From: a virus
Virus record (IMG/VR): IMGVR_UViG_3300037285_000011
Coordinates: 1 to 30,654 of that record
Reading direction: 5' to 3' (one strand)
Length of the DNA stretch: 30,654 bases
Shown one piece after another: positions 1 through 30,654 of this stretch (the stretch's first letter is position 1; each line of letters opens with the position of its first letter). Under the pieces are notes generated by a model. The model worked only from the letters and a program-made list of their open reading frames with translations, was not told where the DNA came from and searched no databases. The position numbers and the translations under genes were made by a program.

Positions 1-682
1 CTAGCGTCACTTCGGACATAAAACCTGTCGCTGTGTCTGCTAGTGACCACAAGACTTTCGTAGTCCCTGACTTACCTGCGTATCGAGTAATCGCCCCGCC
101 TAATCTGATTACACTAGTTTCATCCGCATCATATTGATTGCCTGCTTCGGTTGTCACAACAGCGTTAGCAATGAGAGTTTGTCTTTCACGTTTAAATGCT
201 TCAACTGCTTCTGCATCAAGAACTGACTGTGGGATTGGCTCAATCGTTGGTTCCGTTAGCATCAACTCGTCCCAAGGGCTGTAGGTTTCAGTCTCAAATA
301 CAGGCTCAGTTGTGTATGTGATAACAGTTTCAAACGTAGGAACAGTCTCGTACTGAACTTGGTCTTCAAAGGTTGGTACAGTTATGTATTGCATTTGGTC
401 TTCAAAGGTTGGATTACCCTCATCATCTTTTCCTATTTCTACAGAGATAATCCCATCTTCAACTTCCTCTGTACCTACTTCTACAGAAATAGTACCCATT
501 TCAACTTGCTCTGTGCCATTTTCAACTTGTTCGCTGCCTGACTCTACTTCTTGAGTCCCTGTTTGTACTTGTCTTGTGCGAGTTCTGCCCTTGACGATTG
601 GCCCATTAGTGACAGAGCCATCTTCGTTAGTATCAAAGAACTGTATTGTTTCTGCGTCTATTTTTTTATATGTAGTAGTCAT
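1..682 (-). CDS. DUF4376-like tail-fibre-associated protein, C-terminus cut by window edge
   Basis: The frame opens with ATG at 682 and runs off the left edge without a stop, giving 227 visible residues. Two tandem-repeat blocks lie in the N-terminal half: six heptads of the form TxxVExG (residues 43-84), then three to four 12-residue units of the form TFEDQxQYxTVP (residues 92-127 and decaying after). From about residue 155 the sequence looks like a DUF4376 domain, with a FKRERQTLIANAV helix followed by YDADETSVIRLGGAI. DUF4376 proteins usually lie beside tail-fibre genes and may act in fibre assembly. The start overlaps the stop of the upstream 664-residue fibre as TAATG, so translation is probably coupled. 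The domain call comes from motif memory, and the missing C-terminus prevents a length comparison. Confidence 0.7.
   Translation of the reverse strand, partial: MTTTYKKIDAETIQFFDTNEDGSVTNGPIVKGRTRTRQVQTGTQEVESGSEQVENGTEQVEMGTISVEVGTEEVEDGIISVEIGKDDEGNPTFEDQMQYITVPTFEDQVQYETVPTFETVITYTTEPVFETETYSPWDELMLTEPTIEPIPQSVLDAEAVEAFKRERQTLIANAVVTTEAGNQYDADETSVIRLGGAITRYAGKSGTTKVLWSLADTATGFMSEVTL
302..409 (-). repeat. 36-bp tandem repeat coding 12-residue units
   Basis: Three consecutive 12-residue units (residues 92-127 of the left-edge protein) begin TFEDQMQY, TFEDQVQY and TFETVITY and end in VP or EP. A fourth, decayed unit follows with VFETETY. The first two differ at two residues only, so this looks like recent tandem duplication. 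Confidence 0.75.
431..556 (-). repeat. 21-bp tandem repeat coding six heptads
   Basis: Six consecutive heptads (residues 43-84) read TQEVESG, SEQVENG, TEQVEMG, TISVEVG, TEEVEDG and IISVEIG. V, E and G are fixed at positions 4, 5 and 7 in all six. The units are acidic. A regular extended or beta structure is possible but not shown. Confidence 0.75.
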
Positions 683-2676
683 TAGAAGTTCACCGTTATT
701 TTTGAATTATTGGCGTTTTGTCTTAGGTAAAGCGATTCGCCTTTTGTGAGGCCCGATAAGTTTGAAACATCTAAAATGCAAACTTTATTTGAAGATGGAC
801 TTGAAAGTTGTGGAGTAACATTCGCGCCACCTGTGACGGCTTCAAATGCAACAGTGACAATTTCAAAATCGCCTAAGACACTTACTGAATCTGGCGCTAT
901 GACTGAGTTAATTGATAGTGCAAATTTAGCTGAACTACTATTTTGAGCAAACCCTATGGCAATAATGTCATTAGTAGCTGTCCCACCAAACTCATTAAAG
1001 TTAGTGTTGCCTGAGTGAAACACATCAACCCAATCCCCAAAATTACCACTTCCTGATGCTCTAATTTTGGCATTAACAACTGGACTAGTAGAGCAAGCAA
1101 GCTGTGAACTAAACTTGCCGCCATCTGCATTAACGCCTTTTATGTTTATCAGAGAAAACGCACCGTTAAGCCCTTGATAAGGGTTGTCTCCTAGTGTGGG
1201 AGTAGAATGATTAGCTCCATAACCTGTAAATAGCCCCCCTGCAATTAAAGTATCTATATTTACTCCCTTTAAATCAGAGGTAGCGCTGTTTCTATATGGG
1301 CTAATACCAAAATCTAAAGGGTTGACTGAGTTGCCTGAGTCATAACTTAAACGCCAATCTGAAAATTCACTATCTTTAATGACTCTGTGGTACATTTCAA
1401 AACTGTTTCTTTCAATTAACAGTTGTGACCCATACCAAGCGTCAGAAGAAACGACCTCATTCATAATTAACAATGTACCTCTGCTAGAAATATCATTATT
1501 AGGGGCGTTAGAAGTAGATCCGCTTGGTACTGCTATACCGCTGAAATTTGCTTCGTTATAGTCACTAAAAGAGTTATTATTAAACTTAACACCGCCTTCT
1601 ATGCCAATACCAAAATCTAGCGGGTTAACACTGTTTTCAGTATGATAAAGCTCTGCCCAGTTTGTAAAAATTCGAGTGTCAGTTTTGCCTCCGCGTATCC
1701 ACGCTCTTATGTCGCTACCGCTAGTGCCTCGGATTGACAAGAAATCCGTTTGATTCTGTGAGCCTTCTTTTAGTACTAAAGTGCTTACTATTCCGCTGCT
1801 AATTGGTGAGCCTTCTTCCCCACTGTTTGAACCGTACAGTCCAGATTTAGCAATAGTATTAAAGTTTCCAATAGTTACTGCTTGATCGTTAGTTACACCC
1901 AATCCAAAATCTAAAGGGTTGACTGAGTTGCCTGAGTTAAACTCTATATCCCAATCTCCAACCCCTGTATCTTTAATAACACGACTAGCTTTTTTACCAT
2001 TAGCATCAATGTATATTTGAGATATTAAGTTTGAATCGTATCTCCAGACTGCCACTACACCGAACTGAGAAAATCCGTCTGGTCTTAGTCCTGTGTTAGT
2101 ATTTATTACCCTAAAAACTCCCCCTGCAATCGTAAGGTCATCCATTGAAGTTGTTGGTAGGGATGCAATAGTGTTACCCGATATACCTAAACCAAAGTCT
2201 AAAGGATTAGGAAATACTTCAGCATCCCCTAACTTTAACGTGTCCCTCTGAGCAGAGGCTGTACTGTCATTTAAAAAGCTCTTAGCTTGTGTAGTTACCG
2301 TATTAAGCGCATAAGTTGTCGGGCCTGTCCTCTCTAGAAACCCTGTTCCAGATAAATCTTCTATCGCAGAAGTATTAGCTACAACTTGACGAGACTTCTC
2401 TATAGCTCCTGTTAAGCCCTCTATAGAGTTAAAAGCGGAGAGTCTTGCGGTGGTTGTAGCTTCAGGCCAAGGCTGAAAGAGAGTGATAGTAGAGTTTCCG
2501 CTACTGTCTACAAGAGTACCGCTAATAGCTTCTACAGCAGCGAATGTTCCTAGAGTGACTACAGACCCTTGAAAGAGCCTGCTAGTATCTATACTTCCAA
2601 AGACTTCTATTTTAGAGCTTCCATTAGTAGCTTTAGCTGTAGATGCAGTTAGTAGGTGTATTGGGTTAATTGCCAT
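682..2676 (-). CDS. Tail fibre with four pyocin-knob-like repeats
   Basis: This 664-residue protein is probably a receptor-binding fibre. Residues 1-150 look like a fibre attachment and shaft region and end in AKSFLNDSTASAQRDTLKLG, the common AxxxLxxxxAxxxRxTLGLG phage-fibre motif. Four units of 94-108 residues follow, at about 157-250, 251-348, 349-449 and 450-557. Each opens with NPLDFG and closes with W-x-x-x-(F/Y)-x-(S/T)-(G/E)-N, for example DWDIEFNSGN and DWVDVFHSGN. This is the layout of pyocin-knob modules, which form trimeric knobs in R-pyocin and phage fibres. Residues 558-664 form a separate C-terminal domain, presumably distal. An AAGGA site lies 9 nt before the ATG. The gene follows the giant fibre after 12 bp and overlaps the DUF4376 gene downstream. 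The fibre role is well supported; the receptor is unknown. Confidence 0.85.
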   Translation of the reverse strand: MAINPIHLLTASTAKATNGSSKIEVFGSIDTSRLFQGSVVTLGTFAAVEAISGTLVDSSGNSTITLFQPWPEATTTARLSAFNSIEGLTGAIEKSRQVVANTSAIEDLSGTGFLERTGPTTYALNTVTTQAKSFLNDSTASAQRDTLKLGDAEVFPNPLDFGLGISGNTIASLPTTSMDDLTIAGGVFRVINTNTGLRPDGFSQFGVVAVWRYDSNLISQIYIDANGKKASRVIKDTGVGDWDIEFNSGNSVNPLDFGLGVTNDQAVTIGNFNTIAKSGLYGSNSGEEGSPISSGIVSTLVLKEGSQNQTDFLSIRGTSGSDIRAWIRGGKTDTRIFTNWAELYHTENSVNPLDFGIGIEGGVKFNNNSFSDYNEANFSGIAVPSGSTSNAPNNDISSRGTLLIMNEVVSSDAWYGSQLLIERNSFEMYHRVIKDSEFSDWRLSYDSGNSVNPLDFGISPYRNSATSDLKGVNIDTLIAGGLFTGYGANHSTPTLGDNPYQGLNGAFSLINIKGVNADGGKFSSQLACSTSPVVNAKIRASGSGNFGDWVDVFHSGNTNFNEFGGTATNDIIAIGFAQNSSSAKFALSINSVIAPDSVSVLGDFEIVTVAFEAVTGGANVTPQLSSPSSNKVCILDVSNLSGLTKGESLYLRQNANNSKITVNF

Positions 2677-2688
2677 GCGTGTTGTTCC

Positions 2689-5600
2689 TTATCCTAATGC
2701 GTTAAAGTTGACTGTTACGACCTCAGACAAACTTGGAGATACTGTAACTACTGCGGTGGTGTGGACTCCTCCAAAAGTTACATATTTAAGAGCGTTTGGG
2801 GGGTTTTTTGCATTATACCTTACCCAACCTACAAACCTCTGACTTTGACCCTTACTCACACTTTTTAAGTAAGTGGGTGTGTAAGTTAGAGGGTGGGCTA
2901 AATTATAATTATTTAAGTTTCCTGTGTTAGGGGAATTAGGAGAGGAAGATAGGCTGTAATTAAAGAAATCTCCAGAAGAGCCTCCACCAAACCAAACGTA
3001 AGAAATATTAGGAACTATTACGTTGACACTTTTGTAAACAGCGTTTACTGTAAAATCAAATATCTTAACCCACTCCCCTACATTTCCATTATCTCCTCCA
3101 ACATCTAGAGTAGGTATCTGTAGGACGCTAACTACTGTAGTGTCTCCTACTAACTTAGAAGCTTGAACTGTACCTGTAAAATTACCATTTGCAGCTGATA
3201 TATCTCCTGAGAACCTCCCTCCAGCTGCATCTAAATCCCCTGAAAATGTAGAGTCTCCCTCGATGGTGATCCCCTTAGCAACAATACTGCCTCCACTAGT
3301 GGTATAGAAAGCTGCATTGCTACTAGAGATGCTCCCTGTTCCATACCAGAAAGGAAATAAAGGATCTCCTATTACAACTCTTGGAGACCCATTGTCAGCG
3401 GAAGTCCTTAGAATAGTTCCTGTAATGAGTTTACCATCTAGTGCAGTAGTGTCTATCTTAGTAGCTGTTATGGCTCCTGTTTTAATCTTGCTAGCCTCAA
3501 TCGTTCCATCAACTAGAAGCTTGCCATTTGTTTTACGTCTAATAGTTATTGCATCTATCCAGCAATCCCCTTGAGTATTGTCAGCTACTAACTGAAAGGC
3601 ATAAAGTCCTGTGTATCCTGCTTTAAATACGCTATTTCTTATAATTGCAGATAGGCTTGATCCGTTTGGACTAAAGGCTAGACTTCCTAAGTTTGTTCCA
3701 TCAGGCTTTGATATCCTTAGTTTAGAGTTTCCTGCTGTCCCATTCCATGAATTTTGAGACTTAAAAGAAAACTGTAGCTCTATCTCTTCGTCTAACTCTA
3801 AGTGAACTAAGTTTTTTAAAGGTATAGACCTAGTGTTAGGGTTCTGAACAAACCTTAAGCTCTTAGTCCCTTGAAAAGGTTCAAAGGTACTTACAAAGAT
3901 ATTGTTTGGGAACAGTGTCAGATCCCAAGGTATTCTCTCCTCCTCTTCAAAGTCACTACCATCAACTAAGTTAAAAAAGTCTTTTACTATTAGGTTAGCT
4001 GCTGTAATAGTGTTGGCTGCAATTTTATCTGAAGTTATCACTCCTGTAGCTATGGCATCGGCTAATATCGCCCCTGTTTTGATAGCTTCAGACTCAATAG
4101 CACTTGCTTTAATAAGTGCAGCTGTAATCTGATTAGCCCCAATCTTGTCAGAAGTTATAGAATTAGCTATGATCTTATCAGCATTAAGGGTGTTAGCAGT
4201 TATCCTATCTCCGTCTATAGTGTTAGCTGCCATGCTATTAGTTACTACAGAGTTTGCTGCAAGCTTATCTACAGTTATAGCATTAGCTGCTATCCTATCT
4301 GCTCCAATACTGTTAGCTATGATCCTATCGGCACTGATAGTGTTAGCAGTTATCCTATCTCCGTTAACACTATTCGCTACAATCTTATCTCCTTTAATAG
4401 TATTGGCTGCAATTTGATCTGTCGTAATTGTGAGAGCAGCTATTTTTTCAGCTGTGATTGTGTTAGCTGTGATCTTATTAGCATTAAGGGTGTTAGTAGT
4501 TATTCTATCTCCGTTAACACTATTCGCTACAATCTTGTCTCCAACTATACTATTAGCTACAATCTTATCAGCACTGACAGCATTAGTAGCTATCTCATTA
4601 GCTGTGATTGCGAAAGAAGCTATTTTAGCTGTGGTTATGCTATTAGCTGTCAGTTTAGAAGTACTTATGGAGTTTGCTGCTAACTGCCCTGCTGTAATAG
4701 TGTTGGCTGCTATCTGATTAGACGTTATAGAGTTGGCTATTATCTTGTCACCACTGATAGTATTAGCGGCTATCTTGTCTCCCGTAATACTCTCACCTAC
4801 AATCTTGGAGGCGTTTACAGAGTTTGCTGAGAGTTGGTCTGTACCTATCTGACTAGCTCCTATCTTACTAGCTGTAATAGTTCCAGATATTATCCTATCC
4901 GCATTTATAGTATTAACTACAAGTCTATCTCCTTTTATAGAGTTTGCTTGTATGTTTTCTCCTGTGATAGTCTCAGAAGCTATCTGATTGGCTGTTATGC
5001 TGTTAGCTATAATCTTATCTGCTGAAACACTATTAGCAGCAATTTGATTAGCTGTGATTGCTAAAGCCGCTATTTTAGCTGTAGTTATAGAGTTAGCTGT
5101 AATCTTATCCGCTGTAATTGCATTAGCTGCTATTTTATCCGTTGTTATAGCATTAGTAGCTATTTTGTTAGCAGTAATTGCATTAGCTACAATCTTATCA
5201 GCACTGACAGCATTAGAAGCAATTTCATTAGCTGTGATTGCTAAAGCAGCTATTTTAGCTGTAGTTATGCTATTAGCTGTAATCTTGTCAGCTGTTATAG
5301 CATTAGCAGCAATCTCACTAGCGGTAATTGTTAATGCGGCTATCTTACCTGCGGTTATAGCTCCAGTGTTTATCTTACTGCTGGTTATAGCGTTAGCTGT
5401 AATCTTATCAGAGGTTATTGCATTAGACGTAATTTTATCTGCTGTTATAGCGTTAGCTGCAATTTCATTAGCTGTGATTGCTAAAGCAGCAATCTTATTC
5501 GTAGTTATAGCATTAGCTGTAATCTTGTCAGAGGTTATTGCATTAGCAGCTATCTTGCTAGCTGTGATTGCTAAAGCACTAATCTTATTAGCGGTAATTG

Positions 5601-8600
5601 CGTTAGCTATTAGCTTGTCGGTAGTTATCGCATTAGCGGCAATCTCATTAGCGGTAATTGTTAATGCGGCTATCTTAGCCGCTGTCACCGCACTAGCGTC
5701 TAGCTTAGAAGTAGTGATACTCTCAGAAGCGATTTTACCCGCTGTAATTGCATTAGCTGTAATCTTGTCAGAGGTTATTGCATTAGTAGCTATTTTACCA
5801 GCAGTAATCGCGCTAGCTGTAATTTTATTAGAAGTTATAGCATTAGCTGTAATCTTGTCAGAGGTTATTGCATTAGTAGATATCTCATTAGCTGTGATTG
5901 TTAATGCGGCTATCTGACCAGCTGTAATAGAATTTACGACAAGCTTATCTGCCGAGATGGTTTCTGAGGCTATCTCTAAAGCAGTGATAGTTAAAGCTGC
6001 TATCTGATTAGCTGTGATAGTGTTGGCTACTAGCTTATCCGCACCTATACTCTTTGCCAATATCTTGACTGCTGTGATCGCGTTAGTAGCAATCTCTCCA
6101 GCTGTAATTGTAAGTGAGGCTATATCTCCAGCAACAATAGTGTTAGCAGCGATCTTGTCAGAGGTTATAGCATTAGCAGCAATCTTATCGGCAGTAATTG
6201 CGTTAGAGGTGATTTTACTGGCTGTAATACTATTAACAGCTATCTGAGCAGCAGTGATTGTTAATGCGGCTATCTGACCAGCTGTTATGCTATTAGCTAT
6301 GATCTTATCTGCTGAAACACTGTTAGCTTTTATCTCAGCCCCAGTGATAGTTAAAGCTGCTATTTGATTAGCTGTTATTGTATTAGCCACCAACTTATCT
6401 GCTGAAACACTATTAGCTGCAATTTCATTAGCTGTGATTGCTAAAGCAGCAATCTTATTCGTAGTTATAGCGTTAGCTGTAATTTTATCAGAGGTTATCG
6501 CATTAGCAGCAATCTTCTCGGCAGTAATTGCTAAAGCTGATATTTTGTTAGCTGTAATAGCGTTAGCTGTAATCTTATCAGTTGAGATACTATTAGCTTT
6601 TATCTCATCTCCAGTAATACTTAAAGCTGCTATCTGTCCTGCTGTAATAGTATTAGCTACCATCTTGTTAGCTGAGACAGAGTTTGCAGCTATCTGGTTA
6701 GCAGTTATACTGTTAGCTTGTAGCTTAGAAGTACTAATACTATTATCTGTAATGTCAGTCTGTACAATAGGAAACTTGTTTGATAAAACCTGTAAGGTAC
6801 TTGTATTAAGATCCTTTAATTCAATTTCTAAGTCTTGTAAGTCTGTATTTAAGGATTCTAAAGTCTCAGTGTTAAGCGTGTTTAGCTGGGTAGTTAAGTT
6901 TTGTAACTCCAGAGACAGCGCAAGAGAAGTTTCAGTGTTAAGTTCTCTCAGTTCTTCGTCTAATAGCTCTAGAGATGAAGATAGAGTATTTAGTGTGTTT
7001 GTATTAAGAGTTCTTAAGTCTATATCTACTCTTTGCAACTCTAGCTTTAGAGCTGGTAAAGTCTCTGTGTTAAGATCATCTAGAGACTTTAAAGTGTTTT
7101 CTTCAAATAAATTAAACTTCCTTTTTAGAAAATCACTACCTATAGCTGAGTCTATTCTAACGACTTCTGTTTCTAGTATGTTTGCAATACTACCTACTAT
7201 ACCCACTCTCTCATCAAATAAATCTAAACCCTTAAAGTCTTCTTCAAATACCTCTAGCTGTGTTGTCAACTGCCCTAGGTCAACTCTAGTGAGGGAAACA
7301 CTTTCTGTTATAGCGGGGAGTGTATCAGTTTTGAGAGTATTAATCTCAGACGTAGTGGCATCTATTCTTGAGTTAACTTCTGGTATAGTAACATCATTAA
7401 GAGTTTCTATCTCATCCTCGGTATCTTTAACTCTAGAATTAACTGCTGGTAGTGTGACATCATTAAGAGTTTCTATATCACTACTAGCTGTAGAAAGTTC
7501 CTGCTCTAAACTTAATAAGGTTTGGTCTATTACAACTATTTCTGAATTAATATTAGGTATAGTAACATCATTAAGAGTTTCTATATCATCCTCAGTATCT
7601 TTAACTCTAGAATTAACCGCAGGTAAAGTCACTTGATTAAGGTTATCTAAACTGCTCTCTGTAGCAGTAACCTTAGAATTAAGGTTAGGTAGTGTGACAT
7701 CATTAAGAGTTTCTATATCATCACTAGCTATAGAAAGTTCCTGCTCTAAACTTACTAAGGTTTGGTCTATTACAACTATTTCTGAATTAATATTAGGTAT
7801 AGTAACATCATTAAGAGTTTCTATATCATCACTAGCTATAGAAAGTTCCTGCCCTAAAGCAGGGATAATTGTGTTGTTTAAGTTACCTAAGTCTTCTTCT
7901 ACTTCTTCTATTTTTAGAGTTAGGGTAGGTAAGACATTATTGTTAAGGTTTGTAAGATCATCGTTAACTACGCTCAAAGAGGAGTTTATATCAGGTATTG
8001 TAGTGGTATTAAGGACACCTAAATCCTGTTCAACAGTGTCTAGAATGGAGCTTATATTAGGTATTGTAGTGTTATTAAGATTATCAACTATGGAAGTGTT
8101 TGCTGCGATGTCTGAGTCAAAAGTTTCTATATCTAGAGCAAGTTGATTAAGAAAATTACTATTAGAAGCTAAAGTAGAGTTTATCTCTGGTAAAGTTACA
8201 CTGTTAAGTGTGGATAAGTCGGAATTAACTTGTCCTAAAGTAGAATTAACTGCTGGTAGGGTTATAGTATTAAGGGTATCTATATCTTCTTGTGCTGCTA
8301 CCAGAGATAAATTTAGAGCTGGTAATGTTGTATTATTAAAATCGTCTAGATCCTGATTAGCACTATCTAAATCCAATTGTAGTGAAGGTAAGGTGACAGT
8401 GTTTAAGATGTTTAGTGAAGCTTCTGTAGCTAAGATATCCTCTGCTAAGGCAGGCAAAGTTATAGTATTAAGAGACTCTAAATCATCCTCTAAGAGAATT
8501 AAATCTTGTTGCAGGTTACTTAGGTCTACACTATTAAGGTTCTCTAGGTCTAATTGCACTTGTTCTAAGATAATTTGTACATTAGGTAAAACTACATCAT

Positions 8601-9033
8601 TAAGAACTCCTAGGTCAATGTTTAATGCTTTTAGTTCTACGGCATATTTATTATCAGTTATGGCATTAGCAAAGACATTATTTACAGTATCTACTATCCC
8701 TCTTCTAGGATCTTCGTAAACTTCCCCTAGTATATCTATTATCTGAGAATCTATACTCTTTTGAACTAGCTTAGAGTTTATCGCATCAAGCACTTCTTGT
8801 TCTAAGTTTTGTTCAAACTCGGATATAATGTTTGGCCCTATCTGATCTCTGATATTGTCTACAACAAATCCATTATTAGAAGATATAGTATTTGATATTA
8901 AATTCTTAATACTACCAAGATTTATCTTATAATCTATACCAGAGTTAACATCTTTTACATGAAAGATGTGTGTACTATCTCCCACCAAAGTTGCAAGCTC
9001 TGGTAGGGCTGTTAATTCAATTCTTTCTGTCAT
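2689..9033 (-). CDS. Giant repetitive tail fibre, gpJ-like C-terminus
   Basis: This 2114-residue protein is the largest in the window. Residues 1-143 form the N-terminus, presumably the baseplate end. Residues 144-763 carry about 23 copies of a 22-residue unit, LN-x-x-TLP-x-(L/I/V)N-x-x-(L/V)-x5-(D/E)(L/I)-x-x, probably helical with a proline kink per unit. Residues 770-1679 are 91 uninterrupted decapeptides of consensus (K/Q/E)I-x-A-(N/L)-(A/S/T)-(I/V)T-x-(D/N/G), with an Ile every five residues. Residues 1680-2114 begin with NLVDGSDFEEE...W, like a jelly-roll carbohydrate-binding module, then carry GTIEASKIKTGAI and STFSGDLDAAGGRFSGDIS, which resemble the central and C-terminal parts of lambda gpJ-type tail proteins. 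AAGGG lies 7 nt before the ATG. The role as fibre or side fibre is inferred from architecture and position. The decapeptide fold is unknown. Confidence 0.85.
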   Translation of the reverse strand: MTERIELTALPELATLVGDSTHIFHVKDVNSGIDYKINLGSIKNLISNTISSNNGFVVDNIRDQIGPNIISEFEQNLEQEVLDAINSKLVQKSIDSQIIDILGEVYEDPRRGIVDTVNNVFANAITDNKYAVELKALNIDLGVLNDVVLPNVQIILEQVQLDLENLNSVDLSNLQQDLILLEDDLESLNTITLPALAEDILATEASLNILNTVTLPSLQLDLDSANQDLDDFNNTTLPALNLSLVAAQEDIDTLNTITLPAVNSTLGQVNSDLSTLNSVTLPEINSTLASNSNFLNQLALDIETFDSDIAANTSIVDNLNNTTIPNISSILDTVEQDLGVLNTTTIPDINSSLSVVNDDLTNLNNNVLPTLTLKIEEVEEDLGNLNNTIIPALGQELSIASDDIETLNDVTIPNINSEIVVIDQTLVSLEQELSIASDDIETLNDVTLPNLNSKVTATESSLDNLNQVTLPAVNSRVKDTEDDIETLNDVTIPNINSEIVVIDQTLLSLEQELSTASSDIETLNDVTLPAVNSRVKDTEDEIETLNDVTIPEVNSRIDATTSEINTLKTDTLPAITESVSLTRVDLGQLTTQLEVFEEDFKGLDLFDERVGIVGSIANILETEVVRIDSAIGSDFLKRKFNLFEENTLKSLDDLNTETLPALKLELQRVDIDLRTLNTNTLNTLSSSLELLDEELRELNTETSLALSLELQNLTTQLNTLNTETLESLNTDLQDLEIELKDLNTSTLQVLSNKFPIVQTDITDNSISTSKLQANSITANQIAANSVSANKMVANTITAGQIAALSITGDEIKANSISTDKITANAITANKISALAITAEKIAANAITSDKITANAITTNKIAALAITANEIAANSVSADKLVANTITANQIAALTITGAEIKANSVSADKIIANSITAGQIAALTITAAQIAVNSITASKITSNAITADKIAANAITSDKIAANTIVAGDIASLTITAGEIATNAITAVKILAKSIGADKLVANTITANQIAALTITALEIASETISADKLVVNSITAGQIAALTITANEISTNAITSDKITANAITSNKITASAITAGKIATNAITSDKITANAITAGKIASESITTSKLDASAVTAAKIAALTITANEIAANAITTDKLIANAITANKISALAITASKIAANAITSDKITANAITTNKIAALAITANEIAANAITADKITSNAITSDKITANAITSSKINTGAITAGKIAALTITASEIAANAITADKITANSITTAKIAALAITANEIASNAVSADKIVANAITANKIATNAITTDKIAANAITADKITANSITTAKIAALAITANQIAANSVSADKIIANSITANQIASETITGENIQANSIKGDRLVVNTINADRIISGTITASKIGASQIGTDQLSANSVNASKIVGESITGDKIAANTISGDKIIANSITSNQIAANTITAGQLAANSISTSKLTANSITTAKIASFAITANEIATNAVSADKIVANSIVGDKIVANSVNGDRITTNTLNANKITANTITAEKIAALTITTDQIAANTIKGDKIVANSVNGDRITANTISADRIIANSIGADRIAANAITVDKLAANSVVTNSMAANTIDGDRITANTLNADKIIANSITSDKIGANQITAALIKASAIESEAIKTGAILADAIATGVITSDKIAANTITAANLIVKDFFNLVDGSDFEEEERIPWDLTLFPNNIFVSTFEPFQGTKSLRFVQNPNTRSIPLKNLVHLELDEEIELQFSFKSQNSWNGTAGNSKLRISKPDGTNLGSLAFSPNGSSLSAIIRNSVFKAGYTGLYAFQLVADNTQGDCWIDAITIRRKTNGKLLVDGTIEASKIKTGAITATKIDTTALDGKLITGTILRTSADNGSPRVVIGDPLFPFWYGTGSISSSNAAFYTTSGGSIVAKGITIEGDSTFSGDLDAAGGRFSGDISAANGNFTGTVQASKLVGDTTVVSVLQIPTLDVGGDNGNVGEWVKIFDFTVNAVYKSVNVIVPNISYVWFGGGSSGDFFNYSLSSSPNSPNTGNLNNYNLAHPLTYTPTYLKSVSKGQSQRFVGWVRYNAKNPPNALKYVTFGGVHTTAVVTVSPSLSEVVTVNFNALG
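3997..6726 (-). repeat. 30-bp coding repeat, 91 in-phase copies
   Basis: Counting from KLQANSITAN (residue 770) to KIAANTITAA (residue 1679), the protein divides into 91 units of exactly ten residues, with no insertion or deletion over 2730 bp. Ile/Val/Leu occupies unit positions 2 and 7 nearly always, and N or L is usual at position 5. The last few units (LIKASAIESE, AIKTGAILAD) are the most diverged. DNA identity between neighbours is moderate, but some distant blocks are identical. A block at 5453-5511 recurs at 6413-6471, offset by 960 bp or 32 units. Confidence 0.95.
6745..8604 (-). repeat. 66-bp coding repeat, about 23 copies of a 22-residue unit
   Basis: Units such as LNTITLPAVNSTLGQVNSDLST repeat every 22 residues from residue 144 to 763. 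Two units are 36 residues long and include the segment INSEIVVIDQTL. One unit (near residues 276-318) and the stretch around residues 560-610 are irregular. At the DNA level 7448-7590 and 7688-7830 are almost identical (about four mismatches in 143 bp), a recent 240-bp duplication. Confidence 0.85.
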
Positions 9034-9054
9034 TTTAAGCCCTTATAAATATAA

Positions 9055-9786
9055 TTAAGAAATTCTCTTCCACATAAAGACTGTTAGGTATGGAGGTAGG
9101 TTAGATGCTGCGGATATAGACCCTGACATATTATGGCTGTGAGCTTGGTTGCTTCCAATTGTGGCTGTGTTTGCATCTCTGTAAAGGAGCTGGTTATTAT
9201 CATTGTCAGTACCTTGAGAGCCTACACCCGCATTCTCAGATGGTGCTGCTGTCTTTTTGCTGGCTGCGTTTAACCTACTAGAGTTTTCTACATAATAAGC
9301 GTCTTGGTAATCATGGCTGTGAGAGGCTAGCTCGGATACTGTTAGTACATGACCATCTACAGAAAGAGTGTTAGAGTGTGCATGATTCTTATTACCTCCG
9401 CTGCCACCTACTCCATCAAAGTCTGTGTCTGAGGAATCAAAGCCTATTAGAGTTTTTCCTGCTATCCTAGACCAAGTACCTATGCCAAACCTTTCTGCGG
9501 GATCTTGAGGGCTTAACGACAGGTATATAGATCCTACGTGATATATAAGACCTAGTAGAGATTCGCCAGAACCTTGTACAAGATTATCTATTTGATTTTG
9601 TACCTCTAGCAAAGACTCATGAATAGCGTTAAACTGATAATTTACATGAGGTCTTGCTAGAGGCTCCTCTCTAAGAACTCCTTCAGTTTTTATTCCCTCA
9701 GAAGGAGCCACTCTATTAGCAACTCCAGTGACGGGATCATTGGACTCTGTATCTGCCCATCTAGTATTCTCTGTATTAATTGACAT
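9055..9786 (-). CDS. Short collar-type tail fibre with HxH motifs
   Basis: With the start at 9786 this is a 243-residue protein. That ATG has AGGAGGAG five or six bases upstream, whereas an open frame reaching 9888 would overlap the upstream gene by about 90 bp with no comparable site. Residues 84-117 (VGSIYLSLSPQDPAERFG-GTWSRIAGKTLIGFD) and the C-terminal NLPPYLTVFMWKRI are hallmarks of phage collar and baseplate fibre proteins. Three HxH pairs (H135/H137, H156/H158, H216/H218) match the metal-binding motifs of T4 gp12 and gp37 tips, where histidines of a trimer hold iron. It lies between the DUF2612 baseplate protein and the giant fibre. It may be a short fibre or an adaptor that carries the larger fibres. 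Confidence 0.8.
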   Translation of the reverse strand: MSINTENTRWADTESNDPVTGVANRVAPSEGIKTEGVLREEPLARPHVNYQFNAIHESLLEVQNQIDNLVQGSGESLLGLIYHVGSIYLSLSPQDPAERFGIGTWSRIAGKTLIGFDSSDTDFDGVGGSGGNKNHAHSNTLSVDGHVLTVSELASHSHDYQDAYYVENSSRLNAASKKTAAPSENAGVGSQGTDNDNNQLLYRDANTATIGSNQAHSHNMSGSISAASNLPPYLTVFMWKRIS

Positions 9787-9796
9787 TGTTCTCCTC

Positions 9797-10477
9797 CTAA
9801 GAGCTGTGATAGTATTCGTTAGGTATTCTTGAGTTACTTGTTTGGGATAACTCTGGGAGTATTCCTTTGTCAGAGTTAAGACTTGCAAGGTTGCTTAAAT
9901 AGTTTACAGCTAAGTTTACATCCTGATCTGTTACAAATTCTTGACCTGACTCATCTATAAGAATACCTCCTGCTATAGATAACTCAGAGAGTACTAACTC
10001 ATCATTGTTAACAGTGTTATATATCCCCACTTCACTAGTGGTAGCAACAGAACTTTCTTTAAGGGTCTGAGCCATATCTCTGCTTATTAAACTTGAGATA
10101 GAAAAGAACTTCGGGTTGAAAGTAAGGTGTTCAAAGAACTTTACTGTATCATCCCCAGAAAGCAGTTGTAGTATTTGGATAAGCTGGTTAGGTGTTCCTT
10201 CAGAAGAGTTTAGGTATATCCTGTTCTTTATTGCTTGCCTGTAGCTCTCATCTCCCCTACCTAGCCTCTTAGAGTTTACAACTCTGCCGATGTTGTCTAA
10301 GATAAACCCGTAAGCAGTTTCTATATCGAAAGAGTCTAGGAGGCTTAAAGAATCTGATTGAGTTCTAGTTACTTCCTTTAGATAAGCTCTGAGTATTCCA
10401 TCTATGTTAGGCTTATCTTTGAGTTGGGATAGCAGCCTAGAGAGTCCTTCCTGAGTGTAATCTGCAATATTTATCAT
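9797..10477 (-). CDS. DUF2612-like baseplate/tail protein (gpI-type position)
   Basis: The protein has 226 residues. Residues about 47-108 carry SFDIETAYGFILDNIGRVV, then RLGRGDESYRQAIKNRIYLN and GTPNQLIQIL. This is the LDNIGRIVG...RLG.SDxxYR..I...I..N.S.GT pattern of DUF2612 phage proteins. These sit next to baseplate J and play the part of P2 gpI or Mu gp48, linking the wedge to fibres. The start overlaps the J stop as ATGA, so it is probably translated by coupling. The C-terminal third is not recognised and probably contacts the fibre encoded downstream. Confidence 0.75.
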   Translation of the reverse strand: MINIADYTQEGLSRLLSQLKDKPNIDGILRAYLKEVTRTQSDSLSLLDSFDIETAYGFILDNIGRVVNSKRLGRGDESYRQAIKNRIYLNSSEGTPNQLIQILQLLSGDDTVKFFEHLTFNPKFFSISSLISRDMAQTLKESSVATTSEVGIYNTVNNDELVLSELSIAGGILIDESGQEFVTDQDVNLAVNYLSNLASLNSDKGILPELSQTSNSRIPNEYYHSS

Positions 10478-11916
10478 ATGGCTATCACACTAACTCTAAG
10501 AGTGTCAAAGTCTGCTTTCTCTCTTTGTCCTATAGGGAGAGTGTTAGTAGAGAACACTGACTTATCTGGAGACATAGTATTAGGAGAAAAAGAAGTACCT
10601 ACTTGAATAGTCATACTACCTAGACCATCTACTGCCCTGTAAACTGGGCCAAAGAATCTCTGGGGGATGATATCTGCATCTAGAGATAGAGAGCTACCAT
10701 ATTCTACTATGGCCTCTTTTATGGCTTCAGTTACGTTATCAGGTAGGGCTTCTTCAGTGTAGCTTGAGTAGGTAACTTTAACATTTACATACACAGGTAT
10801 TGGCCTACTCCATCTAACAGATTGTAGCCTATTAGAGTAGTCTAAAACTAAGTTTGTAAGCTCTCCATAAGTGCTAACTCCTGCTGGTTTGCTGTCCCAC
10901 ACTGCTTGAGATATCTCATCTACTAGACCTCCCTCTACGATACACTCATAACTGTGAGGAGGTCTTCCATCACTGTCTGTAGTCTCTGTTTCATTAGGGA
11001 AAACTCTTACTAAGCTTACTCCAGAGATATCTGAGAGGGTTGCTGCTATAGCTCCTATAGTTGCATTACCTGAAATAGCGACACTCGCTGTATGACGTAT
11101 ACGAAGCTCTGCATCAGTCTCTTGGTCTCTGCCTACATTAAATACATCATAGTTATTAACTGAAATTACATTACTAACGTTATTATTTATAACTTTTATA
11201 GTGTTTATAGGAGGATTTATCCTACCAGAAACTGCGGAGACTACAGCTAGAGACCCTTCTATAACAGTAAAGTCTATCCTAGAGTTTCTAAATACCTCTA
11301 TAGGCTTAAAAGGACTAATAGATTTAACTGTTATGAGAGAGCCTGTTCGTAGTACAGTGTATGCAGAGCTATTAGCTATATTTATTTGGTTAACTAGAGC
11401 TTGAGATATCTCTGCAAGTGGCGTGGTATTAGTAATATTGACAGAAAAGTTTTGCTTATTTATTGTTAAACTAAATAGTCCTACCTGCTCATTAGGTACT
11501 AAAGATATCTCAGAACACGATTGGGAGCTAATAGTGCTAGTAACAATCGTTTCATATGTATTACCATCATCACCTGTGAAAGAAGTTTCTTTAGGAAAGA
11601 CTTTTCCATCTGCACTAACTTTAGCATACATAATGCCTGTAGAGAATCCCTTTGGCAACCTTCTTAATCCTATTAGAGAAACAAGCCTGTCTAAGAAAAC
11701 TCCTTGAGCTGTATTTAAATTAAGATTACTAGAGATAGCTACTGCAAGCTGCTCTTGATCTGATATGGCAGAAGAGAAGATACTTGTAATAATACCTAAC
11801 ACTGTGTCTGGAGAAGTGTTAAAGCTTGTGCTTAAGTTTGTTATTAAGCTGCTGTTGATATTCTCTACTATATCTTCAAACCTAGTTTCTTCAAACCCTT
11901 TAGATGTGATTGGCAT
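10474..11916 (-). CDS. Baseplate J-like protein
   Basis: At 480 residues this matches baseplate J (P2 gpJ, Mu gp47 family, a simplified T4 gp6). The N-terminus reads GFEETRFEDIVENINSSL with TVLGIITSIFSSAISD and NTAQGVFLDRLVSLIGLRR, the usual J opening. The middle holds GRDQETDAELRIRHTASVA and the later part VDEISQAVWDSKPAGVSTYG, both typical J landmarks. J dimers form the wedge ring that rearranges when the sheath contracts. An AGGAGG site precedes the ATG. The gene follows the gpW/gp25-like gene directly, the canonical W-J-I order. Confidence 0.9.
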   Translation of the reverse strand: MPITSKGFEETRFEDIVENINSSLITNLSTSFNTSPDTVLGIITSIFSSAISDQEQLAVAISSNLNLNTAQGVFLDRLVSLIGLRRLPKGFSTGIMYAKVSADGKVFPKETSFTGDDGNTYETIVTSTISSQSCSEISLVPNEQVGLFSLTINKQNFSVNITNTTPLAEISQALVNQINIANSSAYTVLRTGSLITVKSISPFKPIEVFRNSRIDFTVIEGSLAVVSAVSGRINPPINTIKVINNNVSNVISVNNYDVFNVGRDQETDAELRIRHTASVAISGNATIGAIAATLSDISGVSLVRVFPNETETTDSDGRPPHSYECIVEGGLVDEISQAVWDSKPAGVSTYGELTNLVLDYSNRLQSVRWSRPIPVYVNVKVTYSSYTEEALPDNVTEAIKEAIVEYGSSLSLDADIIPQRFFGPVYRAVDGLGSMTIQVGTSFSPNTMSPDKSVFSTNTLPIGQREKADFDTLRVSVIAI

Positions 11917-11925
11917 TTATGCCTC

Positions 11926-12288
11926 CTATATTTCTATTTGCGTTGTCAGAGATATCAAGTCTCCATCATTAGCTGTAAATGTAAAAGATGCTAGATACTC
12001 TCCTCCCGCGCTTAAAGAGGACTTATAGCTAACTATCCTGTTTACTCCAGAAGTACTCTTGATAACATCTTTGAAAATAGCGTCTACAAAAGATAGCTCC
12101 ACACCTTTTTTAAGTATTGATTCAAAGTAAGGTACTCCCAGAGTATAATTTCTATACCACTCTCCGTAGTATGTCTTCATTCTTAGCTCTACTTTCTGTG
12201 CTAGTAGTTTGTTACCATCCTCTATTAGAGAGGCTTTACCATCTGTTAGACTAATATCATTAAACTCGTCTAAAAGTAGATCACTCAT
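11926..12288 (-). CDS. gpW/gp25-like baseplate wedge protein
   Basis: This 120-residue protein begins LLLDEFNDISLTDGKASLIEDGNKLLAQKVELRMKTYYGEWY, then LGVPYF and ILKKG. The order of short strand, long helix and GEW-x-x-x...GVPY is typical of gpW/gp25-like (Mu gp46, DUF2634) wedge proteins. In these, one end initiates sheath polymerisation and the other binds J. Length, order (spike, W, J, I) and a clear AGGAG site seven bases before the ATG all agree. Confidence 0.8.
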   Translation of the reverse strand: MSDLLLDEFNDISLTDGKASLIEDGNKLLAQKVELRMKTYYGEWYRNYTLGVPYFESILKKGVELSFVDAIFKDVIKSTSGVNRIVSYKSSLSAGGEYLASFTFTANDGDLISLTTQIEI

Positions 12289-12302
12289 TATGTTCTCCTA
12301 TA

Positions 12303-12998
12303 CTATTTAGGCGGTTTCGTGCTAGTTTCACCAAACTTAACCCCAGCATGTACGTGAGTATTTAAACTTATACCCTTGTCTGTCTTAACATCTCCTCCTG
12401 AAGTTATGTCTCCATCTACTCTAAGACTGCCTGTACATGTGACATCAGAAGCCTGTAAAGTGATAGAAGATGCTATAACCTTTACACTAGTGGCTGCTTC
12501 TACGACTACTTCATTAGGGGAGTCTACTGTAACATCTCCCTCAGAGTTTATAGAGACAGTAGCTCCTTTATACTTTATTTGAAACTTGTCTTTAGACGGT
12601 TTAAGAGTTTCATCGTAAGGGTATAAACAAGGCAGAGCTACAACATCATTACTTGTAAACTTTCGCAAGGTATTAGGGTTTGATACTTTGCCTGTATCCA
12701 TGTAAGACTCTATATCTTCATGGCAAAACATTAATAAAACTGGATCTCCCACTTCAACGGGGAAGGACATAATCCCACCACCAGAGCTAGGGTATATTAA
12801 AGGAACTCTGAAACAGCTTGCCTTCTCCATAGTTAAACCGTCTTTATAAAGAGTGTTTATCTGAGGTTTTACAGTTACAGATTCTATATAGTCTCCTACA
12901 TAGTTTACCTTAGTTATCTTACCCACCGTTTGTGTCTTAAGTGTACTTTTAAGCCTCTCTATGTGAGAGTTTATTACTTCATAACTATTTAAGCTCAT
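12303..12998 (-). CDS. Baseplate spike (gpV / Gp138-N type) with HxH tip
   Basis: This 231-residue protein is the membrane-piercing spike. Residues about 20-130 form an OB-fold-like domain of the Gp138-N/gp45 kind, including YPSSGGGIMSFPVEVGDPVLLMF. Residues 140-210 alternate short V/I-rich strands, as expected of a trimeric beta-helix. Near the C-terminus NTHVHAG (H215, H217) gives the HxH pair that binds iron at the tip of P2 gpV-type spikes. The start overlaps the hub gene stop as ATGA. The assignment rests on domain order, the tip motif and position between hub and gpW-like protein. Confidence 0.85.
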   Translation of the reverse strand: MSLNSYEVINSHIERLKSTLKTQTVGKITKVNYVGDYIESVTVKPQINTLYKDGLTMEKASCFRVPLIYPSSGGGIMSFPVEVGDPVLLMFCHEDIESYMDTGKVSNPNTLRKFTSNDVVALPCLYPYDETLKPSKDKFQIKYKGATVSINSEGDVTVDSPNEVVVEAATSVKVIASSITLQASDVTCTGSLRVDGDITSGGDVKTDKGISLNTHVHAGVKFGETSTKPPK

Positions 12999-14002
12999 CC
13001 TACTTCCTTACACTCTATAGTGGTTTCCCAAGCGTTGTCTCCTCTGTAGTCTAGCTTGTGAGAGACTTTTTGAACTAGGTAAGATCCTTTAAACTGTCCG
13101 TCTATTATCTTTACATTCTTACCTAGTATTAAATTACCATTTAAAAAAGTCTTAACTTCTATTCCTGTTGAAGGTTTAGAAACTGCTGTGTTTCTCACAT
13201 CACTTGATAAAGACTTAATAGACTTTATTTGTTCTGCTCTTATCTCTGTAAAGTATAAAAACTCTGCTAGACCTTCTGGATGGATATGTAAAGCGTTATT
13301 GTGTATATACCAAACATAGTTAAATGAGTTGCAGATTTCATTCATAGAATCTCTTAAATAACCATCTAAAGTAATACCTCTTTTTAAGAAAGTTTCTTTA
13401 GGAGTTGTTCTAAAAGGAAGTCCTGACACTAGTTGTATGTTATCTCTTGATATCGCCACTCCATTCTCTTTCCACTTTCGTATTAATATATTGAAAACAT
13501 CTTCATAGTTTAACTGTGTTGCAGCTATCAAAGGAGGGATACTTAAGTTTATTCTAACACTAGTGGTAGTGGTAGCTGCCTCTTTACAACTTAGAGTGGT
13601 TACAGTGTCTGATCCTTCATTTTTAGTAGAAGACTCTTGAACTTGACCTACAAATATTAAAGGTTGTTTTTCGCCACTGCCCTCCTCTCCATATCCTGCC
13701 TTTAAAACTACTAAGTTATTTTTCTTAGACACTCTTTTTATAGTAGACTCATCTAAGTTATATATTGCTACTGTAGTACCTTCTCCAGCCCCTGATGCCT
13801 TTGCAGATTGAGAGACTGAAATGATTACTTGATGCTTAGAGAAGATATTCTCATTAGGTACTTCTACTGTCCTATACTCTATATTTCTGAGAACACCATA
13901 AGCCTGATTTTCAGCTAACGCTCCATCAAACACTGTGGGTACGTACTCAGGAGGGCCAGCAATACCTAAAGAGTAAACTCTATTATAACTGTACAAGTTC
14001 AT
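12995..14002 (-). CDS. Baseplate hub protein (gpD / T4 gp27-like)
   Basis: This 335-residue protein sits between the plug and the spike, where simple myoviruses encode the hub (P2 gpD, Mu gp44). The N-terminal half is beta-rich, with VAIYNLDESTIKRV and LKAGY-GEE...PLIFVGQV, a usual hub pattern in which the ligand layer GQV follows a tudor-like barrel. The middle (GITLDGYLRDSMNEICNSFNYVWYIHNNALHIHPEG) matches the LDxLxxLCxxxxxxWxVxxGxLxI segment of hub proteins. The C-terminus (GKNVKIIDGQFKGSYLVQKVSHKLDYRGDNAWETTIEC) is also typical. It forms the trimeric adaptor between the hexameric tube and the spike. Confidence 0.8.
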   Translation of the reverse strand: MNLYSYNRVYSLGIAGPPEYVPTVFDGALAENQAYGVLRNIEYRTVEVPNENIFSKHQVIISVSQSAKASGAGEGTTVAIYNLDESTIKRVSKKNNLVVLKAGYGEEGSGEKQPLIFVGQVQESSTKNEGSDTVTTLSCKEAATTTTSVRINLSIPPLIAATQLNYEDVFNILIRKWKENGVAISRDNIQLVSGLPFRTTPKETFLKRGITLDGYLRDSMNEICNSFNYVWYIHNNALHIHPEGLAEFLYFTEIRAEQIKSIKSLSSDVRNTAVSKPSTGIEVKTFLNGNLILGKNVKIIDGQFKGSYLVQKVSHKLDYRGDNAWETTIECKEVG

Positions 14003-14345
14003 TTATACCTAACTCCTCTTCTTCCTCAGAAGGTATCCAATAAAGCCTATAATCTTTTTCATCCCCGAAGTTATCAAACCCTAAAGGTTTTTTAGTGTTT
14101 GAGTTTTTTAAGCACCATAAGTTTCCTTCTGATAACTCCTCTACGATATGGTTTCCTGTAAGGTTCTGATTAGGCACAATCATTATCCCTGTTAAGTATT
14201 TATCTCTGCCACTTATAGACGAGATATCAAGATACCAAGAGTCATTTGCGGAGTTAAACTTAAATACAAGGTTAAATAAAGAGTTACTTAAAGACACCCT
14301 TTGGGAGTAGTAAGAGTCCCCCCTAAGTATTATACTTGAAGCCAT
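13983..14345 (-). CDS. Baseplate plug-like protein (DUF6983 / Pam3 gp18 type)
   Basis: The protein has 120 residues. LFNLVFKFNSANDSWYLDIS near residues 24-43, followed by a tandem of strands and GIMIVPNQNL, matches a family of small baseplate proteins (DUF6983). One member was modelled as the plug in the cyanophage Pam3 baseplate. The acidic EEEEEL stretch near the end is a local feature. It overlaps the upstream Dit-like gene as TAATG and runs 20 bp into the hub gene. Family assignment is from the NDSWYLDI core and the gene order. Confidence 0.65.
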   Translation of the reverse strand: MASSIILRGDSYYSQRVSLSNSLFNLVFKFNSANDSWYLDISSISGRDKYLTGIMIVPNQNLTGNHIVEELSEGNLWCLKNSNTKKPLGFDNFGDEKDYRLYWIPSEEEEELGINELVQL

Positions 14346-14947
14346 TAAGGAATCTCCTCTGGTTTGCCTTTAAGTGCTAAGTCAATAAGCTGGTTTACCA
14401 ACACTTCTTGTGCAGGTACTTTCTTAGTATTGCTATCCCCGTTGTCTGTCAGTCCTTTATACTTTTTAAGTTCTTCTTTAAACATCCTATCTTTAAACTC
14501 TTGAGAAATAGGAGCAATGTTGAGTTGCTCAAAAGACAAATTAACATTATAAGAACTTCCCATACCAGACTCTTTAGAAAACTCCAAAGAAGTAAACACG
14601 CAGTTTTTAACTAGCTCTAAATCTTTGTCAAACTTAATTGAAAAAGGTGTTTTAGACTCTCTAAGTAGCACTAGCCTAGATAAATTATCGTAAGCTTTAA
14701 ACTGAGGTATGGGAGGCTCTGCTTGATAGCCAAAATTTATTACATTAGAAACCATACCTGAAAATGTAAATCTCTTATTTTCATTAACTACGTGGTCTGA
14801 AATAACTGACTTATCTGAGACTGGGTTTCTTGTTGGCTTAGAACTCATATTTAAAGATACACTCTCAGTAACCGTAAGTGCAAAGTACTCTCTAGGAGTG
14901 TTAGAGGAGGGGTCTACATTTTGTGTTTCTATATATATATGACTCAT
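14345..14947 (-). CDS. Dit-like baseplate protein
   Basis: The protein has 200 residues. The N-terminal half (LTVTESVSLNMSSKPTRNPVSDKSVISDHVV, then FTFSGMVSNV) is the ESVSLxxSSxxTxxPVExGxxISDHV pattern of the Dit-like phage tail N-terminal domain, found just after the tape measure in many contractile phages. Such proteins form a ring that caps the end of the tube. The C-terminal 60 residues are charged and predicted by eye to be helical. It starts 3 bp after the tape-measure stop and overlaps the plug gene. Confidence 0.75.
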   Translation of the reverse strand: MSHIYIETQNVDPSSNTPREYFALTVTESVSLNMSSKPTRNPVSDKSVISDHVVNENKRFTFSGMVSNVINFGYQAEPPIPQFKAYDNLSRLVLLRESKTPFSIKFDKDLELVKNCVFTSLEFSKESGMGSSYNVNLSFEQLNIAPISQEFKDRMFKEELKKYKGLTDNGDSNTKKVPAQEVLVNQLIDLALKGKPEEIP

Positions 14948-14950
14948 AGT

Positions 14951-17206
14951 TTACCCCGAAGTTATATAAGCGTTTAAGTTATTGCTCTCTATAGCTGTTG
15001 AAATATTATTGTCTGAGGAAGTTATTTTTACCTCTAACACTGCTTTTCCCTTTTCTGACAGAGTCACTGGTAAGGTTGTTAAGTATTTCTGGTCTTTAGT
15101 GATATTAAACATTTTCTTATTGAAGTCTCTACCTGCCTGAGAATTTCTAAAATCCTTAGCATCTTGGGAGTCATTACCTATTTGTTTACCATCAAACACA
15201 AACCTTTCTAGGATACCTGTCAGGTCGTTATCAAATAGAGATTTAATCTCTTGACCTGCGGCTATTATCGCCAAAGGTATAGCTAGGAACTTTCCTATTA
15301 GGGCAGCTAATCCTGCATTTAAAGAAAAGACTAAGCCGTTCAGCTTAAGCATAACCGCAGAAATGGCAACAATACCAGAGATAATTAAACCTAAGTCTGT
15401 AGAAAAGAGTTTTAAGAACATTTCAGATACGCCACCTAACACAGACATTATAGCCTCTAGAATAGGTATCAGAACTTTTGAAGCCCCCTCGACGAGCTTG
15501 AAGAAGAGTTGGTACACCTTACCTAGAGATTTTAGTCCTTCGGTAGAGTCTCCTATATCTTTACCTAAAGACTTAAGAAGTTCTGCGAATCCCTGTGAGA
15601 ATCCGTTTGTAAATATAGTGTCAGCACCTTCTTGAGCAAAAGTTATAAACTGTCCTTGAGCTACTCTTGTAGAAAGTAATTGTGCCTCTAAAGCCCCGCC
15701 CTCTCTAGCCATTTCTGCCATAGCGAGTCCAACCTTAGGAAGCACATCCTCTGCCATTAACTCTCCTCTCTCCATCATATCGAAGAGTTCGGAAGATGTG
15801 ACACCTAGGGCTTTTTCAAAGGCTTGTAGAGATCCGGGAATCTGTTCTGCTAGCTGATTCTTTAGTTCTTCAGCCATTATCTGACCTTTGTTCATCATCT
15901 GCTGTATGGCTTGTAGACCTTTCTCATACCTAAACTTGTCTACACCAGCGGCAGTGGCGAACTCAGAGAATCCAGTAAATAGTTGTCTAGTTTCGCCTCT
16001 ATCTAGCTTACCTTTCGCAGATAACTGAAACTTAGTAAACCCATCTGTAGCATCTTTAAGGTTAAGACCTAGACGTTTAGCTTCACCATTTACGAAAGCT
16101 AAATCTTTAGTGGCTTGTGCTGCTGAACCAGAAGAGAGTAGCATTGAGGCTCTCATTCCTTCGAAGTCTTGTCCTATCCTGTTAATAGCATTAGTACCCT
16201 CAAAAATAGCAAACACAGATAGATACTGCCTAGCCATGTTTCTTGTACTATCTCCTAAAGCTCTTTGAGAGAAGTCTAAACTTCTTGTTCTACGGTTGGC
16301 CTCTGCAAGACCTCTATTATGTCTCCTGATAGAAGCTCTTAAAGCGTTTAAAGCCGCAGTATCCCCAGTAATATAACCTCTGGCTAAGTCCCTTCTTACT
16401 TGCATACCGTTAGCTCTACCCTCTGATATAGCCTCTCCTAAGGCTCCTTGTCCTGAGGTGTTTCTGGCCCTTCTACGGGCAGAGACTAAAGCTCTTGCTC
16501 TATTAGACCTAGCAGTAGCTTCAACTTCAGAAGCCCTTTGAGTTCTTCTCCTATCCTCTCTATTAGCAGCGTCTTGTTCAGAAGCCCTTCTTTGAGAGGC
16601 AGTTCTATCCCTACGCTGGTCTTCCCTATTAGCAGCTATTTGCTGAGAGGTTCTTCTTTCCAAACTTCTTTGAGCAGCAGCATCATTAGAAGCTCTAGTC
16701 CTTTCAGTTCTTCTTTGGTCTTCCTGATTAGCTCTTATTTGCTGAGTAGACCTTCTTTGTATTTGGTTCTGCCTACGAGCTTCTGCTCTAGCATTTCTTC
16801 TTTCATCTTCTTGGTAAGCCCTCACTTGGAGAGTAGACCTGTTAGATGATTCTCTTTCTGCTTGTCTGTCCCTCCTAGCGGAAGCTCTATCTGTTCTTCT
16901 TTGGTCTTCTTGACTAGCTCTTACTTGTTGACTATTACGCCTTTCTAGAGCTTTCCTATCTAGAGTTTCTTGTCTTTTAGTATTTGCCTGCCCTTCTCTG
17001 TAAAGTCTGTCTAGATGCTTCCCTCTCGCTTTGACATGAGCTTCGTCTAGAGCAGCTTTACTATTAGATCTTGCAGACTGTAACCTATCTAACTTAGCTC
17101 CAATCTTATCTACGTCTTTAAGAAACTTTTTTAAGCCTTGAACAGCCTTAGAGTCTGCAAAGCCTAGCTCTATTATAAACTTTTCTATATTGCCATTTGC
17201 ACTCAT
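14951..17206 (-). CDS. Tape measure protein
   Basis: This 751-residue protein sets tail length. Residues 89-230 are very rich in Arg, Gln and Glu and contain about five copies of a unit like RRxSQQxxANxEDQRRxxRA. Residues about 335-525 hold the conserved tape-measure N-terminal domain (TIGR02675 type), with FEGMRASMLLSSGSA, then MMNKGQIMAEELKNQLAEQIPG and MMERGELMAEDVLPKVG. Residues about 604-650 are strongly hydrophobic, as in tape measures that enter the host membrane. At the family rule of about 0.15 nm per residue, the tail would be near 110 nm. AAAGGA lies before the ATG, which directly abuts the chaperone-frame stop at 17207. Confidence 0.95.
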   Translation of the reverse strand: MSANGNIEKFIIELGFADSKAVQGLKKFLKDVDKIGAKLDRLQSARSNSKAALDEAHVKARGKHLDRLYREGQANTKRQETLDRKALERRNSQQVRASQEDQRRTDRASARRDRQAERESSNRSTLQVRAYQEDERRNARAEARRQNQIQRRSTQQIRANQEDQRRTERTRASNDAAAQRSLERRTSQQIAANREDQRRDRTASQRRASEQDAANREDRRRTQRASEVEATARSNRARALVSARRRARNTSGQGALGEAISEGRANGMQVRRDLARGYITGDTAALNALRASIRRHNRGLAEANRRTRSLDFSQRALGDSTRNMARQYLSVFAIFEGTNAINRIGQDFEGMRASMLLSSGSAAQATKDLAFVNGEAKRLGLNLKDATDGFTKFQLSAKGKLDRGETRQLFTGFSEFATAAGVDKFRYEKGLQAIQQMMNKGQIMAEELKNQLAEQIPGSLQAFEKALGVTSSELFDMMERGELMAEDVLPKVGLAMAEMAREGGALEAQLLSTRVAQGQFITFAQEGADTIFTNGFSQGFAELLKSLGKDIGDSTEGLKSLGKVYQLFFKLVEGASKVLIPILEAIMSVLGGVSEMFLKLFSTDLGLIISGIVAISAVMLKLNGLVFSLNAGLAALIGKFLAIPLAIIAAGQEIKSLFDNDLTGILERFVFDGKQIGNDSQDAKDFRNSQAGRDFNKKMFNITKDQKYLTTLPVTLSEKGKAVLEVKITSSDNNISTAIESNNLNAYITSG
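15640..16205 (-). other. Tape-measure core domain within TMP
   Basis: Translated residues about 335-523 of the tape measure form the conserved block shared by many otherwise unrelated tape measures. Its key landmarks are KGQIMAEELKNQL and EQIPGSLQAFEKALGV. It is separated from the N-terminus by the charged repeats and from the C-terminus by the hydrophobic segment. Confidence 0.8.
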
Positions 17207-17482
17207 TTATCTTCCTTTAGGTGGATCAGGAGTACTCGCTTCTTCTAGATCCTCATGAATGTAGATAAAGTCTGAATGCACTACAAACTCTTGGAAGGTC
17301 ATACCATATTTAAGGGTGTCAATAGACTCTCTGTTATACTTACTTCTATACACTAAATAAAAAGTCCACTCAGTGTCATCCATAGTATTACATCTCTTTA
17401 TTTCTTCATTTACTTTGAGGAGTCTGACGGTATCAGGCTGATTATCTTGTCCACCCACTGTGGAGTTGTACCGTCTTTGGGA
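17207..17482 (-). CDS. Tail assembly chaperone, frameshifted C-terminal half
   Basis: This frame has no convincing start of its own and should be read as the extension of the upstream chaperone after a -1 shift at 17488-17482. It adds 91 residues (SQRRYNSTVGGQ...) to give a 222-residue fusion, equivalent to lambda gpG-T. The open frame reaches back to an ATG at 17512, but that ATG lies inside the zero-frame coding sequence and lacks a Shine-Dalgarno site. In this family the short form and the fused form both bind the tape measure, and the extension recruits tube subunits. The stop abuts the tape-measure ATG. Confidence 0.8.
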   Translation of the reverse strand, partial: SQRRYNSTVGGQDNQPDTVRLLKVNEEIKRCNTMDDTEWTFYLVYRSKYNRESIDTLKYGMTFQEFVVHSDFIYIHEDLEEASTPDPPKGR

Positions 17483-17874
17483 AAAAAATCTGGGAAGTTC
17501 TCCTTCAAACAAAACTCTAAGACTTCTAGCAGCTCTGAATAGTTAGCGGAAAAGTAGTCATCAAAGACTATTGCCTCTCCATCCACTCTTATGTCTCTTG
17601 TAAAGTCTAGTATTAAAGACTCCACATCCAGTTGATCTATACTTTCAACAATAGTCATAGCTAGACCTGCGAATGTCTTAGGCGCACCATGAATAAAGTC
17701 ATCATGCTTGAATCCATCTAAGCTGCCCCCGAAAAGAGGTATTAGTACCTTGGATAGCTGCTGTATAACCTTAATACCTTTTAAAGCACCTAGCTTGCGA
17801 ATCTGTATTCTTTTACCGTTAATTTCTTTATCTGAATTAAACTTACTTGCAGCTTGCTGTACTGGGTTACTCAT
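17410..17874 (-). CDS. Tail assembly chaperone, short form
   Basis: A 154-residue protein between tube and tape measure, the invariant place of the tail chaperone. It starts with an AGGAGG-supported ATG and includes GKRIQIRKLGALKGIKVIQQLSKVLIP and SANYSELLEVLEFCLKENFPDFF. Codons 129-131 read GAT TTT TTT, so T_TTT_TTT stands in the zero frame, and a -1 slip continues into the overlapping frame ending at 17207. Without slippage translation ends at 17410. Sequence similarity within this family is low, so the call depends on position and on the frameshift layout. Confidence 0.85.
   Translation of the reverse strand: MSNPVQQAASKFNSDKEINGKRIQIRKLGALKGIKVIQQLSKVLIPLFGGSLDGFKHDDFIHGAPKTFAGLAMTIVESIDQLDVESLILDFTRDIRVDGEAIVFDDYFSANYSELLEVLEFCLKENFPDFFPKDGTTPQWVDKIISLIPSDSSK
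17482..17488 (-). other. -1 ribosomal slippery site T_TTT_TTT
   Basis: Seven T on the minus strand, with the zero frame reading GAT TTT TTT CCC AAA. After a -1 slip the codons read TCC CAA AGA, entering the SQRRYN frame. Heptamer register, position late in the short chaperone and the overlap geometry match programmed frameshifting in tail chaperones. Confidence 0.85.
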
Positions 17875-17892
17875 ATTTCCTCCTAAGGATTA

Positions 17893-17908
17893 AGGGGCTT
17901 GCGCCCCT
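17893..17908 (-). promoter_or_regulatory. GC-rich intercistronic hairpin after tail tube gene
   Basis: On the minus strand AGGGGC-GCAA-GCCCCT forms a six-pair stem with a GNRA-type loop, between the tube stop (17916) and the chaperone start (17874). It is conspicuous in AT-rich DNA. No U-tract follows on the minus strand, so it is more likely an mRNA stabiliser, processing site or weak attenuator than a full terminator. Confidence 0.55.
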
Positions 17909-17915
17909 AGTTTTA

Positions 17916-18440
17916 CTAAGCTTCTAAGTCTTTAACTTTAATCTTAAAAGTTTCTTCTACGGTACTTACTGCTGAGGCTACTCTTGCAGCTCGACCTGCT
18001 GATAAACCCACTTCAGGGATAGTGTCTGCATAATCAAGACGATCTGCGAACCAAACCCAAGCTCTATTAGTAGAGTCATCTCCTAAACTCATGCTAGGAA
18101 CAGTCATAATGTGAGCTGCTCGGATGTAGCATAGGAAGCCACCAGACTTATCTCGGATACTCATATCTAATCTAATTAGGTCATCAGAGGTATCTTGAGC
18201 TAACTGTACAGCAGATAGGATCTTGTTAGACTCAGACTGTTGTAGGAAGGTTACTGTTACAGTTCCTGTCTTATCCACAATCTTTGTATGTGCAGGATCA
18301 CCATAAGCGCCTACCTTAGTTTGGCTGTTACCTTGATTTCTTGCGGCTTCAATAAATGTACCATCAGCTACACCATCAAGAACCACACCTCCCCAAACAA
18401 TTTCAACTGCAAGGGGGTTGTATACGGCTAAATTACTCAT
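17916..18440 (-). CDS. Tail tube protein (DUF3277-like)
   Basis: A 174-residue protein directly downstream of the sheath. The sequence YNPLAVEIVWGGVVLDGVADGTFIEAARN, then VGAYGDPAHTKIVDKTGTVTVTFLQQSESN, matches DUF3277, the tube family paired with DUF3383 sheaths. Tube hexamers stack along the tape measure to form the inner channel. The GDP...DKTGTVTVTL-x-QxS-xSN core is clear. A weak AAGGA precedes the ATG at 18440. A GC-rich hairpin lies just beyond the stop. Confidence 0.9.
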   Translation of the reverse strand: MSNLAVYNPLAVEIVWGGVVLDGVADGTFIEAARNQGNSQTKVGAYGDPAHTKIVDKTGTVTVTFLQQSESNKILSAVQLAQDTSDDLIRLDMSIRDKSGGFLCYIRAAHIMTVPSMSLGDDSTNRAWVWFADRLDYADTIPEVGLSAGRAARVASAVSTVEETFKIKVKDLEA

Positions 18441-18456
18441 TTATATTTGTTCCTTA

Positions 18457-19806
18457 TTAACCTAGTGAAATTACTAGAGTACCATTAATAGGGCCAACTG
18501 CATCAATACTGCCTGTCAACTCTGCTTTAAAAGTACCACTTTGGTAGATGCCTGCTTCTTTATCTGCTAACGAGACTTTATCTACGGAAGGGAAAATAAC
18601 AAACTTCTCAAACCCTGCATTAATAAATCCTCTAACAACATATCTAGAAAGAGTGTTCTTACAGATGTTTGCTAGTTGAGTAATACCTGCGTTAGTGTAT
18701 GGTATCTTTCCACCCTGCTGATTTATTAACAAAGAGTTATAAGCTACCTCTAAATCACTCTCTAGGTTATCTCTACCATGAATAGCATCAATACGACTCC
18801 CTGAAGCTGTTCTACCACCTCGAAGGACATTGTTGCCTCCGATATTAGATACGAAAGAAACATCTCTAGAAGCTAGAAACCCTTTCTGAGTATTAGATAG
18901 CTTTACTCCAGAAGAAGTACCAAGAGGCAAGCTAACCTTGAGGTTAGTCCAAGAGACAGAACCAGCAGGATATACAGAATTGTAAGCAGCAAAGTATAGC
19001 TCTGGAAACTTAGTATCTGCATCTTGACTAAACAACATGACTGTACGCTTCTCTCCATTATCTTTAATCTTGCCAAAGATATCTGTAGCAGCTCCAGTTA
19101 CATAAGCTGTTAGCGCATTAGAGGCACTTAGAGAGACAAAATACTGTTTCTTGCGAGCTTCTATGGCATCACTCATTTGTAGGACATACGTTTCTGTGTG
19201 GTCATCAGAAGCTACGAAGTAAAAGTCTGAGTCCACATCTTCGATAGCTTGTAACACTTCGGCAGCATTCTCTGTAGAAGTATACGAATCTGTTAGTTCA
19301 CTAGACATACTCTTAATAAAGTAGCTATCAGAAGGAGAGGCTTCAGTGATGATCACTGTTGATCCTGCTACTAAAGTGTCTACTATAGAGCCTATGTTGG
19401 AGTCTGCCTCTATTGCTGCGGCTATGGCTGTAGCTACTGCTCCAGAACTATCGAGAGAGGAAATGTTTATAGTTACTGAGAAAGTATTTGTTCCATCAGA
19501 TGCACCTAAAATTAGATTAGCTTTAGTAGAGCCTGAGGCTACTGTTAAAGTTAAATCTGCTTCTCGTCTACCTACTTTGATAGTAGAAGGACTAGGAGAT
19601 GCTGAAAAGGCTTGCTCTAAAGCAGAGTAAGTTAAAGTACTCAGAGGGATATCTTCAGCTACAGAAGATAAACTATTATATGATCTTACTCGCTCTTTAA
19701 AATATCTATGAGAGGAAATAAAAATAGGAATACCGAATCCATCTGCGGATACTCCACTGTCTTGTAATGAGATGTTTACTATACTTAAATCTCTATGTGT
19801 TGCCAT
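18457..19806 (-). CDS. Contractile tail sheath protein (DUF3383-like)
   Basis: A 449-residue protein opening ATHRDLSIVNISLQDSGVSADGFGIPIFISSH, with YSALEQAFSASPSPSTIKVGRR around residues 58-80. This is the DUF3383 sheath pattern, in which V-x-I-x-L/Q-x(n)-GF--PLIIG is followed by a segment on aligned subunits. The C-terminal FKAELTGSIDAVGPINGTLVISLG is the strand-exchange arm typical of sheaths. Its presence makes the phage a myovirus. AGGAG is found seven bases before the ATG. Confidence 0.9.
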   Translation of the reverse strand: MATHRDLSIVNISLQDSGVSADGFGIPIFISSHRYFKERVRSYNSLSSVAEDIPLSTLTYSALEQAFSASPSPSTIKVGRREADLTLTVASGSTKANLILGASDGTNTFSVTINISSLDSSGAVATAIAAAIEADSNIGSIVDTLVAGSTVIITEASPSDSYFIKSMSSELTDSYTSTENAAEVLQAIEDVDSDFYFVASDDHTETYVLQMSDAIEARKKQYFVSLSASNALTAYVTGAATDIFGKIKDNGEKRTVMLFSQDADTKFPELYFAAYNSVYPAGSVSWTNLKVSLPLGTSSGVKLSNTQKGFLASRDVSFVSNIGGNNVLRGGRTASGSRIDAIHGRDNLESDLEVAYNSLLINQQGGKIPYTNAGITQLANICKNTLSRYVVRGFINAGFEKFVIFPSVDKVSLADKEAGIYQSGTFKAELTGSIDAVGPINGTLVISLG

Positions 19807-19883
19807 TTAAAACTCCTGTGTTCAATTATGGTCTAGTTAGGAACATCTACATTAATCTTTGTGATTGTAGAGTCTGGTTGGGT

Positions 19884-20411
19884 TTAGTCTTCTTCTACCC
19901 TTACTTTTTCAATAAGGTGAGGGTTTTCTTCTATGATGCAATCAATTACAGAAATATTTAAAGTAAATCTTGCTTTCTCATTAAAGTCATTAGACATAAG
20001 GTTACTTGCAAAGCTTACCTCAGACATGCCTATTAGTTCTGCACCAAGAGTACTACTAATCGCTTCTATGCCAATAGTCCCCCTTAGCTTATTCTTTAAC
20101 TCTTGAGCTATCCCTAAAGCATCACCCTCTTGGTTTGACTCTACTTGGATTACAAAAGTATATATAGATGCAAACTCCTCTACATAATTTTCACCACTCT
20201 CAAGATATCTATTAAGTACTTTCTCTCCCTCAGAGAATATATTTAAGTGGTCTATAACAATAAAAGGGTATGAGTTCTTAGGAGCTTTACTTCTCATAGG
20301 AAATACTGCGGGGACAGAGACTCCAGACTTCTTTATAGTTGAAAGCCTACTACCTACTCTACCTGAGACTACAGATATTAGGTCTACAACATACTCATTA
20401 GGAGTTTTCAT
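19884..20411 (-). CDS. Neck/tail terminator protein (gp12-like)
   Basis: With ATG 20411 the protein has 175 residues. An alternative GTG at 20423 lies almost on top of the AGGAG site, so the ATG is preferred. The segment YPFIVIDHLNIFSEGEKVLNRY and the repeated beta-strand pattern suit the neck terminator (LIC_12616/gp12-like) family. These proteins cap the end of the tail tube and meet the head-closure ring. It overlaps the upstream gene by 14 bp and precedes the sheath by 77 bp. Confidence 0.6.
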   Translation of the reverse strand: MKTPNEYVVDLISVVSGRVGSRLSTIKKSGVSVPAVFPMRSKAPKNSYPFIVIDHLNIFSEGEKVLNRYLESGENYVEEFASIYTFVIQVESNQEGDALGIAQELKNKLRGTIGIEAISSTLGAELIGMSEVSFASNLMSNDFNEKARFTLNISVIDCIIEENPHLIEKVRVEED

Positions 20412-20772
20412 TGTCTTTATCACTCCTAATTAATATAGCTCTGTAGTGGTCTGACTTCAAGCCATATCCAGTCCAATCTGAAACATTATGTGCTTTAAAC
20501 CTAATACCCTTAATATCTACTTCATCTGCTTTTTGATTAGAAAACTCGTTATCTTCTAATAGTTTTGTCTCTGTTAATACTAGGTAAGCATCTTTAGCAG
20601 ATATGCCCTCAGGAAGGATCATAACATCCTGTCCCCTGTTTATAGGTTGTAGAGAACACTTGAAAGGAACTTCAGTTATTTCAGAGTCAATCCATTCATA
20701 GTGTTCGTTATACTCTCCTCCTGCCTCACTATATCTTAAGGCAGTTAGAGCTGTTCTTCTTAGTAACTTCAT
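20398..20772 (-). CDS. Probable head-closure/neck protein
   Basis: A 124-residue protein. VPFKCSLQPINRGQDVMILPEGISAKDAYLVLTET, then VDIKGIRFKAHNVSDWTGYGLKSDHYRAILIR, follows the pattern of head-closure (Hc1, SPP1 gp16-like) proteins: a P-x-K/C-S-L-Q-P core, an LPEG turn and an ending on W--- L-HY-xAxLxR. It overlaps the preceding gene as TAATG. The order adaptor, completion, closure, terminator is usual. Exact assignment to closure or completion is uncertain. Confidence 0.6.
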   Translation of the reverse strand: MKLLRRTALTALRYSEAGGEYNEHYEWIDSEITEVPFKCSLQPINRGQDVMILPEGISAKDAYLVLTETKLLEDNEFSNQKADEVDIKGIRFKAHNVSDWTGYGLKSDHYRAILIRSDKDNENS

Positions 20773-21236
20773 TATAAACCCCTTATAGATAAGTTTAAGG
20801 AAGTCCTATAAGACCAAGCATCTTTAAGCTCTCCTGTGTCTACTAGCGGAGAATCTACTCCCTTACTAGGAGCGTTGCTAGGTATTCTAAGAGAGGGTTG
20901 TCCGAAGAAACCCTTTGCTGTCATAGTTATCCTAGAGCCTACTTTATCTAAGTATTGTTCTAGTTTCTGGTCGGTGTAAAGAAAGTTTCTAAGCTCTTTT
21001 TTATTAGATTTAGAATTAGTAACTACATCAAAGGTACTTAATTTAGCTTGTCTCTGAGGCACTCCCCAACCCCATTCATGGGTAGCCATTAGAGAGGTGT
21101 AAGGCATATCTATAGTGCTATGAATACCCTGCTCAATAAAGTAGCCACTCTCTACGCTAGCTTTCTTTAGGTCTCTTATCTTTTTTATAAGTTTATCTAT
21201 ATTATGAGTTTTTCTTATAACTCTAGTTTTTGTCAT
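20772..21236 (-). CDS. Tail completion / head-tail joining protein (HK97 gp10-like position)
   Basis: From the ATG at 21236 (overlapping the adaptor stop by 14 bp, hence probably coupled) the protein has 154 residues. A TTG at 21269 would add 11 hydrophobic residues but has no clear ribosome site. The signature near the end, PLVDTGELKDAWSYR, is the DTGxLxxSxxxR motif of tail-completion proteins of the HK97 gp10/Mu gpG type. MATHEWGWGVPQRQAKLS in the middle matches their EFG-xxxxPxRPFLR turn in a looser form. It probably forms part of the neck. Confidence 0.65.
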   Translation of the reverse strand: MTKTRVIRKTHNIDKLIKKIRDLKKASVESGYFIEQGIHSTIDMPYTSLMATHEWGWGVPQRQAKLSTFDVVTNSKSNKKELRNFLYTDQKLEQYLDKVGSRITMTAKGFFGQPSLRIPSNAPSKGVDSPLVDTGELKDAWSYRTSLNLSIRGL

Positions 21237-21672
21237 AGTAAGGGTTATCCTGATCCCAATGATGATCAACTACGTCTTCTGTAAATCCAGACTTAACCTT
21301 GAGAGAGTTATTGTCAGAGTTACTATTGTTGTTCTCTATATCTATTAAAGATATGCCACCCCCGTAGGGTACTGGACTTCTTAAGCCAGATAGAGAAGGG
21401 TTTTCTATAAACTCTTTAAGCCATTGAAGATATTGCTTAAAGGTTTCGTTCCCGTAAATCTCCACTTGATCTGTTATTTCTCTAGTGTTGCTTGTAAACT
21501 TAGCCAGTACTTTTTTAGCTACTTCTATAGAGGTTAAGACTTCATTGTTTTCTAAGACTGTGTAATAATATAAGTACCAAGCATCTGAAATGTACTCATT
21601 ATCAATATCTGTGTCTCCTATATTTATTCTTACCCTATCTATAGGATTATTAGGGTCATTAGTATAAGGCAA
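21223..21672 (-). CDS. Head-tail adaptor protein, TTG start
   Basis: A 149-residue protein directly after the major capsid gene. DPNNPIDRVRINIGDTDIDNEYISDAWYLYYYTVLEN is a typical adaptor opening, where (D)xVRxxIGDTD-xxx-xxSDxxxxxxL is followed by helices. The start is TTG at 21672. An in-frame TAG lies four codons upstream, no ATG or GTG is available nearby downstream, and AGGAG stands 6-7 bases before the TTG. Adaptors form a dodecamer on the portal. The C-terminal 35 residues are acidic and Asn-rich. Confidence 0.7.
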   Translation of the reverse strand: MPYTNDPNNPIDRVRINIGDTDIDNEYISDAWYLYYYTVLENNEVLTSIEVAKKVLAKFTSNTREITDQVEIYGNETFKQYLQWLKEFIENPSLSGLRSPVPYGGGISLIDIENNNSNSDNNSLKVKSGFTEDVVDHHWDQDNPYYDKN

Positions 21673-21693
21673 TTTAGTCTCCTAAGAATAAGG

Positions 21694-21723
21694 ATAAGGA
21701 AACCCTATTAAGAGTTTCCTTAT
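21694..21723 (-). promoter_or_regulatory. Long hairpin after major capsid gene
   Basis: The arms ATAAGGAAAC and GTTTCCTTAT are fully complementary. Two or three more pairs (one G-U) extend the stem to about 12 with a TTAATA loop. It lies nine bases past the capsid stop and before the adaptor start. No poly-U follows on the minus strand, so it may act as a partial terminator or as an RNA end-protector that raises capsid over adaptor expression. Confidence 0.6.
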
Positions 21724-21731
21724 ATTTAATA

Positions 21732-22781
21732 CTAGTCTGAGCTTGATACAGCTACAATAGAATTTGGCTTTGTACAGAAGTACAACTTAGACATCTCCAT
21801 TTGTAGATCAATATACTCATCACGAGGATCAGAATACTCATAAGCATACATGCTTTGACCAATCTTATTAGCGGTACTGATCTTATTAGCCGTACCATTA
21901 TAGCCTCGGAACAAGTCACGAACACCTTTGGCAATAGCTGTACCAGTAGATGCTTCAAATGACTTCTCAGTGGTACCATCTGGCAAGTTAAACTCAGCGT
22001 CATAAGAGATGAAACGAACACCACGATGCTCAACCACATCAGAGATACCCCAAGTCATATAATCACTTAAGTCATCACGTAGACGTTGGTTTCCAGAGTT
22101 TTGATACTGGTTATAGACCTCGCGGAACTTAGGGTGACGAATAAGTTTGTCGAAGAACTCAGAGTCTACGAAGAAGTCAATACCTTGGATTGCTCCACCA
22201 GTTTTTACGTTCTTAGCAATGTGACGCTTAACTTCATTGATCTTGTCATCAATGCTAGTAGCTGCTGTACCTAGCTTAAAGTCTACAGACTTCTGAGTGA
22301 TACCAAACTGAGAGAACATATCTGCCATTACGCGACCATCAGGAGTCTTAAAAACACCTTTCATAGCTTGTAACTGCATGTACTCATCAGTTTGGTCTGC
22401 GGTTAGACGCATATCTGTGAGCTTCTCTAGACGAACTCTAGCTAGACTCTCTTCTGTATTGCCTTCACCATTAGGCGCTCTCCAACCTTGAATATCTTCT
22501 GGTAAGATCTGGTCGCTATGCTTAAAGTAACTTAGAGGTAAGCTAAAAGTATCTACATTACGGTCTTTGTTATAAGTAGACTCTTTACTACCACGTTGAG
22601 CTTGTGGTAAGAGGGTGATGTTGTGAGAGTTCTTATCAAAGATGATTGCATCTTGTGAAGTACCCTTTACGTTGAACAAGTTTTGAGCTTTAACGAAACC
22701 ATATTGGTTTTCAATCTCGTTGATCTCATCTGTCCAATCAACCATTTGGTTTGCGTTTTCAATGCTACGTACTGTTGCCAT
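21732..22781 (-). CDS. Major capsid protein (lambda gpE-like)
   Basis: This 349-residue protein is close in size to lambda gpE (341) and resembles the phage major capsid protein E family. The P-domain and spine region carry SFFVDSEFFDKLIRHPKFREVY, YQNSGNQRLRDDLSDYMTWGISDVVEHRGVRFISYDAEF and, in the C-terminus, SYAYEYSDPRDEYIDLQMEMSKLYFCTKPNSIVAV. FDKLIxHPxVxExY...WGI and SMYAYEYSDP--- are family landmarks. It follows the decoration gene by 22 bp, giving a lambda-like C-D-E order. AAGGA precedes the ATG at 22781. Confidence 0.9.
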   Translation of the reverse strand: MATVRSIENANQMVDWTDEINEIENQYGFVKAQNLFNVKGTSQDAIIFDKNSHNITLLPQAQRGSKESTYNKDRNVDTFSLPLSYFKHSDQILPEDIQGWRAPNGEGNTEESLARVRLEKLTDMRLTADQTDEYMQLQAMKGVFKTPDGRVMADMFSQFGITQKSVDFKLGTAATSIDDKINEVKRHIAKNVKTGGAIQGIDFFVDSEFFDKLIRHPKFREVYNQYQNSGNQRLRDDLSDYMTWGISDVVEHRGVRFISYDAEFNLPDGTTEKSFEASTGTAIAKGVRDLFRGYNGTANKISTANKIGQSMYAYEYSDPRDEYIDLQMEMSKLYFCTKPNSIVAVSSSD

Positions 22782-22803
22782 TTTATTATCCTTTATTTAA
22801 TTA

Positions 22804-23196
22804 TTAAACTTGTTTGCGAACTAAGATACCTAAACCTTCAAGAACTGCGTATAAGGCAGTCTTCTCAGCAGCGGTATTAATGTCAGCATTGAACTTTAAG
22901 CCACCATCTGCTACGATAGCAGGGCCACGAACTAGAACAGCGGCTACTACGTCTAAAGTACCTGTTTTAGGGCGTAGAGTGTATAGGGTAGGCTCTACTA
23001 GGATACCATCAGCAGATGCGGTGTTAGCTTGGTCTACTAAGACACCTTTACCACTAGCAGTATACAGAACATCTCCGATAGCAGATGTTGGAGTTAAAGT
23101 TACAGTCTTAGCCTCTCGGCAATAGCCATGAGTTGCTCCATATTCACACTTAAGCAAATTACCTAACTTCATTTCTCTTGATGCGATTGCGCTCAT
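22804..23196 (-). CDS. Head decoration protein (lambda gpD-like)
   Basis: A 130-residue protein between protease/scaffold and major capsid, matching the HDPD (lambda gpD) family. Key segments are EMKLGNLLKCEY near the N-terminus, VTLTPTSAIGDVLYTAS, ADGILVEPTLYT and VLVRGPAIVADGGLKF near the C-terminus. Trimers would stabilise the expanded capsid. The VxVRGPAxVxxxxL motif is the clearest family feature. AAGGA is present upstream. Confidence 0.85.
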   Translation of the reverse strand: MSAIASREMKLGNLLKCEYGATHGYCREAKTVTLTPTSAIGDVLYTASGKGVLVDQANTASADGILVEPTLYTLRPKTGTLDVVAAVLVRGPAIVADGGLKFNADINTAAEKTALYAVLEGLGILVRKQV

Positions 23197-23207
23197 TTAT
23201 TTATTCC

Positions 23208-23699
23208 TTACTTTTTAGTTTTTTTGTTTGATTGGATTAGAGCCATAACAGAACTCATATCAGGGGCGATGTTTTCTGCTTCTGCTTCGACACCTAGCTC
23301 AGAAAATTCTTCTGAAGCTGATTCAGCTTTGTAAGATGCCTGATAACCAGCTAAGATAGAATCAAAATGCTCTGAACTTAAGGCTTTAGTAGCTTCAAAT
23401 ACTGAGGCAACCGCATCTTTAGAGAGAACTTCTGAGAGACTAGCTTTACGAGCAGATAGCTCTTTGTTAGAATTATCTTCTTGTAAAGATGCTAGGGACG
23501 CTTTAACTTCTTCTAAGCTAGCTGTTAAGGTAGTTACTTCAGTTACACTAGATGCTAGAGCCTCTGTCATTGTAGCTACTTGAGATAGAGCTGCTTCTTT
23601 ATCAGCATTAGCTGCTTCAAGAGTTTTGTTAAGGTCTGAATTTGCCATTGGATTTGTTTCCTCTTTTTTATTAAAAATATTTAGAGACTTTATACTCAT
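23208..23699 (-). CDS. Nested capsid scaffold (in-frame internal start)
   Basis: Within the protease gene and in the same frame, an ATG at 23699 (MSIKSLNIFNKK) has AAGGAGAT six bases upstream, a stronger site than that of the full gene. It would yield a 163-residue protein that is charged and coiled-coil rich (residues 20-110 are mostly Ala, Glu, Leu, Ser and Thr), like lambda Nu3. A second ATG (MANSDLNK, 23649) follows a weaker AGAGGAAA. In lambda, C and Nu3 share this exact arrangement. Expression of the short form is inference. Confidence 0.65.
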   Translation of the reverse strand: MSIKSLNIFNKKEETNPMANSDLNKTLEAANADKEAALSQVATMTEALASSVTEVTTLTASLEEVKASLASLQEDNSNKELSARKASLSEVLSKDAVASVFEATKALSSEHFDSILAGYQASYKAESASEEFSELGVEAEAENIAPDMSSVMALIQSNKKTKK

Positions 23700-24542
23700 A
23701 TTGTTATCTCCTTCTTCTTGGATATCTGCAAGGTATTCTGCAAACTGATTTCTAGTCATGATTTTGTCTATAAAACCAATTTCCAGAGCCTTATCAGCCG
23801 AGTAAACTTTTGCTTGGGTAGACCTTACAGCCTCTTTCTCTATTCCTCGCATACTAGATACGTGAGTTAAGAAATCTTCATATAAACCATTTATGTTTAA
23901 TTGTAAATCATCTATAAAACTTTTTGAGAAGCTACCGTCTTTATCGTAAGGGATCTTAGAAGTTCCCGCATAGACATAAGTGGTGCTAACTCCTTCCTTC
24001 TTATCTTTCTCTGAAGTGTTTCTTAATTGAGAAACCACTCCTACACTACCCACTTGAGACTGTGGATTAGCAATAATCTCCTCAGCACCTATAGATAGTG
24101 CGTAAGCAGCAGAAGCAGACATACCATCGACATAAGCGATAGTCTTTACACCCGCAGCCTCAGTTAGAGATTTAAATTCTTCCGCTGTTTCAAAAGCCCC
24201 ATAAGCCTGCCCACCACCGCTGTTAACGTCTAAGATGATAGTGGAAAAACCTTGCTCTATAGCTTCTCTAGTCATACCTAGAATACCTTGATAACTAGAC
24301 ATTCCGCATAGAGCGTCCATCCAAGTCTCTTCATAGGTTAAAGCCCCCATTACAGGGATTATCGCTATAGAACCTTCTCCTAGAGACCCTTCTGAGGTTT
24401 TAACTGCTAAGTCATTTCCGATAGAGAGTTCATTTCCTCTAGAAGACATATACTCAACAATATCTTCTAGTTGTGTTTGTGTGCTTAATAAAGGAGTATT
24501 ATATATATACTTATTCATTAGCTTTGGTGTTTTGCTAGACAT
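23208..24542 (-). CDS. S49 head maturation protease with C-terminal scaffold
   Basis: At 444 residues this is a lambda gpC-like capsid protease. The SppA/S49 core covers residues about 55-240, with PVMGALTY, ILDVNSGGGQAYG (the oxyanion-hole region), YVDGMSASAAYALS (catalytic Ser144 by the SAAY pattern), QVGSVGVV and YAGTSKIPYD, where Lys196 is the likely catalytic lysine. Residues about 280-444 are a helical, scaffold-type region that can also be made from an internal start. It lies between portal and decoration protein and would cut scaffold and itself during prohead maturation. Active-site numbering is by motif analogy. Confidence 0.9.
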   Translation of the reverse strand: MSSKTPKLMNKYIYNTPLLSTQTQLEDIVEYMSSRGNELSIGNDLAVKTSEGSLGEGSIAIIPVMGALTYEETWMDALCGMSSYQGILGMTREAIEQGFSTIILDVNSGGGQAYGAFETAEEFKSLTEAAGVKTIAYVDGMSASAAYALSIGAEEIIANPQSQVGSVGVVSQLRNTSEKDKKEGVSTTYVYAGTSKIPYDKDGSFSKSFIDDLQLNINGLYEDFLTHVSSMRGIEKEAVRSTQAKVYSADKALEIGFIDKIMTRNQFAEYLADIQEEGDNNMSIKSLNIFNKKEETNPMANSDLNKTLEAANADKEAALSQVATMTEALASSVTEVTTLTASLEEVKASLASLQEDNSNKELSARKASLSEVLSKDAVASVFEATKALSSEHFDSILAGYQASYKAESASEEFSELGVEAEAENIAPDMSSVMALIQSNKKTKK

Positions 24543-24559
24543 AGTCTATGTTGTCCTTA

Positions 24560-26050
24560 TTAAGAATTTTCAGTATTAGAGGTAGACTTATCATCACCCC
24601 CCACTGTATTGCTTGTACCTTCACCAGCAGTTTTTAAGCCGTCACCAGACCTTGAAGTGGCCTCAGGAAATAGCTTCTCAAACTCTGAGTCTGACATACT
24701 TAGAAATCTCTCAGGGTTGTCAAAGCCAGCTCTCTTAGCTACCTCTGTTACGGTCTGCTTATCTCTAGGTAAGTAACCAATAGAACCAATACGCTGAACC
24801 ATCTTAGAGAATACATCTAAATCTTCCTCATCTAAGTCTTCGTATACTATTGAAGCTCTCTCTGTGTCTTCCCAACCATTTAAAGCGTAAGTTTGCTTTA
24901 TGAGGTCTTGATTGAGTACACTTGCTATCTCTTTAAGCCTAGACTCTATATTCACTGCAACTATATTAGTCTTAGCGCCAGCTAGCGAGAAACTTCCATG
25001 AGAGTCTTGACCTAGTTTAAGGATGTCTGCAAACAAGGCTGTCAGTATCTTATCGTCATATCTTTTTATGATCTTATCTGTGTCTTGAGACTGACCACCT
25101 TTAGAAGACATTAACTCAAACTCTACAATCTTCTTACCTGAGTCATTATACATGAGGGGATAGATTATTGTACCTTGCTCGTTATTCTGAATGTTTCTCA
25201 TGATGTTTTTATAGTAGTCGTATACAGCTGCATCTTCTGGAGTAGCATCAGGAGACATATACTTGGGGTGAAGTCCTAATACGGGCATTCCTTCGAGGTT
25301 TCTCTGTACCCCTATAGCTTCCCTTTCCTCTATGACAGTTCGTATCTTGTAGGGTACGTAACACGCGTTTAAAGGGCTATTACCTATAGGGTTATCTCTC
25401 TTAGCGTTATATCTAAAGAGTAAGAACTTGTTACGTGGTATCTTTAAACCCTCAGGGTCTTTATCTGGAGAGTCAAAGTAAAAGTTAAACCTATCAGGGT
25501 TGCTACTGTTTACTCTATTTAAATCTTGGTATACGTGAGTTAGCCTACGACCATCTTTAGACCACTTCCATTGAGCCAGAGTATCTTGAGATCTAATACT
25601 TAGCTTTTTCCAACCTACTAAGTTATCTGAGTACTTAGAACCAGACTTGATAGTCCTTCTCTTAAAAACTTTCTCATGAACACTAAACCCGTAAGTTAAG
25701 TACGAAAGGATCTCTTTTATAAACTCTTCCCAACTATGATCCATGTCATTCATACATTGACGAATAAACTCTGCCTTATCTTTTTGCTGTTGAGTAGCAT
25801 TAAGGGGATCTTTTACTCTCCAATTGACTTTAGCTATCATCATCTCTATAAGAGAAACTCCAGCGTATATCATTGGGTCATTCATCATGGTTTTATATGT
25901 TTTAGCGACCTGAGGCCATTGTAAGTCTTTTTTAACTTGCTCTCTTACAGATTTATCTATGGTAGCAAGACCTGTTGTTCCAATCTCTCCCATACGTACT
26001 GAAGGTAGATCACCAGAGCCAGATTTTATATTTAATTCTTTTTCAGCCAA
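24560..26050 (-). CDS. Portal protein (DUF935 / Mu gp29-like), TTG start
   Basis: A 496-residue protein that forms the DNA-entry dodecamer. DPMIYAGVSLIEMMIAKVNWRV, WEEFIKEILSYLTYGFSVHEKVFKRR, then GWKKLSIRSQDTLAQWKW and IPRNKFLLFRYNAKRDNPIGNSPLNACY are standard portal segments, nearest in look to the Mu gp29/DUF935 group. The start is TTG at 26050, backed by AAGGAG seven bases upstream, and no ATG fits between the terminase stop and the conserved start. The C-terminus (GDGLKTAGEGTSNT) is low-complexity. It begins 10 bp after the terminase stop. Confidence 0.9.
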   Translation of the reverse strand: MAEKELNIKSGSGDLPSVRMGEIGTTGLATIDKSVREQVKKDLQWPQVAKTYKTMMNDPMIYAGVSLIEMMIAKVNWRVKDPLNATQQQKDKAEFIRQCMNDMDHSWEEFIKEILSYLTYGFSVHEKVFKRRTIKSGSKYSDNLVGWKKLSIRSQDTLAQWKWSKDGRRLTHVYQDLNRVNSSNPDRFNFYFDSPDKDPEGLKIPRNKFLLFRYNAKRDNPIGNSPLNACYVPYKIRTVIEEREAIGVQRNLEGMPVLGLHPKYMSPDATPEDAAVYDYYKNIMRNIQNNEQGTIIYPLMYNDSGKKIVEFELMSSKGGQSQDTDKIIKRYDDKILTALFADILKLGQDSHGSFSLAGAKTNIVAVNIESRLKEIASVLNQDLIKQTYALNGWEDTERASIVYEDLDEEDLDVFSKMVQRIGSIGYLPRDKQTVTEVAKRAGFDNPERFLSMSDSEFEKLFPEATSRSGDGLKTAGEGTSNTVGGDDKSTSNTENS

Positions 26051-26060
26051 GATTTTCTCC

Positions 26061-27563
26061 TTAGACTATAAATGGGTTTTCTCTCTTGAAATTAGGTAAT
26101 ACAAATGTAGGGATATTTTCTTCTTTAGCTAAGTAGTTAAAAGCTGTAGCTAAGGTATCAGGCCAATCATCTTTTCTTTGTCTAGTAGACCTTTCCTCTG
26201 AGAATGCTTCGTTCTCTTTGTAAAACATCTCTAAGGTTTGCCTATCTGGAAAGGAACTTTCTACTATATTAATTAAGCCTGCTCCACATGCAGAACTAAA
26301 AGGAGAGTACTTAATAACCTTAGACTTGTTAGTTGGCATAGGGTCTGCTTTTACAATAAACCCTTCTACTATTAACTGTCTTGCAGAAGACTGATACTCT
26401 GTATTTCCAGCTGCCCCCACATCTACAGGGAGGATAACTTTACAGTCTTTACCATCCCAAGCACATTGGTCTAGAATGATTGCATCTCTTTGAGCAGGTT
26501 TCTTTCTAAACCTTCCCTTGTACAAACCTCCTTTCTCCTCGTTGCTTGGACAGAAATCCCCTACAATAGTGAAAGTTCCGTTCTGCATCTTAATCATCTT
26601 AATGCTAGCAGTAAAGTCTGGAAACATTTCTTTTTCCGAAGGCTCAGAGGAAGCTTTATCCCAAGCTCTCACTGTTATACCCTCTGGGACTTTATCTAGC
26701 TTATTTAAATCGTTTCTGTCAAAGTATCCGCTACCTTCTGCTCTTGCAAACCAGTTGCCATGTAGCAGTCTTGCCCTTTCTACCTCTGGAAGAGACTGTA
26801 ACTCAGCTAAGTAGTTAGGGTTTTGGTCTATCAAGATCTGATTATCGAATATAGTGCTACCTAAGAATGTAAAACTTTTAGGAGGTACGTACACTCTCTC
26901 TTTAGTGTTTCTATTATAGACGTAGACTAGATGAGGAAACTTTTCGTTTAACTCTTCTCTAGTTTCTGCAAAAACAGGCTGTCCTTCTAGAGTTACAAAG
27001 TATAAGAGCTTTCCTGCCATTTCCTCATTAAAATAACCTTCTTCATCTAAGAAAGGCATTACCCATTTAAGAACCCATGAGTCAGCTTGAGGATTCATGG
27101 AAGCCATTACGAAAGAGCTTTCTTTAGACTTAGACCTTAATCTTGATAATAAGTAAGAAAACTGAGTCTCTGTAAAATGAGTAAGCTCATCAAACAAGAT
27201 TGCAGAATAAGCCAACCCTTGATGCTCTTGTTTAGTTTTCTCGTACTCTAAGTGATGAAATTTAGCTTTAGCCCCTGAGGGAAACTTAGCCTCTAACTTA
27301 GAATCTACACACTTAGCTCCAAAGTTCATGTATAAGTCTTTAGCGTTCTCCCAAAGACCCCCTTGACCTTTTATCTGAGTAGTGTTTCTTCTAAAGTATA
27401 TCGCATCAAAGTAAGGATCATCCATATACCTTAACATTCTCATGAGTAAGGTAAAAGACTTAGCGGAACCTGCTGATCCTCCACAGAATATAACATCCGC
27501 ATTAATATTTAAGGCAAGCTCTTGTTTTCCCTTTTGAGGGGCTACTACTACTGATTTATCCAT
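26061..27563 (-). CDS. Large terminase subunit
   Basis: This 500-residue DNA-packaging motor has an N-terminal ATPase and a C-terminal nuclease. The Walker A-like loop is GGSAGSAKS (residues 28-36), with Ala where Gly is common. Walker B is ILFDE (D125, E126), and the coupling motif is SMNP (155-158). The RNase-H-like nuclease has D302 in VRAWDKAS, V-D381-VG in the middle and D466/D469 in DDWPDTLATAFNYL. It cuts concatemers and feeds DNA through the portal encoded next. GAGGGG stands before the ATG. Confidence 0.95.
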   Translation of the reverse strand: MDKSVVVAPQKGKQELALNINADVIFCGGSAGSAKSFTLLMRMLRYMDDPYFDAIYFRRNTTQIKGQGGLWENAKDLYMNFGAKCVDSKLEAKFPSGAKAKFHHLEYEKTKQEHQGLAYSAILFDELTHFTETQFSYLLSRLRSKSKESSFVMASMNPQADSWVLKWVMPFLDEEGYFNEEMAGKLLYFVTLEGQPVFAETREELNEKFPHLVYVYNRNTKERVYVPPKSFTFLGSTIFDNQILIDQNPNYLAELQSLPEVERARLLHGNWFARAEGSGYFDRNDLNKLDKVPEGITVRAWDKASSEPSEKEMFPDFTASIKMIKMQNGTFTIVGDFCPSNEEKGGLYKGRFRKKPAQRDAIILDQCAWDGKDCKVILPVDVGAAGNTEYQSSARQLIVEGFIVKADPMPTNKSKVIKYSPFSSACGAGLINIVESSFPDRQTLEMFYKENEAFSEERSTRQRKDDWPDTLATAFNYLAKEENIPTFVLPNFKRENPFIV

Positions 27564-27602
27564 ATCCCCTCTTTATTGGTTGCTTGTATCTACCCTCTAA
27601 AA

Positions 27603-28007
27603 TTAAGAAACATCTTTCCACTTCTCAGAGAATGTACTTAGCAACTTAGCGAAGCTCTTTCTCTTGTCAAAGAAGGACTCTTCAATACCTTCAAAAGAGC
27701 TAGCGTACTTAATAAGACTTATCTTAGCTTCTGTCTCTGACTTAGATGTTGTTAGAAAACCCTTAGCCAAAATAAAGTCTGGAGAAGAAGTTTGAGTAAC
27801 CTCTGCTTTATCTAAAGGACTCGCTTTTTGTAAGCTCTCTTTTTGGACAGTAGGTTCTTTATAAGCCACCATGTAAGTGCCTAAACCCATTGAGTGAGTT
27901 GCTTCATGGCATACTTCGTAACCTTCGCGAGTGAGGCTGATCACTTTAGCCACTAAACCATCTTGACCTGTGAAACCATAAACAGTTTCATTTGTTAAAT
28001 CTTTCAT
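27603..28007 (-). CDS. Unrecognised 134-residue protein between terminase subunits
   Basis: I do not recognise this protein. It has an AGGAG site seven bases before the ATG and lies in the packaging operon, 28 bp after the DUF5681 gene and 39 bp before the large terminase. The N-terminal half (residues 1-52) looks beta-rich with a GFTGQDGLVAKVISLTREGYEV pattern. The middle is Ser/Thr/Lys-rich and probably loose. The last 35 residues, with FEGIEESFFDKRKSFAKLLSTFSEKWKD, look helical. It could be a second small-terminase domain or a packaging accessory factor; neither is shown. Confidence 0.75.
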   Translation of the reverse strand: MKDLTNETVYGFTGQDGLVAKVISLTREGYEVCHEATHSMGLGTYMVAYKEPTVQKESLQKASPLDKAEVTQTSSPDFILAKGFLTTSKSETEAKISLIKYASSFEGIEESFFDKRKSFAKLLSTFSEKWKDVS

Positions 28008-28035
28008 AAGGATGCTCCTAAATTCTTTTTAAATT

Positions 28036-28386
28036 TTACTGAGTGTTTGATGACTTAAATATAGCCTTAGGGAATTGTTTGACTTCTCCTTTGACCTTAC
28101 TAGAAGTGTTTGGAAGAGTCTTACCTTCTCTAACTAAGTCTTCTTTTGCTAAGAACTTTTTTAAGTCTATTAACATTGTTAAGTATTTAGTTTTCTGAGA
28201 GTCTGATAAAGGCTCTTGCTTACCTTCTGGCTCTAAAGTTATCTTCTCAGATAGCCATACAACCATATCTTGAAGGGACATTCCAGATGCCATAGCTTTT
28301 GATATTTCGTCTTGGGGATTTACTTTATTTTTTGAATTTCTTGGTCTACCATTTATATTTCCTGACTGACCTTTTTCAAATGGCAT
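28036..28386 (-). CDS. DUF5681-type protein, putative small terminase
   Basis: The first 22 residues, FEKGQSGNINGRPRNSKNK, match the DUF5681 motif (KGQSGNPxGRPKGSKNK) found in many phage proteins next to large terminases. The GRP core resembles an AT-hook that could grip AT-rich DNA. The rest (116 residues in all) is helical by eye and charged, with MSLQDMVVWLSEKI and KTKYLTMLIDLKKFLAKEDL. AGGAG is seven bases before the ATG. Being first in the packaging operon supports the small-terminase role, which brings the genome to the motor. Confidence 0.65.
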   Translation of the reverse strand: MPFEKGQSGNINGRPRNSKNKVNPQDEISKAMASGMSLQDMVVWLSEKITLEPEGKQEPLSDSQKTKYLTMLIDLKKFLAKEDLVREGKTLPNTSSKVKGEVKQFPKAIFKSSNTQ

Positions 28387-28666
28387 TTATCCACTCCTAA
28401 TAGGTAATACTAATATATATATAAAAAATAACAGACCAGACCAACTAGGAGGAGAGTTGCTGTTAAGAACTAAGTTCAATCTGTTTCAAGAGTAAGGACT
28501 TGGGGAGTCCTATAAAGAATATCACTTTTATAGCTATAGCTCTGTAGTGATAGCTACACATGAGAGTGCAGACTTGGAGAGTGGTTAATTACTTATTCGA
28601 TTTGAGCTTAACATTATTGTTTATAATAAGAGAATGTAGAAGCTTGATAAGCGTATTTATATGAAG

Positions 28667-28682
28667 TCTTATTAGAATAAGA
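28667..28682. promoter_or_regulatory. Palindrome TCTTATTAGAATAAGA
   Basis: Seven-base arms TCTTATT and AATAAGA surround a two-base centre. It lies about 27 bp downstream of the predicted start of the leftward promoter at 28716-28744, an operator-like position. A chance origin in AT-rich DNA is possible. Confidence 0.4.
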
Positions 28683-28715
28683 TTCTAAATAGATATTATT
28701 TTAGCTAACTCTATA

Positions 28716-28744
28716 ATTATAACATAATATAGCATATATTGCAA
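28716..28744 (-). promoter_or_regulatory. Leftward promoter for structural operon (extended -10)
   Basis: On the minus strand TTGCAA (4/6 match) is followed by 17 bp and a perfect TATAAT, with TGT directly before the -10 to make an extended element. It points at the packaging genes and lies just beyond the stop of the leftward zinc-ribbon gene. A second, longer transcript from 29.0-29.3 kb may read through. Confidence 0.5.
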
Positions 28745-28752
28745 AGGGTATT

Positions 28753-28950
28753 TTAATATTCACTGCTTTTTGAGTGTGTTAAGCCTCCTTCTAAACTACC
28801 ACACACAAAGTCATGGTCTTCAGCATAAGATCCGACTTCAAAAGCTGCGGTCTTACATATGTTACAAGTATCCTCGAAACTACCATCAGATTTCTTCTGA
28901 AGCATTTCTGTTTGAAACAACTTACGATTGCAAGCTATACATTTTGACAT
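28753..28950 (-). CDS. Small zinc-ribbon protein
   Basis: A 65-residue protein with two CxxC pairs (C4/C7 and C29/C32) spaced as in a zinc ribbon. AAGGAG lies eight bases before the ATG, and two leftward promoters stand upstream. An overlapping rightward frame (28770-28955) is its shadow. The C-terminal 20 residues contain CGSLEGGLTHSK and no further pair. It could be a small transcription or nuclease accessory factor, but function cannot be told from sequence. It is transcribed towards the structural operon and may be an early regulator. Confidence 0.7.
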   Translation of the reverse strand: MSKCIACNRKLFQTEMLQKKSDGSFEDTCNICKTAAFEVGSYAEDHDFVCGSLEGGLTHSKSSEY

Positions 28951-28975
28951 TTTAATACTCCTTAAGATATACTCT

Positions 28976-28993
28976 TTAAGAGGATCTTCTTAA
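28976..28993. promoter_or_regulatory. TTAAGA-N6-TCTTAA dyad
   Basis: Perfect six-base half-sites flank GGATCT. The element lies 11-28 bp downstream of the predicted start of the second leftward promoter, in its untranslated leader. It is a candidate operator made of the hexamer that recurs across the region. Confidence 0.45.
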
Positions 28994-29010
28994 GGAGCTA
29001 CTAAGATAAT

Positions 29011-29037
29011 AGTATATTATATATTTAACACTGTCAA
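29011..29037 (-). promoter_or_regulatory. Second leftward promoter (15-bp spacer)
   Basis: On the minus strand a perfect TTGACA (29037-29032) is followed by 15 bp and TATACT (5/6). The spacer is two bases short of ideal, so it may need an activator or be weak. It would start about 50 bp before the zinc-ribbon gene. Confidence 0.5.
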
Positions 29038-29169
29038 GCAGTATTTTAATACTATTTAGTTATTAACTATAAGAGTACTCTCAAATAGTATATCTTAAGG
29101 AGATAGAAATAATCTGTAAACAAAGAACTATATATGTATAGTAGGATCTCTTAATAGTATTCTTAAGAG

Positions 29170-29241
29170 GATCTTACTTATGATCTTCTTTATGATCTTC
29201 TTTATGATCTTCTTTATGATCTTCTTTATTATCTTCTTAAG
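29170..29241. repeat. 12-bp tandem repeat, six copies
   Basis: Units of GATCTTCTTTAT run in tandem. Four are identical (29182-29229). The first has one change (GATCTTACTTAT) and the last has decayed (TATCTTCTTAAG). The array lies just downstream of the consensus leftward promoter. On the plus strand it reads as repeated MIFF codons after a possible ribosome site. It could be a slippage product, a protein-binding array or part of a small gene. Confidence 0.9.
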
Positions 29242-29257
29242 GGTTTTCCTAAGATAA
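29180..29257 (+). CDS. Possible 25-residue hydrophobic peptide
   Basis: ATG at 29180 follows AAGAGGA by eight bases. The frame reads MIFF four times, then IIFLRVFLR and TAA. It is almost wholly Ile, Phe, Met and Leu, with two Arg at the C-end, like a single membrane-spanning peptide of the toxin or small-regulator kind. No promoter specific to it was found on the plus strand, and it arises from the 12-bp array, so it may be chance. Confidence 0.3.
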   Translation: MIFFMIFFMIFFMIFFIIFLRVFLR

Positions 29258-29285
29258 TTATAACGTTGATCTTAAAACCTGTCAA
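29257..29285 (-). promoter_or_regulatory. Consensus leftward sigma70 promoter
   Basis: On the minus strand TTGACA (29285-29280), a 17-bp spacer and TATAAT (29262-29257) match consensus at all twelve bases. Transcription would start near 29250 and pass through the 12-bp array towards the zinc-ribbon gene. A TCTTAA hexamer lies in the spacer (29270-29275), where a bound protein would block polymerase. It is the strongest promoter in the window. Confidence 0.8.
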
Positions 29286-29341
29286 GAACTATTTTTAACA
29301 TTTATGTATTTAATTTTATTTTTATGTTATTAAGAGTATTA

Positions 29342-29357
29342 TTAAGATAGTTCTTAA
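29342..29357. promoter_or_regulatory. TTAAGA-N4-TCTTAA dyad upstream of rightward promoter
   Basis: Two perfect six-base half-sites around TAGT end seven bases before the -35 of the rightward promoter. The place fits an activator or a repressor site. It uses the same hexamer as the rest of the region. Confidence 0.5.
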
Positions 29358-29364
29358 ATAAGGT

Positions 29365-29393
29365 TTGACTTAGCTATTATTAAATGTAAGAAT
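29365..29393 (+). promoter_or_regulatory. Rightward promoter for small-gene cluster
   Basis: TTGACT (5/6) is followed by 17 bp and AAGAAT (4/6). Transcription would start near 29400, about 22 bp before the ATG at 29423. The -10 is poor, so activation by a factor at the adjacent dyad is plausible. Confidence 0.45.
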
Positions 29394-29422
29394 GTTTGGA
29401 CTTTAGAAGAACAGAGAAATTT

Positions 29423-29782
29423 ATGAATAAACATGTAGCAGATTTATGGATAGAGGAGTTAAAGTCAGGAGAGAATAAACAAGGTAAAGGATGCTTAGAG
29501 AGTAAAGATGGGATGTGTTGTCTAGGAGTGTTATGTCTTGTAGCAGATAGAAACAATGTAGATGTAGAAATGCAAGCAGGTACAGGATTTATAGTAGGAA
29601 CTACCCTAGAACTTCAACCTCAAGTGAAGAAATGGGCTGGCATATCTCATGGCTTAGGACACTTAAGTAATATGCACTGTGTAGGAGGAGCTACAAAGAC
29701 TCTCTTATCAGATTTAAATGACAAAGGGAAAACCTTCCCTGAGATAGCCGATATAATTGAACAACATTGGGAATCACTATGA
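29423..29782 (+). CDS. Conserved phage protein of unknown function (CCLGVLC family)
   Basis: With ATG 29423 the product has 119 residues. A TTG at 29396 would add nine residues, but the ATG gives the usual MNKxVAxLWxxxLRSGExKQGKGxL opening. The core GMCCLGVLCLVA and the C-terminal LSDLNDKGKTFPEIADIIEQHW are characteristic of a family of small phage proteins with no assigned role, known to me from many caudoviruses. No catalytic motif is evident. It is the first gene of the rightward cluster. Confidence 0.8.
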   Translation: MNKHVADLWIEELKSGENKQGKGCLESKDGMCCLGVLCLVADRNNVDVEMQAGTGFIVGTTLELQPQVKKWAGISHGLGHLSNMHCVGGATKTLLSDLNDKGKTFPEIADIIEQHWESL

Positions 29783-30030
29783 AAAAGCCTAGTTTAAAAA
29801 TAGCTATAGAGAATAACTGTAAAGAATGTATCTATGATGGTGCTAGTGGGTCAGGAACTTGGAGAGAGCAAGTTTCTATGTGTACCTCTAAGGAATGTAG
29901 TTTTTACGACTTAAGACCCCTTAGAGAAGGTTTAAAACATGAGTGGCAAGAGGAGGGTGCTAGAAAGTACGCTGAAGGTGTCCTTAGTGGTAAGATAACC
30001 CCGTTAAAAGGAGGGAATCACAGACTATAA
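29779..30030 (+). CDS. Small Cys-rich conserved protein (GTWREQV type)
   Basis: An 83-residue protein whose ATG overlaps the preceding stop as ATGA. C14, C17, C35 and C40, with CKECIYD...GTWREQV...CTSKECSFYDLRP, match a conserved small protein seen in phages and prophages of Gammaproteobacteria. The four cysteines suggest a zinc site. The C-terminal 35 residues are charged. Function unknown. The open frame could start at 29767, but the coupled ATG and the family start agree with 29779. Confidence 0.75.
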   Translation: MKKPSLKIAIENNCKECIYDGASGSGTWREQVSMCTSKECSFYDLRPLREGLKHEWQEEGARKYAEGVLSGKITPLKGGNHRL

Positions 30031-30115
30031 TTAGAAAGTAATGCTATGGCTAGGGTTTCTACTTAGAAGCTCTAGATAAGCCTTTAAACAAGCTAAAATA
30101 TTATCTAAATAAAAC

Positions 30116-30144
30116 TTGATATCTTATACAAATGGATTTATCAT
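30116..30144 (+). promoter_or_regulatory. Rightward promoter before the 30176 gene
   Basis: TTGATA (5/6), a 17-bp spacer and TATCAT (5/6). Transcription would start near 30151, 25 bp before the ATG at 30176. A 7-bp inverted repeat overlaps its -10. Confidence 0.55.
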
Positions 30145-30148
30145 TTGT
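30128..30148. promoter_or_regulatory. Dyad over the -10 element
   Basis: ACAAATG (30128-30134) and CATTTGT (30142-30148) are perfect inverted arms around GATTTAT. The right arm overlaps the -10 TATCAT, which would let a bound repressor block transcription. Not the TTAAGA type, so a different regulator is implied if the site is real. Confidence 0.45.
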
Positions 30149-30175
30149 TTTTAACAACTAAAAGAGAAATGCCTT

Positions 30176-30385
30176 ATGAGTAAATATGAGCCGTTAGCTT
30201 TATACCAAGTCTTTACTATCGCAGTTTATGAAGACAAACCTTGTTACATATTAACTACAGACACTTACTGCAAGTGTTGTGATAGATTTAGAGAAGAAAC
30301 TCTTTATAGCCTAAAACAGGATGGAATTATTCATCATAGAGTTTCTGAGAGTGAGTTGAGCTTCCTAGGAGAGATTAATGAGTAG
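30176..30385 (+). CDS. Unknown small Cys-containing protein
   Basis: I do not recognise this 69-residue protein. It has C23 and a tight C32/C34/C35 cluster (TYCKCCDRFREE) that might bind metal. Its N-terminal half looks beta-rich (LYQVFTIAVYED, CYILTTDTYC). Its ribosome site is weak, but a good promoter lies 30-60 bp upstream. Its last codons overlap the next gene start, so the two are probably co-translated. Confidence 0.65.
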   Translation: MSKYEPLALYQVFTIAVYEDKPCYILTTDTYCKCCDRFREETLYSLKQDGIIHHRVSESELSFLGEINE

Positions 30386-30575
30386 TTATCCAAATATCAG
30401 AATGTATGACAATGACCCTAGAAGCCCTTTCTATGCAGAACCTCCTACGTGCGAAGAATGCGAAGAAGAGTTAGAGCAAGATATTGATTGTGATGACTAT
30501 GGATATTATGTGTCATCTAGCATATGTACTAATATGGATTGTGTTTTAAATAATGAGGAAGATAAAGATGAATAG
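30378..30575 (+). CDS. Small acidic Cys-rich protein
   Basis: A 65-residue protein overlapping the previous gene by eight bases, with AGGAGA before the ATG. CEECEEEL (C25/C28) and, after a spacer, CTNMDC (C50/C55) suggest a zinc site. It is strongly acidic. I know no specific function. The next frame begins inside its last codons (ATG 30568). Confidence 0.65.
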   Translation: MSSYPNIRMYDNDPRSPFYAEPPTCEECEEELEQDIDCDDYGYYVSSSICTNMDCVLNNEEDKDE

Positions 30576-30654
30576 AGAATTACACTCCTATTCTAAATAT
30601 AGAGGCTTTCACTTGTTTGTGGAAACACCCGAAGACCCTAAAAACGGATATTAC
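30568..30654 (+). CDS. Truncated gene at right edge
   Basis: ATG 30568 overlaps the preceding stop and follows GAGGA at about nine bases. The 29 visible codons (MNRELHSYSKYRGFHLFVE..) have no stop and run off the window. Too little is present to name a family. The coupled start makes a real gene likely. Confidence 0.5.
   Translation, partial: MNRELHSYSKYRGFHLFVETPEDPKNGYY

What the first reader, a model, noticed from the sequence alone, without database searches (positions are those of the whole stretch)
2689..9033. Giant fibre with 91 perfectly phased decapeptides
Seen: from residue 770 to 1679 the protein cuts into 91 ten-residue units with no indel, and Ile/Val/Leu falls every five residues. 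Known: ITxDKI-type repeats occur in phage fibre and gpJ-like tail proteins, usually in much shorter runs. Inference: the pentad spacing recalls pentapeptide-repeat helices but with N/D at i-2 rather than the standard A(D/N)L pattern, so the fold may be a distinct beta-solenoid shaft. If one coil used 20 residues, the shaft would be about 45 coils, near 22 nm.
Basis: partly seen in the sequence, partly recalled or inferred. Interest (0 to 1): 0.65.

Follow-up and report, generated by a model that had tools for sequence, protein, structure and literature searches.

The report
Record-long decapeptide shaft in phage fibre
A virus of bacteria with a contractile tail encodes a 2,114-residue tail fibre whose shaft is built from 93 ten-residue units in unbroken register; the kind of fibre is already known, but this is the longest unbroken run among the relatives sampled, and comparing the relatives shows that the ten-residue unit, not the five-residue one, is the unit that evolution adds and removes.

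Summary
The gene (2689-9033, minus strand, 2,114 aa) carries 91 ten-residue units at residues 770-1679 with no indel. All 182 five-step positions are I/L/V/M (best of 1,000 shuffles: 67), and the register runs unbroken from residue 756 to 1681 (186 positions, 93 decads). It is a tail fibre of a contractile-tailed phage, orthologous in sequence and gene order to gp24 of Alteromonas phage V22, published as a 'central fiber' modelled as a homotrimeric beta-helix. At least 471 viral contigs carry the repeat. Unbroken phase is the norm; the window is the longest of roughly 170 loci measured (next 135 positions, V22 100). I favour a trimeric beta-shaft with one decad per step, on the baseplate periphery, because a separate spike gene fills the centre. 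It probably holds a carbohydrate-binding-like domain away from the virion. The fold is unproven: two low-confidence monomer models disagree. Stalk and shaft lengths scale together. Verdict: real, a record-length member of a known kind.

The parts
2689..9033 (-). giant tail fibre gene, 2,114 aa, orthologue of V22 gp24
8614..9033 (-). conserved N-terminal domain (residues 1-140), probable attachment to the baseplate
   Evidence: 42% identity to V22 gp24, 35 invariant positions in six orthologues; attachment is inferred
6778..8613 (-). stalk (residues 141-752) of 22-residue units with a TLP/TIP motif, probably alpha-helical coiled coil
   Evidence: identity peak at lag 22, hydrophobic period 3.64; helix inferred
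6766..6777 (-). KFPI junction between stalk and shaft (residues 753-756)
   Evidence: conserved in all seven orthologues as KFPI or LFPI
3991..6768 (-). decapeptide shaft (residues 756-1681), 186 unbroken five-step positions, 93 decads
3529..3954 (-). jelly-roll domain (residues 1694-1835), carbohydrate-binding-module-like
   Evidence: pLDDT mostly 62-86; Z about 12 to CBM16/CBM4, 12.8 to Douge gp20
3397..3516 (-). second short decapeptide stretch after the jelly roll (residues 1840-1879, 8 positions)
2692..3396 (-). C-terminal part and tip (residues 1880-2114); similarity to V22 ends at residue 1939
12303..12998 (-). tail spike gene: takes the axial place on the baseplate, which argues that the giant fibre is peripheral
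   Evidence: similar to solved puncturing proteins/spikes, also present in V22
9055..9786 (-). homologue of V22 gp23 with a T4 gp10-like C-terminal domain, directly upstream; possible attachment partner
   Evidence: PF21939 above cut-off; 36% identity to V22 gp23; partner role is inferred
682..2676 (-). second tail fibre, homologue of V22 gp26
   Evidence: 34-45% identity

Best explanation
This is a long tail fibre of a contractile-tailed phage, orthologous to gp24 of Alteromonas phage V22. A conserved N-terminus (residues 1-140) attaches it to the baseplate, probably at the periphery because a separate spike gene occupies the centre. A helical stalk of 22-residue units is joined by a conserved KFPI motif to a rigid shaft of 93 decads. 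I infer that three chains wind together into a beta-rich shaft in which one decad is one step: a short strand K-I-A-A, a turn at N/G/D, a short strand A-I-T, and a turn at A-D-K, with the two isoleucines facing the core. The length is set by how many whole decads the gene carries; copies were gained and lost as whole decads and then kept by purifying selection. The shaft carries a carbohydrate-binding-like domain and a variable tip far from the virion, for contact with surface sugars of the host. Shown: repeat, register, orthology, decad-wise evolution, selection, predicted jelly-roll fold. Inferred: trimer, beta content, place on the baseplate, sugar binding.
For: Register and chance test. 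Orthology and synteny with V22 gp23, gp24 and gp26 and with its tape measure and spike genes. Published trimeric beta-helical model of V22 gp24, whose listed range 457-924 lies within its decapeptide array (array). Carriers of the repeat are annotated as tail fibre, minor tail or host-specificity proteins in most phages. Decad parity constant in 86 arrays. Odd and even decad counts, and indels of 3, 6 and 12 decads between relatives. dN 0.10, dS 1.73. CBM-like jelly roll. Separate spike gene in the window and in V22.
Against: No experimental structure of a long decapeptide array was found; by sequence only a stretch of about 40 residues in orf16 of PDB 9eg4 is similar. My two monomer predictions have low confidence and disagree: one draws a compact beta solenoid, the other an open chain with no strands and one helical turn per decad. 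Neither tests a trimer. The jelly-roll fold also occurs in protein-binding domains, so sugar binding is not shown.
Confidence: 0.62

Rival explanations
1. Each chain folds on its own into a four-sided solenoid like pentapeptide-repeat proteins, 20 residues per coil, giving a rod of about 22 nm.
For: Hydrophobic residue every five residues without exception; one AlphaFold2 model draws a compact all-beta solenoid that loosely resembles the GlmU beta-helix; one relative's short array weakly matches Pentapeptide_4.
Against: That model has pLDDT about 50 in the shaft and rmsd about 12 A to its matches. The two pentads never exchange roles. Orthologous shafts have odd and even decad counts, and a 3-decad indel shifts a 20-residue coil by half a turn. 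No Pfam pentapeptide family matches this protein.
Confidence: 0.15
2. It is a central fibre on the tail axis, as the V22 paper names it.
For: Published name for the orthologue V22 gp24; the jelly roll resembles one in the central fibre of mycobacteriophage Douge.
Against: Both phages have a contractile-tail spike gene for the axial position. The protein has its own fibre-type N-terminus and no hub domain. The paper uses the name also for a podovirus and a siphovirus.
Confidence: 0.25
3. The repeat is a flexible, largely unstructured spacer with little constraint on its sequence.
For: Low complexity, small polar residues; no confident monomer fold.
Against: 186 of 186 hydrophobic positions kept; decad register kept in unrelated phages; dN/dS about 0.06.
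Confidence: 0.08
4. The great length is a metagenome assembly artefact of a shorter array.
For: The record is an uncultivated viral fragment; the nearest relative has about 36 decads.
Against: No exact repeat of 80 bases or more in the gene; the most similar 40-residue copies differ at 12% of bases; the stalk is longer in proportion.
Confidence: 0.04

Closest known systems
gp24 of Alteromonas phage vB_AmeM_PT11-V22 (QHZ59749.1, 1,430 aa), 'central fiber'
   Same: same gene order; same N-terminal domain, 22-residue stalk, KFPI junction, unbroken decapeptide shaft, jelly roll and second short decapeptide stretch
   Different: 50 decads and a 288-residue stalk there, 93 and 612 here; no similarity of the tip after residue 1939
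IMG/VR relative L103 (IMGVR_UViG_3300022822_000112)
   Same: closest orthologue, 61% in the N-terminal domain; 83% over 18 distal decads
   Different: about 36 decads, a 259-residue stalk, no jelly-roll domain
gp94 of Arthrobacter phage Mimi (minor tail protein)
   Same: same decapeptide, very long arrays
   Different: three arrays of 104, 56 and 82 positions separated by other domains
T5 pb4 / DT57C straight fibre
   Same: trimeric fibre with a beta spike (papers read); PB4_spike matches 3 of 33 arrays weakly
   Different: weak sequence link (DT57C chain 8hre at E 3.9); that spike is about 11 nm long and axial
Pfam PF25296 'Decapeptide repeat region' and the DotG/IcmE repeat
   Same: ten-residue repeat with a hydrophobic residue every five residues
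   Different: below curated cut-offs (21.8 of 45 bits; 49.5 of 750 bits); the DotG consensus (AKELKDAGF) differs; the best match covers only repeat positions

Membership tests
V22 gp24-type phage fibre | conserved N-terminal domain | tested here: met
   42% identity to V22, 35 invariant positions in six orthologues
V22 gp24-type phage fibre | 22-residue stalk, KFPI junction and decapeptide shaft in this order | tested here: met
V22 gp24-type phage fibre | position between a gp23 homologue and a gp26-type tail fibre | tested here: met
V22 gp24-type phage fibre | homotrimeric beta-helical shaft | not testable with these tools
   only monomers can be predicted here; the monomer models are low-confidence and contradictory
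Pentapeptide-repeat (quadrilateral beta-helix) proteins | A(D/N)LXX consensus, small residue at i-2 and D/N at i-1 | tested here: not met
   N/D at i-2 and A/S/T or K at i-1; no pentapeptide family in the Pfam scan of this protein
Pentapeptide-repeat (quadrilateral beta-helix) proteins | 20-residue coil | tested here: inconclusive
   odd decad counts and a 3-decad indel speak against it, but no confident fold is at hand
Pfam PF25296 Decapeptide | score above the curated cut-off (45 bits) | tested here: not met
   21.8 bits for the whole protein, 29.5 for a segment
DotG/IcmE of type IVB secretion | full-length equivalog score (750 bits) | tested here: not met
   49.5 bits; best stretch lies in the repeat
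Carbohydrate-binding-module jelly roll (residues 1694-1835) | beta-sandwich fold | tested here: met
   predicted model, Z about 12, rmsd 2.6-2.9 A to CBM16 and CBM4 structures
Carbohydrate-binding-module jelly roll (residues 1694-1835) | sugar binding | not testable with these tools
   the same list holds protein-binding domains such as ephrin receptors

The most novel reading that the evidence does not exclude
The decapeptide shaft is a distinct triple-stranded fold not yet solved as a long array, in which one decad is the helical step and three decads (30 residues) make one turn, so that phages tune fibre length digitally, in whole decads and preferentially in threes, and scale the helical stalk in proportion. 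Support: decad parity never flips; similarity between units is on average highest at lag 3 over 47 arrays (mean z 1.82); the clearest indels are 3, 6 and 12 decads; stalk and shaft lengths correlate. Caveat: block duplication alone also gives lag peaks, other arrays peak at other lags, and the total difference between the window and L103 is not a multiple of three.
Probability: 0.25. Interest if true: 0.6.

Novelty: new member of a known kind. Interest (0 to 1): 0.36.

Why it matters
The decapeptide array is a common low-complexity building element of phage fibres (at least 471 viral contigs, 63 loci in bacterial and archaeal genomes), yet no Pfam family reaches its cut-off on it here and, by sequence search, no long array has a solved structure. 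This record-length array and its shorter orthologues form a natural length series with conserved ends, which makes two questions directly testable: what the shaft fold is, and how fibre length is set. There is also a practical side: such shafts produce sub-threshold matches to the type IV secretion protein DotG/IcmE, which could mislead claims of secretion genes in phages.

Tried and rejected
Pfam, PHROGs and NCBIfam scans: no accepted Pfam or NCBIfam family for the shaft; PHROGs gave several tail-fibre families through the repeat. PDB by sequence with the protein and with two repeat profiles: only orf16 of 9eg4 and the pattern-driven DotG match; the paper behind 9eg4 was not found. Foldseek with the shaft model: no match at E up to 10. 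The GlmU-like match of the other model is rejected as evidence because that model has pLDDT about 50 there. An assembly artefact was considered and judged unlikely. A link between fibre length and tail length: the tape measure is 751 aa here and 645 in V22, far less different than the fibres, so no support. A strict three-decad rule was tested and is only a tendency. A search for relatives with the window's C-terminal part alone found none; an alignment was needed. Papers naming the repeat in phages: none found in the library.
Full report
WHAT WAS CLAIMED AND CHECKED. The finding describes a giant fibre at 2689-9033 with 91 ten-residue units at residues 770-1679. The gene is on the minus strand and encodes 2,114 aa. 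The 91 units are exact: no insertion, no deletion, and all 182 hydrophobic positions are I, L, V or M; the best of 1,000 shuffles of the same composition reached 67. The register runs a little further than stated, residues 756-1681, 186 consecutive positions or 93 decads. Within a decad the consensus is K-I-A-A-N-A-I-T-A-D. In unrelated phages the turn position N is N, G or D.

WHERE IT SITS. The window is a whole uncultivated viral record of 30,654 bases, a fragment. On the minus strand it reads terminase, portal, head protease, sheath, tape measure, hub, spike, baseplate J, DUF2612 protein, a protein with a T4 gp10-like C-terminus, the giant fibre, and a second tail fibre. Alteromonas phage V22 has the same order. 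Pairwise identities are 36% for gp23, 43% over a 766-column alignment covering the later shaft and jelly roll of gp24, 34 to 45% for gp26 and 36% for the spike. The literature calls V22 gp24 a central fibre and reports an AlphaFold model of a homotrimeric beta-helical fibre with a lectin-like head (PMC10579305). So the kind of protein was known before.

ARCHITECTURE. Seven orthologues share one plan: an N-terminal domain of about 140 residues; a stalk with 22-residue units, whose hydrophobic period of 3.64 residues suggests alpha-helical coiled coil (inference); a KFPI or LFPI junction; the decapeptide shaft; then, in five of seven, a sequence that matches the start of the jelly roll; then the C-terminal part. 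The jelly roll of the window, residues 1694-1835, was predicted with pLDDT mostly 62-86 and matches carbohydrate-binding modules of families 16 and 4 at Z about 12 and a domain of the Douge central fibre at Z 12.8. L103 and L107 lack it, so it looks like an optional insert in the decapeptide array. Similarity to V22 ends at residue 1939.

HOW COMMON AND HOW LONG. The repeat is in 88 phage records, at least 471 viral contigs and 63 loci in bacterial and archaeal genomes. Longest unbroken runs: window 186 positions; then 135, 133, 104 (Mimi), 100 (V22); in bacterial and archaeal genomes at most 97, median 18. The fetched viral loci are the best matches to the window's repeat, so their median of 36 is biased upwards. 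Among roughly 170 loci measured the window is the longest; longer ones may exist elsewhere.

WHAT THE UNIT IS. If pentads were the structural unit, five-residue shifts should occur. I scored decad phase along 86 non-redundant arrays with at least 24 positions; none changed phase inside (one ambiguous call at an array end). Orthologous shafts that end in the same sequence have 93, 43, 50, 38 and 32 decads, odd and even. Unit-by-unit alignment gives indels of 6 (L106 against L109), 12 and 6 (V22 against L109) and 3 (window against L103), besides less certain ones and one large block of 53 decads in the window that the alignment could not resolve (gap costs were chosen by hand). Unit similarity peaks at lag 3 in the window (z 4.0; no shuffle of 2,000 reached it) and on average over 47 arrays (mean z 1.82), but individual arrays also peak at lags 1, 2, 4, 5 or 7. 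This is a tendency, not a rule, and block duplication could cause it.

HOW IT GREW. The nearest relative L103 has about 36 decads and a stalk of 259 residues; the window has 93 and 612. Stalk and shaft lengths correlate at r 0.99 over seven orthologues and 0.86 without the window. The seven are related by descent and the smaller set is not significant by rank (p 0.17), so this is a lead. Inside the window the best 40-residue copies are 39 of 40 identical in protein but only 88% in DNA, and 18 orthologous decads against L103 give dN 0.10 and dS 1.73: old duplications, kept by purifying selection. No exact repeat reaches 80 bases.

FOLD. Prediction 1 (residues 1480-2114, 7 sequences) drew the shaft as a continuous beta solenoid at pLDDT about 50. 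Prediction 2 (residues 741-960, 33 sequences, mean pLDDT 60) drew no strands but one short helical turn with a ten-residue rhythm, at T/A-D/N-K, and matched nothing in the PDB. They contradict each other, so neither is evidence for a particular fold. An open chain with a ten-residue rhythm and no internal strands is what one would expect of one chain taken out of an intertwined trimer, but that is my inference. Geometric lengths: about 22 nm for a 20-residue solenoid, about 44 nm for a triple-stranded helix with 30 residues per turn and chain.

AXIAL OR PERIPHERAL. The window and V22 each encode a spike related to solved puncturing proteins. In contractile tails this spike takes the axial position (established knowledge of P2- and T4-like tails). 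I therefore place this fibre at the periphery of the baseplate, against the published name. This is inference; a fibre attached below the spike is not excluded.

VERDICT. Observation confirmed; interpretation partly supported; a record-length member of a known kind of fibre, with an unsolved and now well-delimited structural question.

Noticed in passing
window 3991-6768 (residues 756-1681): The shaft matches the NCBIfam model of the type IV secretion protein DotG/IcmE (E 1.8e-13, far below its cut-off), as do 5 of 33 related arrays. A paper reports frequent icmE/dotG genes in coral phages (PMC11309003); some of these may be tail-fibre decapeptide shafts. Not tested on that paper's data.
   Followed up: partly
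window 682-2676: The gp26-type tail fibre is 664 aa against 369 in V22 and carries several copies of an NSVNPLDFG motif about 100 residues apart, so both fibres of this phage are extended relative to V22.
   Followed up: partly
window 2-682: Open reading frame running off the contig end, in the position of the V22 tail-fibre chaperone; contains short repeats such as VEVGTEEVEDG; similarity to V22 gp27 is not significant.
   Followed up: partly
L107 697-1092: A short reading frame (MKKCKMCEETLPFSKFHA...) lies inside the tape measure region of a V22 relative, possibly a mobile element of HNH type.
   Followed up: no
window 6778-8613: Stalk of 22-residue units with a proline in each (TLP/TIP); near-copies recur 80 residues apart. 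The same unit occurs in orthologues; its structure was not predicted here.
   Followed up: partly
window 29170-29238: Twelve-base tandem repeat GATCTTCTTTAT, 5.8 copies at 94% matches, outside the fibre gene.
   Followed up: no
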